A stretch of DNA of 64,000 bases. It comes from Burkholderia stagnalis. GTDB lineage: Bacteria; Pseudomonadota; Gammaproteobacteria; Burkholderiales; Burkholderiaceae. Every line of letters begins with the position of its first letter. Position 1 is the stretch's first letter. This document shows positions 1-64,000 of this stretch, one piece after another. A program made the translations under genes and the position numbers. The DNA lies in the NCBI RefSeq assembly GCF_902830275.1, contig NZ_CADESW010000001.1, positions 310,001-374,000 on the forward strand, written 5' to 3'. The notes under the pieces are model-generated. The model searched no databases, had not been told where the DNA came from, and was given only the letters and a program-made list of their open reading frames with translations.

Positions 1-10
1 CCAGCCCCTC

Positions 11-2224
11 ATGCGCGCCTCGCCTCCAGAATCACCCTCACACATTTCGGATAACCAAACGCTTTCGGCTCTCGCCGATACCGCCCGCGACTGGGCACGC
101 ACGAGCGGCGTCACGTGGCTCTACGTGTTCAAGACGCTGCTCGCCGCACTGCTGGCGCTCGGCGTCGCGATGAAGCTCGAGCTGCCGATGCCGCGCACGG
201 CGATGACGACCGTGTTCGTGCTCATGCAGCCGCAGAGCGGGATGGTGCTCGCGAAGAGCCTGTACCGGATCTGCGGCACCGTGGTCGGCTTGCTGGCGAT
301 GCTGGTGCTGATCGGCCTGTTCGGCCAGACGCCCGAACTCTTCCTCGGCGCGACGGCGCTGTGGATCGGCGTATGCACGGCCGGCGCCGCGCGCAACCGC
401 AACTTCCGCACCTACGGGTTCGTGCTCGCCGGCTACACAGCCGCGCTGATCGGCATTCCGTCGTGGCAGCACCCGGACGCCGCGTTCCTGTCGGCCATGA
501 CGCGCGTGACCGAGGTCACGATCGGCATCCTGTGCTCGGGCGCCGTCAGCGCGCTGGTCTTCCCGCAGCACCTGAGCACGCAGCTCCATCGCGCGAACCG
601 GCGCGGCTTCATGCAGTTCGCCGACGACGTGCGCACGGTGCTCGGCGGGCGCACCGAGCGGGCCTTTCTCGAAGCGCTGAACCTGCGTGTGGTCGACGAA
701 ACCGTTCATTCGGAGGCGGCCCGCAGCGCCGCCGTGTTCGAAACGCCGGACACCCGCCTGAGCAACGGCCGCCTGACCCGGCTCAATGCGGAATGGATGG
801 CGGCGTCGACGCGCCTGCACGCATTGAGCCAGCGGGTCGCGCGGCTGCACGCCGGACAACCCGGCCCGGCCGCGGCGGCCATCGACGGCTGCCTGTCGGA
901 ACTGGCCGCGCGAATCGATGCGGCACGCCAGCGCGCGCCGGACGACGCGCACGTGTTCGCCGAAGCGCTCGTCGCATCGCTCGAAGCCTTCCGGGCGGCG
1001 CTGCCCGGCCGCGCGGACGCAGTGCGAACGCGCGTCGATGCGGCCCGCGCCCCGGCGCTGCAGGAATTCGACACGGCGATCGAACTGCTCGACCGGTTCG
1101 TCGACAGCTACGTCGCGTACGCGCGCACCTGCGTGTCGCTCGCGTCGGCCGCGCACGCGCGCGAACAGTGGCCGGCCCGCTTCGAACCGCGCACCAATCC
1201 GCTCGTCGCGGCCGTCGCGGGCACGCGCGCGATGCTGCTGACGCTCGTGCTCAGCCTGTTCTGGATCGCGACCGCGTGGCCGTCCGGCGCGCTGCTCGTG
1301 CTGAATGGCGGCGCCATCTGCGCGCTCGTCGCATCGTCCGCGCGGCCGTCCCGGACGGCGTTCCAGATGGCGATCGGCACGGCCTGCGCGTCCGCGATCG
1401 GGCTCGTCGTAATGTTCTTCGTGTATCCGGCGATCGACGGCTTCCCGCTGCTCTGCGTCGTGCTCGCGCCGCCGCTCGCGCTCGGCTGCTGGCTGACGAC
1501 GCGCCCGTCGCTGGCCGGCTACGGCGTCGGCTACTGCATCTACTTCTGCTTCCTGACCGGCCCCGACAACGTCGTCGCATACGACCCGACCTCGTTCATC
1601 AACGACGCGATCGCGCTGGTGCTGTCGATGCTGATGGCGGCGCTCGCGTTCGAACTGTTCCTGCCGCCGACGATGCGCGCGCTGCGCCGGCATCTGGTCG
1701 CGGACCTGCGCGAGCAGGTCGCGTTCGCCTGTACCGGCGCGCTTGCGACGCTGCGCGCGCGCTTCGAGAGCCGCACCCGCGATCTCATGTATCAACTGCG
1801 GACGATTTCGCAGGACGATCGCGCGGCGATCGGCGAATCGCTCGAATGGTTTCTCGCGGTGCTCGAAACCGGCTCCGCGGTGATCGACCTGCGCGATGCG
1901 ATGGCACAGGCCGCATCGCAGGCCGGATCGGATATCGCGCCCGTGTGGCTGGCATCCGCCGATCAGGCATGCCGCGCGATCCGGGCGCTGTTCCAGGCGC
2001 CGACGCCGGCCCGCGCCGCCGACGCCACGCGCGCGGCGCAGGCCGCGATCGATGCGCTGCGTCGGCGGATGGCGCAGGAAAGCGGCACACGACAAAGCGC
2101 GCCGCATCTCCAGGCGGCGCTCGCGAGCCTGCATTTCATGCTCAGCGCCATTGCCGCGCCCGATTCGCCGCTGCCCGTGCCGCAGCAGGCCGCGCAAGTC
2201 GTCGCAGGAGACGGAAAGCGTTGA
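11..2224 (+). CDS. FUSC-family inner-membrane efflux protein (AaeB-like)
   Basis: A 737-residue membrane protein of the fusaric acid resistance / aromatic carboxylate efflux (AaeB) type. It has two hydrophobic blocks, roughly residues 36-185 and 400-555, separated by a soluble Ala/Arg-rich segment, and a soluble C-terminal region. This duplicated membrane-soluble plan is the family hallmark. Such pumps usually work with a small DUF1656 protein and a HlyD-type periplasmic adaptor. Neither lies downstream, where actP converges after 37 bp, so any partners would be upstream, outside the window. Only 10 bases precede the ATG, so the start cannot be checked against a ribosome-binding site. The family is clear; the substrate is unknown. 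Confidence 0.85.
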   Translation: MRASPPESPSHISDNQTLSALADTARDWARTSGVTWLYVFKTLLAALLALGVAMKLELPMPRTAMTTVFVLMQPQSGMVLAKSLYRICGTVVGLLAMLVLIGLFGQTPELFLGATALWIGVCTAGAARNRNFRTYGFVLAGYTAALIGIPSWQHPDAAFLSAMTRVTEVTIGILCSGAVSALVFPQHLSTQLHRANRRGFMQFADDVRTVLGGRTERAFLEALNLRVVDETVHSEAARSAAVFETPDTRLSNGRLTRLNAEWMAASTRLHALSQRVARLHAGQPGPAAAAIDGCLSELAARIDAARQRAPDDAHVFAEALVASLEAFRAALPGRADAVRTRVDAARAPALQEFDTAIELLDRFVDSYVAYARTCVSLASAAHAREQWPARFEPRTNPLVAAVAGTRAMLLTLVLSLFWIATAWPSGALLVLNGGAICALVASSARPSRTAFQMAIGTACASAIGLVVMFFVYPAIDGFPLLCVVLAPPLALGCWLTTRPSLAGYGVGYCIYFCFLTGPDNVVAYDPTSFINDAIALVLSMLMAALAFELFLPPTMRALRRHLVADLREQVAFACTGALATLRARFESRTRDLMYQLRTISQDDRAAIGESLEWFLAVLETGSAVIDLRDAMAQAASQAGSDIAPVWLASADQACRAIRALFQAPTPARAADATRAAQAAIDALRRRMAQESGTRQSAPHLQAALASLHFMLSAIAAPDSPLPVPQQAAQVVAGDGKR

Positions 2225-2261
2225 TGAACGCGCCATGCACACGGCACGCCGCGCCGCACGC

Positions 2262-3932
2262 TCAATGGCGCGCCGCCTGCTCCGCGCCGAGGCCGGTCTG
2301 CGCGCGCACGAACTGCGCATCGAACGCGTGCCGTTCGTCGTTCGCCGCCCGGCTCCGGTCGCGCGACGACACCACGATGCTCACGAGAAACGCCAGCGGC
2401 ATCGTGAACAGCGCCGGATGATCGTACGGAAAGATCGCGGCCGGATGCCCGAGCACGGCCTTCCACACCGCCGGCGACAGGATCACCAGCCCGACCGACG
2501 ACACGAGCCCGGCGAAGCCGCCCCACACCGCGCCGCGGCTCGTCAGCCCCTTCCAGTACATCGAGAGCACCAGCGGCGGGAAATTCGCCGACGCGGCCAC
2601 GTTGAACGCCAGCGCGACCAGGAACGCGAGGTTCTGCCCTTTGAACACGATGCCCAATGCCACGGCGATCGCGCCGATCGCGAGCGTCGTCCATTTGGTC
2701 ACGCGCACTTCCGCGTCGCCGCTCGCGCGCCCCTTGCACAGCACGTTCGCGTAGATGTCGTGCGACACCGCGGACGCGCCGGCCAGCGCCAGCCCCGACA
2801 CCACGGCGAGGATCGTCGCGAACGTCACCGCCGCGAGGAAGCCGAGGAACAGGTCGCCGCCGGTCGCGCGCGCCAGATGCATCGCGACCATGTTGCCGCC
2901 GCCGAGCAGCGTGCCGCCCGCGCGGCCGCCTTCGAAGAACTGCGGATCGGTGCCGACGATCACGATGCTCGCGAGGCCGATCACGAACATCGCGACGAAC
3001 ATGTAGCCGATGCAGGTGCTCGCGACGAACACGCTCTTCCTCGCCTCGCGTGCGTTCGGCACCGTGAAGAAGCGCATCAGCACGTGCGGGAGCCCGGACA
3101 GGCCGAACACCGTCGCGAGCGACAGCGACACGGCCGACACCGGGTCCGCGAACAGCCGCCCGGGCCCGAGCAGCATGCTGCCGCCGTGGTGAACCGCCAC
3201 CGCCCGCGCCGCGAGCCGTTCGAAGCTGAAGTCGAAATGCGCGAGCGCGAGCACCGTGAGCAGCGTGCCGCCGAACATCAGCAGCACGGCCTTGATGATC
3301 TGCACCCACGTGGTCGCGATCATGCCGCCGAACGTCACGTACACGATCATCAGGAGTCCGACGCCCACCACCGCATAGGCGTAGTCGATCCCGAACAGCA
3401 GCTGCACGAGCTCGCCCGCGCCGACCATCTGCACGATCAGGTAGAAGAACACCACCGTCAGCGAGCTGGTTGCCGCCATCCAGCGCGTGCTGACCGGATC
3501 GAGCCGGTAAGCGATGATGTCGACGAACGTGAACTTGCCGAGATTGCGCAGCCGCTCGGCCATCAGGAACAGCATCACGGGCCAGCCGACGAAGAAGCCC
3601 ACCACATAGAGCAGGCCGTCATAGCCTTTCGAATAGACGAGGCTGACGACACCGAGCAGCGTCGCGGCGGACATGTAGTCGCCCGCCACCGCGAGGCCGT
3701 TCTGGAATCCGCTGATGCCGCCGCCCGCGGTGAAGAAGTCGTTCGCCGTCTTTGTGCGGTTCGCGGCCCACCAGGTGATGCCGAGCGTGATGCACACGAA
3801 CGCCATGAACATCGCGATCGCCGTGAGGTTCAGCGGCTGCCGCCGCGCCCCCTCCACGGCCGGCCCGGCCCATGCGAATCCGCCGGGCGCGAGCGCGATC
3901 AGCGCCGCCGCAAGTCGTGCCGGGCCCGTCAT
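2262..3932 (-). CDS. actP: Cation/acetate symporter ActP (sodium:solute symporter family)
   Basis: A 556-residue permease that takes up acetate and related short-chain carboxylates with a cation. The N-terminus (MTGPARLAAALIALAPGG...) looks like a signal sequence, as in ActP homologues, followed by about 13 membrane segments. The chosen ATG overlaps the stop of the upstream DUF485 gene by 4 bases (ATGA), the usual arrangement for this pair and a sign of translational coupling. A longer reading frame continues upstream through the DUF485 gene but has no coding support. Length and residues such as NDFFTAGGG and the Ser/Gly-rich helices fit ActP well. Confidence 0.93.
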   Translation of the reverse strand: MTGPARLAAALIALAPGGFAWAGPAVEGARRQPLNLTAIAMFMAFVCITLGITWWAANRTKTANDFFTAGGGISGFQNGLAVAGDYMSAATLLGVVSLVYSKGYDGLLYVVGFFVGWPVMLFLMAERLRNLGKFTFVDIIAYRLDPVSTRWMAATSSLTVVFFYLIVQMVGAGELVQLLFGIDYAYAVVGVGLLMIVYVTFGGMIATTWVQIIKAVLLMFGGTLLTVLALAHFDFSFERLAARAVAVHHGGSMLLGPGRLFADPVSAVSLSLATVFGLSGLPHVLMRFFTVPNAREARKSVFVASTCIGYMFVAMFVIGLASIVIVGTDPQFFEGGRAGGTLLGGGNMVAMHLARATGGDLFLGFLAAVTFATILAVVSGLALAGASAVSHDIYANVLCKGRASGDAEVRVTKWTTLAIGAIAVALGIVFKGQNLAFLVALAFNVAASANFPPLVLSMYWKGLTSRGAVWGGFAGLVSSVGLVILSPAVWKAVLGHPAAIFPYDHPALFTMPLAFLVSIVVSSRDRSRAANDERHAFDAQFVRAQTGLGAEQAARH

Positions 3933-4246
3933 TTCGTCACCTCGCCGAGCAGCGCGTCGTTGAGCCGTTCGAACTTCCCGTTCGCGCGCCAGACGTACAG
4001 CCACGTGAACGCCCAGCCGACCACGATCACCGCGATCGCCGCCACCACGCCGACGGTCGTCACGTGCCCTGCCGCGACGGGCGCACGCAGCAGCCCGGGG
4101 CGAAACGCCACGCAGGCAGCCAGCGCGAAATACGCACCGAGCACGCCTGCGATCAACGACCAGGACAGGCGGGCGCGGCGCGCCGCCAGTTCGCGAAACG
4201 TCGCGTGCGCGCGAATGCGCGAGACCGCGCTTGCATTCAACTCCAT
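3929..4246 (-). CDS. DUF485 inner-membrane protein, ActP partner (YjcH-like)
   Basis: A 105-residue protein with two membrane helices (about residues 29-52 and 63-87) joined by a short loop. It ends in a charged tail containing YVWRANGKFERL, a typical DUF485 ending. DUF485 genes sit directly before actP in many proteobacteria (yjcH-actP in E. coli), and here the two overlap by 4 bp. The role is thought to be accessory to the permease but is not settled. A GC-rich dyad at 4457-4472 lies about 210 bp upstream and could regulate the pair. Confidence 0.9.
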   Translation of the reverse strand: MELNASAVSRIRAHATFRELAARRARLSWSLIAGVLGAYFALAACVAFRPGLLRAPVAAGHVTTVGVVAAIAVIVVGWAFTWLYVWRANGKFERLNDALLGEVTK

Positions 4247-4456
4247 GAGTCTCCTCCATTTTCAGTTGACGGATCGACAGCTTCGCCGCCGCTTCGACCG
4301 AGCTTTTCGTTGTTCTAATGGTATGCGCCGGCTGCATTTCGGCAGCGGCATGCATCGGGCTTCGCGAAGCGTGCGGCACCTCGAACCGCGCCACCGGATC
4401 GGCGGCGAGCGGGTATCGGGTGGAACGAGCTTAGGAGCGGGGCGGCGCAAATGCAG

Positions 4457-4472
4457 CCCCTCGCTTGGGGGG
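4457..4472. promoter_or_regulatory. C6-N4-G6-type dyad A, upstream of the acetate permease operon
   Basis: CCCCTC-GCTT-GGGGGG, preceded by GCAG. It matches the layout of four similar dyads at 6093, 10420, 12855 and 12918, all near the LAL regulator gene. It lies in the 344-bp gap between the DUF485-actP operon and the BON gene, about 210 bp upstream of the DUF485 start. It is inferred to be a regulator binding site; the regulator is not proven. Confidence 0.4.
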
Positions 4473-4516
4473 TGTGACGGACCGCCTGACCGGCGGCGTT
4501 GTCGCGTCGTTCACGC

Positions 4517-4554
4517 AAAAAGGCCCGGCCGGCGGACCACCGCCTTGCCGGGCC
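4517..4554 (-). terminator. Rho-independent terminator of the BON-domain gene
   Basis: On the minus strand the arms GGCCCGGC and GCCGGGCC (4547-4554 and 4522-4529) enclose a second GC-rich hairpin and are followed by TTTTT at 4521-4517. It begins 36 bp after the BON gene stop. Confidence 0.75.
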
Positions 4555-4590
4555 GGGCATCGTGCCGCGATGCGCGTCACGCGGGCCGCG

Positions 4591-4983
4591 TCATTGCCCG
4601 CCTTCGAGCCGAAGCCCGAGCTTGCTCGTCACCGACGTCACGCCCTGCACGCCGCGCGCCGCCTCGACCGCGGCGCGGTCCTGCGACTGGTCCGTGATGA
4701 CGCCCGCCAGCGTCACCTCGCCCGTCTTCGCCTTCGCGAACACCGTCACCTGCGCATCGCCGATGCCGGGCGATTTCATGATGGCCAGGCGCACCTTCTT
4801 CGCGAACGCGCGGTTCGCGGCGCGCTCCGCCTTCTTTGCGGCTTTCGGCGACGCCGGCGCCGGCGCGGCTTGCGCCGCCTGCGCGCCCGGCGCCGCGGCA
4901 TCGGGCGCGGCGGATTGCGCGTAACACGCCAGTGACGACGCCATGGCGACACCGGCGACAACGATCATGCTGCGTACCTTCAT
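4591..4983 (-). CDS. Secreted BON-domain protein
   Basis: A 130-residue exported protein: signal peptide MKVRSMIVVAGVAMASSLACYAQ, an Ala/Pro-rich low-complexity linker (about residues 27-55), then a BON domain (about 60-125). The BON domain shows the usual pattern of an ITDQSQDRAAVEAARGV helix and a final strand around VTSKLGLRL. BON domains bind membranes or phospholipids in proteins such as OsmY. The ATG at 4983 is chosen because AGGAGGGGAAG lies just before it; a GTG 15 bases further upstream falls inside that ribosome-binding site. It is a single-gene unit with its own terminator. The exact role is unknown. Confidence 0.85.
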   Translation of the reverse strand: MKVRSMIVVAGVAMASSLACYAQSAAPDAAAPGAQAAQAAPAPASPKAAKKAERAANRAFAKKVRLAIMKSPGIGDAQVTVFAKAKTGEVTLAGVITDQSQDRAAVEAARGVQGVTSVTSKLGLRLEGGQ

Positions 4984-5040
4984 CTTCCCCTCCTCCACGT
5001 GACAAGAACCAACGGAAAACGGCGGATGCGCGCCCGCTTG

Positions 5041-5997
5041 CTACACCTCGCTGCGAGCCTGCATCGCCATCGCCTCCAGCGCCTGTTCGTCCGCGCTCAA
5101 CGCGGGCGGCAGCGTGCTGCGCAGGTGATCGAGAAAGGTTCGTACCTTCGCATCCATGAACTGCCGCGACACATAGATCGCATAGACGTCCAGCAGCTGC
5201 AGCCGGTAGCCCGGCAACACCCGGACGAGCCGCCCGCTTCTCAGCTCGTCGAGCGCCGAATAGATCGCCAGCGAGCCGATGCCGCGCCCCGCGCGCAACG
5301 CCACCATCATCGCCTCGGGCGCGTTCACCTGGAACGGGGCCATCAGCACCGAATGCGATACGACGCTGCCGTCCTCGCCATGCAGCAGCCATTCGCCGTT
5401 CGGCTCGGCCGGCGTGTCGAGACGCAGGCACGCGTGCGCGTCGAGATCGGCCGGCGTCGACGGCGTGCCGTGCGTGTCGAGGTAGTCCCGCGATGCAACG
5501 AGGATGCTGTGGCTCTTGCCGTACGTGTGCGCGATGTATGCGGAATCCGGCAGGCTCGACGCGGTCAGGATCGAGATGTCGTAGCCTTCCTCGACCAGGT
5601 TCGGCATGCGCTGCGAATAGGTGATCTCGACCGACACGTCGGCGAACCTTTCCTGGTACGCGACGATCGACGCGGTCACGTGGCTCTGGCCGAGCCCCGG
5701 CATCGTGTGGATGCGCAGCCGGCCGTACGGCCGCACGAGCGCGTTGCGCGCCTCGGCGTTCGCCTGGTCGACGTCGCTCAGGATCGACGACACGCGCTCG
5801 AAGTAGCGCCGCCCGCTGTCGGTCAGCGCGATCTTGCGCGTCGTCCGGTGCAGCAGCCGCGTTTGCGCGTACTCCTCGAGGCTGGCGATCGCCCGCGACA
5901 CCTGCGCGATCGCCACGTCCGTCTGCTTCGCGACCGCGGTGAAGCTGCCCGCCTGCGCAACGCGGACGAAGGTCCGCATGTTTTCAAGCATGTCCAT
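5041..5997 (-). CDS. LysR-family transcriptional regulator
   Basis: A 318-residue regulator with an N-terminal winged helix-turn-helix (about residues 1-62, with SFTAVAKQTDVAIAQVSRAI as the recognition region) and a periplasmic-binding-protein-like effector domain. The HRTTRKIALTDSGRRYFERV stretch after the helix-turn-helix is typical of the CrgA/DsdC-like branch common in Burkholderia. The neighbouring quinone oxidoreductase at 6176-7207 lies upstream on the same strand, so this is not a divergent LysR-target pair and the target is not obvious. A C6-N4-G6 dyad lies 96 bp upstream of the start. The inducer is unknown. Confidence 0.92.
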   Translation of the reverse strand: MDMLENMRTFVRVAQAGSFTAVAKQTDVAIAQVSRAIASLEEYAQTRLLHRTTRKIALTDSGRRYFERVSSILSDVDQANAEARNALVRPYGRLRIHTMPGLGQSHVTASIVAYQERFADVSVEITYSQRMPNLVEEGYDISILTASSLPDSAYIAHTYGKSHSILVASRDYLDTHGTPSTPADLDAHACLRLDTPAEPNGEWLLHGEDGSVVSHSVLMAPFQVNAPEAMMVALRAGRGIGSLAIYSALDELRSGRLVRVLPGYRLQLLDVYAIYVSRQFMDAKVRTFLDHLRSTLPPALSADEQALEAMAMQARSEV

Positions 5998-6092
5998 TCC
6001 GATCCATCGCCTTTCATTGCGCCCGAATGACGTCCCGGGTGCGTGGCCCGTGCGCTGAACCGGATTGTCGGCGATTCATGCGCGCGCAATCA

Positions 6093-6108
6093 CCCCCCGC
6101 ACGGGGGG
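6093..6108. promoter_or_regulatory. C6-N4-G6 dyad B, upstream of the LysR gene
   Basis: CCCCCC-GCAC-GGGGGG is a near-perfect dyad; the inner bases extend the symmetry as CCCCCCG-CA-CGGGGGG. It lies between the LysR start (5997) and the stop of the quinone oxidoreductase gene (6176). It is one of five dyads of this kind restricted to 4.4-12.95 kb. Confidence 0.45.
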
Positions 6109-6175
6109 CTGTCGCGCTGCCCGGCAGTGTGAAACGCTCGTCAGGATTGCTTGCGGCCGGCGGCCATTGTTCAGA

Positions 6176-7207
6176 TCAGTCGCGCTGCCCGGCCGCCGTC
6201 TTCAGCACGATCTTGCCGATGTGCAGGCCGGAATCCATCAGCTCGTGCGCGCCGCGCGCATCGCGCAGGTCGAACTGGCGATGGATCAGCGGCTTCACCG
6301 TGCCCTGCTTGATCAGCGGCCACACCGCGGCTTCGAGCTCGTGGATGATCTGCGCCTTCTCCGCGTAGGTGCGCGAACGCAGCGTGGAGCCGATGTGCGT
6401 CAGGCGCTTGGTCAGCATCGGGAACAGGTCGAGTTCCTTCGCGGGCCCGTTGATCACGCCGATCTGCACGATCCGCCCGTTCATCGCGGCCGCCGCGTAA
6501 TTGCGGGCGACGTAGTCGCCGGCGATGATGTCGACGATCACGTCGACGCCCTTGCCGTCGGTGAAGCGCTTGACGGCCTCGACGAAATCCTCGTTCCGGT
6601 AGTCGATCGCGAGATCCGCGCCGAGCCGCAGGCTCGCGTCGCGCTGCGCGTCGGAGCCGACCGTCGTGATGATCGTCGACGCGCCGAACGCCTTCGCGAG
6701 CATCGTCGCCGTCGTCCCGATGCCGGACGCGCCGCCGTGGATCAGCACCGATTCGCCGCGCGCCAGCTTGCCGCGCTGGAACAGGTTCAGCCACACCGTC
6801 ATGAAGGTTTCCGGCATCGCGGCCGCCTCGACCATGTCGAGGCCTTCGGGAATCGCCAGCGTGTTGCTCTCGTTCGCAACCGCGTACTCCGCGTAGCCGC
6901 CGCCCGGAATCAGCGCGCAGACCTTGTCGCCGATCGCGAAGCGCGTGACGCCCGCGCCGAGCGCGACGACGTCGCCGGCGATCTCGAGGCCGGGAAGATC
7001 CGACGCCCCCGGCGGCGGATCGTACAGGCCCTTGCGCTGGAACACGTCCGGGCCGTTCACGCCGGCCGCGTGAATGCGGATCAGGACTTCGCCGGCCGCC
7101 GGCGACGGCACCGGGCGCGTCGTCGGAACCAGGACTTCGGGGCCGCCGGGGCGCACGATTTCGACGGCGCTCATCTCGGTCGGGAGTGCTTTCATTTGAT
7201 CATTCAC
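6176..7207 (-). CDS. NAD(P)H-quinone oxidoreductase, zinc-free MDR family (PIG3-like)
   Basis: A 343-residue medium-chain dehydrogenase/reductase without the structural zinc cysteines. It has a GroES-like N-terminal domain (about 15-140) and a Rossmann domain with GGASGIGTTATMLAKAFGA (about 158-176) binding NADPH. It resembles the PIG3/zeta-crystallin group that reduces quinones. The frame starts at a GTG with AGAGGA at good spacing; an in-frame ATG four codons later (MKALPTEM) is the alternative. A perfect 16-bp palindrome at 7336-7351 lies about 130 bp upstream. The natural substrate is unknown. Confidence 0.88.
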   Translation of the reverse strand: MNDQMKALPTEMSAVEIVRPGGPEVLVPTTRPVPSPAAGEVLIRIHAAGVNGPDVFQRKGLYDPPPGASDLPGLEIAGDVVALGAGVTRFAIGDKVCALIPGGGYAEYAVANESNTLAIPEGLDMVEAAAMPETFMTVWLNLFQRGKLARGESVLIHGGASGIGTTATMLAKAFGASTIITTVGSDAQRDASLRLGADLAIDYRNEDFVEAVKRFTDGKGVDVIVDIIAGDYVARNYAAAAMNGRIVQIGVINGPAKELDLFPMLTKRLTHIGSTLRSRTYAEKAQIIHELEAAVWPLIKQGTVKPLIHRQFDLRDARGAHELMDSGLHIGKIVLKTAAGQRD

Positions 7208-7335
7208 GATTCGATCCTCTGCAGTACGCCGATGCGCGCTCGAATCCGGGGACCTCCCCGTTTCGCCGCATCGCGATGAAGAGGCAGTCTATCGATCGAC
7301 CCGCGCGATCGCACGTCGTGAATTGCCGATCGACG

Positions 7336-7351
7336 GATGCAAATTTGCATC
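7336..7351. promoter_or_regulatory. Perfect 16-bp palindrome upstream of the quinone oxidoreductase
   Basis: GATGCAAATTTGCATC reads identically on both strands. It sits in the 208-bp gap between the quinone oxidoreductase start and the stop of the MalT-like gene, in locally AT-richer DNA. It is a plausible operator for a dimeric repressor; no dedicated repressor gene is adjacent. Confidence 0.4.
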
Positions 7352-7415
7352 ACGCCGGGCGCAAGGCGATTCGGCCTGCCGATTCGTCGAAGGATTGAAG
7401 CCGGTGCCGGGGCGC

Positions 7416-10205
7416 TCACGCGTCGCCGTCGTGCATGCGCGAACGCGGCAGGTCGAGCGCGAGCCCGCTGCGCACCGCCTGGATGCGCGACGTGACGTTG
7501 AGCTTTTCGAAGATGTTCTTCAGGTGCCACTTGATCGTCTCCGGCGCGACGCGCAGCGCGCGGGCGATCTCCTTGTTCGACAGCCCGCGCGCGACATAGT
7601 CGAGGATCTCGACTTCGCGCGCACTCAGGTTGCCGGCCGTCTGCGCCGTCTCGGACCGCGCGGCCTGCGCACCGGCCGACTTGCGGTGCGCATCGAACGC
7701 CTGCGCCAGCTCGCGCACGTACCACGCGCTGACCTGCGGAAAACGCTCCGCCTGCGCCTGCATGCGCGCGATCAGCCGCTCGAGCACCGCGCCTTCGTCG
7801 ATGAACGTGCGCACGAGCCCGTTGCGCTGGCCGTATTCGAGCGCCTGCGCGAGCACGTCGAGCGCGGCGTCCGCGTGCCCCGCCTGCTCGAGCGCCGCCG
7901 CGCGCAGCGTCGCGGCCTGCGCGGCGAGCCAGTCGAACCCGCGCGCCGCGACCTGTTCGTGCACGGCCGCCATCAGGCTCGCCGCGTCGTGTTCGCGCTG
8001 GTCGCCGAGCAGCAGCCGCGCCTGCGCCGATTGCGCGATCTGCCACGTCTCGACGTAGCTCGACACCGCATCGGGCGGCGCGGCCGGCACCAGCGACGCA
8101 AGCGCATGCCCGAGCCGGTTCGCGCGCGTCAGGTTGCCTTCCTTCAGGTACAGGCGAATGCCGGTCGCCATGCACGCCACGCGCAGGCGCAGCCATTGCC
8201 GGCCGCAGGCGACATGGTCGGCCTCGTCGAGAATCTCGTGCGCGCGCACGGCCTGCCCGGCGTCGAACGCGAGCAGCGCGGCGGTCTGCATGAAGCGCTG
8301 CAGCGGCCCCAGCGAGCACGCCTGCATCGCGATCTGGAAGCGCTCGCGCTGCGCTTCCCGCACCTTCGCGAGGTCGTTCCATTCGTAGTAGATCGACGAC
8401 AGGTAGCCGGCCGACAGCGCCGTCGCCGCGGACAGCCGCCCCGCCGCGCGCTCGGCCGACTGCAGTGCCGCCTCGAAGGTCTTCGACGCGTCGTGCAGGC
8501 GCCCCGCGACGAATTCGGCCAAGCCCGACATGTTGCGCCGGTACACGTTCGCATAGAGCGGCACGTCGCCGTGCGCGGCCCGCTCCGCACGCGCGCGCAG
8601 CGCCAGCACGTCGTCGATGCGCCCCGCATAGCTCAGCCCGAAGATCAGCGTGGTCTGGCCGATCTGCTCGATCCACGAGCCGGGCTTCGGGCCGGCCGCC
8701 ATCACGCGCTCGCCGAGATGCAGCGATTCGGCGCTGCGATCCGACAGGGCCGCGATCAGCGAGCGCACCGCGAGCAGCTCGGTCGCGGTGACGTCGTCCG
8801 TGCCGAGCCGCCCCGCGTCGATATCCGCCTCGATCGCTTCGAGCGCGTGGCGCGCATCGACCGTCTGCATCGCGAGCGCCAGCGCCCACGCATGGGCGAC
8901 GCGCAGGCGCAGCCGCCCCTTCGATGCATGGTCGGGCAGCCGCGACACCCAGTCGAGCACCGTGCGCACGTCGCTCGCCGCGATGAACTTCATCGCGCAC
9001 GCCTCGACCCACGCCGCGGCCGCGTCGAAATCGCCGGCCGCGAGCGCGTGCCTCACCGCGTCCGGCCACTGGTGGCGGCCCGCATGCCATTCGCTCGCGC
9101 GCCGATGCAGCGCGGCGATCGTCCCGGGTTGCCGCAGCGCCAGTTCCTCGCGCAGATACTGCGAAAACAGCGCGTGATAGCGATACCATTCGCGCCCGCC
9201 ATCGATCGACTTGATGAACAGGTTGTGCACGCTCAGCCATTCGAGGCAGTCCGCGCCGTCGCGCGCGCCGGTCAGCGCGTCGCACAGCGGCGGCGTCATC
9301 CGGTCCAGCACCGCGGTGCAGAGCAGGAAATGCCGGATCGCGTCCGGCACGTGCGTCATCACGTTCTCGTTCAGGTAGGTGGCGATGCCCGCGCGCGCGT
9401 TGCCGACCTGCTCCGCGACGCGCGCCGCGTCGTTTTCGTCGCTTTCGTCGCGCAGCGCGAGCGCGGCGAGCTGCAGGCCCGACACCCAGCCTTCGGTCGC
9501 CGCGCGCAGCCGTTCTAGGCTGGCCGCGTCGAGCGCCTTCCCGGCCACCCGGTCGAAGAACGCGCGGGTTTCCTGTTCGTCGAAGCGCAGGTCGTCCGCG
9601 TCCACGCGCACGAGCTGGTCGCGCGATTCGAAATGGCTGAGCGGCAGCGCCGGCGTCGCGCGGCACGACAGCACGACGTGCAGGTTCGACGGCGCGTAGC
9701 GCAGCAACCCGAACACCGCGTCGTGTATCACCGGCGACGCGAGGCGGTCGAAATCGTCGAGCATCACGAACAGCTCGACGCCGGCCGCATCGAGCTCGTT
9801 GAGCAATTCGTCGAACACGACCTTCAGCGGAATCAGCGCGCGATCGCGCAGCAGGCGCTGCGCGCGGCTGCCGATGCCGCCCGTCGCGACGACGATCGAC
9901 TCGATCAGGTATGACGAGAAGATCGACGGGTTGTCGTCGTCCGGGTCGAGGCTGACCCACGCGACCTTCACGCCCGTCGACAGCAGCACGTTGCGCCACT
10001 CGGCGAGCAGCGTCGTCTTCCCGTAGCCGGCCGGCGCGCTGACGACCGTCAGCCGGCGCTCCAGGCCGCGCCTCAGCCGCCCGATCGGAATCGATCGCGG
10101 CACGAGCTCGCGCGCCAGCGCCGGCACCAGCTTGGTGCGCACCAGCACGTCGATCGCGTCGGCCTCGACGGACAGCGCCGCCTGCCTGCTTTTCCTGGAC
10201 GTCAT
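7416..10205 (-). CDS. MalT-like (LAL) ATP-dependent LuxR-family transcriptional regulator
   Basis: A 929-residue STAND-type activator. Walker A is APAGYGKTT at residues 57-65 and Walker B is LFVMLDDF at about 145-152. A long TPR-like middle region follows, and the C-terminal LuxR helix-turn-helix spans about 859-920 (NLSAREVEILDYVARGLSNK). This is the plan of MalT and AlkS: an inducer and ATP trigger assembly and DNA binding. The ATG at 10205 is preferred because GGGAGAA precedes it; the open frame extends 62 codons upstream without support. It lies near an AlkK-like acyl-CoA ligase, recalling the alkane/fatty-acid AlkS-AlkK pairing. GC-rich dyads cluster around this gene and may be its sites. 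Confidence 0.9.
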   Translation of the reverse strand: MTSRKSRQAALSVEADAIDVLVRTKLVPALARELVPRSIPIGRLRRGLERRLTVVSAPAGYGKTTLLAEWRNVLLSTGVKVAWVSLDPDDDNPSIFSSYLIESIVVATGGIGSRAQRLLRDRALIPLKVVFDELLNELDAAGVELFVMLDDFDRLASPVIHDAVFGLLRYAPSNLHVVLSCRATPALPLSHFESRDQLVRVDADDLRFDEQETRAFFDRVAGKALDAASLERLRAATEGWVSGLQLAALALRDESDENDAARVAEQVGNARAGIATYLNENVMTHVPDAIRHFLLCTAVLDRMTPPLCDALTGARDGADCLEWLSVHNLFIKSIDGGREWYRYHALFSQYLREELALRQPGTIAALHRRASEWHAGRHQWPDAVRHALAAGDFDAAAAWVEACAMKFIAASDVRTVLDWVSRLPDHASKGRLRLRVAHAWALALAMQTVDARHALEAIEADIDAGRLGTDDVTATELLAVRSLIAALSDRSAESLHLGERVMAAGPKPGSWIEQIGQTTLIFGLSYAGRIDDVLALRARAERAAHGDVPLYANVYRRNMSGLAEFVAGRLHDASKTFEAALQSAERAAGRLSAATALSAGYLSSIYYEWNDLAKVREAQRERFQIAMQACSLGPLQRFMQTAALLAFDAGQAVRAHEILDEADHVACGRQWLRLRVACMATGIRLYLKEGNLTRANRLGHALASLVPAAPPDAVSSYVETWQIAQSAQARLLLGDQREHDAASLMAAVHEQVAARGFDWLAAQAATLRAAALEQAGHADAALDVLAQALEYGQRNGLVRTFIDEGAVLERLIARMQAQAERFPQVSAWYVRELAQAFDAHRKSAGAQAARSETAQTAGNLSAREVEILDYVARGLSNKEIARALRVAPETIKWHLKNIFEKLNVTSRIQAVRSGLALDLPRSRMHDGDA

Positions 10206-10310
10206 TGTCGCGATGTTCTCCCGATGGCAACCGCACTCGGGCGCCCGGCCGGCGCGGGCGGCCGCGATGTTCCGCGTAACAGCATAAACATACGATGCCG
10301 GCCGCCGATA

Positions 10311-10327
10311 GTCAGGGTTCTCCTGAC
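10311..10327. promoter_or_regulatory. Inverted repeat between the LAL regulator and the NTF2-like gene
   Basis: GTCAGG-gttct-CCTGAC, six-base arms with a 5-base spacer, about 106 bp upstream of the LAL regulator start, following an AT-rich patch (taacagcataaacatacga) that could hold a promoter. It is a possible operator, with weak evidence beyond the symmetry. The rest of the 332-bp gap holds dyad C and a short CGGTCGCGC direct repeat. Confidence 0.3.
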
Positions 10328-10419
10328 CGGGCCATGCGGCATCGTCCGGCCGGTCGCGCCGGTCGCGCCGGTCGAATGCAAAGGCTCGCATTCTTGTCGA
10401 TCGGCCGCCGGCCGATCAG

Positions 10420-10435
10420 CCCCCCATTCGGGGGG
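10420..10435. promoter_or_regulatory. C6-N4-G6 dyad C between the LAL regulator and the NTF2-like gene
   Basis: CCCCCC-ATTC-GGGGGG, preceded by CAG. It lies 103 bp upstream of the NTF2-like start and 215 bp upstream of the LAL regulator start, so it could serve either divergent gene. It is one of two copies with complete six-base arms. Confidence 0.45.
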
Positions 10436-10537
10436 TTACGCCGATGCGGGCCGCCGCTTCATGCTGGGCGCTCGACGATGCGGCCGGCATGCGCCCGCTC
10501 GCGTCCACCGTTGCGCGCCCGTGCGCAGGGAGCCGCC

Positions 10538-10957
10538 ATGAATTGCAGCGAAATCGCCGAAGCGTTCTTCGATCGCTATCGGCGCCACGACATCGACGGC
10601 ATGCTCGCGCTGTGCGCCGAGCATGCGACGATCGACTACGTGCCGCTCGATGCGGCCGGGCCGGCCGCCGTGCAGGGCAAGGCGATCTGGGCATCGCTGA
10701 TCGACGCCTTTCCGGATCTGTCGAACGAAATCACCGCGCTCCACCCCGACAGCGCCGGCCGTCACGTGACGGTCGAGGTGACGATCGGCGGCACGCAGGC
10801 GCGCGATTTCCTCGGCATCGCGAATCGCGGCCATGCGTTCTCGCTGAAGCACGCGTTCATCCTTGAACTCGACGCCGCGGGACGCATCGCGCGAATCCGC
10901 GCGTACTGGGACAACGCGCGGCTGTTCGACGATCTCGGCGGGACGACGCGCGGCTGA
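10538..10957 (+). CDS. NTF2/SnoaL-like protein
   Basis: A 139-residue single-domain protein with the NTF2-like cone fold pattern: an N-terminal helix (IAEAFFDRYRRHDIDGMLAL), then strands such as GRHVTVEVTIGGTQ and a C-terminal RIARIRAYWDNARLF strand. SnoaL-like proteins include polyketide cyclases, epoxide hydrolases and steroid isomerases, so the reaction cannot be read from sequence. The ATG at 10538 follows AGGGAG. It is divergent from the LAL regulator and converges on the acyl-CoA ligase with 13 bp between stops. Confidence 0.8.
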   Translation: MNCSEIAEAFFDRYRRHDIDGMLALCAEHATIDYVPLDAAGPAAVQGKAIWASLIDAFPDLSNEITALHPDSAGRHVTVEVTIGGTQARDFLGIANRGHAFSLKHAFILELDAAGRIARIRAYWDNARLFDDLGGTTRG

Positions 10958-10970
10958 CCGCGCGTGCGCG

Positions 10971-12638
10971 TCACGCGTCCTGGTAGCGCTCGCGCAGCGC
11001 CCGCTTGTTGATCTTGCCGACGCTGGTGCGCTCGATCGACGCGACGATCAGCAGCTTCTCCGGCACCGCGTAGCGCGAGATCAGCCCGCGATCGGCGACG
11101 CCCTTCACGTGCGCCTGCAGCTCGGCCGGCCCGACGCGCCCGACATGGGTGTCGGCCAGCACGACGAGCGCCAGCGGCCGCTCGCCCCACTTCGCATCCT
11201 TGACGCCGATCACCGCGGCTTCGCGCACCGCCGGATGCCGCGACAGGATGTCCTCGAGCGCCAGCGACGACACCCACTCGCCGCCGGTCTTGATCACGTC
11301 CTTGATGCGGTCGGTGATCTGCAGGCAGCCGTCCTTGTCGATCACGCCGATGTCGTTCGTATGCAGATAGCCGCCTTCCCACAGCGCCGCCGACGCGGCC
11401 TCGTCGCCCAGATAGCCGTCGGTCGCCCACGGCATGCGCACCACCACCTCGCCGCTCGAGCGGCCGTCGTGCGGCACGTCGCGCAGGTTCGCATCGACGA
11501 TGCGCAGGTCGACGAGCGGCAGCGGCAGCCCCGTGCGCGTGCGGCGCGCGACGTCGTCGCCGCACGGCGCGTCTGCGCCGCCAGCGGGCGGGTCGACCTG
11601 CGCGATCGTCATCAGCGGGCAGGTTTCCGACATCCCGTAGCCGGTATACACGTCGATGCCGCGCGCGAGCGCCGCACGCGCCAGCCCGTCCGACAGCGGC
11701 GAGCCGCCGACGAGCACCTTCCACGACGACAGGTCGACCGACGCCGACGCCGGGCTGTCCAGGATCATCCCGAGCAGCGTCGGCACGCAATGCGAGAACG
11801 TGACCGACTCGCGCGCGATCAGCGCGAGCAAACCGTCCGGCGCATAGCGGCCCGGATACACCTGCTTGAGCCCGAGCGCGGTCGCGATGTACGGCATGCC
11901 CCATGCATGCACGTGGAACATCGGCGTGATCGGCATGTACACGTCGTCGCGGTGCACGCGCCCGCGCTCGCGCGCGCTCGACAGCGCCGCCATTCCCGCG
12001 AGCGTGTGCAGCACGAGCTGGCGATGGGTGAACGCGACGCCCTTCGGCAGCCCGGTCGTGCCGGTCGTGTAGAACGTGGTCGCGCGCGTGTTCTCGTCGA
12101 AATCGGGGAACACGAAATCGGGCGAGCCGCCGGCCACCAGGTTTTCGTACTCGTCGACGAAGCCGTCGGGCAGCGCCGTCGGCTCGCCGTCGCCGATCAG
12201 CACGAAGCGGCGCACCGTCTCGAGCCGCGCGCGCAGGCCGTCGAGCAACGGCAGGAAGTCGCGATGGACGAGCACGATGCGCGCGCCCGAGTGGTTCAGC
12301 GTATGGAGCAGCTGGTCGGGCGACAGCCGGACGTTCGCGGTCATCAGCACCGCGCCCATCATCGGCACCGCGAAGTAGCACTCGAGGTAGCGGTGACTGT
12401 CCCAGTCCATCACGGCCACCGTGTCGCCGGGCGCGACGCCGGCCGCCGACAGCCCGCTGGCAAGCTGCCCGACACGGTGCCGGAACGTCCAGTAGTCGTA
12501 CCGGACCTGGTCGCTGTAGACGATCGCCTGCTCGGGCCGCGTCGCGAGCGGCGTATGCAGCAGCTGCTTGATCAGCAGCGGGTACGCGCAGGCGGACGAT
12601 GCCGGGGCCGCCGGCGCAGGCGTGGACGACTCATTCAT
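10971..12638 (-). CDS. AMP-dependent fatty acyl-CoA synthetase, AlkK-like
   Basis: A 555-residue acyl-adenylate/CoA ligase that activates a carboxylic acid with ATP and CoA. The ATP-binding loop is YTTGTTGLPKG, the adenylate motif is YTGYGMSETCP, and the C-terminal hinge and catalytic lysine lie in DRIKDVIKTGGEW and SVGKINKRAL. The HVHAWGMPY region and the overall length resemble medium-chain AlkK-type ligases. The ATG at 12638 is chosen because GGAGG lies six bases before it; the upstream ATG at 12650 overlaps that site. It sits close to the LAL regulator, as AlkK does with AlkS. Chain-length preference is inferred. Confidence 0.88.
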   Translation of the reverse strand: MNESSTPAPAAPASSACAYPLLIKQLLHTPLATRPEQAIVYSDQVRYDYWTFRHRVGQLASGLSAAGVAPGDTVAVMDWDSHRYLECYFAVPMMGAVLMTANVRLSPDQLLHTLNHSGARIVLVHRDFLPLLDGLRARLETVRRFVLIGDGEPTALPDGFVDEYENLVAGGSPDFVFPDFDENTRATTFYTTGTTGLPKGVAFTHRQLVLHTLAGMAALSSARERGRVHRDDVYMPITPMFHVHAWGMPYIATALGLKQVYPGRYAPDGLLALIARESVTFSHCVPTLLGMILDSPASASVDLSSWKVLVGGSPLSDGLARAALARGIDVYTGYGMSETCPLMTIAQVDPPAGGADAPCGDDVARRTRTGLPLPLVDLRIVDANLRDVPHDGRSSGEVVVRMPWATDGYLGDEAASAALWEGGYLHTNDIGVIDKDGCLQITDRIKDVIKTGGEWVSSLALEDILSRHPAVREAAVIGVKDAKWGERPLALVVLADTHVGRVGPAELQAHVKGVADRGLISRYAVPEKLLIVASIERTSVGKINKRALRERYQDA

Positions 12639-12854
12639 GAATGCCTCCATAAGCGGACGACGATTGCCGATGCGGCCGCGCCCGCCGCCGACACCGGTGA
12701 CCGGGGTCGTGCTGCGGGGCGCGTCGGACCGCGAAACCGTGGCGTCTCCTCTTCATTCCTATGCGGGAATGCATGCGAAACGGCCGGCCGGAAGCGGTGC
12801 GCCGCCCGAGCCGGAATGTCGACCACGATACCCAGCGGCCACCGGCCGGACACC

Positions 12855-12870
12855 CCCCCTGTCAGGGGGT
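12855..12870. promoter_or_regulatory. C6-N4-G6-type dyad D between the acyl-CoA ligase and hchA
   Basis: CCCCCT-GTCA-GGGGGT, with further symmetry as CCCCCTG-T-CAGGGGG. It lies 217 bp upstream of the acyl-CoA ligase start and 173 bp upstream of hchA, within a 404-bp divergent gap. Confidence 0.4.
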
Positions 12871-12917
12871 GAGCCGGCGCCGCGCGCGCCATGCAGAAGG
12901 ATCGCGTTCGTGTCAGC

Positions 12918-12933
12918 CCACCTGTTCGGGGGG
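12918..12933. promoter_or_regulatory. Degenerate C6-N4-G6-type dyad E upstream of hchA
   Basis: CCACCT-GTTC-GGGGGG, preceded by CAGC. The right arm is complete and the left arm keeps four of six cytosines. It lies 110 bp upstream of the hchA start and 47 bp beyond dyad D. Confidence 0.3.
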
Positions 12934-13042
12934 GACGCACGCGCCGGACGCAACGGTAAGATTCGCCCGAAGGCGTCCCGCGGCGAGCGCGTGGGCGCCC
13001 ATTGCGGCCCGCCGTAAGTTCCAACCCGAGAAAGGAGTAGCC

Positions 13043-13924
13043 ATGACTTCCGAACGCCAGGACCTGGACAAAGCGCCCACCCCCGATCCCGCCGAGAACA
13101 ATGCGTTCTTCCCTTCGCCCTACTCCCTGTCGATGTACACGTCGTCGAAAACGGACTTCGACGGCACGGATTACCCGAATCCGTACCGGGGCGGCAAGTG
13201 GAAAGTCCTGATGATTGCGAGCGACGAGCGCTACATCCTGATGACCAACGGCAAGATGTTCTCGACCGGCAATCACCCGGTCGAGATGCTGCTGCCGATG
13301 TATCACATGGACAAGGCCGGCTTCGAGATCGACATCGCGACGCTGTCCGGCAACCCCGCGAAGCTCGAACTGTGGGCGATGCCCGGCGAGGACGAGGCCG
13401 TCCAGGGCACCTACCGGAAATACCTGCCGAAGCTGAAGGCGCCGCTGAAGCTGTCCGACGTGCTGGAAAGCAGCCTCGGCGCGGATTCGCCGTATATCGC
13501 CGTGTTCGTGCCGGGCGGCCACGGCGTGCTGGCCGGCATCCCGCACAGCCGGGAAGTCAAGCGCACGCTGCAGTGGGCGCTGGACCACGACCGGCACATC
13601 GTCACGCTGTGCCACGGCCCGTCGTGCCTGCTGGCGTCGGCCGTCGACGAGGATCCGGACCGCTATCCGTTCAAGGGCTACGAAATCTGCGTGTTCCCCG
13701 ATTCGCTGGACAAGGGGGCGAACCTCGACATCGGCTACATGCCGGGCCCGCTGCCCTGGCTCGTCGGCGAAAGCCTCGAGAAGCTCGGCGTCACGGTGCT
13801 GAACCGGGACATCACCGGCCGCTGCCATCAGGACCGCAAGCTGATCACCGGCGACAGCCCGCTCGCGTCCAACAATATCGGCAAGCTCGCCGCGGCGGCG
13901 TTGCTCGAGGCCGTCGCGCGGTAA
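13043..13924 (+). CDS. hchA: Glyoxalase III / molecular chaperone HchA (Hsp31)
   Basis: A 293-residue DJ-1/PfpI-superfamily protein that converts methylglyoxal to lactate without glutathione and also acts as a holding chaperone and deglycase. The nucleophile elbow is TLCHGPSC with Cys190 and His191; Glu81 (HPVEML) and Asp220 are the likely remaining catalytic residues. The N-terminal extension [20 protein letters not shown] is specific to Hsp31. AAAGGAG precedes the ATG. It is divergent from the acyl-CoA ligase and downstream of two GC-rich dyads. Confidence 0.94.
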
Positions 13925-14005
13925 GCGTCCTGCGGGCGCTGCGTCGCGCCGCGGCCGGCCGTCGATCCGCCGGCGCGACGCAGCCCGCTCTCGACGCGCT
14001 CGGCC

Positions 14006-14416
14006 TCACTCCGCCGCCGGCGTCTCGTGCAAATGCCGCCACACGATGCGTCCGCGAGCGTCGCGCTCGAACACGGCGGTCGAGCGCCGCACGGTGCGCC
14101 GCCCTGCGTCGTCGGCCTGCGTCTCGCGATAGCCGATCGCCGCGCCGCCGTCCCATTCGGCGATCACCTGCAGCGCGTCGATCTCGATCCGCAGCCCGGG
14201 GCGCGCGCCGTGCCCCTGCGAGAACAGCGCGTCGACACCTGCGAAATCGATCGCCGCGCCCTGCAGCGTGATCATCGTGAACCGCGGCGAGAAACGGGCA
14301 AGCAGCCGCGCGAGCACCGGCGCGGACCGCCCGCCGGCCGCGTGGCCGGACAGCCATTGCTCGATATCGACATGCGCGTCGACGACTTCCTGGAAATACG
14401 GATTCGGCAGGTTCAT
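14006..14416 (-). CDS. SnoaL/DUF4440-like protein
   Basis: A 136-residue NTF2-fold protein beginning MNLPNPYFQEVVDAHVDIEQWL. Later strands include FTMITLQGAAIDFAG and GGAAIGYRETQ, and the C-terminus is RGRIVWRHLHE. AAGGA lies six bases before this ATG; a longer frame (20 codons upstream) overlaps the MFS gene and has no ribosome-binding site. It follows the MFS pump with a 10-bp gap and so is probably co-transcribed with it. DUF4440-type proteins are often annotated as of unknown function, and nothing here says more. Confidence 0.8.
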   Translation of the reverse strand: MNLPNPYFQEVVDAHVDIEQWLSGHAAGGRSAPVLARLLARFSPRFTMITLQGAAIDFAGVDALFSQGHGARPGLRIEIDALQVIAEWDGGAAIGYRETQADDAGRRTVRRSTAVFERDARGRIVWRHLHETPAAE

Positions 14417-14426
14417 GGGTGGTCCT

Positions 14427-15812
14427 TCACGATTGTCGGGAAACCGGTTGTGCGCTGCTCGAGCCGCGCGGCGCAAGCCGTGCGACGAGCAGCAGCGGGA
14501 TCAGCGTCAACAGCGCCGCCAGCACGAAGCTTTGCCGGTAAGGCAGCAGCGCAGCGCCGCCCGCGGCGAGCGACGACAGCCCGTTGAACGCGCTGCCGAG
14601 CACCGCCACGCCGACACAGAAGCTCAGTTGCCGATTCAGGTTCCATAGCGCGCTCGCGTCGCCCATGCGGTCCGCCGGCACGTCGATGAACGCGGCGCTC
14701 TGCGCGGTGCTCGTGCACAGGCTCGCGCCGAAGCCCATCGCGGCGAACGCGGCCACGCGCCCCGCTTCGAACGCGGCGAGCGGGGTCGCGAGCAGCAGGA
14801 TGCCCGCGCAATCGACCGCGATCCCGCATGCGAACAGCGGCCTCGGGCCCCAGCGCGCGAACCCGCGGCGTGTCGTCGCGATCGCGCAGCACGACGCGAT
14901 CGCCCACGGCAGCATCAGCGCGCCCGCATGCGCGGCGCTCAGCCCCAGTTCGTTCTGCAGATACAGCGCGGCGACGAGATTGACGCCGGCGAACACGCCC
15001 GGCACGCACAGATAGACGACGACACCCGCGCGCAGCAGCGGCTGCGCGAGCAGCCGCAGGTCGAGCAACGGCGCGGCCGCACGACGCGCGTGCGCCACGT
15101 AGCCGAGCCCGGCGGCGCCCGCGGCCATGAGCATCGCGAGCGCGAGCCGGCCCGCACCGGGCCGGCCGGCAAACGTCAGGCCGAGCAGCAGCGCGACGAG
15201 CGCGGCGGCGCTCAGGCCGAGCCCCGGCCAGTCGAGCGGCGCCGGCCGCGCACCCGCGCGGTCGGCCGGCAGCCACGCGAATGCGAGCCCGCCGGTCGCA
15301 ACTGCAAGCGGCAGCATGCCGACGAAGATCGCGCGCCACGACATCCGGTCGACGATAAGCCCGCCGATCGCGGGCGACAGCGCCGGCACGAGCAGCGCGA
15401 CCATCATCACGACCGACGTCAGGTGCGCGCGTGCGTCCGGCGGATACGCGCGATACGCGAGCGCCTGCCCGACCGGAATCAGCAGGCCGCCGCCGAGCCC
15501 CTGCGCCAGCCGCCACGCGAGTAGCGCGCCGATCGACGCGGCACGCGCGACACCGAGGCTCGCGAACCCGAACAGCAGCAGCGATGCGATCAGCACCCGC
15601 CGCTCGCCGAAGCGGCGCGCGAGCCATGCGCCGAGCGGAATCACGACGGTCAGGCCGAGCACGTACGTGTTGCCGACCCACGCGAGCTGCGCGACCGATG
15701 CGTGCAGCTCGCGCTGCAGCGCCGGATACGCGGCGTTGAGCATGAACATGCACGCGAGATCGATGGCGAACCCGAGCAGATAGACGGCGGCAACCCTGGA
15801 ACGAGCGGACAT
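14427..15812 (-). CDS. MFS multidrug transporter, DHA2 (14-helix) type
   Basis: A 461-residue major facilitator with about 14 hydrophobic helices. It shows a GAWLARRFGERRVLI loop between helices 2 and 3 (motif A position) and LVPALSPAIGGLIVDRMSWR, the antiporter motif C region of drug exporters. The divergent LysR gene at 16060 is probably its regulator, and an NTF2-like gene follows 10 bp downstream. Substrate unknown. Confidence 0.87.
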   Translation of the reverse strand: MSARSRVAAVYLLGFAIDLACMFMLNAAYPALQRELHASVAQLAWVGNTYVLGLTVVIPLGAWLARRFGERRVLIASLLLFGFASLGVARAASIGALLAWRLAQGLGGGLLIPVGQALAYRAYPPDARAHLTSVVMMVALLVPALSPAIGGLIVDRMSWRAIFVGMLPLAVATGGLAFAWLPADRAGARPAPLDWPGLGLSAAALVALLLGLTFAGRPGAGRLALAMLMAAGAAGLGYVAHARRAAAPLLDLRLLAQPLLRAGVVVYLCVPGVFAGVNLVAALYLQNELGLSAAHAGALMLPWAIASCCAIATTRRGFARWGPRPLFACGIAVDCAGILLLATPLAAFEAGRVAAFAAMGFGASLCTSTAQSAAFIDVPADRMGDASALWNLNRQLSFCVGVAVLGSAFNGLSSLAAGGAALLPYRQSFVLAALLTLIPLLLVARLAPRGSSSAQPVSRQS

Positions 15813-16059
15813 GTCGGCGGAAATCGAACGAAACGCCGCAGTTTAGGGGCCGGCCGCGGCGCCGGTAAGGCTGGCGACGCGAACAGTCCCGTCGAAAAAT
15901 CATGACAATCCGGGGCGGCACGCAGGGCGGCAGCGGCGGCTAAGCCCCACGCCAAGGCGGCGCTCAGCGCGGCAAACGGCGGCAATGCCCCACGCCGCCG
16001 CACATTCCCGGTACCCTTCGCTCCGGACTTCGTTTTCAAGCAGGGTGATCGACACAACC

Positions 16060-16974
16060 ATGGTGAGCCTCGATCGTTTCGCGATCTTCCGCGCCGTCGT
16101 CGAAGCGGGATCGTTCACGGCCGCCGCGGCCGCGCTGAACCAGGCGCGCGCGGCCGTCAGCTTCAACGTGAAGCAGCTCGAAACCGAGCTCGGCGTGACG
16201 CTGCTCACGCGAACGACGCGCCGGGTCGCCTTGACGGACGCAGGCGAACGCTTCTACGCGCGCTGCGTGCGCGTGCTCGACGAAGCCGACGGCGCGATCG
16301 ACGACGCACGCGGCGAGCACGGCGGCATGCACGGCAGCCTGCGGGTGACGTCGACGGTCGAATACGCGTCGCGGGTCGTCGCGCCCGCGCTGCATGCGTT
16401 CACGCAGCGGCACCCCGCGCTGCGGGTGCGGCTCGACACGCATACGGCGCAGGCGGATCTCGTGCGCGACCGCTTCGACGTCGCGATCCGGCTCGGCCGC
16501 TCCGAGCAGTTCCGGGATCTGCCGTATCGCGGCGTGTGCCTCGGCACGTATGAAGTGCGGCCGGTGATGACGCCCGGCCTGGCCGCACGCGCCGGCGTGC
16601 CGCGCATCGACTCCCCCGACGCGCTGGCCCGCCTGCCGCAGCTCGGCCACAGCCGGCTGGAACGGATCGCCGCATGGCCGCTCGTGCACCGCGACGGCAG
16701 CGAGCAGGTGTTCCGGCCGGCCGCGAAGCCGCAGCTCGTGGTGGACAACGCGTCGGTGCTGCAAGCGCTTGCGCGGCAAGGCAGCGGCGTCGCGCTGCTG
16801 CCGGAATGGCTGGTGCGCGACGATCTCGCGAGCGGCGCGCTGGTCGACGCGCTGCCCGATTACCGGTTTCCGCGGCAGAGCGTGTACGCGCTGTACGTAT
16901 CGACCCCGCACGTGCCGCAGAAGGTGCGCGCGTGGGTCGATTTCATGAAGGCATATTTGAAGAAGGCGGGCTGA
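16060..16974 (+). CDS. LysR-family transcriptional regulator
   Basis: A 304-residue regulator with a helix-turn-helix in the first 60 residues (SFTAAAAALNQARAAVSFNV) and the LTRTTRRVALTDAGERFYAR segment of CrgA-like LysR proteins. The start MVSLDRFAIF fits the family; an upstream in-frame ATG adds 25 residues without domain support. It is divergent from the DHA2 pump (247 bp between starts), the classical LysR arrangement, so that pump is the likely target. Confidence 0.9.
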   Translation: MVSLDRFAIFRAVVEAGSFTAAAAALNQARAAVSFNVKQLETELGVTLLTRTTRRVALTDAGERFYARCVRVLDEADGAIDDARGEHGGMHGSLRVTSTVEYASRVVAPALHAFTQRHPALRVRLDTHTAQADLVRDRFDVAIRLGRSEQFRDLPYRGVCLGTYEVRPVMTPGLAARAGVPRIDSPDALARLPQLGHSRLERIAAWPLVHRDGSEQVFRPAAKPQLVVDNASVLQALARQGSGVALLPEWLVRDDLASGALVDALPDYRFPRQSVYALYVSTPHVPQKVRAWVDFMKAYLKKAG

Positions 16975-16983
16975 CGCGCCGGC

Positions 16984-18516
16984 TCACCGGCCCGGGCCGT
17001 GCGCCCCCGCCGCCGCATCCACCGCGTCGACCGACCGGTTCAGCCACGGGCCGATATCCATCTCGTCGTAGCGCACGAGCCGGCTGTTGCGGGCCCGCCG
17101 GTAGCCCCACCAGATCGCGACGAACAGCGGAATCCACACGTAGATCGACAGCACCTCCATCCAGTCGATCTTCTCCGCGAAAAACGCCTGATAGTCCTGC
17201 CCGAGCGAGATCGCCACGCAGATCGCGATCGCGAACAGCGGCCCGAACGGAAACCACTTCGCGCGATACGGCAGCTGGTCGAGCCGGTAGCCCTGCTTCA
17301 GCAGACCCTTGCGGAAGCGGTAGTGACTGACCGCGATGCCAAGCCACGCGATGAAGCCCGTGATGCCGACCGTGTTCAGCAGCCACAGATAGATCCGCTG
17401 GTTGTTCGCCAGCGACGTCAGGAAGCACAGCCCGCCGACCGCCATCGTCGCGTACAGCGCATTGCGCGGCACGCCGCCCGGCGACAGCGTCGCGAACATC
17501 GCCGGCGCGCGGCCCTCGGTCGCGAGCGTATACAGCATCCGCGTGGCCGCATACGTGCCGGAATTGCCCGCGGACAGCACCGCGGTCAGGATCACGACGT
17601 TCATCGCGCCGGCCGCGATCGGAAACCCCGCGTGGCTGAAGACCAGTGTGAACGGGCTCACGCCGATGTCGGTCACGTCGCTCTTGAGCAGGTTCGGGTC
17701 GGTGTACGGAATCAGCAGGCCGATCACGAAGATCGCCAGCACGTAGAACAGCATGATCCGCCAGAAGATCTGCTTCACCGCGCGCGGGATCGTCGTGCGC
17801 GGGTTCTCCGATTCGCCGGCCGTGATCCCCACCAGCTCGGTGCCGAGGAACGAAAACCCGGCGATCAGCGCGACGCTCATCATCGCGTGCACGCCGCCGA
17901 CGAACGGCGCATCGCCGATCGTGAAGTTCCGCCAGCCTGCCGCGTGGCCGGCGCCGATCGCACCTGCCGCGATCAGCAGCCCCGCGGCGATGAACGCGAT
18001 CACCGTGACGACCTTGATCAGCGAGAACCAGTACTCCGATTCCCCGAAGCCGCGCACCGACAGCGTGTTCAGCAGGAAGATCAGCACCAGGAACGCGGCG
18101 CCCCACCAGATGCCCGGCACGCCGGGAAACCAGTAGCGCATCACGATCTGCCCGGCGACCAGCTCGATCGCGATCGTCACCGCCCAGCTGTACCAGTAGG
18201 TCCAGCCGAGCGCGACGCCGAAGCCCGCGTCGACGTATTTCTCGCCGTAGACCGCGAACGAGCCCGACACCGGCATCAGCGCGGCCATCTCGCCGAGCCC
18301 CGTCACGACGAAATAGACCATCAGCCCGATCACCACGTACGCGGCGATCGCGCCGCCCGGCCCGGCCTGCGCGACCGATGCGCCGGAGGCGACGAACAGC
18401 CCCGTGCCGATCGAGCCGCCGATCGCGATCATCGCGATATGGCGGCTTTGCAGGCGGCGCTTCAGCGTCGTCTGCGGCGATGCGATTCCTGCGTCAGTCG
18501 CTTGCATGGCGTCCAT
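16984..18516 (-). CDS. lysP: Lysine-specific permease-like APC transporter
   Basis: A 510-residue amino acid permease with 12 predicted helices. Several stretches are nearly identical to E. coli LysP as I remember it: HIAMIAIGGSIGTGLFVASG, LMPVSGSFAVYGEKYV, LGWTYWYSWAVTIAIELVA and FSFLGTELVGITAGES. The start MDAMQATD follows AGGGTGA at good spacing; the 18-codon upstream extension is unsupported. An Lrp-type regulator lies directly upstream on the same strand, and a dimethylargininase lies before that, so the substrate is probably lysine or another basic amino acid. Confidence 0.87.
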   Translation of the reverse strand: MDAMQATDAGIASPQTTLKRRLQSRHIAMIAIGGSIGTGLFVASGASVAQAGPGGAIAAYVVIGLMVYFVVTGLGEMAALMPVSGSFAVYGEKYVDAGFGVALGWTYWYSWAVTIAIELVAGQIVMRYWFPGVPGIWWGAAFLVLIFLLNTLSVRGFGESEYWFSLIKVVTVIAFIAAGLLIAAGAIGAGHAAGWRNFTIGDAPFVGGVHAMMSVALIAGFSFLGTELVGITAGESENPRTTIPRAVKQIFWRIMLFYVLAIFVIGLLIPYTDPNLLKSDVTDIGVSPFTLVFSHAGFPIAAGAMNVVILTAVLSAGNSGTYAATRMLYTLATEGRAPAMFATLSPGGVPRNALYATMAVGGLCFLTSLANNQRIYLWLLNTVGITGFIAWLGIAVSHYRFRKGLLKQGYRLDQLPYRAKWFPFGPLFAIAICVAISLGQDYQAFFAEKIDWMEVLSIYVWIPLFVAIWWGYRRARNSRLVRYDEMDIGPWLNRSVDAVDAAAGAHGPGR

Positions 18517-18640
18517 AGCATTCACCCTGAAAGAGTCGGTCCGTCCAATTTGATTCGGGATGCAGATCATCAGGCGCGGCTTCGCGCGCCGATTGACTGC
18601 AATATTCAGGTTCCGGCTGAAGCGGTGCCGCCCGGCGGCG

Positions 18641-19105
18641 TCACGCGGCGCTGCGCTTGATCACCTGCAGCTCGGCCGTCGTCACGATTTTCTCGATCCG
18701 GTAGCGCGGGCTCTCGAGCCACGCGTTCGCGATCCGGCGATACTCGTCGAGATCGTCGCACGCGAGCCGCACCAGGAAATCGAAGGTGCCGCTGACGAGC
18801 CAGCAGTCGAGCACCGCCGGGTTCGCGCGCATCTCCTCCTCGAACGGCGCCTGCGAGCGGCCGTGGTCGGCGAGCACGATCTGCGCGAGCACGACGATCG
18901 ACTTCTTGTCGCGCGGCGCATGGATCACCGCACGATAGCCGGCGATCACGCCCATCGCCTCGAGCCGTTCCACGCGGGCCTGGCACGGCCGCGGCGTCAG
19001 GTTCACGAGCTCCGACAGCTTGCGGTATGAAATGCGTCCGTCGTTGCGCAGGATGTCGAGGATCCGGAGATCGATCTTGTCGAGCTGCATCTTCTTGTCG
19101 GGCAT
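18641..19105 (-). CDS. Lrp/AsnC-family transcriptional regulator
   Basis: A 154-residue regulator: N-terminal helix-turn-helix (MQLDKIDLRILDILRNDGRI, with LVNLTPRPCQARVERLE as the recognition region) and a C-terminal RAM effector domain (about 75-150) that senses an amino acid. It lies between the dimethylargininase gene (99-bp gap) and lysP (124-bp gap), all on one strand. It probably controls the permease in response to a basic amino acid; that is inference from position. Confidence 0.92.
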   Translation of the reverse strand: MPDKKMQLDKIDLRILDILRNDGRISYRKLSELVNLTPRPCQARVERLEAMGVIAGYRAVIHAPRDKKSIVVLAQIVLADHGRSQAPFEEEMRANPAVLDCWLVSGTFDFLVRLACDDLDEYRRIANAWLESPRYRIEKIVTTAELQVIKRSAA

Positions 19106-19204
19106 CCGGGTTCGCTCCAGTCGGGTCGTGGCTTGCGCACGCGGCGTCTGCCGCCTCGCACGCGCGCCACATTATCCGGCCGAACCGCACCGCGTGCCAG
19201 CCGG

Positions 19205-19963
19205 CTAGAACCGCAGCGACAGGCAGGTCAGCCCGCCGTCCATCTTGCGGAACTCGCTCGTGTCGATCACGCGCAGCGGCAGGCCGAGCGTCTCGAGGCG
19301 CGCGTGCACGCGCGGGTAGCCGGCCGGCGTGATCAGCGCGTCGTTCACGCGCAGCGTATTGCCCGCGTACTCGTCGGCCGGTGCGACCACGATCCGGCGG
19401 AACCCGGCAAACGCCGGGTGCGCATCGAGCGCTTCGTTCACGAGCAGCGTGTCGTCGCCCACGCTGTTGACGACCGACTTCAGGTGCAGGCCCTCGCCGA
19501 CCGGCACCGCGACGACCGTATAGCCGTACGGCGACACCAGCGCCTCGAACGCCGCGATGCCGGCGGCATCCGTGCGGCCGGTCAGGCCGATGAAGAAGCG
19601 CTTGCCGACCAGCATCACGTCGCCGCCGTCGAGCCGGCCGTCGCGCATCGGCAGCAGCTCGCGGTGCGCGGCGAGCGGCGTGGCGATGTGATCGATCTCG
19701 CCGCGCCGCGCGGGCGCGCCGGGGCGCGTGATCACCGCGAATTCGGGCGTGACGACGGCGACGTCCTCGACGAAGTGCGCGTCGGGAAACGCATCGAGCG
19801 GCGGCAATTCGGTGATCGCGACGCCGAGCGTGCGCAACGTGTCGCAGTACGCGTCGAACTGCGCGAGCGTCTTGTCGTGGTCGGGCGCGCCGAGCAGCGC
19901 GGTGGTGAGGCCCGCGCCGCACGATGCGGCGGGCCGGCGAACGATGGCTTGCGTGAACTGCAT
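19205..19963 (-). CDS. ddaH: Dimethylargininase (DDAH), arginine deiminase superfamily
   Basis: A 252-residue guanidine-modifying enzyme that hydrolyses methylarginines (or arginine-like substrates) to citrulline. Catalytic residues visible: His160 in GEGLHLKS, Cys247 near the C-terminus in GGLTCLSLRF, and the acidic FVEDVAV segment (Glu66, Asp67). The size fits DDAH rather than the longer arginine deiminase. AAGGAGGAG precedes the ATG; a longer frame extending towards gltA is spurious. It is the first gene of a ddaH-lrp-lysP series. Substrate specificity is inferred. Confidence 0.87.
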   Translation of the reverse strand: MQFTQAIVRRPAASCGAGLTTALLGAPDHDKTLAQFDAYCDTLRTLGVAITELPPLDAFPDAHFVEDVAVVTPEFAVITRPGAPARRGEIDHIATPLAAHRELLPMRDGRLDGGDVMLVGKRFFIGLTGRTDAAGIAAFEALVSPYGYTVVAVPVGEGLHLKSVVNSVGDDTLLVNEALDAHPAFAGFRRIVVAPADEYAGNTLRVNDALITPAGYPRVHARLETLGLPLRVIDTSEFRKMDGGLTCLSLRF

Positions 19964-20154
19964 CGACTCCTCCTTGGAATGGGGCGCGGCCTGCGCGATC
20001 TGCCGCGCGACCGCCCCGGGTGCCAAACCATTATCGGGAGTCAAAATGGGCCAGTTGCGTCGATTTCGGCCGTGCGCGCAGCCGATTCCGTCGAATTCGC
20101 GCACGCGGGGCGACCGATTCGGCCGCCTGCCCGGGCGCAGGCCGCCCGAAATGC

Positions 20155-20188
20155 AAAACACCCCGGCGGGCTGACCCACCGGGGTGTT
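20155..20188 (-). terminator. Rho-independent terminator of gltA
   Basis: The minus strand reads AACACCCCGG - 12-base loop - CCGGGGTGTT, a 10-bp stem (20179-20188 with 20157-20166), then TT. It lies 58 bp after the gltA stop and closes the sdh-gltA operon. Confidence 0.8.
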
Positions 20189-20245
20189 CTGGTGTTGCGA
20201 TTGCCGGACGCGAACGGCCGTTCGGCCATTCGCGCCGCACGCGGC

Positions 20246-21547
20246 TTAGCGTGCGTTGATCGGATTCGCTTCGCGCAGCGTATCGCCGATGAACAGCTGA
20301 CGCGGACGGCCGATCTTCTGTTCCGGATCCGCGATCATTTCGTTCCACTGTGCGATCCAGCCGATCGTACGTGCCATCGCGAAGATGCAGGTGAACATCG
20401 ACGTCGGGATGCCCAGCGCGCGCTGGACGATGCCCGAGTAGAAGTCGACGTTCGGGTACAGCTTGCGCGACACGAAGTACTCGTCTTCCAGCGCGATCTT
20501 CTCGAGCTGCATCGCGAGCTTGAACAGCGGGTCGTCGTGCAGGCCCAGTTCGTTCAGCACTTCGTAGCACGTTTCGCGCATCAGCTTCGCACGCGGATCG
20601 TAGTTCTTGTACACGCGGTGGCCGAAGCCCATCAGCTTCACGCCCGAGTTCTTGTCCTTCACCTGCTTGATGAACTCGGGGATGTTGTCCGGCGTGCCGA
20701 TCTGCTCGAGCATGTTCAGCGCGGCTTCGTTCGCACCACCGTGCGCCGGGCCCCACAGACATGCGATACCGGCCGCGATACATGCGAACGGGTTCGCGCC
20801 CGACGAGCCGGCCAGGCGGACCGTCGACGTCGATGCGTTCTGCTCGTGGTCGGCGTGCAGGATCAGGATGCGGTCGAGCGCGCGGACGAGCACGTCGTTG
20901 ACCTGGTATTCCTCGCACGGGTTCGCGAACATCATGCGCATGAAGTTCGCGCTGTACGACAGATTGTTCTGCGGGTACACGAACGGCTGGCCGATGCTGT
21001 ACTTGTAGGCCATCGCGACGAGCGTCGGCAGCTTCGCGATCATGCGGATCGCCGACACTTCACGGTGACGCGGGTCGTTGATGTCGAGCGAGTCGTGGTA
21101 GAACGCCGACAGCGCGCCGACCGCGGCGACCAGGATCGCCATCGGGTGCGCGTCGCGACGGAAGCCGCGGAAGAAGAACTGCATCTGCTCGTGGACCATC
21201 GTGTGCTTCGTGACGGTCGCGACGAATTCCTTCTTCTGCGCTTCGTTCGGCAGTTCGCCCTTCAGCAGCAGGTAGCAGGTCTCGAGGAAGTCGGCGTTCT
21301 GCGCGAGGTTGTCGATCGGGTAGCCGCGATACAGCAGTTCGCCCTTGTCGCCGTCGATGTACGTGATCGCCGAATTGCACGACGCCGTCGACATGAAGCC
21401 CGGGTCGTACGTGAACTTGCCGGTCTGGCCGTACAGCTTGCGGATGTCGATCACGTCCGGGCCCATCGTGCCCTTGTAGATCGGCAGTTCGACGCTAGGC
21501 GAGTTGTCGCTGAACGATAGCGTGGCTTTAACATCAGACGGAGTCAT
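20246..21547 (-). CDS. gltA: Citrate synthase (type II)
   Basis: A 433-residue enzyme condensing acetyl-CoA and oxaloacetate. The catalytic histidines lie in [13 protein letters not shown] and [13 protein letters not shown] and the catalytic aspartate in NVDFYSGIV. The length and N-terminal domain ([20 protein letters not shown]) match the hexameric, NADH-regulated Gram-negative type. It is the last gene of the sdhCDAB-sdhE-gltA series and is followed by a clear terminator. Confidence 0.98.
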
Positions 21548-21601
21548 GGCACATCCTCAATCGAAATAAAGAAACGGGATTCGATAACGGGCGAAACGCG
21601 G

Positions 21602-21874
21602 TTACACGTTGCGCAGCATCTCCAACAGCCGGTGAATGTCCGGGCTGTCTAGGTCGCCTTCTGGTTCCTTGCGCGCGAGGAGCAAGTCCATCAGGTCGTT
21701 GTCGCTCAGATCGAGCAGGCGCGACAACGCGCCTACGTCTGCATCGGTGAGGTCATGCTCGTATCTGCCGAAGAAACGCTCGAAGATGATGTCGTTTTCC
21801 AGCAGACCCCGCCGCGCGCGCCAGCGAAGGCGCGCGCGGCGGTGCGGGTCGGATTGATGCGAATCGTCGCTCAT
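21602..21874 (-). CDS. sdhE: Succinate dehydrogenase FAD assembly factor SdhE
   Basis: A 90-residue protein of the SdhE/YgfY family that promotes covalent attachment of FAD to SdhA. The family signature RARRGLLENDIIFERFF is present at about residues 19-35, including the conserved RG. It follows sdhB by 12 bp and precedes gltA by 54 bp, a typical beta-proteobacterial position. Confidence 0.95.
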   Translation of the reverse strand: MSDDSHQSDPHRRARLRWRARRGLLENDIIFERFFGRYEHDLTDADVGALSRLLDLSDNDLMDLLLARKEPEGDLDSPDIHRLLEMLRNV

Positions 21875-21886
21875 TGCAACCCGGCC

Positions 21887-22588
21887 TTAAACCGCACGGC
21901 GAACCATCAGTTCCTTGATCTTGCCGATCGCCTTCGTCGGGTTGAGGCCCTTCGGGCACACGTCGACGCAGTTCATGATCGTATGGCAACGGAACAGACG
22001 GTACGGATCCTCGAGGTTGTCGAGACGCTCGCCGGTGGCGGTGTCGCGGCTGTCCGCGATGAAGCGGTAAGCCTGCAGCAGGCCGGCCGGGCCGACGAAC
22101 TTGTCCGGGTTCCACCAGAAGCTCGGGCACGACGTCGAGCAGCTTGCGCACAGAATGCACTCGTACACGCCGTCGAGCTCGTCGCGTTCCTGCGGCGACT
22201 GCAGGCGCTCCTTCTCGGGCGGCGGCGCGTCGTTGATCAGGTACGGCTTGATCGAGTGGTACTGGTTGAAGAAGTGCGTCATGTCGACGATCAGGTCGCG
22301 CACGACGGGCAGGCCCGGTAGCGGGCGCAGCACGATCTTCTGCGGCAGGTCGTTCAGGTTCGTCAGGCAGGCGAGACCGTTCTTGCCGTTGATGTTCATC
22401 GCGTCCGAACCGCACACGCCTTCGCGGCACGAACGGCGGAACGACAGCGTCTCGTCGACGGCCTTCAGCTTGACCAGGGCATCCAGCAGCATGCGCTCGT
22501 GCTGGAGATCCAGTTCGTACGTCTGCATGCGCGGCGCTGCGTCCTTGTCCGGATCGTAGCGGTAGACTTCAAAAATGCGTTTTGCCAT
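21887..22588 (-). CDS. sdhB: Succinate dehydrogenase iron-sulfur subunit
   Basis: A 233-residue electron-transfer subunit. The [2Fe-2S] ligands are in [21 protein letters not shown]; the [4Fe-4S] and [3Fe-4S] ligands are in [12 protein letters not shown] and [14 protein letters not shown]. It passes electrons from SdhA to ubiquinone at the membrane. It follows sdhA by 21 bp. Confidence 0.98.
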
Positions 22589-22609
22589 TTCAGATTCCTT
22601 TGATTCGGC

Positions 22610-24385
22610 TTAGAACGTACGGGCCTTCGGCGGTACGGACTCGACCGTCAGCGGTTTCATTTGAACGGGCTTGTAGTCGAGGCGGTCGCCTTCGCTGTAC
22701 CACAGCGTGTGGCGCATCCAGTTCTCGTCGTCGCGGTGCTCGTAGTCGCTGTGCGCGTGCGCGCCACGGCTTTCCTTGCGGGCTTCCGCCGAGACCATCG
22801 TCGCGCGGGCGACTTCGATCAGGTTCTCCAGCTCGAGCGCTTCGACGCGCGCGGTGTTGAACACCTTCGACTTGTCCTTCAGGTGGATGTTTTCCACGCG
22901 TGCCTTCAGGCCGGCCATCTGGTCGACGCCTTCCTTCAGCAGCGCCGACGTGCGGAACACGCCTGCGTGCTTCTGCATCGTCGCGCGGATGTCGTTCGCG
23001 ACGTCCTGCGTGTATTCGCCCGACGTCGACTTGTCGAGCTTGTTCAGGCGCGCCAGCGAGAATTCGCCTGCGTCGGCCGGCAGCGGCTTGTGATCGCGCT
23101 GGTTCTTCACGTGCTCGACGATGTGGTTGCCGGCCGCGCGGCCGAACACCACGAGGTCGAGCAGCGAGTTCGTGCCGAGGCGGTTCGCGCCGTGCACGGA
23201 CACGCACGAGCATTCGCCCACTGCGTAGAAGCCGTTGATCGGCTCCTTGTGGTCGCGCGACGTGCCCACGACCTGGCCGTGGATGTTGGTCGGGATGCCG
23301 CCCATCTGGTAGTGGATGGTCGGGACGACCGGGATCGGTTCCTTGATGCAGTCGACGTTCGCGAACTTCAGCGCGATTTCGCGGATCGACGGCAGACGCT
23401 TCATGATCGTCTCGGCGCCGATGTGCGACAGGTCGAGCAGCACGTGGTCCTTGTTCGGACCCACGCCGCGGCCTTCCTTGATTTCCTGGTCCATCGAGCG
23501 CGACACGAAGTCACGCGGCGCCAGATCCTTCAGCGTCGGCGCGTAGCGCTCCATGAAGCGCTCGCCGTTCGCGTTGCGCAGGATGCCGCCTTCGCCGCGC
23601 ACGCCTTCGGTGATCAGCACGCCCGCGCCGGCCACGCCGGTCGGGTGGAACTGCCAGAATTCCATGTCCTGCAGCGCGATGCCCGAGCGGGCCGCCATGC
23701 CGAGGCCGTCGCCGGTATTGATGAACGCGTTGGTCGACGCCGCGAAGATCCGGCCTGCGCCGCCCGTCGCGAACAGCGTCGTCTTGCCTTCGAGGATGTA
23801 GACGTCGCCCGTTTCCATTTCGAGGGCCGTCACGCCGAGCACGTCGCCGTCCGCGTCGCGGATCAGGTCGAGCGCCATCCATTCGACGAAGAACTGCGTC
23901 TTCGCCGCGACGTTCTGCTGGTACAGCGTGTGCAGCAGCGCGTGACCGGTACGGTCGGCAGCCGCGCAGGCGCGCTGCACCGGCTTCTCGCCGTAGTTCG
24001 CGGTGTGGCCGCCGAACGGGCGCTGGTAGATCGTGCCGTCCGCGTTGCGGTCGAACGGCATGCCGAAGTGCTCGAGTTCGTACACGACGTTCGGCGCTTC
24101 ACGGCACATGAACTCGATCGCGTCCTGGTCGCCGAGCCAGTCGGAGCCCTTGATCGTGTCGTAGAAGTGGTAGTGCCAGTTGTCTTCGCTCATGTTGCCG
24201 AGCGACGCGCCGATGCCGCCCTGTGCGGCGACCGTGTGCGAGCGGGTCGGGAACACCTTCGACAGCACGCAGACCGACAGGCCCGCGCGCGACAGTTGCA
24301 GCGCCGCGCGCAAACCGGAGCCGCCCGCGCCGACGATCACGACGTCGAACTTGCGACGCGGGAGGGAATTTTTGATTGCAGCCAT
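22610..24385 (-). CDS. sdhA: Succinate dehydrogenase flavoprotein subunit
   Basis: A 591-residue catalytic subunit oxidising succinate to fumarate. FAD-binding VGAGGSGLRAALQLSRAG lies near residues 18-35, and the histidine that carries covalent FAD is in RSHTVAAQGGIGASL. Active-site arginines lie in SRSMDQEIKEGRG and in the later GANRLGTNSLLD region. The adjacent sdhE gene supports covalent flavinylation. Confidence 0.98.
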   Translation of the reverse strand: MAAIKNSLPRRKFDVVIVGAGGSGLRAALQLSRAGLSVCVLSKVFPTRSHTVAAQGGIGASLGNMSEDNWHYHFYDTIKGSDWLGDQDAIEFMCREAPNVVYELEHFGMPFDRNADGTIYQRPFGGHTANYGEKPVQRACAAADRTGHALLHTLYQQNVAAKTQFFVEWMALDLIRDADGDVLGVTALEMETGDVYILEGKTTLFATGGAGRIFAASTNAFINTGDGLGMAARSGIALQDMEFWQFHPTGVAGAGVLITEGVRGEGGILRNANGERFMERYAPTLKDLAPRDFVSRSMDQEIKEGRGVGPNKDHVLLDLSHIGAETIMKRLPSIREIALKFANVDCIKEPIPVVPTIHYQMGGIPTNIHGQVVGTSRDHKEPINGFYAVGECSCVSVHGANRLGTNSLLDLVVFGRAAGNHIVEHVKNQRDHKPLPADAGEFSLARLNKLDKSTSGEYTQDVANDIRATMQKHAGVFRTSALLKEGVDQMAGLKARVENIHLKDKSKVFNTARVEALELENLIEVARATMVSAEARKESRGAHAHSDYEHRDDENWMRHTLWYSEGDRLDYKPVQMKPLTVESVPPKARTF

Positions 24386-24388
24386 TCT

Positions 24389-24757
24389 TTACACTCTCCA
24401 GAGAATCTGCGCGGCGTAGCCCGCACATGCGAGCAGCCAGACGATGGTCAGCGATTGCAGCAGCAGGCGCACACCGACGGGCTTCACGTAGTCCATCCAG
24501 ATGTCGCGCACGCCGACCCATGCGTGGTAGAAGAGGGAGAGCAGCATCACGAAGGTCGCGAGCTTCATCCATTGCGCGGCGAAGATCGATGCCCAGCCTT
24601 CGTACGAGAAATCATGCGCGCCGAAGAACAGCACCAGCAGGATGACCGTGTAGACGGCCATGATCGTGGCCGTCACGCGTTGCGCGAGCCAGTCGCGCAG
24701 GCCGTAGTGTGCGCCGACGACGAGGCGCTTCGAGCCGATTCGGTTGTTGGCTGCCAT
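24389..24757 (-). CDS. sdhD: Succinate dehydrogenase membrane anchor subunit D
   Basis: A 122-residue protein with three membrane helices that helps bind haem b and ubiquinone. FYHAWVGVRDIWMDYVKP carries the conserved His and the Asp-Tyr pair of SdhD. Only 3 bp separate it from both sdhC and sdhA. Confidence 0.95.
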   Translation of the reverse strand: MAANNRIGSKRLVVGAHYGLRDWLAQRVTATIMAVYTVILLVLFFGAHDFSYEGWASIFAAQWMKLATFVMLLSLFYHAWVGVRDIWMDYVKPVGVRLLLQSLTIVWLLACAGYAAQILWRV

Positions 24758-24760
24758 TTC

Positions 24761-25177
24761 TTAGAATGCTCCGAACAGTTTGAGGGCCATGGCGATCGTG
24801 AGGGCGATCGAGACGACGAACACGACGACGGCCGTCTTCTTGCCGCTTTCCTTCGTGACCGCGTCGTGGTTGACGTCCATCAGCAGGTGACGGATGCCGG
24901 CGCAGAAGTGATGGAAGAACGCCCACGACAGCGCGAGGACGATCAGCTTGACGACGATGTTGGAGAGGAAGAACTTGAAGCCTTCGAAGCTGAGCTCGGA
25001 GGTGAGGCTCTGGTCGAAGAGGAACAGCAGGAACGGCAGGAACAGGAACAGCAGCGCGCCGCTGACTCGATGGAGAATCGACAAGATCGCTGCCAGCGGC
25101 ATGCGATATTTCATCGTGATATCGCCGAATCCGATGTTCCGGTATTCCGGCCTCGGCTTTCTTACTGCGTCAGTCAT
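24761..25177 (-). CDS. sdhC: Succinate dehydrogenase cytochrome b556 subunit
   Basis: A 138-residue protein with three membrane helices. HRVSGALLFLFLPF (helix I, quinone-site Ser/Arg region) and FFHHFCAGIRHLLMD (haem-ligand His) are the SdhC signatures. It is the first gene of the sdh operon; a possible promoter lies in the 172-bp gap upstream. Confidence 0.96.
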   Translation of the reverse strand: MTDAVRKPRPEYRNIGFGDITMKYRMPLAAILSILHRVSGALLFLFLPFLLFLFDQSLTSELSFEGFKFFLSNIVVKLIVLALSWAFFHHFCAGIRHLLMDVNHDAVTKESGKKTAVVVFVVSIALTIAMALKLFGAF

Positions 25178-25213
25178 GCTAGACCCCTACTTATGTTGTC
25201 ACACTAATCCGCA

Positions 25214-25219
25214 ATTTTA
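25214..25219 (-). promoter_or_regulatory. Possible -10 element of the sdh operon promoter
   Basis: The minus strand carries TAAAAT within an unusually AT-rich patch (ATATAAAAAGGCGCTAAAAT) 37 bp upstream of sdhC. The -35 region is weak, so an activator would be expected if this is the promoter. Confidence 0.35.
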
Positions 25220-25349
25220 GCGCCTTTTTATATCGCGCTGCAGCGAAAACCTGCTCAGGATCGTTACGCGACACGGAATAAAGGCGGCCCGAAACATGCT
25301 TCGCGCTACATGGGGATGGCGAATGCATCCGGCGTGAGCCACTTCATTT

Positions 25350-26153
25350 CTAGCTCAAGTCGTTCTGATAGTAGTACCCGGTGGTGACGTACCAGCCGCG
25401 GCGCACTTCCACGGGCCGATCGCCGTACGTGTACGACACGCGCTCGACCGACAGCAGCGGGAAGCCCGGCGGCACGTGCAGCAGGTCGGCCACCGCCGGC
25501 TCCGCGGCCACCGCGCGGATCTTCTCCGACGCGCGGATCATGCGGGTGCCGAACTCCGTCTCGAACATCGCGTACAGCGGCCCCTTGTACTCGCTCAGCC
25601 GCTCGAACGTGAGCCCGCGAAACATCGCGCCCGGCAGCCAGATCTCGTCCAGCACCGTCGCCTCGTTCTCGAACTCCAGCAGGCGGCGCACCTGCACCAC
25701 CGGGTCGGCCGGCTTCAGGTCGAGCTGGCGGGCGATCTCGGCCGGCGCGCGCATCCGCCGGCACTCGAGCAGGCGGCTCACGTGCGCGTGCTCCGCGCCG
25801 TCGTCGGCGAGCAGGCGCAGGAAGCGGAATTGCGCGCGGTCTTCATTGTGCGTCGCAACAAACGTGCCCTTCCCCTGCCGGCGAACCACCAGGTTTTCCG
25901 CGGCCAGCTCGTCGATCGCCTTGCGCACGGTGCCCTGGCTGACCTTGTAGCGGGCCGCGAGCTCCACCTCGCTCGGGATGATCTCGCCCGGCTTCCATTC
26001 GCCCGTTTCCAGGCTCTGCGTGATCAATGCCTTGATCTGCTGGTATAAAGGGCTGAACGTCGGCGACGGCGCCGGCGCGACCTCGGCCGCGCCCGGCTGC
26101 CCTGGGCCGCCTGCGCCGGTCGGATTCGCGTTGTTCGCCTGGTTCGATGTCAT
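25350..26153 (-). CDS. GntR-family (HutC/UTRA-type) transcriptional regulator
   Basis: A regulator of about 267 residues with a GntR winged helix (about 35-105: PLYQQIKALITQSLETGEWK, SEVELAARYKVSQGTVRKAI) and a C-terminal UTRA effector domain (about 115-262). Starts at 26153 (MTSNQ) and 26162 (MRAMTSNQ) are equally possible, as neither has a strong ribosome-binding site. It lies between the sdh operon (same strand, 172-bp gap) and divergent mdh, with a perfect 16-bp palindrome 58 bp upstream. It probably regulates the TCA genes around it and its own expression; the effector is unknown. Confidence 0.88.
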   Translation of the reverse strand: MTSNQANNANPTGAGGPGQPGAAEVAPAPSPTFSPLYQQIKALITQSLETGEWKPGEIIPSEVELAARYKVSQGTVRKAIDELAAENLVVRRQGKGTFVATHNEDRAQFRFLRLLADDGAEHAHVSRLLECRRMRAPAEIARQLDLKPADPVVQVRRLLEFENEATVLDEIWLPGAMFRGLTFERLSEYKGPLYAMFETEFGTRMIRASEKIRAVAAEPAVADLLHVPPGFPLLSVERVSYTYGDRPVEVRRGWYVTTGYYYQNDLS

Positions 26154-26210
26154 GGCGCGCATTTCATCACAAACCCAGGTTTTTCGTCCACTCAAATTCC
26201 GCAAAACATC

Positions 26211-26226
26211 TGTCTTATATAAGACA
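26211..26226. promoter_or_regulatory. Perfect 16-bp palindrome, likely operator of the GntR regulator
   Basis: TGTCTTATATAAGACA is perfectly symmetrical and AT-rich in otherwise GC-rich DNA. It lies 58-73 bp upstream of the gntR start and about 225 bp upstream of mdh, overlapping the likely gntR promoter. GT...AC ends flanking a TA-containing core are usual for GntR-family operators. Confidence 0.65.
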
Positions 26227-26450
26227 TATGATACTGTTTGACTTTGGGCCCGTCGGCTCCTACACTCCGGGGCGAGCAAGGGTTCGCGAGTCGCACGGCG
26301 CGCCCCCGGCCACGTGCCTCGGCCCGTCTCCAGGTCACCGCGCAAGCAACCGCGAGTCCTCCGCCCTGCTTCAATGCAACGCTTCGCATAACGCGCATAG
26401 AATGGCGTTTTCACGAGCATCCCTCGCTTCACCCGTCCTGGAGATTTTCA

Positions 26451-27434
26451 ATGGCTAAGCCCGCTAAGCGCGTTGCCGTCACCGGCGCCGCAGGTCAAAT
26501 CGCTTACTCGCTGCTGTTCCGCATCGCGAACGGCGACCTGCTCGGCAAGGACCAGCCGGTCATCCTGCAACTGCTCGACCTCCCGCAAGCCCAAGCCGCC
26601 GTCAAAGGCGTCGTGATGGAACTGGACGATTGCGCGTTCCCGCTGCTCGCGGGCGTCGTGATCACCGACGATCCGAAGGTCGCGTTCAAGGACGCCGACG
26701 TCGCGCTGCTGGTCGGCGCCCGTCCGCGCTCGAAGGGCATGGAGCGCAAGGACCTGCTGTCGGCGAACGCCGAGATCTTCACGGTCCAGGGCGCGGCCCT
26801 GAACGAAGTCGCGAGCCGCGACGTGAAGGTGCTGGTCGTCGGCAACCCGGCCAACACGAACGCGTACATCGCGATGAAGTCGGCGCCGGACCTGCCGAAG
26901 AAGAACTTCACGGCGATGCTGCGCCTCGACCACAACCGCGCGCTGTCGCAGCTCGCGGCCAAGTCGGGCAAGCCGGTCGCTTCGATCGAGAAGCTCGCCG
27001 TGTGGGGCAACCACTCGCCGACGATGTACCCGGACTTCCGCTTCGCGACCGCCGAAGGCGAATCGCTGCTGAAGCTGATCAACGACGACGTGTGGAACCG
27101 CGACACGTTCATCCCGACCGTCGGCAAGCGCGGCGCGGCGATCATCGAAGCGCGCGGCCTGTCGTCGGCAGCGTCGGCGGCGAACGCGGCGATCGACCAC
27201 GTGCGTGACTGGGTGCTCGGCACGAACGGCAAGTGGGTCACGATGGGCATCCCGTCGGACGGCTCGTACGGCATCCCCGAAGACATCATCTACGGCGTGC
27301 CGGTCGTGTGCGAAAACGGCGAGTACAAGCGCATCGAAGGCCTGGAAATCGACGCGTTCTCGCGCGAGAAGATGGACGGCACGCTGGCCGAGCTGCTCGA
27401 AGAGCGCGACGGCGTCGCTCACCTGCTGAAGTAA
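26451..27434 (+). CDS. mdh: Malate dehydrogenase
   Basis: A 327-residue NAD-dependent enzyme interconverting malate and oxaloacetate. The dinucleotide motif is [17 protein letters not shown]; substrate arginines are in [15 protein letters not shown] and the catalytic histidine is in [13 protein letters not shown]. This is the cytosolic/LDH-like MDH branch used by Burkholderia. The ATG follows TGGAG; the upstream extension of the frame is not coding. It is the first gene of a series continuing with a CitE-like lyase, a secreted protein, a PrpD-like enzyme and acnA. Confidence 0.98.
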
Positions 27435-27443
27435 GCAGGCGCC

Positions 27444-27471
27444 GGCCGGGCAGCCCTTGGGCTGCCCGGCC
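27444..27471 (+). terminator. Strong hairpin after mdh, without a T-run
   Basis: GGCCGGGCAGCCC and GGGCTGCCCGGCC form a 12-13-bp stem 10 bp after the mdh stop. No poly-T follows, so it is either a weak or partial terminator or an mRNA 3'-stabilising structure between mdh and the downstream genes. Confidence 0.55.
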
Positions 27472-27616
27472 TCGGCGCGGGGCGGCGGCGGCTGCCGCCC
27501 CGCCCCCCGATCCGATCCGGATGCGTTTTGCCGCGTGCGCGGTGCGCCGCGCAGGCCCAGAACGTGCCCGAATCCGATTTTCTCCACGTTGGCCCGCCTC
27601 CTTGACGTAGAAGAAG

Positions 27617-28621
27617 ATGTCCGCGCTCACTCCTGCCGAAGTGCTGTACGACGGGGCGTCCCCGCCCGCGATCCTGCCATGCTGCGACCACTATGCGGGC
27701 AGCGAGAAGCTGATGCGCAAGTCGCTCGCGCTGCAGGCCGAACTGGGCCCGGTGTTCGACATCACGCTCGATTGCGAGGACGGCGCGGCCGTCGGCCAGG
27801 AAGCCGCGCACGCGGAGCGGGTCGCCAGCCTGCTCGGCAGCGCCGAAAACCGCTTCGGGCGGGTCGGCGCGCGGATCCACGACTTTTCCCACCCGCACTG
27901 GCGCGACGACGTGCGCATCATCCTGCGCGCGGCGCGCCCGCCGGCCTACCTCACGCTGCCCAAGATCGCCAACGCCGCCGACGCGGCCGAGATGTGCGCG
28001 TTCATCGAGGGCACGCGCCGCGAGCTCGGCATCGCGCAGCCGATTCCGGTCGACGTGCTGGTCGAAACCCACGGCGCGCTCGCGCACGCGGCCGCCCTCG
28101 CCGCGCTGCCGCTGGTCGGCACGCTGAGCTTCGGCCTGATGGATTTCGTTTCCGCGCACCACGGCGCGATTCCCGACACCGCGATGCGCTCGCCCGGCCA
28201 GTTCGAGCACCCGCTCGTGCGCCGCGCGAAGCTCGAGATCGCCGCGGCCTGCCATGCGCACGGCAAGACGCCGTCGCACAACGTGACGACCGAGGTGCGC
28301 GACATGGGCGTCGTCGCGAACGACGCGCGCCGCGCGCGCGACGAGTTCGCGTTCACGCGGATGTGGAGCATCCACCCGTCGCAGATCCGGCCGATCGTCG
28401 ACGCGTTCGCGCCGCGCACCGACGAAGTCGCGCTCGCCGCCGAGATCCTGCTGGCCGCGCAGGCCGCCGACTGGGGCCCGACGCGCCACGGCGACACGCT
28501 GCACGACCGCGCGAGCTACCGCTATTACTGGTCGGTGCTGCGCCGCGCGCGGGCGACCGGCCAGGCAGTGCCCGCCGAGGCCGCGCCGCTGTTCGGCAAG
28601 GCCGCCGCGCCCGGGGCGTGA
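27617..28621 (+). CDS. HpcH/HpaI aldolase / citrate lyase beta (CitE)-like protein
   Basis: A 334-residue TIM-barrel protein of the CitE-like family, which cleaves or forms C-C bonds of malyl-, citramalyl- or citryl-thioesters. The metal-binding acidic segment is ITLDCEDGA; VETHGALAHAA and SFGLMDF follow in the usual order, and RMWSIHPSQIRPIV is the late family motif. The citrate lyase alpha and gamma partners are absent, so it is not classical citrate lyase. Its place between mdh and acnA suggests a malyl-CoA/citramalyl-CoA or side-product role, which is inference. Confidence 0.82.
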   Translation: MSALTPAEVLYDGASPPAILPCCDHYAGSEKLMRKSLALQAELGPVFDITLDCEDGAAVGQEAAHAERVASLLGSAENRFGRVGARIHDFSHPHWRDDVRIILRAARPPAYLTLPKIANAADAAEMCAFIEGTRRELGIAQPIPVDVLVETHGALAHAAALAALPLVGTLSFGLMDFVSAHHGAIPDTAMRSPGQFEHPLVRRAKLEIAAACHAHGKTPSHNVTTEVRDMGVVANDARRARDEFAFTRMWSIHPSQIRPIVDAFAPRTDEVALAAEILLAAQAADWGPTRHGDTLHDRASYRYYWSVLRRARATGQAVPAEAAPLFGKAAAPGA

Positions 28622-28800
28622 ATCGGCCATCTGGTTGCCAATCGACAAAAAACGTAACGGAGCCCGAAAACCTGAAATATGCGTGGCCAAATAGGTGAAA
28701 ATAGCGGCCGCTGCGCGCTTCCGGGGCGCGTGCAGTTCAATCCGGCCGGCTGCCTGACGCTGCCGGCCTTGTCAACTGATTTTCGAAAGGTTCTGACTCC

Positions 28801-29313
28801 ATGAAGAAACTCCTGATCGCTACCGCCATCGGCGCCCTGTCCGCCACGATGCTGGTGTCGGCTCCGAGTGCGTTTGCCCAGGAAGCGGGCACGACCGCGA
28901 AGAAGGCAACGGCCAAGCGCCCGGCACCGGCCAAGCGCATCATCCCGCGCAGCAAGAAGGCGAAGGCCGCCGCCGCCGCGAAGGTCGATTCGGTGCCGGA
29001 AGGCGCAACCAAGTGGTCGTGCAAGGAAGGCCTGTCGTTCGACCTCGCCGGCGACATGAAGCGTGACCAGGTGATCACGGTCCACTGGGCGAAGAAGAAC
29101 TACAAGCTGCCGCGCCAGGCAACGACGACGGGCGCGGACACGTTCTACGATCCGGCCGCGGGCTTCAAGCTGGTCGTGATCCCGACCAAGGCGATGCTGT
29201 TCAGCGACGCGAACGGCGGCGAGCGCCTCGCGGACGAGTGCGTGACGCCGGAAATGGCGCAGGGCTCGCCGGCGCCGACGCAGTCGAACGAGCTGAAGCC
29301 GGTCACGAACTAA
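28801..29313 (+). CDS. Small secreted protein, possible MliC-like lysozyme-inhibitor fold
   Basis: A 170-residue exported protein: signal peptide [20 protein letters not shown] ending near AFAQ, then a Lys/Ala/Pro-rich segment (about 30-60), then a small domain (about 68-150). The domain starts with WSCKEGL and ends with ADECVTP. The two cysteines, a central [16 protein letters not shown] and the TGADTFYD turn resemble the beta-barrel of MliC/PliC lysozyme inhibitors, but this is weak similarity judged by eye. It is embedded in the mdh-acnA gene series. The function is otherwise unknown. Confidence 0.75.
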
Positions 29314-29336
29314 GCGCGTTCCCCCCAGGCGCCTCG

Positions 29337-30788
29337 ATGCCCGCCCCGGTCTCCAACGTCCGCCCCGCCCCGGATACGGTACTCGTCGACATCGTCGACT
29401 ACGTGCTGAACACCGCGGCCGACAGCCCGCTCGCGCGGGAGACGGCGCGACATTGCCTGATCGACACGCTCGGCTGCGGGCTCGAGGCGCTGTCCTACCC
29501 CGCGTGCACCAAGCTCCTGGGGCCCGTCGTGCCGGGCACGATCGTGCCGAACGGCGCGAAGGTGCCCGGCACGGCGTTCCAGCTCGATCCGGTCCAGGCC
29601 GCGTTCGACATCGGCGCGATGGTGCGCTGGCTGGACTTCAACGACACCTGGCTCGCCGCCGAATGGGGGCATCCGTCCGACAATCTCGGCGGGATCCTGG
29701 CGACGGCCGACTGGCTGTCACGCACCGCCATCGCCGCCGGCAAGCCGCCGCTCGCGATGCGCGACGTGCTCACCGCGATGATCAAGGCCCACGAGATCCA
29801 GGGCTGCATCGCGCTCGAGAATTCATTCAACCAGGTCGGGCTCGACCACGTGCTGCTCGTCAAGGTGGCGTCGACCGCCGTGGTCGGCCAGCTGCTCGGG
29901 CTCACGCGCGACGAGCTGCTGAACGCGGTGTCGAACGCGTTCGTCGACGGCCACGCGCTGCGCACCTACCGCCACGCGCCGAACACGGGTTCGCGCAAGT
30001 CGTGGGCGGCCGGCGACGCCACGTCGCGCGCGGTGCGCCTCGCGCTGATCGCGAAAACCGGCGAGATGGGCTACCCGTCGGCGCTCACCGCGCCGACCTG
30101 GGGCTTCTACGACGTGCTGTTCAAAGGGCAGCCGTTCCGCTTCCAGCGCCCGTACGGCACGTACGTGATGGAAAACGTGCTGTTCAAGATCGCGTTCCCC
30201 GCCGAATTCCATGCGCAGACGGCCGCCGAAGCGGCGCTGCAGCTGCACGCGCAGCTCGCCGCAGCGGGCCGCACGACCGACGACATCCGCCGGATCACGA
30301 TCCGCACGCACGCGGCCGCGATCCGCATCATCGACAAGCAGGGGCCGCTCGCCAACCCGGCCGACCGCGACCACTGCATCCAGTACATGGTCGCGGTGCC
30401 GCTGCTGTTCGGCCGGCTGACGGCGGCCGACTACGAGGACGCGGTCGCGGCGGACCCGCGCATCGACGCGCTGCGCGCGAAAACCGTGTGCGTCGAGGAT
30501 CCGCAGTTCACGAAGGATTACCACGATCCGGACAAGCGATCGATCGCGAATGCGCTGACGATCGAGTTCGCGGACGGATCGACGCTTGCCGAAGTGGCGG
30601 TCGAATACCCGATCGGCCACCAGCGACGCCGCGCCGACGGCATCCCGCTCCTGGTCGAGAAGTTCAGGACCAACCTCGCCCGCCGCTTCCCGGCAAAGCA
30701 GCAACAAGCGATTCTCGACGTGTCGCTGGACCAGGCAAAGCTCGAAGCGATGCCGGTCAATGAGTACGTCGATCTGTATGTGATATAG
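29337..30788 (+). CDS. prpD: MmgE/PrpD-family 2-methylcitrate dehydratase-like enzyme
   Basis: A 483-residue protein, the same length as E. coli Prp[23 protein letters not shown] and [21 protein letters not shown] are characteristic PrpD stretches. PrpD dehydrates 2-methylcitrate to 2-methylaconitate and has some aconitase activity. The prpB and prpC genes of the methylcitrate cycle are not next to it; acnA follows after 52 bp. It may therefore act as an accessory dehydratase alongside AcnA. The start [10 protein letters not shown] is preferred because the upstream frame overlaps the preceding gene. Confidence 0.88.
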
Positions 30789-30840
30789 CCGTCATCTACA
30801 GGACTCTTTGTTTCCTAGACTTGAACCCAGGAAAATCACC

Positions 30841-33558
<2,718 letters not shown>

Positions 33559-33611
33559 GCGCCTGCTTTTGCAGGTGCCGTGGCCGCTTCGGCGGCTGCG
33601 GCCGATTTGGA

Positions 33612-33638
33612 AGCCCGGCCTCGCGCCGGGCTTTTTTT
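33612..33638 (+). terminator. Rho-independent terminator of acnA
   Basis: AGCCCGGC-ctcgc-GCCGGGCT followed by TTTTTTT, 53 bp after the acnA stop. This is one of the clearest terminators in the window. Confidence 0.9.
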
Positions 33639-33653
33639 CGTCCGCGCCGGAAA

Positions 33654-33669
33654 TAGAGCGTTCGCTCTA
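33654..33669. promoter_or_regulatory. TetR-operator-like inverted repeat with no TetR gene nearby
   Basis: TAGAGCG-tt-CGCTCTA, seven-base arms with a 2-base spacer, immediately after the acnA terminator. The form resembles TetR-family operators. No TetR gene is present in the window, and the nearest downstream gene starts 509 bp away. Confidence 0.35.
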
Positions 33670-34049
33670 AAGCGGGCGCGCGACGCCCGATCCGAAAGCC
33701 GCCTGCAAGACTATCGCGCGCGCTGTTCCACCATTCGGCACAACCCGGGCGGCATCGGCCGGTTTCCCGCGCGCGGGACGTCCCGCGCCGCTGCGGCGGC
33801 GGCCTGCCGCCGCGCCACTGACCACATAGTGCGCGGCGGCGTTGCGAGCGCAATGCCCGGCGCGCACCGATCGCCTGCGTTGCGTGCGCCGCTGTAACAG
33901 GTGGGCCGCCGCCGCGACGAATCCGCCGCCTGCCTCAACGGCACACGCGCTGCCCGCATTCACGCAATCGCCGCACGCAGCCGCACGCCGGCCGCCCGGC
34001 CGAACCGCCCTGCCCGCCATGCCGGCGACGCCCCCGCGGCCGGGATCCT

Positions 34050-34063
34050 TGTCAGATCTGACA
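34050..34063. promoter_or_regulatory. Lux-box-like palindrome 1 upstream of the sedolisin gene
   Basis: TGTCAGATCTGACA is a perfect 14-bp palindrome with the CAGATCTG core seen in lux-type boxes. It adjoins a second lux-box-like dyad, with centres 16 bp apart. Confidence 0.5.
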
Positions 34064-34082
34064 GCTGGGAAATCTGGCAGCT
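34063..34082. promoter_or_regulatory. Lux-box-like dyad 2 upstream of the sedolisin gene
   Basis: AGCTGGGAAATCTGGCAGCT is a 20-bp imperfect dyad in CT-N12-AG form. Its core differs by one base from my recollection of the Pseudomonas rhlA box (CTGTGAAATCTGGCAG). A possible -10, TACGCT, lies at 34104-34109, which places the box centre near -42.5, the standard spacing for LuxR-type activation. The sedolisin ATG lies 97 bp downstream. Confidence 0.6.
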
Positions 34083-34178
34083 ACTTGCGGCACATCGACG
34101 CCCTACGCTCGTCTCCGCTCGCGGCCCCACAAGGGCCGGGGGTCCCAACCAAGTCGTCTTTCCTCATAAGGACACCCG

Positions 34179-35912
34179 ATGAAACGGAATGCCTGGTTTT
34201 CGCTTCCCCTCCCGTCTCCGCGCCTGCTCGCGTGCGTGGGGCCGCTGTTGCTCGCCGCCGGCGCCGCGCACGGCGCGACGGACTGGGTCGACACGCATAC
34301 GAAGGCCTTTCTGACCGGCCCGCAGCTGCTGGCGCGCAGTGCGGCGCCGTCGCTCGAACTGGCCGCGGGCGAAACGACCAACGTCGTCGTGAGCCTGAAG
34401 CTGCGCAACGCCGCGCAGCTCAAGCAGCTCGCCCGCGACGTCAGCCGGCCCGGCAGCGCGCATTACCGTCAGTTCCTCACTCACGAACAGTTCCTCGCCG
34501 ACTACGCGCCGACCGACGCGCAGGTCAAGACGGTCGTCGACTATCTGCGCAAGAGCGGCTTCGTCAACATCGAGGTCGCGCCGAACCGGCTGCTCGTGTC
34601 CGCGAGCGGCACGGCCGGCACGATCAAGACCGCGTTCAACACGTCGCTCGTGCACTTCCAGTACGCGGGCCGCTCGGGCTTCGCGAACGCGTCCACCGCG
34701 CAGGTGCCGCGCGCGCTCGGCGACGTCGTCGGCTCGGTGCTGGGGCTGCAGAACGTCGCGCGCGCCCATCCGCTGCTGCGCATCGGCAACGTGTCGAAGC
34801 CGACGCCGCTCGCCGCCGGCACGGCAACCGGCCACTATCCGAAGGAATTCCCGGGCCTGTACAACGCGACCGGCGTGCCGACCGCGGCCGGCGTGACGGT
34901 CGGCATCATCACGATCGGCGGCGTCGCGCAGACGCTGCGCGACCTGAAGACCTTCACGTCGAGCAACGGCTACGGCACGGTGTCGACGCAGACCGTCAAG
35001 ACCAACGGCACCGGCGGCACCTACAGCGACGACCAGGACGGCCAGGGCGAATGGGACCTCGACAGCCAGTCGATCGTCGGCGCGGCGGGCGGCCAGGTCG
35101 GCAAGCTGGTGTTCTACATGGCGGACCTGAACGCGTCGGGCAACACCGGGCTCACGCAGGCGTTCAACCGCGCGGTGTCGGACAACACGGCGAAGGTGAT
35201 CAACGTGTCGCTCGGCTGGTGCGAGACGGATGCGAACGCCGACGGCACGCTCGACGCCGAGGAGCAGATCTTCACGACGGCGGCCGCGCAGGGCCAGACG
35301 TTCTCGGTGTCGTCCGGCGACGAAGGCGTGTACGAGTGCAACAACCGCGGCTATCCGGACGGCGCGAACTACACGGTGTCGTGGCCGGCCTCGTCGCCGC
35401 ACGTGCTCGCGATCGGCGGCACGACGTTGTACACCACCTCCTCGGGCGCGTTTTCGAACGAGACGGTATGGAACGAAGGGCTCGACGGCAACGGCAAGCT
35501 GTGGTCGACGGGCGGCGGCGTCAGCACGATCCTGCCGGCCCCGTCGTGGCAGTCGGGCAGCAACCGCCAGCTGCCGGACGTGTCGTTCGACGCCGCGCAA
35601 AGCACCGGCGCGCTGATCTACAACTACGGCCAGCTTCAGCAGATCGGCGGCACGAGCCTGTCCGCGCCGCTGTTCACGGGCTTCTGGGCGCGCATTCTCG
35701 CGGCGAACGGCACGGGCGTCGGGTTCCCGGCCGGCAACTTCTACAGCGCGGTTCCGTCGCACCCGTCGCTGGTCCGCTATGACGTCGTGTCCGGCAACAA
35801 CGGCTATCAGGGCTATGGCTACAAGGCCGCCACGGGCTGGGATCTGACGACCGGCTTCGGCAGCCTGAACATCGCGAACCTGAACCAGCTGGTCAAGTCG
35901 GGCGGGTTCTGA
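34179..35912 (+). CDS. Secreted serine-carboxyl peptidase (sedolisin, S53; pseudomonalisin-like)
   Basis: A 577-residue pre-pro-protease. A signal peptide covers about residues 1-33 (ends near AHGAT). A pro-kumamolisin activation domain runs to about residue 200 (HYRQFLTHEQFLADYAPT). The catalytic domain follows, with Glu291 and Asp295 (GEWDLDS), oxyanion Asp381 (SSGDEG) and nucleophile Ser493 (GGTSLSAP). A C-terminal calcium-site segment is near GWDLTTGFGSLN. AAGGA precedes the ATG. Such enzymes work at acidic pH outside the cell. Two lux-box-like dyads upstream suggest quorum-sensing control. Confidence 0.93.
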   Translation: MKRNAWFSLPLPSPRLLACVGPLLLAAGAAHGATDWVDTHTKAFLTGPQLLARSAAPSLELAAGETTNVVVSLKLRNAAQLKQLARDVSRPGSAHYRQFLTHEQFLADYAPTDAQVKTVVDYLRKSGFVNIEVAPNRLLVSASGTAGTIKTAFNTSLVHFQYAGRSGFANASTAQVPRALGDVVGSVLGLQNVARAHPLLRIGNVSKPTPLAAGTATGHYPKEFPGLYNATGVPTAAGVTVGIITIGGVAQTLRDLKTFTSSNGYGTVSTQTVKTNGTGGTYSDDQDGQGEWDLDSQSIVGAAGGQVGKLVFYMADLNASGNTGLTQAFNRAVSDNTAKVINVSLGWCETDANADGTLDAEEQIFTTAAAQGQTFSVSSGDEGVYECNNRGYPDGANYTVSWPASSPHVLAIGGTTLYTTSSGAFSNETVWNEGLDGNGKLWSTGGGVSTILPAPSWQSGSNRQLPDVSFDAAQSTGALIYNYGQLQQIGGTSLSAPLFTGFWARILAANGTGVGFPAGNFYSAVPSHPSLVRYDVVSGNNGYQGYGYKAATGWDLTTGFGSLNIANLNQLVKSGGF

Positions 35913-35945
35913 GCGATGCGTGACGCATGACGCGTGGGTATGACG

Positions 35946-35978
35946 AACGGCGCGCGGCCCACCCGGCCGCGCGCCGTT
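35946..35978. terminator. Hairpin between convergent sedolisin and ABC permease genes
   Basis: AACGGCGCGCGGCC-caccc-GGCCGCGCGCCGTT, a 14-bp stem followed by T on the plus strand. It lies 33 bp after the sedolisin stop and 6 bp before the permease stop, and probably ends both transcripts. Confidence 0.65.
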
Positions 35979-35984
35979 TGCCCG

Positions 35985-36824
35985 TCAGGACACCGCGCGC
36001 CGCGCATTGCGCCCGCGCAGCCATTCGAGCGCGAGCAGCAGGCTCGTCGAGAAGATGATCAGGATCGTCGCGAGCGCGGCGATCGTCGGGCTGATGTTCT
36101 CGCGGATGCCGGTGAACATCTGGCGCGGCAGCGTCGTCTGATCGGCGCCGGCGAGGAACAGCGTGACCACCACCTCGTCGAACGACGTCGCGAACGCGAA
36201 CAGCGCGCCCGACATCACGCCCGGCGCGATCACCGGCAGCGTCACGCGGAAGAACGTCGTGACCGGATTCGCGCCGAGCGACAGGCTCGCGCGCACCAGG
36301 TTGTGATTGAAGCCCTGCAGCGTCGCGGCCACCGTCGTGACGACGAACGGCACGCCGAGCGCCGCGTGCGCGGCGATCAGCCCCGTATAGGTGTTCGCGA
36401 GGCCGAGCGGCGCGAAGAACAGGTACATCCCCACCCCGACCACGACCACCGGCACGATCATCGGCGACAGCAGCACCGCCATCAGCAGCCCCTTGCCGCG
36501 GAAGTCGGCCTTGGTGAGCCCGATCGCCGCGAGCGTGCCGAGCACGGTCGCAACCACGGTCGCCGACGGCGCGACGATGAAGCTGTTCTTCGCGGCCATC
36601 CGCCACTCGTCCGACGCGATCAGGTTCTCGTACCAGCGCATCGAGAAGCCCGGGATCGGATACACGAGGAACGTGCTCGACGAGAACGACAGCGGCACGA
36701 TCGCGAGCACCGGCAGGATCAGGTACAGCAGCGTCAGCACGACGAGCACGCGCAATGCGACGTACCACGCGCGCTCGACGAACGACATGTGCGGCGCGAA
36801 CAGCGGCCTGGCGAGCAGTTTCAT
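35985..36824 (-). CDS. Polyamine-type ABC transporter permease (PotC-like)
   Basis: A 279-residue inner-membrane permease with six helices. The EAA-type coupling loop is visible as VRASLSLGANPVTTFFRVTLP, which contacts the ATPase. It is the last gene of a four-gene importer operon (ATPase, binding protein, PotB-like, PotC-like), 31 bp after the PotB-like gene. Confidence 0.9.
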   Translation of the reverse strand: MKLLARPLFAPHMSFVERAWYVALRVLVVLTLLYLILPVLAIVPLSFSSSTFLVYPIPGFSMRWYENLIASDEWRMAAKNSFIVAPSATVVATVLGTLAAIGLTKADFRGKGLLMAVLLSPMIVPVVVVGVGMYLFFAPLGLANTYTGLIAAHAALGVPFVVTTVAATLQGFNHNLVRASLSLGANPVTTFFRVTLPVIAPGVMSGALFAFATSFDEVVVTLFLAGADQTTLPRQMFTGIRENISPTIAALATILIIFSTSLLLALEWLRGRNARRAVS

Positions 36825-36855
36825 GTTCGGATTCCCCTTCCCTTGTTCCCGCGGC

Positions 36856-38127
36856 TCAGCCGAGGCTCACGTTCGAGCGCGTGAAGCGGTTGTAGATCGC
36901 GTACAGCACGAGCGTCGCCGCGAGCAGCAGCCCGCCGAGCGCACACGCCATGCCCCAGTTGATCGTCACGTTGGTGAAGTACGCGACGTAGTAGCTGACC
37001 ATCTGGTCGTTCGGCCCGCCGAGCAGCGCGGGCGTGATGTAGTAGCCGATCGCGAGGATGAACACCAGCAGCGCGCCCGCGCCGATGCCCGGATAGGTCT
37101 GCGGCACGTACACGCGCCAGAACGCGGCGAACGGATGGCTGCCGAGCGACACGGCCGCGCGCTGGTAGGTCGGCGGAATCGCCTTCATCACGCTGTACAG
37201 CGGCAGGATCATGAACGGCAGCAGGATGTGCGTCATCGAGATGTACACGCCTACGCGGTTGAACAGCAGCGCGAGCGGCTGCGCGATCAGCCCGCTGCCG
37301 ATCAGCGCCTTGTTGACGAGCCCTTCGCTCTGCAGCAGCACGATCCACGCGGCGACGCGCACCAGCACCGAGGTCCAGAACGGAATCAGCACGAGGATCA
37401 TCACGAGGTTCGCGCGGCGCTCCGACAGCGTCGAGATCCAGTACGCGAGCGGATAGCCGAGCAGCAGCGCGAACAGCGTCACCGCGACGCCGATCACGAG
37501 CGTGCGGCCGAAGATCGCGAGGTAGATCGACTGGTCCGGATCGGCCTGCACGAGGTTGCCGAAGCCGTCCTGCTTGTGATCGAGCGCGGCGAGCAGGTAG
37601 AACGGCGAGTACGCGCTGCCGTTCTTCGCGATCGCCTGCCAGTACGTGGCGTCGCCCCAGCGCGCATCGAGCTCGACGAGTTTCGCGCGCTGCTGCGCGG
37701 GCGACAGCGCCTGGCCGTCGTCGCCCTTGAGCGGCATCGCGCGCGCCGTCTTCGCGACGAGCGAGCGGTAGCCGGGAATCTCGGTGTTGAGCCGCCGCGC
37801 GAGCGCGCCCATCGCCTCGCTGTCCGCCACCCGTGTCATGTCGGCGGCAAGCGCCGCATACGCGGCATCGGCGGGCGGCGCCTTGCGGTCCCAGCCGGAC
37901 AGCGCGGCCACCGTCTTCGGCAGCGCGGTCGCGATTTCCGGGTTCTGCACCGCGCGCGTGAGCAGCGCGCCGATCGGCACGACGAAGATGAGCAGCACGA
38001 ACAGCGCGAGCGGCGCGACCAGCAGCAGCGCCATCGCGCGCTTGCGGGATTCGGCGGCCTTCAGCTCACGTTTCAGCGCGGCAGTCGACGGCGTCGACGA
38101 AGAGGAAGCGATCGTCATGGTATTCAA
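36856..38127 (-). CDS. Polyamine-type ABC transporter permease (PotB-like, enlarged periplasmic loop)
   Basis: A 423-residue permease. It is longer than a standard PotB (about 280 residues) because about 140 residues are inserted after the first helix (about 63-215, predicted periplasmic). The remaining helices and the EAA loop (QRAAVSLGSHPFAAFWRVYVP) are normal. The same enlarged form is seen in other PotB-like proteins of Burkholderia-type ydc/pot operons. The role of the insertion is unknown; contact with the binding protein is a guess. Confidence 0.88.
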   Translation of the reverse strand: MNTMTIASSSSTPSTAALKRELKAAESRKRAMALLLVAPLALFVLLIFVVPIGALLTRAVQNPEIATALPKTVAALSGWDRKAPPADAAYAALAADMTRVADSEAMGALARRLNTEIPGYRSLVAKTARAMPLKGDDGQALSPAQQRAKLVELDARWGDATYWQAIAKNGSAYSPFYLLAALDHKQDGFGNLVQADPDQSIYLAIFGRTLVIGVAVTLFALLLGYPLAYWISTLSERRANLVMILVLIPFWTSVLVRVAAWIVLLQSEGLVNKALIGSGLIAQPLALLFNRVGVYISMTHILLPFMILPLYSVMKAIPPTYQRAAVSLGSHPFAAFWRVYVPQTYPGIGAGALLVFILAIGYYITPALLGGPNDQMVSYYVAYFTNVTINWGMACALGGLLLAATLVLYAIYNRFTRSNVSLG

Positions 38128-38225
38128 CGGTTCTCTCCGGCCGGACCAGGGGCCGGCGGCATGCCGCGCGACGCGTCGTGTTGCGCTCGCGTCGCGCGGC
38201 CGGTTGCGTCAGGCCTGCAACGCGA

Positions 38226-39272
38226 TCACTTCGACGCCCATGCGGAGAAGCGCTGTTCGAGCTCGTCGCTGTGGTCGGTCCAGAACCCGATGTCCTGCAG
38301 CACCGCGTTCTTGCCGTTGCTCGGCGAGTTCGGCAGGTTCGCGAGCGTCTTCGCGTCGAGCGCCTTGATCGCGGCGATGTTGGCCGGGCCGTACGAGATG
38401 TGCTGTGCGTAGTCCTGCTGCGGCTTCGGCGTCAGCGAGTACGCGATGAACTTCTCGGCGAGCGCCTTGTTCGGCGTGCCCTTCGGAATCGCCCAGTAGT
38501 CGAGGTCGTAGATGCTGCCGTTCCACACCACCTTCAGGTTCTTGCCTTCCTTCTGCGCGGCGCTGATGCGGCCGTTGTACGCGGTCGACATCACGACGTC
38601 GCCGGCCACCAGGAACTGCGGCGGCTGCGCGCCCGCCTCCCACCACTGGATGTTCGGCTTCAGCTCGTCGAGCTTCTTGAACGCGCGGTCCTGGCCGGCC
38701 TTCGTGCCGAGCACCTTGTAGACGTCCTTCGGCGCGACGCCGTCGGCCATCAGCGCGAATTCGAGGTTGTAGCGCGCGCCCTTGCGCATGCCGCGCTTGC
38801 CCGGGAATTTCTTCACGTCCCAGAAATCGGCCCAGCTCGTCGGCGCGGTCTTCAGCTTGTCAGCGTTGTACGCGAGCGCGGTCGACCACACGAAGAAGCC
38901 GACGCCGCACGTTTGCGGCGATTCCGGAATCAGCTCGGACTTCTTCGCGATCTTCGACCAGTCGAGCTTCTCGTACAGGCCCTCGTCGCAGCCGCGGTTC
39001 AGGTCGCCCGATTCGACCTCCACCACGTCCCAGTTGACGTGCTTGGCCTCGACCATCGCCTTCACCTTCGCCTGCTCGCCGTTGTATTCGACGGCGGTCA
39101 CCTTGGTGCCCGTCGACTTCTCGAACGGCTGGTTGAACGCGACCTTCTGCGCATCGCCGTTCGCGCCGCCGAAGTTGACGACCGTGATCTCGGCCGCCGA
39201 TGCCGACGCGCCGAATACCGCCAGCGCCAGCGCGAACGCGGTGCGGCGTGCGGTAAAGCTTGCTCGATTCAT
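38226..39272 (-). CDS. Periplasmic polyamine-type ABC substrate-binding protein (PotD/YdcS-like)
   Basis: A 348-residue binding protein with a signal peptide (cleavage near GASASAAE) and the two-lobed PotD pattern: EITVVNFGGANGDAQ at the N-terminus, WDVVEVESGDLNRG, and TSWADFWDVKKFPGKRGMRKG. PotD-family proteins bind spermidine, putrescine or related amines. An acidic residue in VEVESGD and aromatic residues such as WNGSIYDLDYW fit an amine ligand. The ligand is inferred. Confidence 0.9.
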   Translation of the reverse strand: MNRASFTARRTAFALALAVFGASASAAEITVVNFGGANGDAQKVAFNQPFEKSTGTKVTAVEYNGEQAKVKAMVEAKHVNWDVVEVESGDLNRGCDEGLYEKLDWSKIAKKSELIPESPQTCGVGFFVWSTALAYNADKLKTAPTSWADFWDVKKFPGKRGMRKGARYNLEFALMADGVAPKDVYKVLGTKAGQDRAFKKLDELKPNIQWWEAGAQPPQFLVAGDVVMSTAYNGRISAAQKEGKNLKVVWNGSIYDLDYWAIPKGTPNKALAEKFIAYSLTPKPQQDYAQHISYGPANIAAIKALDAKTLANLPNSPSNGKNAVLQDIGFWTDHSDELEQRFSAWASK

Positions 39273-39345
39273 GATGGTTCCTATCGTGGTGGAAGTGAGC
39301 CGTTGTTATTGACGACGTACTGTGGGAAAAATCGTGAAACCGCGC

Positions 39346-40464
39346 TTACGCGAACACGCGCAGGTGCTCGGGCGCGAACGCGAGCCCGACCGGCGCGCCG
39401 GGCGCGAACGCGTCGAGCGCGCCGGTGCCGAGCGGCACCTTGACGAAGCATTCGTCCTGCCCCGGCACCGCGCAGCGCATGCGCACGTGGTCGCCGAAGT
39501 AGATGAGGCTGCGCGCCTCGCCGGTCAGCAGGTTCGCGGCCGCGCCGTTCGCATGGCCATTCGTATGACCATTCGCGGCATGCGGCGCGAGATTCATGCG
39601 CTCCGGACGGATGCACGCGACCGCGTCCGCGCCGGCCACGGCATTGCCGACGTTGCGGCCGACGAGCCTGGTGCCGTCGCCGAGGCGGAATTCGCAGAAT
39701 TCGCCGTCGACGCGCGCGATCGTGCCGCGCAGCCGGTTGCTGTCGCCGATGAAGTTCGCGACGAATTCGTTGCACGGCGATTCGTACAGGCGGTCGACGG
39801 TGTCGAGCTGCTGCACGATGCCCTTGTCGAACACGGCGACGCGGTCCGACATCGTCAGCGCCTCGCCCTGGTCGTGCGTCACGTACACGAACGTCACGCC
39901 GAGCTTTTCATGCAGCGCCTTCAGCTCGTACTGCATGTGCTCGCGCAGCTGCTTGTCGAGCGCGCCGAGCGGCTCGTCCATCAGCACGAGCTGCGGCTCG
40001 AACACGAGCGCGCGGGCCAGCGCGATGCGCTGCTGCTGGCCGCCCGACAGCTGCGCCGGGTAGCGCTTCGCGAAGCGTTCCATCTGCACCATCTTCAGCG
40101 CATGCGCGACGCGCTCGGCGCGCTCGCCGGCCGGCAGCTTGCGTACCGTCAGCGGATACGCGACGTTCTGCTCGACGGTCAGGTGCGGGAACAGCGCGTA
40201 GTTCTGGAACACCATGCCGATGTTGCGCTTGTGCGGCGGCACGTTGTTCAGCAGCTCGCCTTCCAGGCGGATCTCGCCGCCCGTCGGGAACTCGAAGCCG
40301 GCCAGCATCATCAGGCAGGTGGTCTTGCCCGAGCCGGACGGCCCGAGCAGCGTCAGGAATTCCCCGCGGCGGATATCCAGGTCGAGCGATTTGACGACGA
40401 GCGTCTCGCCGTCGTAGGTCTTCCGCACACCGCGAAAGCTGACGATCACTTCATCGGTCTTCAT
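39346..40464 (-). CDS. Polyamine-type ABC transporter ATP-binding protein (PotA-like)
   Basis: A 372-residue ATPase: Walker A GPSGSGKTTC, signature LSGGQQQRIALARAL, Walker B VLMDEPLGALD, the H-loop in VYVTHDQ, and a C-terminal TOBE regulatory domain (about 285-370). It contains a His/Asn/Gly-rich insert (NGHTNGHANGAAA). The start MKTDEVIVSF follows AAGGGGA; an upstream in-frame start lacks this. It is the first gene of the importer operon and is divergent from the MocR regulator. Confidence 0.93.
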   Translation of the reverse strand: MKTDEVIVSFRGVRKTYDGETLVVKSLDLDIRRGEFLTLLGPSGSGKTTCLMMLAGFEFPTGGEIRLEGELLNNVPPHKRNIGMVFQNYALFPHLTVEQNVAYPLTVRKLPAGERAERVAHALKMVQMERFAKRYPAQLSGGQQQRIALARALVFEPQLVLMDEPLGALDKQLREHMQYELKALHEKLGVTFVYVTHDQGEALTMSDRVAVFDKGIVQQLDTVDRLYESPCNEFVANFIGDSNRLRGTIARVDGEFCEFRLGDGTRLVGRNVGNAVAGADAVACIRPERMNLAPHAANGHTNGHANGAAANLLTGEARSLIYFGDHVRMRCAVPGQDECFVKVPLGTGALDAFAPGAPVGLAFAPEHLRVFA

Positions 40465-40535
40465 CGAGGCTGTCCCCTTGCAACGCGACACGCATTATTG
40501 AGATGCAGACGACTATACGGCTGGCACGGTTCTAT

Positions 40536-40563
40536 ACTAGGGAACCATTTCAATATTCCTAGT
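40536..40563. promoter_or_regulatory. Interrupted inverted repeat between the ABC importer and the MocR gene
   Basis: ACTAGGGAA - 11 bases - TTCCTAGT, overlapping a direct-repeat-like pair CTAGGGAACCA and CTAGTAGGACCA. It lies in the 108-bp divergent gap, where a MocR-type regulator is expected to bind; direct repeats are usual for GabR-like proteins. Confidence 0.45.
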
Positions 40564-40572
40564 AGGACCACT

Positions 40573-42099
40573 TTGGATACCGTGATCCTTGCCGACTGGC
40601 TTGCCGCGCGCATCGACCGCAGCTCGTCCGAGCCGATGTACCGCCAGTTGCTGCAGCTGATGCAGCAGGCGATCCTGACCGGAGAATTGGGGCCAGGCAC
40701 CAAGCTGCCCAGTTCGCGCACGCTGGCCACCGACCTGTCGATCGCGCGCAATACCGTGCTGCATGTGTACGACCAGCTCACCGCCGAGGGCTACGTGCTG
40801 ACGACCACCGGCAGCGGTACCTATGTCGCCGACACGCGCCCGGACGCCGCGGCGATGCACGCGCCGGGCGCCACGCCGCCGCCGCCCGCGAACGGCGCGG
40901 CAGCGCCGCAGGACGGCGCGCAGGGCGGCCTGTCGATGCGCGGCCGCCAGTTGATCGAACATGCGGGCGTGTCGCGTCGCCAGTGGGGTGCGTTCATGCC
41001 GGGCGTGCCGGACGTGTCGGAATTTCCGAGCCGCACATGGAGCCGCCTGCAGGCGCGGCTATGGAAGGAGGCGAACCCGGAGCTGCTGACCTACGCGCCG
41101 GGCGGCGGCTACCGGCCGCTGCGGCGCGCGCTCGCCGATTACCTGCGCGTCGCGCGCTCGGTGAAGTGCTCGCCGGACCAGGTGATCATCACGACCGGCA
41201 TCCACCAGTCGATCGATCTCGCCGTGCGCCTGCTGTCCGACATCGGCGATCGCGCGTGGGTCGAGGAGCCGTGCTACTGGGGCGTGCGCAGCGTGCTGCA
41301 GGCGGCCGGGCTGACGCTCGCGCCGGTGCCGGTCGACCAGGAAGGGCTCGACCCGCGCGCGAGCGACCTGCAGCATCCGCCGCGGCTCGTGCTCGTCACA
41401 CCGTCGCACCAGTATCCGCTCGGCATGGTGATGAGCCTCGCGCGGCGCCGGATGCTGCTCGAATACGCGCGGCAGACCCGCTGCTGGATCATCGAGGACG
41501 ACTACGACAGCGAGTTCCGCTACGGCAGCCGCCCGCTCGCGTCGCTGCAGGGGCTCGACGACGGCGGCCGCGTGATCTACGTCGGCAGCCTCGGCAAGAT
41601 GCTGTTCCCGGGCCTGCGGATGGGCTATATGGTCGTGCCGGAGCATCTCGTCGACACGTTCCGCACCGGTTTGTCCGAGCTGTACCGCGAGGGCCAGCTG
41701 ATGCAGCAGGCCGTGCTCGCGGAATTCATCATGGACGGCCACCTGACCTCGCACGTGCGGCGCATGCGCACGCTGTACGGCGAGCGCCGGCAGCTGCTGA
41801 TCGATGCGATCCATGCGCGGTTCGGCGACGCACTGCCGGTGATGGGCGACGAAGCCGGCCTGCATCTCGTGCTGGGCCTGCCCGATGCGTGCGACGATCG
41901 CGCGGTCACGCAGAGCGCGTTCGACGCGGGGGTGATCGTGCGGCCGCTGACGAGCTACTACAGCCAGGCCGACGCCGCACGGCCGGGCCTGCTGCTCGGC
42001 TATGCGTGCGTCGCGCACGAAAGCATCGGCCCCGCGTTCGACACGCTCGCGGCGACGATCGAGCGCCACCTGCCGTCACGCATGACGCGCGCGGCGTGA
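40573..42099 (+). CDS. MocR/GabR-type regulator (GntR helix-turn-helix plus aminotransferase domain)
   Basis: A 508-residue regulator: a GntR-type winged helix (about 18-85: PMYRQLLQLMQQAILTGELG, LATDLSIARNTVLHVYDQL), a linker, and a class I aminotransferase-like domain (about 130-500). The PLP lysine is Lys342 in GSLGKMLFPGLRMG. The TTG start at 40573 has AGGA five bases upstream; a GTG three codons later is the alternative. It is divergent from the polyamine-type importer, so an amine or an amino-acid derivative is the likely signal. Confidence 0.9.
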   Translation: MDTVILADWLAARIDRSSSEPMYRQLLQLMQQAILTGELGPGTKLPSSRTLATDLSIARNTVLHVYDQLTAEGYVLTTTGSGTYVADTRPDAAAMHAPGATPPPPANGAAAPQDGAQGGLSMRGRQLIEHAGVSRRQWGAFMPGVPDVSEFPSRTWSRLQARLWKEANPELLTYAPGGGYRPLRRALADYLRVARSVKCSPDQVIITTGIHQSIDLAVRLLSDIGDRAWVEEPCYWGVRSVLQAAGLTLAPVPVDQEGLDPRASDLQHPPRLVLVTPSHQYPLGMVMSLARRRMLLEYARQTRCWIIEDDYDSEFRYGSRPLASLQGLDDGGRVIYVGSLGKMLFPGLRMGYMVVPEHLVDTFRTGLSELYREGQLMQQAVLAEFIMDGHLTSHVRRMRTLYGERRQLLIDAIHARFGDALPVMGDEAGLHLVLGLPDACDDRAVTQSAFDAGVIVRPLTSYYSQADAARPGLLLGYACVAHESIGPAFDTLAATIERHLPSRMTRAA

Positions 42100-42123
42100 A
42101 GCCGCGCGCGCCGCTGCAGCGGC

Positions 42124-43170
42124 CTACTGCGCTGCCGCTGCGGCTGCCGCGCCGCGGTCGAGCGACGCCGCGCGCACCGCGTCGCCCGGTTTCGTGAACA
42201 TGCGCTGGCGCAACGCCGCGATCTCCGCGTCGCGCTCCTGCGACGTCAGCCCCAGCGCGACGATCTGCGCGCGCTGCGCCGCATAGTCCGCGTAGCGGCG
42301 CTGCCACGCGTCGTCGTCCTGCTGCATGCGCGCGACGCGCTCCGCGACTTCCGGGCCGAGCGTCTGGGTCAGTTGCGCGCGCATCGCGTCCGGCGTCGCA
42401 CCCGATTTCTGCAGCTGCGCAATCTGCGCGATCGCGGCCTGCTGCTGCGCGACGCGCTGCCGCTCCGCGCGCGCGTCGGGCGGCAATTGCTGTTCGAGTG
42501 CAGCGAGCCGCTCCGCCTTCTGCGCATCGGTCAGCGTGCGATCCTGCGCGATCTTCAGCCGCGCGAGGTCATAGCGCTGCCGCCATTGCTCCGCGCCGAA
42601 GAACGGCTCGTTCCACTCGCCGAGCGCGCGACGCGCGATCGACGCGCGCTGGTCGAGCGCGAGCTGCAGCGTGGCGAGGTCGGACTTGTCGGCCACCGCA
42701 CCCGCGCCCGGCAGCTTCGCCAGTTCGGCCAGGTACACGCGATACCGGTGCCACACGTCGAGCGCCTCCACCTGCGCGACGGTGCCGTCGAGCTGCGCGG
42801 CGACCTCGCGTGCGACCAGTGCGTCGAGCGCAGGCGCGTTCAGGTCGCTTTGCGCGGTCAGGCAATAGTCGAAGAAATCGCGCACCGCGCGCGTTTTCGC
42901 CAGATGGCCGCCCGGATCGAGCGGCAGCCGCGGCGCGCTCGATCCGGCCAGCGGCGTCGGCAGGCCCGCGCCTGCGCTTGCGGCAACCGGCTGCGCCGCC
43001 GCGAGCGTGCCGGCGGACGCGACTGCATCCGCCGGTGCGCGAGGCGCCGCCGCGTCATGCCGCAACGCGATGCCGCGCCCGATCCACACGCCGCCCGCGA
43101 CGACCAGCGCCACGGCGGCGGCCGTCACGACGCGCCGCGTCAGCGGCGCGCGTTCGTCACGTGCCGCCAT
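42124..43170 (-). CDS. lifO: Lipase-specific foldase (lipase chaperone)
   Basis: A 348-residue membrane-anchored periplasmic foldase. One N-terminal helix (VVTAAAVALVVAGGVWIG) is followed by an Ala/Pro-rich linker, the lipase chaperone motif RAVRDFFDYCLTAQSD (RxxFDYxLSA form) and a long helical region. It folds LipA in the periplasm before type II secretion. It starts 3 bp after the lipA stop, the usual lipase-foldase operon order. Confidence 0.95.
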   Translation of the reverse strand: MAARDERAPLTRRVVTAAAVALVVAGGVWIGRGIALRHDAAAPRAPADAVASAGTLAAAQPVAASAGAGLPTPLAGSSAPRLPLDPGGHLAKTRAVRDFFDYCLTAQSDLNAPALDALVAREVAAQLDGTVAQVEALDVWHRYRVYLAELAKLPGAGAVADKSDLATLQLALDQRASIARRALGEWNEPFFGAEQWRQRYDLARLKIAQDRTLTDAQKAERLAALEQQLPPDARAERQRVAQQQAAIAQIAQLQKSGATPDAMRAQLTQTLGPEVAERVARMQQDDDAWQRRYADYAAQRAQIVALGLTSQERDAEIAALRQRMFTKPGDAVRAASLDRGAAAAAAAQ

Positions 43171-43173
43171 CGG

Positions 43174-44280
<1,107 letters not shown>

Positions 44281-44499
44281 TTATTGGTGCTGCTGGTGCG
44301 AGAGAGATTGCCTCGACGCGCCGGCGCCCTCGTGCGCGGCGCGTCGAATGCGGGAGTGAAACATGACTGACGAATGTTTGTGCCCCCGTTAGATACGGTT
44401 CTCTAGTCGGTTGACGCGAGCGGCCGAAACCGGCGGGGCATCTCCCGTGCATGCGTTTGCTGCGTCGCACACACGGGATGCGCGCCATTCATGCGCCGC

Positions 44500-46638
44500 T
44501 CACATCTTCGCGCTGACCCGCACCCACGCGGTACGGCCCGGCTCGTTCACGGGGGTCCTGGCCGGATAGCCGAAGCCCGCGTTGCCGGCGAGGTTCAGGT
44601 GCTCCGTATAAGCCTTGTCGAGCACGTTGTCGACGCCCACCGACACCTGCACGGTCTTGCTCACGTTGTATTGCGCGTGCAGCGACAGCACGCCGAAGCC
44701 CGCGCTCGAACCGAAGTCCTTGCCGACCACGTTGCCCTGGTTCAGCGCATAGCGATGCTGCGGTGCAACGACCCGCCACAACCCGCCCGCCGACCACGCG
44801 CCGCGCGTGTATTCGAGCCCGAAGCGCGCCTCGAGCGGCGGCATCTGCGGCAGCGGGTCGCCGCTCGTCGCGTTGCGTCCCCATGCATACGCGAGCGACG
44901 TCTCGACGCGCAGCGGCGCGACCGGCCGCCACGCGAGCCCGGCCTCGCCGCCCATGATCTGCGCGTTGACGTTGGTCGACTGCGTGGTCATCCCCATCTT
45001 GCCGGCCGCGTAGTTGAACAGGATGTAGTCCTGCACGTAGCCCGCGTAGCCGGACACCCACGCGTCGAGCTTGTCGCCGCGGTACTGCGCGCCGATGTCG
45101 AGCTGCGTGGTCTTCTCGGGCTGGACCGCAGAGAACGCATTGACCGCGCCGTCCGGCCCGCGCTTCGCGGAGAACAGCTCCCAGTAGTCGGGGTAGCGCT
45201 CCGTATGGCCGATGCCCGCATACCACGTGACCGGCAGCGCCGCAAGATCGCGTTCGTAGCGGACGAAGCCGCTCGGCAGCACGCGCGAGCGGTTGTCGTC
45301 GAAGGTCGGGTTCGCCTTGCTCATCATGCCGCCGGTCGTCGGCCGCTTGTCGCGTGCGCTCGCATAGTCGACGCGCGCGCCGCCGATCACGCGCGACGCA
45401 TCGCTCGCATACCAGGTCAGCTCGCCGAACGCGCCCGCGTTCCACATCGTCGCCTGCGCGTCCCACGGCTGGTCCCCGTAGCTCTGCCGCCCCATCGCCC
45501 CGCGCGAATCGAGCCGGTTCGACTGCGCGTCGACGCCCGTCACCAGCTTGAAGTCGCTGCCGAAACGGAACGTCGCCGCGGCGCGCGCGCCGAACGTGCG
45601 GCGCCGCACCTCCGACGCCATCCGCATCGGCATGCTGCTCGTCGGGTCGGGCTGCCGCAGCGTGTAGTTGTCCATCACGTGGTCGGCTTCGTTGTAGTAC
45701 ACGCGCGCCTCGATGCGCTCGAGCACGTCGCCGATGTGCCGCTTGTCGAACGACAGGCCGAACGTCTCGCGGCGGAAATGCGCGCCGTCCATTCCGCGCC
45801 CCGCGTAGCGCGCATAGCCGTCGCCCCCGCCGGCCGTCAGCTCGACGCGCGTGTGGTCGTCCGGCGTCCAGCCGAGCGCCGCGTCGGCATTCCACTTGTC
45901 CCACTGTGACGGCACGGTGCGGCCGTTGCCGTCCTTGTAGTCGTCGGAATGCGCGTGGTTCGCGGTCACGCGGCCGTACACGTCCGGCGTGCCGGCCGTC
46001 ACGTCGAGGTTCTGGTCGTTGCGCCCGAACGAGCCGCCGACGACGCTGCCGTCGAAGCGCATGCCGGGCTTGTCGAAGCGCGGCGTCACGCGCTCGAACA
46101 GCACCGTGCCGGCCGATGCGCCCGGCCCGTACAGCACCGTCTGCGGCCCCTTCACCACCGTCACCTTGTCGTAGCTTTCCGGCGCGATGTACGACGTGGG
46201 CGCATCCATCCGGCCCGGGCACGCGCCGAGCGTCGGCATCCCGTTCGCGAGGATGTTGAGCCGCGAGCCGAACATGCCGCGCAGCACCGGGTCGCCGTTC
46301 GTTCCGCCGCTGCGGATCGACGTGAAGCCGGGAATCGTCTTCAGGTAGTCCGCGCCGTCGCTGGCGGGCAGCGGCTGGCGCGGCTTCTTCGGATCGGTGA
46401 CGACGACGAGCGGCGTCGTCAGCGGCGACGCGACGACCTCGACCGGCGGCAGCATCTCGGCCACGCCGGCCGGTGCGGCCGCCGCCGTATCGGCTGCGCG
46501 TGCAGCGTCGGTGGCCGCGCTGGCGGCCGTCATCGCGCTGGCGGCCAGCGCGGGCATCGTGAGTTTCAACATCAGCGGCAGGCGCCGCATACCGGCATTG
46601 CGCGGCGACGGTTGCGCGCGCAATTGAAAAATTGTCAT
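44500..46638 (-). CDS. TonB-dependent copper receptor (OprC/NosA-like)
   Basis: A 712-residue outer-membrane beta-barrel with an N-terminal signal region (about 1-45) and a plug domain. GACPGRMDAPTSYIAPESYD and VTVVKGPQTVLYGPG mark the TonB copper-receptor group, and the barrel ends VSAKM. The start at 46638 (MTIFQLRAQ) lacks a strong ribosome-binding site, and a later start at 46590 (MRRLPLMLKL) would give a more typical signal peptide. DUF2946 and cytochrome b561 genes lie upstream on the same strand. Copper specificity is inferred from the family. Confidence 0.88.
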   Translation of the reverse strand: MTIFQLRAQPSPRNAGMRRLPLMLKLTMPALAASAMTAASAATDAARAADTAAAAPAGVAEMLPPVEVVASPLTTPLVVVTDPKKPRQPLPASDGADYLKTIPGFTSIRSGGTNGDPVLRGMFGSRLNILANGMPTLGACPGRMDAPTSYIAPESYDKVTVVKGPQTVLYGPGASAGTVLFERVTPRFDKPGMRFDGSVVGGSFGRNDQNLDVTAGTPDVYGRVTANHAHSDDYKDGNGRTVPSQWDKWNADAALGWTPDDHTRVELTAGGGDGYARYAGRGMDGAHFRRETFGLSFDKRHIGDVLERIEARVYYNEADHVMDNYTLRQPDPTSSMPMRMASEVRRRTFGARAAATFRFGSDFKLVTGVDAQSNRLDSRGAMGRQSYGDQPWDAQATMWNAGAFGELTWYASDASRVIGGARVDYASARDKRPTTGGMMSKANPTFDDNRSRVLPSGFVRYERDLAALPVTWYAGIGHTERYPDYWELFSAKRGPDGAVNAFSAVQPEKTTQLDIGAQYRGDKLDAWVSGYAGYVQDYILFNYAAGKMGMTTQSTNVNAQIMGGEAGLAWRPVAPLRVETSLAYAWGRNATSGDPLPQMPPLEARFGLEYTRGAWSAGGLWRVVAPQHRYALNQGNVVGKDFGSSAGFGVLSLHAQYNVSKTVQVSVGVDNVLDKAYTEHLNLAGNAGFGYPARTPVNEPGRTAWVRVSAKM

Positions 46639-46718
46639 GATCAAAGCCCGAGTAACGCCCTCCACGCGATCGTCGGATCGCACGGATATCGGCGGAAAGA
46701 AGAACGAGGAGAACCGCG

Positions 46719-47084
46719 TCAGGCGTTCACGGGCGGCGCGCGCGGGTACGCACGCGGATAGCGGCCGACGCGGGCCGCGACGGCGACGGGCGCGGCCGCG
46801 GATGCATCGGCGAGGAAGGCGGTGGGAAGCGGCGCGGCGGTGACGCCGCCGAGCGCCGGGGTATGCGTGAAGAAGCTGCAGTAGCCGCACGCATCGAGAT
46901 GCAGTGCGTGATGCGCGCGATCCGCGCCCGGCGCGCGATGCCCGCCATGCTCTGCACTGCAGACAATCGCGTCGGGTGTCGACGCCTGCGCGACGCGCCA
47001 TTGCGACACCAGTGGCGCGGCAATCGCGAACCAGATCGCGAGCATGCCCAGCCAGGCAGTCAGTGTGCGATGTCGGTTCGGCAT
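46719..47084 (-). CDS. DUF2946-family protein
   Basis: A 121-residue protein with an N-terminal membrane helix or signal anchor (LTAWLGMLAIWFAIAAPLVS). It has a His-rich segment (EHGGHRAPGADRAHHALHLD) and a CGYC motif with further aromatic residues, typical of DUF2946. The His and Cys residues could bind copper. It is 80 bp upstream of the TonB copper receptor gene; this pairing is common. Function unproven. Confidence 0.83.
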   Translation of the reverse strand: MPNRHRTLTAWLGMLAIWFAIAAPLVSQWRVAQASTPDAIVCSAEHGGHRAPGADRAHHALHLDACGYCSFFTHTPALGGVTAAPLPTAFLADASAAAPVAVAARVGRYPRAYPRAPPVNA

Positions 47085-47174
47085 GCGGGGTGTCGAGTAA
47101 GCGGAATGTAAAAGCAGACCGGATGTTACAGAATGTTCAGCGCCATGACCAGCCCGCGCGGGCCCGCCAATGCA

Positions 47175-47212
47175 CGGGGGCGCATGGTTGTTCGTGCAAC
47201 CATGCGCCCCCG
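47175..47212. terminator. 16-bp perfect hairpin downstream of cytochrome b561 gene
   Basis: Arms 47175-47190 and 47197-47212 are exact reverse complements with a 6-base loop (ttcgtg). It lies 31 bp beyond the cybB stop and 91 bp upstream of the DUF2946 start. It has no T-run, so it may be a terminator of modest strength or a structural repeat. Confidence 0.55.
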
Positions 47213-47243
47213 GGGTGCGACGCAGCGGAGGAGCCGGCGCGGC

Positions 47244-47780
47244 TCACGGCGCCATGCGCTTGAGCATGCCGTCCCGCAGGAAGAAGTGGTGATAGAGCGC
47301 GGCGAGCGCATGCAGGCCGATCACGAAATAGAACGCGTTGCCGATCAGCTCGTGCGCGTCCTTGATGGCCGGCCGCAGCGCCTTGTCGGGCCCGAACAGC
47401 GTGAACGAGACGCCGAGCCAGTCGAGCGACACCGGCTTGCCGCCGAGGTTGATCATCATGATGCCCAGCAACGGCTGCGCGATGATGAACGCATACAGCG
47501 CGAGGTGCGTGAGCTTCGCGAGCCATTGCAGCAGCGCGGGCTGCGGCACCGGCGCCGGCGCGCGGCTGGCCGCTCGCCAGACGATCCGCAGCACCGACAG
47601 CACCAGCACCAGCGCGCCCGCGGTGAGATGCACGTTCATCCAGAACACGCGGCTGTCGCTGCCCTTCGGCCCGCGGATCTCGATCGCCAGATAGGCGAGC
47701 GCCACGAGCAGGAAGATCGCCCAGTGAAAGAAGATCGTGGGCGTGCTGTATCGCGCCTGTCTGGCGAGGATGTTTCTCAT
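47244..47780 (-). CDS. Cytochrome b561
   Basis: A 178-residue di-haem inner-membrane cytochrome with four helices. Likely haem-ligand histidines lie in TIFFHWAIF, MNVHLTAGAL and IGLHALAALYHHFF. The family oxidises quinol or superoxide. It precedes the copper receptor group on the same strand but is separated from it by a strong hairpin. Confidence 0.92.
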   Translation of the reverse strand: MRNILARQARYSTPTIFFHWAIFLLVALAYLAIEIRGPKGSDSRVFWMNVHLTAGALVLVLSVLRIVWRAASRAPAPVPQPALLQWLAKLTHLALYAFIIAQPLLGIMMINLGGKPVSLDWLGVSFTLFGPDKALRPAIKDAHELIGNAFYFVIGLHALAALYHHFFLRDGMLKRMAP

Positions 47781-48010
47781 GCGTGGTCTCGTCTCGTATG
47801 CGGGGATGGGGCCGATGCCGTGGACGCAGGCCAGCGCCCGGCATGATGCAGCGATTGTAGCGGCACGGGTGGCGGGTTTGGACCGACGCGATCAAATATC
47901 CGACGATATTGCCGCGCCGTTGCGCGCACGAAGGCGACGCGGAAACACGCGACGCGCGGGCGCGACTGTGGCACGATGGAAACTTGTTTGCGTCGATGTC
48001 GTGCAGCGCC

Positions 48011-48649
48011 ATGAGCAAAGCGTTCTTCGTGACAGCCTACCGGCTGATGGCCGCGCTGCTCGCCGTGTCGACACCGCTGCACAGCATCGCGGGCCGCTGG
48101 GGCATGCCGACGTTTCATCTCGGCAACTATCTCAGCTACTTCACCCAGCTGAGCAGCCTGTATGCCGCCGCCATGCTGCTGGCGGGGCTGTGGCGAGTCA
48201 CCCGCCCGGGGTCCGCGCGCTACGAATCGATGCGCGGCGCGGCCGTGCTGTACATGCTGATCACCGCGATCGTCTACGAGCTGCTGCTCGCGCAGCACGA
48301 CGCCATCCAGCACATCACGCCGGCCTACAACAACTGGGTGCTGCACCGCATCGTGCCGCTCGTCGTGCTCGGCGACTGGGTCTACGTCGAGCCGCGCAAG
48401 CCGATCCCGTGGCAAAGCGCGGTGACGTGGCTCGGCTTTCCGGTCATCTATCTCGCCTACACGCTCGTGCGCGGCGCGTGGGAAAACTGGTATCCGTATC
48501 CGTTCGTCGACCCGCGGCCCGACGGCTACCTGCCCGTCGCGCTGCAATGCACGCTGATCGCGCTCGGCGCGAGCGCGCTCGCGATGGCGATCCGCTGGCT
48601 CGGCAACCGGGCGAGGCCGGCCGCGACGGTCGGGGCGAACGAAGGTTGA
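48011..48649 (+). CDS. Pr6Pr-family integral membrane protein
   Basis: A protein of about 212 residues with six membrane helices. STPLHSIAGRWGMPTFHLGNYLSYFTQLSSLYA, YNNWVLHRIVPLVVLGDWV and YLAYTLVRGAWENWYPYPFVD carry the conserved polar residues of the Pr6Pr (FAR-17a/AIG1-like) family; the last includes the motif near the final helices. An alternative start lies at 47996. The function of the bacterial members is not known. Confidence 0.82.
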   Translation: MSKAFFVTAYRLMAALLAVSTPLHSIAGRWGMPTFHLGNYLSYFTQLSSLYAAAMLLAGLWRVTRPGSARYESMRGAAVLYMLITAIVYELLLAQHDAIQHITPAYNNWVLHRIVPLVVLGDWVYVEPRKPIPWQSAVTWLGFPVIYLAYTLVRGAWENWYPYPFVDPRPDGYLPVALQCTLIALGASALAMAIRWLGNRARPAATVGANEG

Positions 48650-48695
48650 ACGGCGTGCGTGCGCGCATGGCGGCACGCACGCCGGCGCGATGCGC

Positions 48696-49439
48696 TCAGC
48701 CGCCGTTCCTCGGCAGGAAGCCCATCGGATCGACCACCTTGCCGTTCTGCCGCACCTCGAATTCGAACGTCGCCCGCCCGCTCGCATCGGTGCCCATCTC
48801 GGCGACCGGCTGTCCGGCCCGCACCGCATCGCCTTCGTTGACGAGCAGCTTGCCGTTGTGGCCGTACGCGGTGATCAGGCCGTTTTCGTGCTTCAGGATC
48901 ACGAGCGGGCCATAGGCCTTGACGCCCGAGCCCGCGTACACCACGCGGCCGTTCGCGGCGGCGCGCACCGTCACGTCGGGCCCGGACGCGGCGATGGTGA
49001 TCCCGCGCGTCTTGCCGGCCGAGAACGGCGCCGTCACGACGCCGGACGCAGGCCACGCGAGCGCGCCCGGCTGGGCCGCTGCCGCCGGCTGCGGCGCGAG
49101 CGACGTCGTCGCGGGCGGCGGCGCGACGCGCAGCACCTGGCCGGGCCGGATCATGTCGGTCGGCGCCATGTGGTTCCAGCTGGCCACGTCCTGCACGCGC
49201 TGGCCGAATGCGCCCGCGACGCTCGCGAGCGTATCGCCCGGGTTCACGCGGTAGTAGCCCGCGAGCACGCCCCCGGACGTGCTCGCCGTGGGCGCCGACG
49301 GCCGGTACGGCTGCCAGCTGTCGGTCCACGGCGTCATCGTGCAGCCCGCCAACGCGGCGGCCACGACGGTGACAGCAGCCAGCGCCGCGCGCGGCAACCC
49401 GCGTTGCGCGGAAAAGTGGATGGGATTGATGTTGCTCAA
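48696..49439 (-). CDS. LysM-LytM (M23-like) lipoprotein, NlpD-type with degenerate active site
   Basis: A 247-residue lipoprotein: lipobox LAGC (about residues 30-33), LysM domain (about 65-110: YYRVNPGDTLASVAGAF), and a LytM domain (about 130-245). Zinc ligands of active M23 peptidases are missing: the usual HxGxD is KTRGITIAAS, and the final HxH is replaced by FEFEVR. This matches amidase activators such as NlpD or EnvC rather than hydrolases. Translation probably starts at the TTG at 49439, which has GGGAGG six bases upstream; the longer frame has no such site. Confidence 0.87.
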   Translation of the reverse strand: MSNINPIHFSAQRGLPRAALAAVTVVAAALAGCTMTPWTDSWQPYRPSAPTASTSGGVLAGYYRVNPGDTLASVAGAFGQRVQDVASWNHMAPTDMIRPGQVLRVAPPPATTSLAPQPAAAAQPGALAWPASGVVTAPFSAGKTRGITIAASGPDVTVRAAANGRVVYAGSGVKAYGPLVILKHENGLITAYGHNGKLLVNEGDAVRAGQPVAEMGTDASGRATFEFEVRQNGKVVDPMGFLPRNGG

Positions 49440-49836
49440 GCGTACCTCCCGGATTTGCGTCGGTGCGACGCCCACCGCCCTCCGGCATGCGTCGCACCGT
49501 GTCCGGCGCGGCGGCCGGACCAACCAGAATCCGACCGCAGCCGCGGCCGGCAGTTTCCATGTAGGGGATCGCGCGCGGGTTCGCAGGCCCGTTTCGCGTC
49601 GTCCCGACCGGCAAAGATACCATTTGCGGCGGTCGGGGCTGCGACAAGCGCCCCGACCGGCCGCCGTCCCGCACGCGTCATCGCCCGCCGGCGCCGCATG
49701 CACGCGGCGTTCCGGCCCGGCCGGCGGCCGCGCCCGGGATGCCTCGCCAGCCCCCCGCCGGCCCGGCCGACCGCTCGCGATCCGTCACCTATACTCACTG
49801 ATGCTCTGCCCGATCCGACGACAAGAGGAGACCCCC
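49440..49836. other. Divergent intergenic region, nothing recognised
   Basis: A 397-bp GC-rich stretch between the NlpD-like gene and a small hypothetical gene. It holds the start signals of both genes, including the AAGAGGAG site of the plus-strand gene. I see no strong operator, terminator or RNA in it. Confidence 0.6.
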
Positions 49837-50157
49837 ATGAACAACGCGACGTTTCTTTCCGTGCAGCTCGATGCCGAGGATTTCGCCGGTTCGAGCGGCC
49901 TCGTCGAACTGCTGAACCGGCACCTGCTGTTCGCGACCGACGTCGCGGAAGCCGCCGACGCGCTCGTACAGCTGGCGAGCGTCACCCACCTGTCGGGCGG
50001 TGCGCGCCGCAGCGTCGAGCTGCCGGTCGCGGCGATCGAGCGGCTGCGCGACGCGCTCGATACGCTGAGCGGCTACGACGAAACCTGGCTGATGGCGCTG
50101 GAGCCCGCCGACAAGCTGTTCAGGGATATCGGCCGCGGCCGGCGGCCGCTGCACTGA
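49837..50157 (+). CDS. Hypothetical protein, 106 residues
   Basis: Starts MNNATFLSVQLDAEDFAG after a strong AAGAGGAG site. It is a soluble, acidic-to-neutral, mainly helical protein with no signal peptide, cysteine or clear motif (ELLNRHLLFATDVAEAADAL, ETWLMALEPADKLFRDIG). Codon use matches the genes around it. I do not recognise a family. Confidence 0.7.
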   Translation: MNNATFLSVQLDAEDFAGSSGLVELLNRHLLFATDVAEAADALVQLASVTHLSGGARRSVELPVAAIERLRDALDTLSGYDETWLMALEPADKLFRDIGRGRRPLH

Positions 50158-50190
50158 CGTGCGGCACGTCGTCACGGCCGGGCCCGAAAT

Positions 50191-50231
50191 GAAAACAGCC
50201 CGTCGTTCCATATCCTGGAACGACGGGCTGT
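50191..50231 (-). terminator. Strong hairpin ending the DUF4148 gene
   Basis: 16-bp perfect arms (50195-50210 and 50216-50231) with a 5-base loop, followed on the minus strand by TTTTC. It serves the minus-strand DUF4148 gene and probably also the convergent hypothetical gene. Confidence 0.8.
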
Positions 50232-50297
50232 GACGACAACCGGGTACGGGTGTTTCGACTCCGGCGGGCAGCCGGCGCGGCCTTCCGGCCGCTTCGA

Positions 50298-50648
50298 TCA
50301 ACGACCCTTGTAGACCGGCGCGCCGTCGGCGATGCGCTTGACGCCGTTCGGCCAGCGCGATTCCGACGCGACCGGTGCACCCGATTCCTGCTGGGCGGCC
50401 GGTTGCGCACCGTAGCCGCTCGTATCGGCAGCGGCGACGTTCTGTTGCGGGTTCAGGCGCGCTTCGGCGGCGAGGATGCCTTCCGGATAGTTCGTGCGGT
50501 CGCTGCCCAGCTTGTAGCCGGCCTTTTGCAGCGCGACCAGATCGGCCTTGACCTGATCACGGGTGACCGGGCCATTCTGTTGGGCGAAAGAGACTGCCGG
50601 GACAGCGAGGACGGCAGCAGCGGCGAACGTTGCGATCAGCGATTTCAT
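50298..50648 (-). CDS. DUF4148-domain periplasmic protein
   Basis: A 116-residue exported protein: signal peptide MKSLIATFAAAAVLAVPAVSFAQ, then TRDQVKADLVALQKAGYKLG, the DUF4148 core, and a Gln/Ala-rich tail. DUF4148 proteins are short, abundant and largely confined to Burkholderiaceae. Function unknown. A clear terminator follows. Confidence 0.88.
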   Translation of the reverse strand: MKSLIATFAAAAVLAVPAVSFAQQNGPVTRDQVKADLVALQKAGYKLGSDRTNYPEGILAAEARLNPQQNVAAADTSGYGAQPAAQQESGAPVASESRWPNGVKRIADGAPVYKGR

Positions 50649-50854
50649 GACTTACCTCCGTGATTTTTTGCTCCGCCGCACACACCGTGTCTGCAGCGAT
50701 GGAACGAAGTTTAGTCCCGTGATCACTTAGGGAAAACCATGAATCTACAAAAACACTGTTTCGCCGTAGCTAACAATTCCGGAATCCGATATCCAGAAAC
50801 CCTATCGATAGAATAGATTTTCGCAACAATTGCCGCCGCGCTGCCTTACACCGC

Positions 50855-52267
50855 TTACGACCAGTTCGCGTGGAAGCTGCCCGGCTTGTCGGTGCGCTCG
50901 AACGTGTGCGCGCCGAAGAAGTCGCGCTGCGCCTGCACGAGGTTCGCGGGCAGCCGCGCCGAACGATAGCTGTCGAAGTACGCGACGGCCGACGCGAACG
51001 CCGGCACCGGCACCCCGGCCCGCACCGCCGCGATCACGACCTCGCGCAACGACGCCTGGTAGTTCGCGGCGATTTCCTGGAAGTACGGGTCGAGCAGCAG
51101 GTTCGCGAGCGCCGCGTCCTTCGCGTAAGCCTCCGTGATCTTCTGCAGGAAGCGCGCACGGATGATGCAGCCCGCGCGGAAGATCTTCGCGATCGTCCCG
51201 AGATCGAGGTTCCAGCCGTATTCCTCGGACGCGGTGCGCAGCTGCGCGAAGCCCTGCGCGTACGAGATCACCTTGCTCAGGTACAGCGCACGGCGCACGG
51301 CTTCGACGAACGCCGCGCGGTCGCCGGCGAGCGGCGTCGCGGCCGGGCCCGACAGCACCTTGCTGGCCGCCACGCGCTCCGTCTTCAGCGACGACAGCAC
51401 GCGCGCGAACACCGACTCCGTGATCAGCGGCAGCGGCACGCCGAGATCCAGCGCGTTCTGGCTGGTCCACTTGCCGGTGCCCTTCTGCGCCGCGCGATCG
51501 AGAATCACGTCGACCAGGTGCTGGCCGGTTTCGTCGTCCTTCTTCGCGAAGATCTTCGACGTGATCTCCATCAGGTAGCTGTCGAGCTCGCCCTGGTTCC
51601 ACTCCGTGTAGACCGCGCCCAGCTCGTCGTTGGTCAGGCCCGCGACGCCCTTCAGCACCGCATAGCTCTCGGCGATCAGCTGCATGTCGCCGTACTCGAT
51701 GCCGTTGTGGACCATCTTCACGTAATGGCCCGCGCCGTCCGGCCCCATGTAGGCCACGCACGGCTCGCCGTCCGACGGCGCCTTCGCGGCGATCTGCTTG
51801 AGGATCGGCTCGACGAGGTCGTACGCGTCGCGCTGGCCGCCGGGCATGATCGACGGGCCGCGCAGCGCGCCCTCCTCGCCGCCCGACACGCCGGTGCCGA
51901 TGAAGTGCAGGCCCGACTGCGCGAGCTCCTGGTTGCGGCGGATCGTGTCGGTGAAGTGCGTGTTGCCGCCGTCGATCAGCACGTCGCCCTTTTCGAGCAG
52001 CGGCTTGAGCGCGGCGATCGTCGCGTCGGTGGCTTCGCCCGCCTTCACCATCATCAGGATGCGGCGCGGCGTCTCGAGCGATGCGACGAATTCCTCGAGC
52101 GTGTAGGTCGGCACCAGGTTGCGGCCGGGGAATTCGGCGATCAGTTCGTCGGTTTTCTCGCCGCTGCGGTTGTATACCGACACCGCATAGCCGCGGCTTT
52201 CGATATTGAGTGCGAGGTTGCGGCCCATTACCGCAAGGCCGATCACACCGATTGCTTGTTTGCCCAT
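50855..52267 (-). CDS. gnd: 6-phosphogluconate dehydrogenase (decarboxylating)
   Basis: A 470-residue NADP-dependent enzyme of the pentose phosphate pathway, giving ribulose 5-phosphate and CO2. Dinucleotide motif [17 protein letters not shown]; catalytic segment [41 protein letters not shown] is the family signature. The length fits the long homodimeric form. It stands alone on the strand, isolated by a terminator upstream. Confidence 0.97.
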
Positions 52268-52282
52268 CAGTCAATTCTCCGG

Positions 52283-52314
52283 AAAAAACAGGGCGCGACC
52301 CGAACGGGCCGCGC
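52283..52314 (-). terminator. Rho-independent terminator of the sirtuin-methyltransferase pair
   Basis: On the minus strand GCGCGGCCCG-tt-CGGGTCGCGC (one G-U pair) is followed by CCTG and TTTTTT (52288-52283). It lies 49 bp after the methyltransferase stop and 16 bp before the gnd start, so it insulates gnd. Confidence 0.75.
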
Positions 52315-52362
52315 GCACAGGCGAAAGGATAAGGGAAACGCGGCCGCGATGCGCGCCGGGCG

Positions 52363-53001
52363 TTACTGCTCGGCGTGCGGCAGGCGCCGGAAAACGACGC
52401 TCAGGTTGTTGGCGGGCATCTCGACGACCTCGATGCAGTCGAGCCCGCGATCGAGGCCGAGCGCGACGACCGCCTCGAGATCGCGCACGCCCCACGACGG
52501 ATCGCGGCTGCGCAATTGCGCGTCGAACGCTTCGTTCGACGGCGCGGTGTGCCGGCCCTCGCGCCGGTACGGGCCGTAGAGCACCAGCACGCCGCCCGGC
52601 CGCAGCACGCGCGACGCGCCGGCGAACAGCGCGTCGGCGCAGGCCCACGGCGCGATGTGAATCATGTTGATGCAGACGATCGCGTCGAGCACGGCGAACG
52701 GCCAGGCCGCATCGCGCACGTCGAATGCGCGTGGCGCGTCGACGTTCGGCAGCCCCGCGTGCGCGACCCACGCGGCGATCGACTGGCGCGCCTGCGCGTC
52801 GGGGTCGCTCGGGTGCCAGCGCAGCCCGGGCAGCCCCGCCGCGAAATGCACGACGTGCTGGCCGGTGCCGCTGGCGATTTCGAGCACGTCGCCGCTGGCC
52901 GGCAGCACGCGCCGCAGCACGTCGAGAATCGGCGCGCGGTTGCGTTCGGCCGCGGGCGCTGAAAGCCGCAGCGACGGATCGACTGGGGTCGTGCCGGTCA
53001 T
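52363..53001 (-). CDS. DUF938-family SAM-dependent methyltransferase
   Basis: A 212-residue protein with the class I methyltransferase SAM motif VLEIASGTGQHVVHFA (about 36-51) and an acidic second motif near WHPSDPDAQ. The INMIHIAPWACADALFAG and VLYGPYRREGRHTAPSNEAFD segments are typical of DUF938. Its ATG overlaps the sirtuin stop by 4 bp, so the two are translationally coupled. Substrate unknown. Confidence 0.87.
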   Translation of the reverse strand: MTGTTPVDPSLRLSAPAAERNRAPILDVLRRVLPASGDVLEIASGTGQHVVHFAAGLPGLRWHPSDPDAQARQSIAAWVAHAGLPNVDAPRAFDVRDAAWPFAVLDAIVCINMIHIAPWACADALFAGASRVLRPGGVLVLYGPYRREGRHTAPSNEAFDAQLRSRDPSWGVRDLEAVVALGLDRGLDCIEVVEMPANNLSVVFRRLPHAEQ

Positions 53002-53903
53002 GGTGCGATGTGCTCCGTAGTATCAAGGGGTTCGAGGCCGAGCCGCGCGTTCAGCGCATCGAGCGCGGGCGCGCAATGCGCCTCGACCTTCAGCGTCAGT
53101 ATCGGATCGGCGCGCGTGTGGCCGAGATTGAGTGCGGCGACCGGCTTGTTCTGCGCCTGCGCCCACACGCAGAAGCGGTAGCCCGAGTACACCATCAGCG
53201 ACGACCCGACGACCAGCAGCGCATCGGCCGCGTCGAGCGCCTGCGCGGCCGCGGCCACGCGCTCGCGCGGCACGTTCTCGCCGAAGAACACGACCGCCGG
53301 CTTCAGCAGGCCGCCGCACGCCGGGCACGCCGGAATGCGGAAGCGGTCGAGCGCATGCCATTCGAGATGCGCGTCGCCGTCGGCAGCCGGCTCCGCCTGC
53401 GCGCCGAGCAGTTCGGGGTTCTCCGCTTCGAGCACGGCCTGGATCGCCGCCCGCGCATGCTGCGCGCCGCACGCGAGACAGGTCACGCCGCCGATGCCGC
53501 CGTGCAGTTCGATCACGTCGGTGCTGCCCGCACGCTGGTGCAGGCCGTCGACGTTCTGCGTGACGAGGCGTTCGATGCGCCCGGCGGTGCCGAGCCGCGC
53601 GAGCGCGACGTGCGACCGGTTCGGCCGCGCGCGGCCGACGACCGGCCAGCCGATCATGCTGCGCGCCCAGTAGCGCCGCCGCGCCGCGTCCGAGCCGAGG
53701 AACTCCTGAAGCTGGATCGGCGGGGAGCGCATCCATTGGCCGTTGCGGTCGCGATAGCCGGGAATGCCGGAATCGGTGCTGATGCCCGCGCCCGTCAGCA
53801 CCAGCAGGCGCGGGTGGCGCTCGACGAACGCATGCAGCGCATCGAGCGCGGCCGGATCGACGGTGACGGCAGGAGACGTGGCGGATGCGACAGGGTCGGT
53901 CAT
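52998..53903 (-). CDS. SIR2-family NAD-dependent protein deacylase (sirtuin)
   Basis: A 301-residue sirtuin. The NAD motif GAGISTDSGIPGYR is at about 38-51, TQNVDGLHQRAG at about 115-126 and the catalytic His134 in ELHG. Zinc ligands are Cys142/Cys145 and Cys193/Cys196. The zinc module is enlarged by about 25 residues, and the sequence is closer to the SIRT4-like class II type than to short CobB. It removes acyl groups from lysines using NAD+. A terminator 155 bp upstream on the same strand suggests an attenuated leader. Confidence 0.93.
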   Translation of the reverse strand: MTDPVASATSPAVTVDPAALDALHAFVERHPRLLVLTGAGISTDSGIPGYRDRNGQWMRSPPIQLQEFLGSDAARRRYWARSMIGWPVVGRARPNRSHVALARLGTAGRIERLVTQNVDGLHQRAGSTDVIELHGGIGGVTCLACGAQHARAAIQAVLEAENPELLGAQAEPAADGDAHLEWHALDRFRIPACPACGGLLKPAVVFFGENVPRERVAAAAQALDAADALLVVGSSLMVYSGYRFCVWAQAQNKPVAALNLGHTRADPILTLKVEAHCAPALDALNARLGLEPLDTTEHIAP

Positions 53904-54057
53904 GACGGCGGCAGGTGAGCGGGCGGAATCGGCCGGTCGGACATTCGCGCGGCCGGCCTGCAGGTCCGCTCATCATACCGAACCCCGGCGCGCGCCGACG
54001 TCGATGGTGCCGATGGCACGCCACGCAAACCGGCGCGGCTGTCACGTCGCCGCGCAC

Positions 54058-54094
54058 AAAAAAAGGCGCCCATCCGCCAAAGGGTGATGGGCGC
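54058..54094 (-). terminator. Intrinsic terminator upstream of the sirtuin gene, same strand
   Basis: On the minus strand GCGCCCATC - 11-base loop - GATGGGCGC is followed by C and TTTTTTT. There is no clear minus-strand protein gene just before it, and the sirtuin start is 155 nt further on. It is either the end of a small RNA or an attenuator in the sirtuin leader. Confidence 0.8.
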
Positions 54095-54205
54095 TTGAAC
54101 AATTGATCCATCGGGGTTGTGGATCAACTGGAAACCTGGCGCTGCTGCATCCGCGAAGCCGTGCTGGGCGGATGGTCCCCGGTCAACGCCAATCGTTGCG
54201 TGTCA
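54058..54205 (-). promoter_or_regulatory. Candidate attenuator leader of the sirtuin-methyltransferase operon
   Basis: On the minus strand, in order: a segment CCATCCGCC (54175-54167); a hairpin TTGATCCA-caaccccga-TGGATCAA (54127-54103); then the terminator. The early CCATCCGCC is exactly complementary to GGCGGATGG at 54078-54070, part of the terminator loop and 3' arm, so the two structures exclude each other. A TAGACA/TATGAC promoter-like pair lies just upstream but with short (15-bp) spacing. The boundaries are approximate. Confidence 0.35.
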
Positions 54206-54225
54206 TACGCGTCGCCGCACGCTGT

Positions 54226-54378
54226 CTACCCTCCCCATTCGCTCCGGTTGCCCGGATGCCTGACCGGCGATGCGACCGCCGCACGCACGCCGAAACCGGA
54301 GAGCGTTCGTGCAGCCTGCGCGTCGAGATGACCGTTCATGTCGTGTCGATCGCCGTTTCGTCTCCCGATGTCTGTCAA
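54226..54378 (-). CDS. Possible small ORF, 50 residues
   Basis: A TTG start preceded by AGGGAGG at good spacing encodes a 50-residue Arg/Gly-rich peptide (starts MTDIGRRNGDRHDMNGHL) with no recognised motif. The terminator at 54058-54094 is downstream on the same strand. The support is only the ribosome-binding site and position, so it may be chance. Confidence 0.2.
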   Translation of the reverse strand: MTDIGRRNGDRHDMNGHLDAQAARTLSGFGVRAAVASPVRHPGNRSEWGG

Positions 54379-55045
54379 GGTGCCTCCCTTCGGCAGGCGC
54401 GTTCGGTTTCGGTTTTGAATCACACCGCCCGGCTGTCGCGCTCGATGCCGCTTCGGGTCTGCCGCGCCGCCCGCCGACATTTCGCGCGGCGTGCGAGACC
54501 CGCACCCTGTTCATCAGGATGACAAATCAATTTCTGGATGGCCGTCCGTCGGCCGGTGCCTGTCTCGATGCCCGTCAATGCCGGCGGACGGCGCCTGGCC
54601 GGGGGGCCGCGCGCGCGACGCATGCGTGAGACGGACAGTTGAAACGGACGCGGATTGTCGGACGGGATTCGGTGCCGAGCGTGATCAGGTCACCTCGAGC
54701 AGAAGTGGGTTGGGCACCCGAGATATTCGGCGCTTCATGCTTGCAACACGGCGCGTTGCGATTCGATCTTTTTTCATTCTCTTGTCCCCGATTCAAATAC
54801 TCCCTGACCATCGGCATGCGAACGTCGATCCGGTTCGGTCGACCTGCACGCCGGCAGCACCCGGGTATATGCAAGGAGCGCACCATCTCGCGCAGCGCCA
54901 TGCCTGGCGGGGCTCCGCAATCGGACGCCGCGAAACGCGGGCGCCCGGACGCGGCGAATGTTTCAGAGTTGAAACGCAGTGGCGGGGAAATCGTTTCGGG
55001 AGCGGGCGGCAGCGGGCGAAGCCCAGCGCCGACGCGGGCCGCCCC

Positions 55046-55152
55046 ATAAAAAATATCCCGGCTCGGGAATCGAGCCGGGATGCAATCCGCCAACATTCGG
55101 AGTGGTGCGTCCGGAGCGAGAGGAAGAGCCCCGTCCGCGCGGCGGTCAGTTC
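55046..55152 (-). ncRNA. Candidate small RNA of about 107 nt
   Basis: A minus-strand -10-like TAAAAT at 55159-55164 (rare in this GC-rich DNA) is followed about 100 nt later by a strong intrinsic terminator. There is no reading frame with a ribosome-binding site between them. The -35 (TTCCTC) is weak. Candidate only; it is divergent from the LLM oxidoreductase gene. Confidence 0.4.
55048..55081 (-). terminator. Intrinsic terminator in the gene-poor region
   Basis: On the minus strand ATCCCGGCTCG-attcc-CGAGCCGGGAT, an 11-bp stem, is followed by ATTTTTT. No minus-strand protein gene precedes it. Confidence 0.8.
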
Positions 55153-55361
55153 GCTGCGATTTTATGCCGGCAGGTTCTCGCGAGGAATGGCCGCATCCGC
55201 CAAATCGCGGTGCGGATCGGACATCGGCACCATACCGCCCGCGCCCGCACTGCCCGCACGCCATCCGCGCAAAACCGCTAGCATTCGGCAAGCACGATCG
55301 CGTGCGGTTGCCTATCCGTCGCATGCAACCGCGCCACCCTTATCCTTCAGCGAGAAGCAAG

Positions 55362-56318
55362 ATGACCACGCCCGCCCCCCGCCAACCCGGCATTGCGCAC
55401 CGCGTCTTTTCCGCAGGCCGGCTCACGATCGGGCTGACGCTCCCGCTGCTGCGCAGCGGCGACATCGTCGCGGACTTCCACGAACAACTCGAACTCGCGG
55501 CGTTCGCCGACACGCTCGGCTTTCGCGCGCTGTGGGTGCGCGACGTGCCGCTGAACAGCGCCGACTATCTCGATCCCGTCGGCCATCTCGACCCGTGGGT
55601 CCTGCTCGGCGCGTTGGCCACGCGCACCCGCGACATCGCGCTCGCAAGCGGCGCGATCGTGCTGCCGCTGCGACATCCGCTGCACATCGCGAAGGGCGCG
55701 CTGTCCGTCGGCACGCTGTCCGGCGGACGCTTCATCCTCGGCCTCGGCTCCGGCGACCGGCCGCCCGAATACGCGGCCTTCGGCATCGATGTCGATGAGC
55801 GCCGCGAACGGTATCGCCGCCACTGGGAGGTCGTCGCCGCTGCGCTCGGCCTGCCGTCGCGCGTCACGCCCGACCGGGCTCCACCTGACGCACCCGAATT
55901 CACGCTGCTGCCGCGCAGCGCCGACGCGATTCCGCTGCTCGCCGTCGGCTCCGGCGGACAGAGCGTCGACTGGATCGCCCGGCATTCGCTCGGCTGGATG
56001 ACCTACCACCGCGATCCGGACACGCAGCGCGCGCGCCGCGACATGTGGCGCGGCGCAGTCGAGCGGCTCGCGGAACCGGGCTTTCGCGCATTCGGCGTCG
56101 CGATGCGGCTCGACCTCGACGCGCATCCCGATGCGCCGGCGACGGCGCTGCCGCTCGGCTATGCAAGCGGCCGGCATGCGCTGCTGCGCGTGCTGCAGGA
56201 CATGCGTGCGGCGGGCACGCATCACGTGAGCCTGAACCTCGGCTCGAACCGGCCCGTGCGCGACGTGCTCGAGGAAATCGCCGCGCACGTGCTGCCGGCG
56301 TTTCATGAAGACGCGTGA
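55362..56318 (+). CDS. LLM-class (luciferase-like) flavin-dependent oxidoreductase
   Basis: A 318-residue TIM-barrel flavoprotein of the luciferase-like family. LTIGLTLPL at the N-terminus, FRALWVRDVPLNSADY, IALASGAIVLPLRHP and FILGLGSGDRPPEYAAFG follow the LLM order. These enzymes use FMNH2 or F420-type cofactors in monooxygenation. The start MTTPAPRQPG is preferred; an open frame continues 94 codons upstream through the candidate small-RNA region without support. It is convergent with a LysR gene. Substrate unknown. Confidence 0.87.
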   Translation: MTTPAPRQPGIAHRVFSAGRLTIGLTLPLLRSGDIVADFHEQLELAAFADTLGFRALWVRDVPLNSADYLDPVGHLDPWVLLGALATRTRDIALASGAIVLPLRHPLHIAKGALSVGTLSGGRFILGLGSGDRPPEYAAFGIDVDERRERYRRHWEVVAAALGLPSRVTPDRAPPDAPEFTLLPRSADAIPLLAVGSGGQSVDWIARHSLGWMTYHRDPDTQRARRDMWRGAVERLAEPGFRAFGVAMRLDLDAHPDAPATALPLGYASGRHALLRVLQDMRAAGTHHVSLNLGSNRPVRDVLEEIAAHVLPAFHEDA

Positions 56319-56361
56319 CGATCAGGCCACCCGTTGCTTCGACACTGGGATCCGCGCCCCG

Positions 56362-57291
56362 TCACGTGCGCGCCGCCCACTCCACCGCCTGCCGCCCCGA
56401 GCCGTTGCCGCCGATCGCGTCGATCAGGTAATCGACGAACGACGCGATCCGCGACGAGAGCGCCGTATTCCGGTAGTACACGGCATGGATCGGCTGCCGC
56501 ACGTCCTGCGTGTGGCGCGCGAGGACCTGCACGAGCCGTCCGGCCTCGCGATCCTGCGCGGTCATGAAATCCGACAGGCAGACGATGCCCGCGCCTTCGA
56601 GCGCCAGTTGCCGGAGCGTCTCGCCGCTCGACGACCACACGTCGGGCTCGATGCGGTACGGTTCGCCGTCGGCGCCGAGGATCGGCCAGACGTTCAGCGA
56701 TTCCGGTTGGTTGAAGCCGAGCAGCGCATGCTCGGCGAGATCGTCGACCTTGCGCGGCTGGCCGTGTGCCTCGAGATACGCGGGGCTCGCGAGCATCCGC
56801 AGCCGGCTGTTGGCCACCATCCGGCTGCGCAAGGTCGAATCCTTGAGCCGGCCGATCCGGATCGCGACGTCGGTGCGCCGCTCGAGCAGGTCGATGATGC
56901 CTTCGTTGCTGTTCAGCTCCAGCTCCACCTGGGGAAAGCGCTCGCGATAGCCCCGCACGAGCGGCACGATCACGTGCAGCATGAACGGCGACGCCGCATC
57001 GACCCGCAGCCGCCCCGACGGCTGCTCCTGGCGCGCAATCATCTGTTCTTCCGCGCTTTCGACCGATTCGATGATCGCGCGCGCATCCTGCAGGAACGCC
57101 CGCCCCTCCTCGGTCAGCGCGAGGCGGCGCGTGGTCCGCCGCAGCAGCGTGGTCTTCAGCTTTTCCTCGAGCCGCGCGAGCGTGCGGCTCGTCGCCGACA
57201 CGGTCAGGTCGAGCTGCTGCGCGGCCGCGGTGATCGAGCCCGTGTCGACCACGGTCGCAAAGGCCTGGAGTTCGTCGAGCGTGACTTTCAT
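56362..57291 (-). CDS. LysR-family transcriptional regulator
   Basis: A 309-residue regulator with a helix-turn-helix in residues 1-60 (SITAAAQQLDLTVSATSRTL) and a LysR effector domain (about 88-290: GRLRVDAASPFMLHVIVPLV). It starts at MKVTLDELQAF; the upstream extension is not coding. It points away from the GNAT remnant and converges on the LLM oxidoreductase, whose regulator it could be. Signal unknown. Confidence 0.9.
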   Translation of the reverse strand: MKVTLDELQAFATVVDTGSITAAAQQLDLTVSATSRTLARLEEKLKTTLLRRTTRRLALTEEGRAFLQDARAIIESVESAEEQMIARQEQPSGRLRVDAASPFMLHVIVPLVRGYRERFPQVELELNSNEGIIDLLERRTDVAIRIGRLKDSTLRSRMVANSRLRMLASPAYLEAHGQPRKVDDLAEHALLGFNQPESLNVWPILGADGEPYRIEPDVWSSSGETLRQLALEGAGIVCLSDFMTAQDREAGRLVQVLARHTQDVRQPIHAVYYRNTALSSRIASFVDYLIDAIGGNGSGRQAVEWAART

Positions 57292-57385
57292 TCTTGCGTT
57301 GAAATCAAAGCGATCTGCTTTATAGGCTGATTCTTGTTCAAAAGTAAAGCGGGCAGCCGCGTTCGCTTTCCAGCGCGCCACTGCG

Positions 57386-57824
57386 CTATTCCGGCGCCCT
57401 GACGTAGTAGATGTCCCACTCCGCCTCGTCGACTTTCCGGAATCCGTGCCGCTGGTAGAAGCGGTTCGACGCGCTTTCATGCAACGCGCCGACCTTGACC
57501 GGAAGCGCGCGGGCCTCGGCGTCGGCCACGACCGACGCGAGCACCGCCGCGCCGATCCCCTTTCCCTGGTGCGCCGGCAGGATGTACAGATGTTCGAGCG
57601 TCACGAACGCCGCGTCGGGCTTGGCGAGAAAGAATCCGACGGTCGCGCCGTCTGCCACGATGTACTTGCAGTACGCGGGATCGAAGGACGCCAGGAAGCG
57701 CGCGCGTGCCCGCTGCGGATCGAAGCGGCCGATGCGCTCGAGGCTCTCGCGCATCGCGGCGATGCGAATCGAGATCAATGCTTCGACATCGTCGTGCGTC
57801 GTGCTTGGCGTAGGTCAGGTTCAT
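57386..57824 (-). pseudogene. GNAT-family N-acetyltransferase with an N-terminal frameshift
   Basis: The domain is intact from a TTG at 57778: ISIRIAAMRESLERIG, then the acetyl-CoA motif LYILPAHQGKGIGAAVL and the C-terminal SNRFYQRHGFRKVDE (130 residues). Upstream, an ATG at 57824 with GAGGAGAG before it encodes MNLTYAKHDA, the expected first strand, but in a different frame. The expected HDDVEAL segment lies in the downstream frame, so a 1-base (or equivalent) shift around 57797-57800 separates start and domain. It is either a recent frameshift, a sequence error, or a shorter protein from TTG. Confidence 0.7.
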
Positions 57825-57888
57825 CTGCCGGCTCTCCTCGCGGCCTCGCGACGCGGCGCCATGCCGGATCGGGATGCCTCGGCGATTG

Positions 57889-58104
57889 TCAGCGATTCAC
57901 GCACGCATGTCGAACCCCGGATGCTCGCGACGATTCGCGCGCCCGGATCCGCGCAGCCAGCGGGTTCGCCCAATGCCGGTACGCAAGCTCGCCGGGATGA
58001 AAACCGTCGCTCGCGAGCGCATCGGGATGCAGCGGCAACGCGACCGACAGCACCTCGCAGTTCGGCCGGTCGCGCACGGGTCGCCGGGCAGCAGCGTCAG
58101 CCAT
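57889..58104 (-). pseudogene. C-terminal remnant of a GDSL/SGNH-type lipase or esterase
   Basis: A 71-codon frame whose middle, VALPLHPDALASDGFHPGEL followed by AYRHWANPLAARI, matches block V of SGNH hydrolases (DxxH with catalytic Asp and His). The Ser, Gly and Asn blocks that should precede it are absent; the preceding sequence belongs to the NTF2-like gene, whose stop it overlaps. It appears to be what is left after a deletion, next to another damaged gene. Confidence 0.55.
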
Positions 58105-58537
58105 CGACCTTGTAGCCGGGCAGCACCTGCCCCAGCCGCGCGCCCATCTCCGCGCCGAGTGCCTGCAGCGCGTTGAACGGGCGGATCATCACCTCGAATT
58201 CGACGATGCGTCCGTCGGTGTCGAAGCGGATCATGTCGATGCCCTTGAGCTGCTTGTCGCCGACCGTCGCGCTGAATTCGAGCACCACGCTCATCCCGTC
58301 GCCGCTGCCGAATTCACGGTGATAGGTGAAGTCCCTGAAGATCGTGATCACCGTCTGCAGCGCCATCAGCAGCGCGGGTGCCGGACCGTAAGGCTTGAAC
58401 GCCATCGGCGAGCGGAACACCGCGTCCGGATGGACGATCGAGGCCAGCGTGCTCAGGTCCTTGCTTGCGACCAGCGCATGCCAGGTTGCGAGGGACTTCG
58501 CGACAGCGGGATGGTGCGGCGTGAATGCTTCCGTCAT
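58097..58537 (-). CDS. NTF2/SnoaL-like protein
   Basis: A 146-residue NTF2-fold protein: helix HPAVAKSLATWHALVASKDL, then VHPDAVFRSPMAFKPY, FTYHREFGSGDGMSVVLEFSA and DGRIVEFEVMIRPFNALQALG. It resembles SnoaL-like proteins often found beside oxidoreductases. It is 42 bp downstream of the dienoyl-CoA reductase gene on the same strand and probably co-transcribed with it. Reaction unknown. Confidence 0.82.
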   Translation of the reverse strand: MTEAFTPHHPAVAKSLATWHALVASKDLSTLASIVHPDAVFRSPMAFKPYGPAPALLMALQTVITIFRDFTYHREFGSGDGMSVVLEFSATVGDKQLKGIDMIRFDTDGRIVEFEVMIRPFNALQALGAEMGARLGQVLPGYKVDG

Positions 58538-58579
58538 GGCGTGCTCCTTGTCGTCAGGCAGGAAAAGGTCGATCGGGTG

Positions 58580-60694
<2,115 letters not shown>

Positions 60695-60755
60695 TTAACC
60701 CTGTGTCCCCGATATGGCAAGATGCGTGCAGTCCCGTGAATTCGACCGATTCGAC

Positions 60756-61292
60756 ATGTCACTGCCTCACGCACTCCTCACCGCGCTGGCCGAGCGCCCC
60801 GGCTCCGGCTCGGAACTCGCCGGCCGCTTCGATCGCTCGATCGGCTATTTCTGGCAAGCGACGCACCAGCAGATCTATCGCGAGCTGGGCCGCCTCGAGG
60901 AGATGGAATGGATCGAATCGCTGCCCGCCGAATCCGGACGCGGCCGCAAGCGCGCGTACCGAATCCTGCCGGCCGGCAAGAAGGAGCTGCGCCGCTGGAT
61001 CGCCGAGCAGGAAGACCCGACGCCGCTGCGCGACGCGCTGATGGTGCGGCTGCGTGCGGAAGCGGTGCTCGGCCCCGCCGGCCTGGAGGACGATCTCACG
61101 CGGCGCCTGGCGCTGCATCGGGAGAAGCTCGACCTGTATCGGCAGATCGAGGCGCGCGATTTTCCGGCAGAAACGGATTCACGCGCGAAACGCCTGCAGC
61201 ACCTGGTGCTGAAGGCCGGTATCGCGCAAGAGGCGTTCTGGGTCGAGTTCGCGCAGGAGGCGCTCGACATCCTGCGGCTGCCGAAGGGATAA
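60756..61292 (+). CDS. PadR-family transcriptional regulator
   Basis: A 178-residue regulator with the PadR winged helix (ALLTALAERPGSGSELAGRF, ATHQQIYRELGRLEEMEWIE) and a C-terminal helical dimerisation domain of the Vir-like type (about 90-178). An upstream in-frame ATG at 60714 adds 14 residues outside the domain; neither start has a clear ribosome-binding site. It is divergent from fadH and almost certainly binds the two TGCAAC/GTTGCA dyads. The inducer is unknown. Confidence 0.9.
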   Translation: MSLPHALLTALAERPGSGSELAGRFDRSIGYFWQATHQQIYRELGRLEEMEWIESLPAESGRGRKRAYRILPAGKKELRRWIAEQEDPTPLRDALMVRLRAEAVLGPAGLEDDLTRRLALHREKLDLYRQIEARDFPAETDSRAKRLQHLVLKAGIAQEAFWVEFAQEALDILRLPKG

Positions 61293-61306
61293 CCGACCCG
61301 CCCGTT

Positions 61307-61765
61307 CTACCGCCTGCCGCGTTCGCCGGCCTGCGGCCTTCGAATCGGCCTCGGCGGAATGCTGTGCGACAGCACGATCGACGTGCGCGTTTCGCCGAAC
61401 ACGTTGATCTTCGCGATCAGCGCTTCGAGCTGGGGGATGTCGCTCGCGACGACTTTCATCACGTAGGAATCGTCGCCGGTCACGTGCAGGCATTCGATCA
61501 CCTCGGGCATCGACTCGAGCTGCTTGAGCAGGCGGCTCTTTTGCGGCTGCCCGGTCGTGATGCCGATCAGCGCCATGATTTCATAGCCCGCCTTCTTCGC
61601 GTTGACGCGCGCGACGAAGGCCTCGATCACGCCGGCATCCTCGAGCTTTTTCAGGCGCTCGGCCGTCGCGGGGATGGAAAGACCGACCTTGCGCGCAAGG
61701 TCCGTCTGCGACACGCGCCCCGCTTGCTGCACCTCATCCAGGATTTTCCAGTCCAGCGCATCCAT
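61307..61765 (-). CDS. Lrp/AsnC-family transcriptional regulator
   Basis: A 152-residue regulator: helix-turn-helix at MDALDWKILDEVQQAGRVSQ and LARKVGLSIPATAERLKKLE, then a RAM domain with VIECLHVTGDDSYVMKVVA. It is divergent from a LysE-type exporter gene (133 bp between starts), the standard regulator-exporter layout, so it probably activates that gene when an amino acid accumulates. Confidence 0.93.
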   Translation of the reverse strand: MDALDWKILDEVQQAGRVSQTDLARKVGLSIPATAERLKKLEDAGVIEAFVARVNAKKAGYEIMALIGITTGQPQKSRLLKQLESMPEVIECLHVTGDDSYVMKVVASDIPQLEALIAKINVFGETRTSIVLSHSIPPRPIRRPQAGERGRR

Positions 61766-61789
61766 TTTTAAGTGTCCCGGCCAAAAAAC

Positions 61790-61818
61790 GTGAAGAACAT
61801 CGAACGGATTCGTACAAT
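61790..61818 (+). promoter_or_regulatory. Possible promoter of the LysE-family gene
   Basis: GTGAAG - 17 bases - TACAAT, with a good -10 and a weak -35 as expected for an Lrp-activated promoter. The LysE start is about 80 bp downstream. Confidence 0.35.
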
Positions 61819-61898
61819 CGCCTTAAAAACAGCATAGCGGGTCACATTCGGCAGAGCTAGTATGAAACCCATTCATCGGCCCGCCTTCCGCCATCGCC

Positions 61899-62528
61899 AT
61901 GTCCATCTTCCTCAAGTCGTTCTTCATCGGCCTTTCCATCGCCGCGCCCGTCGGTCCGATAGGACTGCTGTGCATCCAGCGCAGCCTGCTCGGCGGATGG
62001 CGCATCGGTTTCGCGACCGGCCTCGGCGCCGCAACCGCCGACGGCATGTATGGCCTGATCGGCGCGCTGGGCGTCAGCGTGCTGATCACGTCCCTCACGT
62101 CGGCCGGACCGTGGCTGAGCCTGCTCGGCGGCATGTTCCTGTGCTATCTGGGCGTCAGGACCGTGCTGGCGGCGCCGGCTGGCGCGCAGGCGGCGGCCGG
62201 CCCGATGGACGCCGCCCGCTCCTACGGGTCGACGTTCCTGCTGACCGCGTCCAACCCGATGACCATCCTGTCGTTCATCGCGATCTTTGCCGCGCTCGGC
62301 ACGGGCGTCGCCGCAAGCGGGCAGAAGTCCGCCGTGATCGCGCTCGTCGTGTCCGGGGTGTTCGTCGGCTCCGCCACCTGGTGGCTGGCGCTGAGCGGCG
62401 CGGTGTCGCTGGTTCGGGAGCGGATATCGGAAAAGGCCATGCGGATCATCAACTACGCGTCCGGCATCACCGTGCTGGGTTTCGGCCTCTACCAATCGTA
62501 TCTGGGGTCGATGGTCATTTCCGCATGA
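61899..62528 (+). CDS. LysE/RhtB-family amino acid exporter
   Basis: A 209-residue membrane protein with six helices. The opening SFFIGLSIAAPVGPIGLLCI and the GLGAATADGMYGLIG stretch carry the family signature, and TASNPMTILSFIAIFA is the second conserved block. It exports an amino acid or related compound. The divergent Lrp-type gene is the likely regulator. Substrate unknown. Confidence 0.92.
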   Translation: MSIFLKSFFIGLSIAAPVGPIGLLCIQRSLLGGWRIGFATGLGAATADGMYGLIGALGVSVLITSLTSAGPWLSLLGGMFLCYLGVRTVLAAPAGAQAAAGPMDAARSYGSTFLLTASNPMTILSFIAIFAALGTGVAASGQKSAVIALVVSGVFVGSATWWLALSGAVSLVRERISEKAMRIINYASGITVLGFGLYQSYLGSMVISA

Positions 62529-62587
62529 CGCGGAACAGTTCCGCACGTCGCGCGGCCCGTATCCGCCGGCCGCGCGACGCCGCCGGA

Positions 62588-63568
62588 TCACGCGTCCGGC
62601 AGGATCACCACCTTGCCCTTGACCTGCCGGTTCGCCATCCGCGCGATCGCGTCGGCCGCGCCGGCGAGCGGCACGCGCTCGGTGATCATCGGCCGCACCT
62701 TGCCCGCCGCGAACCATTCGGCGAGCAGCCGCATGTTGGCCGCATGCTGCGCGGGATCGCGACGCACCGCGTCGCCCCAGAACACGCCGAGGATGTCGCG
62801 CTCCTTGAGCAGCGCGAGGTTCAGCGCGATCTTCGGGATTTCGCCGGCCGCGAAGCCCACCACCAGGAAGCGGCCGCGCCACGCGGTCGCGCGTAGCGCC
62901 GCCTCGCTGTACGCGCCGCCCACCGGGTCGTAGACGACGTCGGCGCCGCGCCCGCCGGTCAGCGCGTCCACGCGGCGGCGCAAGTCTTCGGTCGCATAGT
63001 CGATCGTCTCGTCGGCGCCCGCGTCGCGGCACAGCGCGAGCTTGTCCGCGCTCGACGCGGCCGCGATCACGCGCGCGCCGAGCGCCTTCGCGATCTCGAT
63101 CGCCGCGAGCCCGACGCCGCCCGCCGCGCCGAGCACGAGCAGCGTCTCGCCCGGCTGCAGGCGCGCGCGCTGCTGCAGCGCATGCAGCGACGTGCCGTAG
63201 GTCAGCACGAGCGCCGCGCCCTGGTCGAACGCCATCCCCGGCGGCAGCGCGGCGATCTGGCGCGCGTCGGCCACGCACTGCTCGGCGAACCCGCCGAAGC
63301 CGGTCGACGCGATCACGGCGTCGCCGGGCCGCCACGCGCTCACGCCTTCGCCCACCGCGTCGACCACACCGGCCAGTTCCGCGCCGGGCGAGAACGGCAG
63401 CGCCGGCTTCACCTGATACAGCCCCTGGACGATCAGCGCGTCGGGGAAATTGAGCGACGCCGCCTTCACGCGAATCCGCACCTGGCCCGCGGCCGGTTCG
63501 GGCACCGCCACGTCCTCGAGCCGCAACCGGTCGATCGGACCGAATGCGGTACACAGCAGAGCTTTCAT
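62588..63568 (-). CDS. NADPH:quinone oxidoreductase family protein (zinc-free MDR)
   Basis: A 326-residue MDR enzyme: catalytic domain (about 1-125, with FSPGAELAGVVDAVGEGV) and Rossmann domain with VLGAAGGVGLAAIEIAKALG. No zinc-binding cysteines are seen. The ATG follows AGAGAGGAAAA and overlaps the stop of the upstream AMP-dependent ligase by 4 bp, so the two are coupled. MDR enzymes paired with acyl-CoA ligases often act on enoyl-CoA or quinone substrates; the substrate here is unknown. Confidence 0.9.
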   Translation of the reverse strand: MKALLCTAFGPIDRLRLEDVAVPEPAAGQVRIRVKAASLNFPDALIVQGLYQVKPALPFSPGAELAGVVDAVGEGVSAWRPGDAVIASTGFGGFAEQCVADARQIAALPPGMAFDQGAALVLTYGTSLHALQQRARLQPGETLLVLGAAGGVGLAAIEIAKALGARVIAAASSADKLALCRDAGADETIDYATEDLRRRVDALTGGRGADVVYDPVGGAYSEAALRATAWRGRFLVVGFAAGEIPKIALNLALLKERDILGVFWGDAVRRDPAQHAANMRLLAEWFAAGKVRPMITERVPLAGAADAIARMANRQVKGKVVILPDA

Positions 63569-64000
63569 GTTTTCCTCTCTCCTTGCGCGGCCTGGCGTGC
63601 CGCTTCCTGTTCCTGCAGCTGGCGCCACAGGATCTTGCCGCTGCCCGATTTCGGCAGCGCGTCCACGAATTCGACGACGCGCGGCGCCTTGTACGACGCC
63701 ATGTGCTCGCGCGCCCACGCGATGATCGCGTCCTCGGTCAATTCGACGCGCCGCGCGGGATCCGCAACCACGACCGCCTTGACCGTCTCGCCGCGATACG
63801 GGTCGAGCGCGGCGATCACGCACACCTCCTGGATGTCCGGATGGCCGTACAGCAGCGCCTCCACCTCCGCCGGCCACACCTTGTAGCCGGCCGCGTTGAT
63901 CATCCGCTTGAGGCGGTCCACCATGAAGAAGTAGCCGTCCTCGTCCATGTAGCCGAGATCGCCGGTGCGCAGGAACGCCTTGCCGTCGATCTCGACGAAG
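63565..64000 (-). CDS. AMP-dependent acyl-CoA synthetase, C-terminal part (5' end outside window)
   Basis: The last 144 codons of an acyl-adenylate/CoA ligase; the gene continues past the window edge. FLRTGDLGYMDEDGYF is the A7 motif, RLKRMINAAGYKVWPAEVE the A8 hinge, and LPKSGSGKILWRQL carries the catalytic A10 lysine. Its stop overlaps the quinone oxidoreductase start. It differs from the ligase at 10971-12638, so the window has two. Substrate unknown. Confidence 0.9.
   Translation of the reverse strand, partial: FVEIDGKAFLRTGDLGYMDEDGYFFMVDRLKRMINAAGYKVWPAEVEALLYGHPDIQEVCVIAALDPYRGETVKAVVVADPARRVELTEDAIIAWAREHMASYKAPRVVEFVDALPKSGSGKILWRQLQEQEAARQAAQGERKT

Follow-up and report, generated by a model that had tools for sequence, protein, structure and literature searches.

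Five C6-N4-G6 dyads in the window (the whole 64,000-nucleotide stretch of Burkholderia stagnalis DNA analysed here) are genuine and occur far above chance, and very likely they are the operator sites of a LAL-type (MalT-like) activator that is encoded among them. All five were present, in intergenic DNA, where a sequence-only reading had placed them, except that the dyad reported at 12855 aligns best at 12854. Two of them, at 6093 and 10420, have complete arms, as had been noted. The dyads and the neighbouring genes are as follows.

2262..3938, minus strand: ActP-type cation/acetate symporter (start approximate)
3929..4246, minus strand: DUF485 protein
4457..4472, minus strand: dyad 1, upstream of DUF485-actP; CCCCCC AAGC GAGGGG on the minus strand, one mismatch
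4591..4983, minus strand: BON-domain protein, downstream of LysR
5041..5997, minus strand: LysR-type regulator
6093..6108, minus strand: dyad 2, upstream of LysR-BON; perfect arms
6176..7207, minus strand: PIG3-type NAD(P)H quinone oxidoreductase, not preceded by a dyad in the window
7416..10205, minus strand: LAL (MalT-like) regulator, the proposed dyad binder
10420..10435, no strand assigned: dyad 3, perfect arms, in the divergent promoter common to LAL and the SnoaL-like gene
10538..10957, plus strand: SnoaL/NTF2-like protein
10971..12650, minus strand: AMP-dependent fatty acyl-CoA ligase
12854..12869, minus strand: dyad 4, upstream of the acyl-CoA ligase; one mismatch
12918..12933 (12917/12918), plus strand: dyad 5, upstream of hchA; two mismatches
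13043..13924, plus strand: HchA (glyoxalase III/Hsp31 family)

The regulator is a LAL/MalT-like protein, having the ATP-binding STAND part at its N-terminus (P-loop GYGKTT), a MalT-type TPR region and a C-terminal GerE/LuxR helix-turn-helix within 929 amino acids, in keeping with the roughly 900 residues of this family. It matched the MalT chain 8bob_C over residues 34–392 and the profiles PF17874 (1.3e-26) and PF00196 (4.9e-20), while Pfam NTPase models matched it below their cut-offs only. Its score of 373 bits against the NCBIfam MalT equivalog, which has a cut-off of 537, places it outside MalT in the strict sense.

With up to two mismatches allowed, the window contained 13 matches in overlapping registers, equal to six distinct places (3.68 expected), and none of 100 shuffled windows reached 13. 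Since the place at 49985 matches with two mismatches, the earlier statement that no dyads lie elsewhere in the window holds at one mismatch or fewer and not at two. Genome-wide, the C6-N4-G6 form with at most one mismatch was found at 14 distinct places, six of them within a single 16-kb stretch around the LAL gene (Poisson P 7e-13); two of these six, each with one mismatch, lie shortly before the window begins, at C1:306595 and C1:307674 (= L016:10595 and L016:11674). Thus, far from being equally common elsewhere, dyads with at most one mismatch are concentrated near LAL. We restricted such counts to strict forms because looser patterns come close to the control level (186 genomic matches at up to two mismatches, versus 145 for a reversed control). 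The CA or CAG that had been noticed before the dyads is present, but belongs to a more extended palindrome, CAGCCCCCC-N4-GGGGGGCTG, which is complete at some of the relatives' sites.

To follow the dyads in relatives, we surveyed 299 Burkholderiaceae genomes, taking at least 50% identity as the mark of a LAL orthologue. The strict form of the motif occurred in 15/15 genomes with an orthologue, always within 10 kb of LAL, and in 5/284 others (Fisher 2e-21), and the CAG-flanked form was tied to LAL in this survey; related genomes are not independent, however, and the cluster is passed down as one unit. Every LAL of at least about 50% identity in the relatives examined was adjoined by dyads. Among Burkholderia, perfect dyads lay within 10 kb of LAL in all nine LAL-positive genomes, where they made up 21 of the 29 perfect sites. 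The 28 genomes lacking a LAL of at least 74% identity had 17 such sites, and the centres found next to LAL occurred in none of them. hchA itself (E at most 1e-60) was found in 9/9 and 0/28 of these genomes, respectively. A 22-bp pattern at up to three mismatches was found in 34/37 genomes, near the control level in most. Although gene order is rearranged between clusters, dyads return before the same orthologues. In each of the three genus groups the ligase is preceded by one, and Burkholderia and Paraburkholderia also have them before hchA and before SnoaL/LAL or LysR. The clustering and the co-occurrence, taken together, make LAL the best candidate to bind the dyads, as the sequence-only reading had proposed.

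The dyads also stand at a fixed distance from -10-like hexamers (A at the second and T at the sixth position), which is a new result. Seven of the nine gene-facing promoters at the B. stagnalis sites, all but those of AEC and CurA2, have such a hexamer, which starts at a distance of 31 or 32 nt from the centre of the dyad (P 2e-12). Those in the window are listed here.

4428..4433, minus strand: TAAGCT, dyad 1, 31 nt from the dyad centre
6064..6069, minus strand: GACAAT, dyad 2, 31 nt from the dyad centre
10390..10395, minus strand: AAGAAT, dyad 3 towards LAL, 32 nt from the dyad centre
10460..10465, plus strand: CATGCT, dyad 3 towards the SnoaL-like gene, 32 nt from the dyad centre
12825..12830, minus strand: TATCGT, dyad 4, 31 nt from the dyad centre
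12957..12962, plus strand: TAAGAT, dyad 5, 31 nt from the dyad centre

Over 104 oriented sites, 31 had a hexamer at 31 nt and another 31 at 32 nt, with no other distance exceeding seven. The peak was clear in Burkholderia and in Cupriavidus/Ralstonia and weaker in Paraburkholderia, where 22 sites gave six at 32 nt, five at 31 nt and also five at 67 nt. In Cupriavidus/Ralstonia, TACGCT stands at 31 nt in the ligase promoter of 6/6 loci. Opposite that promoter is a second dyad with two to three mismatches, which is paired with a separate hexamer, again at 31 nt, in 5/6 loci and on plasmid L189; the second dyad of the sixth locus lay outside the scanned range. A hexamer at 31 or 32 nt places the dyad at about -43.5, over the -35 region. 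With start sites assumed, this predicted position is that of a class II activator, at a fixed place overlapping -35 and upstream of -10.

The overlap with the -35 region would also suit a LAL that acts mainly as a repressor at the same sites. We consider this improbable. No consensus -35/-10 pair occurs in 4200–13300, which is weak evidence because shuffled sequences yield just 0.6, and the relatives with data, E. coli and Actinoplanes MalT, are activators (PMC7567727).

There is a slight chance that the dyads are read, in place of LAL or alongside it, by a different GerE-type regulator that prefers the same core. On contig C20, a non-LAL GerE-domain regulator adjoins a C6-N4-G6 promoter with identical spacing, and centres of this type account for 13 of the 17 perfect dyads in LAL-less genomes (compared by centre); the dyad core alone cannot therefore name its binder. 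The flanks differ, however, being GGGGGGCATACC on C20 as against GGGGGGCTG, and the CAG-flanked form goes with LAL. In favour of LAL, other LALs, mostly 39–45% identical and with a nearly identical recognition helix, had the same composite dyad-hexamer site nearby at 13/26 loci, an enrichment that fades at up to three mismatches (23 at 31 nt, against a background of 11.3 with a maximum of 22). At 36 LAL loci that are mostly alphaproteobacterial and whose helix is similar, the composite site was not enriched.

That dyads adjoin LALs of other subfamilies also argues against the neighbouring LysR protein as the binder, although the clusters of both Burkholderia and Paraburkholderia contain a LysR gene with a dyad ahead of it. 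The Cupriavidus loci L059 and L062 retain both LAL and dyads, and a tblastn search with the window LysR (1e-10) found no LysR in either, where a subset of ORFs was annotated. LysR sites, moreover, are usually of the form T-N11-A. We accordingly disfavour LysR and give it little probability. The repeats could form RNA hairpins, but we reject their being transcription terminators as highly improbable, since 4/7 of the B. stagnalis sites lie between divergently transcribed genes, no window dyad was called terminator-like and the -10 spacing would be left unexplained.

These considerations favour LAL as the binder and activator. The sites, their conservation, their co-occurrence with LAL and the hexamer spacing are established by computation; we infer the binder, its activating role and the identity of its inducer. 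In the proposed mechanism, LAL would oligomerise in the presence of ATP and of an inducer, and two of its C-terminal GerE domains would together bind CAGCCCCCC-N4-GGGGGGCTG. The inducer is probably a carboxylic or oxo acid of short to medium chain length, or a CoA ester of one. The bound dyad, at about -43.5, would replace the -35 element and recruit sigma-70 RNA polymerase in the class II manner. This would switch on uptake (DUF485-ActP, perhaps AEC), CoA activation (the acyl-CoA ligase) and carbonyl/enone handling (HchA, the acetoacetate decarboxylase family protein, perhaps CurA), as well as LysR-BON and LAL itself.

A regulon joining acetate uptake, acyl-CoA activation and methylglyoxal handling, as first suggested, is supported but is probably broader, and its methylglyoxal element comes from the family name of HchA alone. 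Dyads were also found at acetoacetate decarboxylase/AEC, LysR-BON and LAL itself and, in Cupriavidus, at an SDR-kinase unit. The case for CurA is weaker than for the other added genes: in two genomes (G008 and G001) the nearby dyad is 488 bp upstream with its hexamer facing away from CurA. Among CurA homologues (30 loci out of 38 matches), a dyad lay within 450 bp in 2/4 inside LAL clusters and 0/26 elsewhere, a weak control because most of the 26 resemble a core paralogue (66–76% identity). An operon next to the Burkholderia cluster, encoding a kinase, an SDR and an acyl-CoA dehydrogenase, had seemed to belong to the regulon. We dropped it there, because its kinase occurs without LAL (6/6 LAL-less genomes tried: G002, G004, G016, G020, G024 and G036) and no convincing dyad was found in any of the six intervals scanned.

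The suggested analogy to AlkS-AlkK holds for the pairing of a LAL regulator with an acyl-CoA ligase; no alkane hydroxylase gene was seen among the subset of neighbours annotated. The closest documented operator that we found is instead the MalT palindrome of Actinoplanes sp. SE50/110, TCATCC-5nt-GGATGA (PMC7567727). It likewise lies over -35, the MalT-like regulator there is encoded within an extensive coregulated region, and the motif is kept in relatives despite reshuffled gene order. Its 3′ end is 34.4 ± 1.0 nt from the start site, approximately the same place as here, where the dyad ends 23/24 nt before the -10 hexamer. The operator sequence (C6-N4-G6 versus TCATCC-N5-GGATGA), gene content and host phylum differ. 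E. coli MalT shares the LAL architecture and G-rich half-sites, and the GGGGAG halves of the Cupriavidus/Ralstonia sites resemble its box, GGGGA(T/G)GAGG as quoted in PMC7567727; that box, however, is described as a repeat of a hexanucleotide core, our LAL falls below the 537-bit cut-off, and no maltose genes were seen among the neighbours annotated.

In gene content, the Cupriavidus LAL cluster on plasmid L189 has the set of the lva levulinate cluster of Pseudomonas citronellolis and P. putida, namely an ActP symporter, a DUF485 protein, a CoA ligase, an APH-family kinase and an SDR (PMC6692424), and other Cupriavidus loci resemble it for the genes mapped. The lva genes are controlled by the sigma-54-type LvaR (PMC6692424), whereas the candidate here is LAL, and the Burkholderia kinase operon adjoins its cluster without belonging to the proposed regulon. 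Among the top matches in the open-licence PMC literature, we recognised no description of this motif or regulon.

LAL regulators are common, and to our knowledge few have known operators; here the operator, promoter geometry, target genes and likely regulator were obtained together from sequence. We tentatively advance, as a joint reading that may well not hold in full, a general rule and a module. The GerE helix APETxKWHLKNIFEKL of Burkholderiales LALs may read C-run/G-run palindromes 31–32 nt before a -10 hexamer, and LAL may take the place of LvaR in a module for the catabolism of organic acids (possibly oxo acids resembling levulinate) that has a built-in defence against reactive carbonyls. 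A helix and spacing rule for a large LAL branch would therefore make the regulons of uncharacterised LALs predictable from sequence. If the geometry is a family rule, many unannotated LAL regulons become readable, and the regulon would supply inducible promoters for organic-acid sensing in Cupriavidus and its relatives.

The sequence-only reading had placed five C6-N4-G6 dyads at window positions 4457, 6093, 10420, 12855 and 12918, around the gene for a MalT-like regulator (LAL; 7416..10205, minus strand). All five were there as described, all in intergenic DNA, with best registers at 4457, 6093, 10420, 12854 and 12917/12918. Allowing two mismatches, the window held 13 matches in overlapping registers, representing six places, against 3.68 expected; none of 100 shuffles of the window gave 13. 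The window corresponds to C1:310001-374000 of an 8.03-Mb genome (G000), and scanning this genome bore out the proposed clustering: dyads with at most one mismatch occupied 14 distinct places (match list collapsed by us), six of them within C1:306595-322869 (Poisson 7e-13). At up to two mismatches, the 186 genomic matches were little above the control's 145. Two of the six clustered places lay outside the window, one between divergent genes for acetoacetate decarboxylase (ADC) and an AEC transporter, the other separating the AEC gene from a gene for a CurA-type reductase. A FUSC-family efflux gene at the left edge of the window (11-2224), between the CurA/PfpI and actP units, had no dyad of its own with at most one mismatch.

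Past each dyad, a -10-like hexamer with A2 and T6 was first spotted by eye at a fixed distance. We counted such hexamers at distances of 10 to 83 nt from the centres of 52 sites (at most one mismatch; 104 orientations), and found 31 of them at each of two distances, 31 nt and 32 nt, with no more than seven at any other distance (median 2). The peak was clear in Burkholderia (20 at 31 nt and 25 at 32 nt, of 64) and in Cupriavidus/Ralstonia (of 18, 6 fell at 31 nt and 3 at the next most frequent distance). It was weak in Paraburkholderia, where 22 orientations gave 5 at 31 nt and 6 at 32 nt but another 5 at 67 nt. Since orthologous promoters are not independent, the own genome provides the cleanest test of spacing; seven of its nine gene-facing promoters fitted (binomial 2e-12, with the rate at other distances as background), although the spacing had been seen on these same promoters before it was tested, so that independent support comes from the other genera. 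The AEC and CurA2 promoters did not have the spacing.

Promoters of the own genome that fit the spacing, with their hexamers
ADC promoter: TATGGT
DUF485-actP promoter: TAAGCT
LysR promoter: GACAAT
LAL promoter: AAGAAT
SnoaL promoter: CATGCT
Ligase promoter: TATCGT
HchA promoter: TAAGAT

If the hexamer is placed at -12 to -7, the centre of the dyad falls at about -43.5, and this predicted layout is that of activator-dependent class II promoters. A simple scan of 4200-13300 called no consensus sigma-70 promoter (shuffles give 0.6) and no terminator-like dyad.

A LAL-based scan retained 80 of 161 loci, of which we pursued L047-L064, 18 loci whose LAL was at least about 50% identical, keeping the remainder for comparison. 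Dyads with at most one mismatch were present at all 12 Burkholderia/Paraburkholderia loci (perfect at 11) and one-mismatch dyads at all six Cupriavidus/Ralstonia loci, mostly with GGGGAG halves; the exact 22-bp palindrome, including the flanks, recurred in at least five genomes. Between LAL and SnoaL, nine Burkholderia showed no variation in either dyad arm. Gene order around the dyads varied among the three genus groups. When window genes were mapped onto the loci, all three groups had a dyad 5′ of the ligase gene; in Burkholderia and Paraburkholderia, hchA and SnoaL/LAL or LysR were preceded by one as well. A separate dyad served DUF485-actP in the window, in L047 and L049 and in the G008/G001 stretches; in Cupriavidus/Ralstonia, DUF485-actP lay downstream of the ligase gene.

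The LAL protein combines a P-loop region with MalT-type TPRs and a GerE domain; it scores below the MalT equivalog cut-off and is 99.5% identical to one Burkholderia stagnalis LAL. Cupriavidus/Ralstonia LALs are about 50% identical to it overall and 91-92% in the GerE domain, which is 62-82% identical in the more distant Burkholderiales LALs compared. At 26 such distant loci (mostly 39-45% LAL identity; L083 and L101 lower), composite dyad-hexamer sites with up to two mismatches, counted in overlapping registers, numbered 17 at 31 nt and 13 at 32 nt, against 2.5 +/- 2.3 elsewhere (maximum 9). They occurred in 13 of the 26 loci, and the enrichment faded at up to three mismatches. Genes 3′ of them include those for acyl-CoA ligase and acyl-CoA dehydrogenase, an APH-family kinase, an MFS transporter, periplasmic binding proteins and OmpR-type response regulators; some sites had no clear gene behind them. 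Thirty-six mostly alphaproteobacterial LAL loci showed no composite-site enrichment. At G000:C4:88948 (L182:4948), a dyad followed by TAGTCT at 31 nt lies between the 3′ end of the 31% LAL paralogue, which it adjoins, and a porin gene; matching sites adjoin the counterparts of this paralogue in G001, G003 and G015.

The expected co-occurrence of sites and regulator was also found. Of 299 evenly drawn Burkholderiaceae genomes, 15 had a LAL with 50% identity or more, and all 15 carried the strict form CAGC6-N4-G4RG no further than 10 kb from it; of the 284 others, 5 had this form (Fisher 2e-21). Genomes with only a 39-45% LAL had none (0/5). Nine of 37 Burkholderia genomes had a LAL with 74% identity or more and carried 29 perfect dyads, 21 within 10 kb of LAL; G001 has two orthologues (74% and 77%; C1:2450692 and C2:2506071) with dyads at each. 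The other 28 genomes had 17 perfect dyads, spread over 15 genomes and with different central bases, CGAA or CGGA in 13. At both places read (L181 and L187), these centres belong to a separate promoter adjoining a GerE regulator. This second type (G000:C20:99128, i.e. L181:7128; L187:6808 and 12104) has a C6-N4-G6 core flanked by CATACC, with a -10-like hexamer 31 or 32 nt away, and adjoins genes for a non-LAL GerE-domain regulator, an agmatinase, a cupin and an FAD-oxidoreductase; Burkholderia lacking this LAL also have perfect dyads with these centres. Within the genus, hchA (E<=1e-60) tracked LAL exactly (9/9 against 0/28). Thus, the sites are inherited along with the cluster and its regulator, and the binding protein cannot be named from co-occurrence alone. 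The 7416-13924 cluster and its relatives seem, from this pattern, to be gained or lost as a single piece.

The closest documented case that we found is Actinoplanes MalT, a MalT-like activator whose palindrome overlies -35 at a distance of 34.4 +/- 1.0 nt from the start site; the large region concerned is reshuffled in order among relatives (PMC7567727). The two systems are alike in architecture and geometry but differ in operator sequence and gene content.

In Cupriavidus, a ligase-DUF485-ActP unit faces a gene for an APH-family kinase (L059-L062, L064) or, on the annotated plasmid L189, an SDR-kinase pair; no such kinase was among the genes called at the Ralstonia locus L063. At five of the six Cupriavidus/Ralstonia loci and on L189, both sides carry a dyad and hexamer of their own; at the sixth, L062, the second dyad (17053) fell outside the scanned range. 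This gene set resembles the Pseudomonas levulinate clusters (PMC6692424). Right of the BON gene in L048 and L050-L054 is a Burkholderia operon for histidine phosphatase, APH-family kinase, SDRs and acyl-CoA dehydrogenase, which resembles the lva levulinate genes. Pfam gave these names in L053, and some of the loci have the complete set; the kinase of this operon is found also without this LAL. In G008 and G001 (L183:2397 and L185:3415), a gluconate-2-dehydrogenase-subunit-3/GMC oxidoreductase pair, which perhaps extends the regulon, has upstream of it a dyad with two mismatches and TACTGT at 31 nt. The predicted targets point to carboxylic-acid uptake and CoA activation together with carbonyl enzymes, and our guess, based on gene content, is that an oxo- or hydroxy-acid would be the likeliest inducer.
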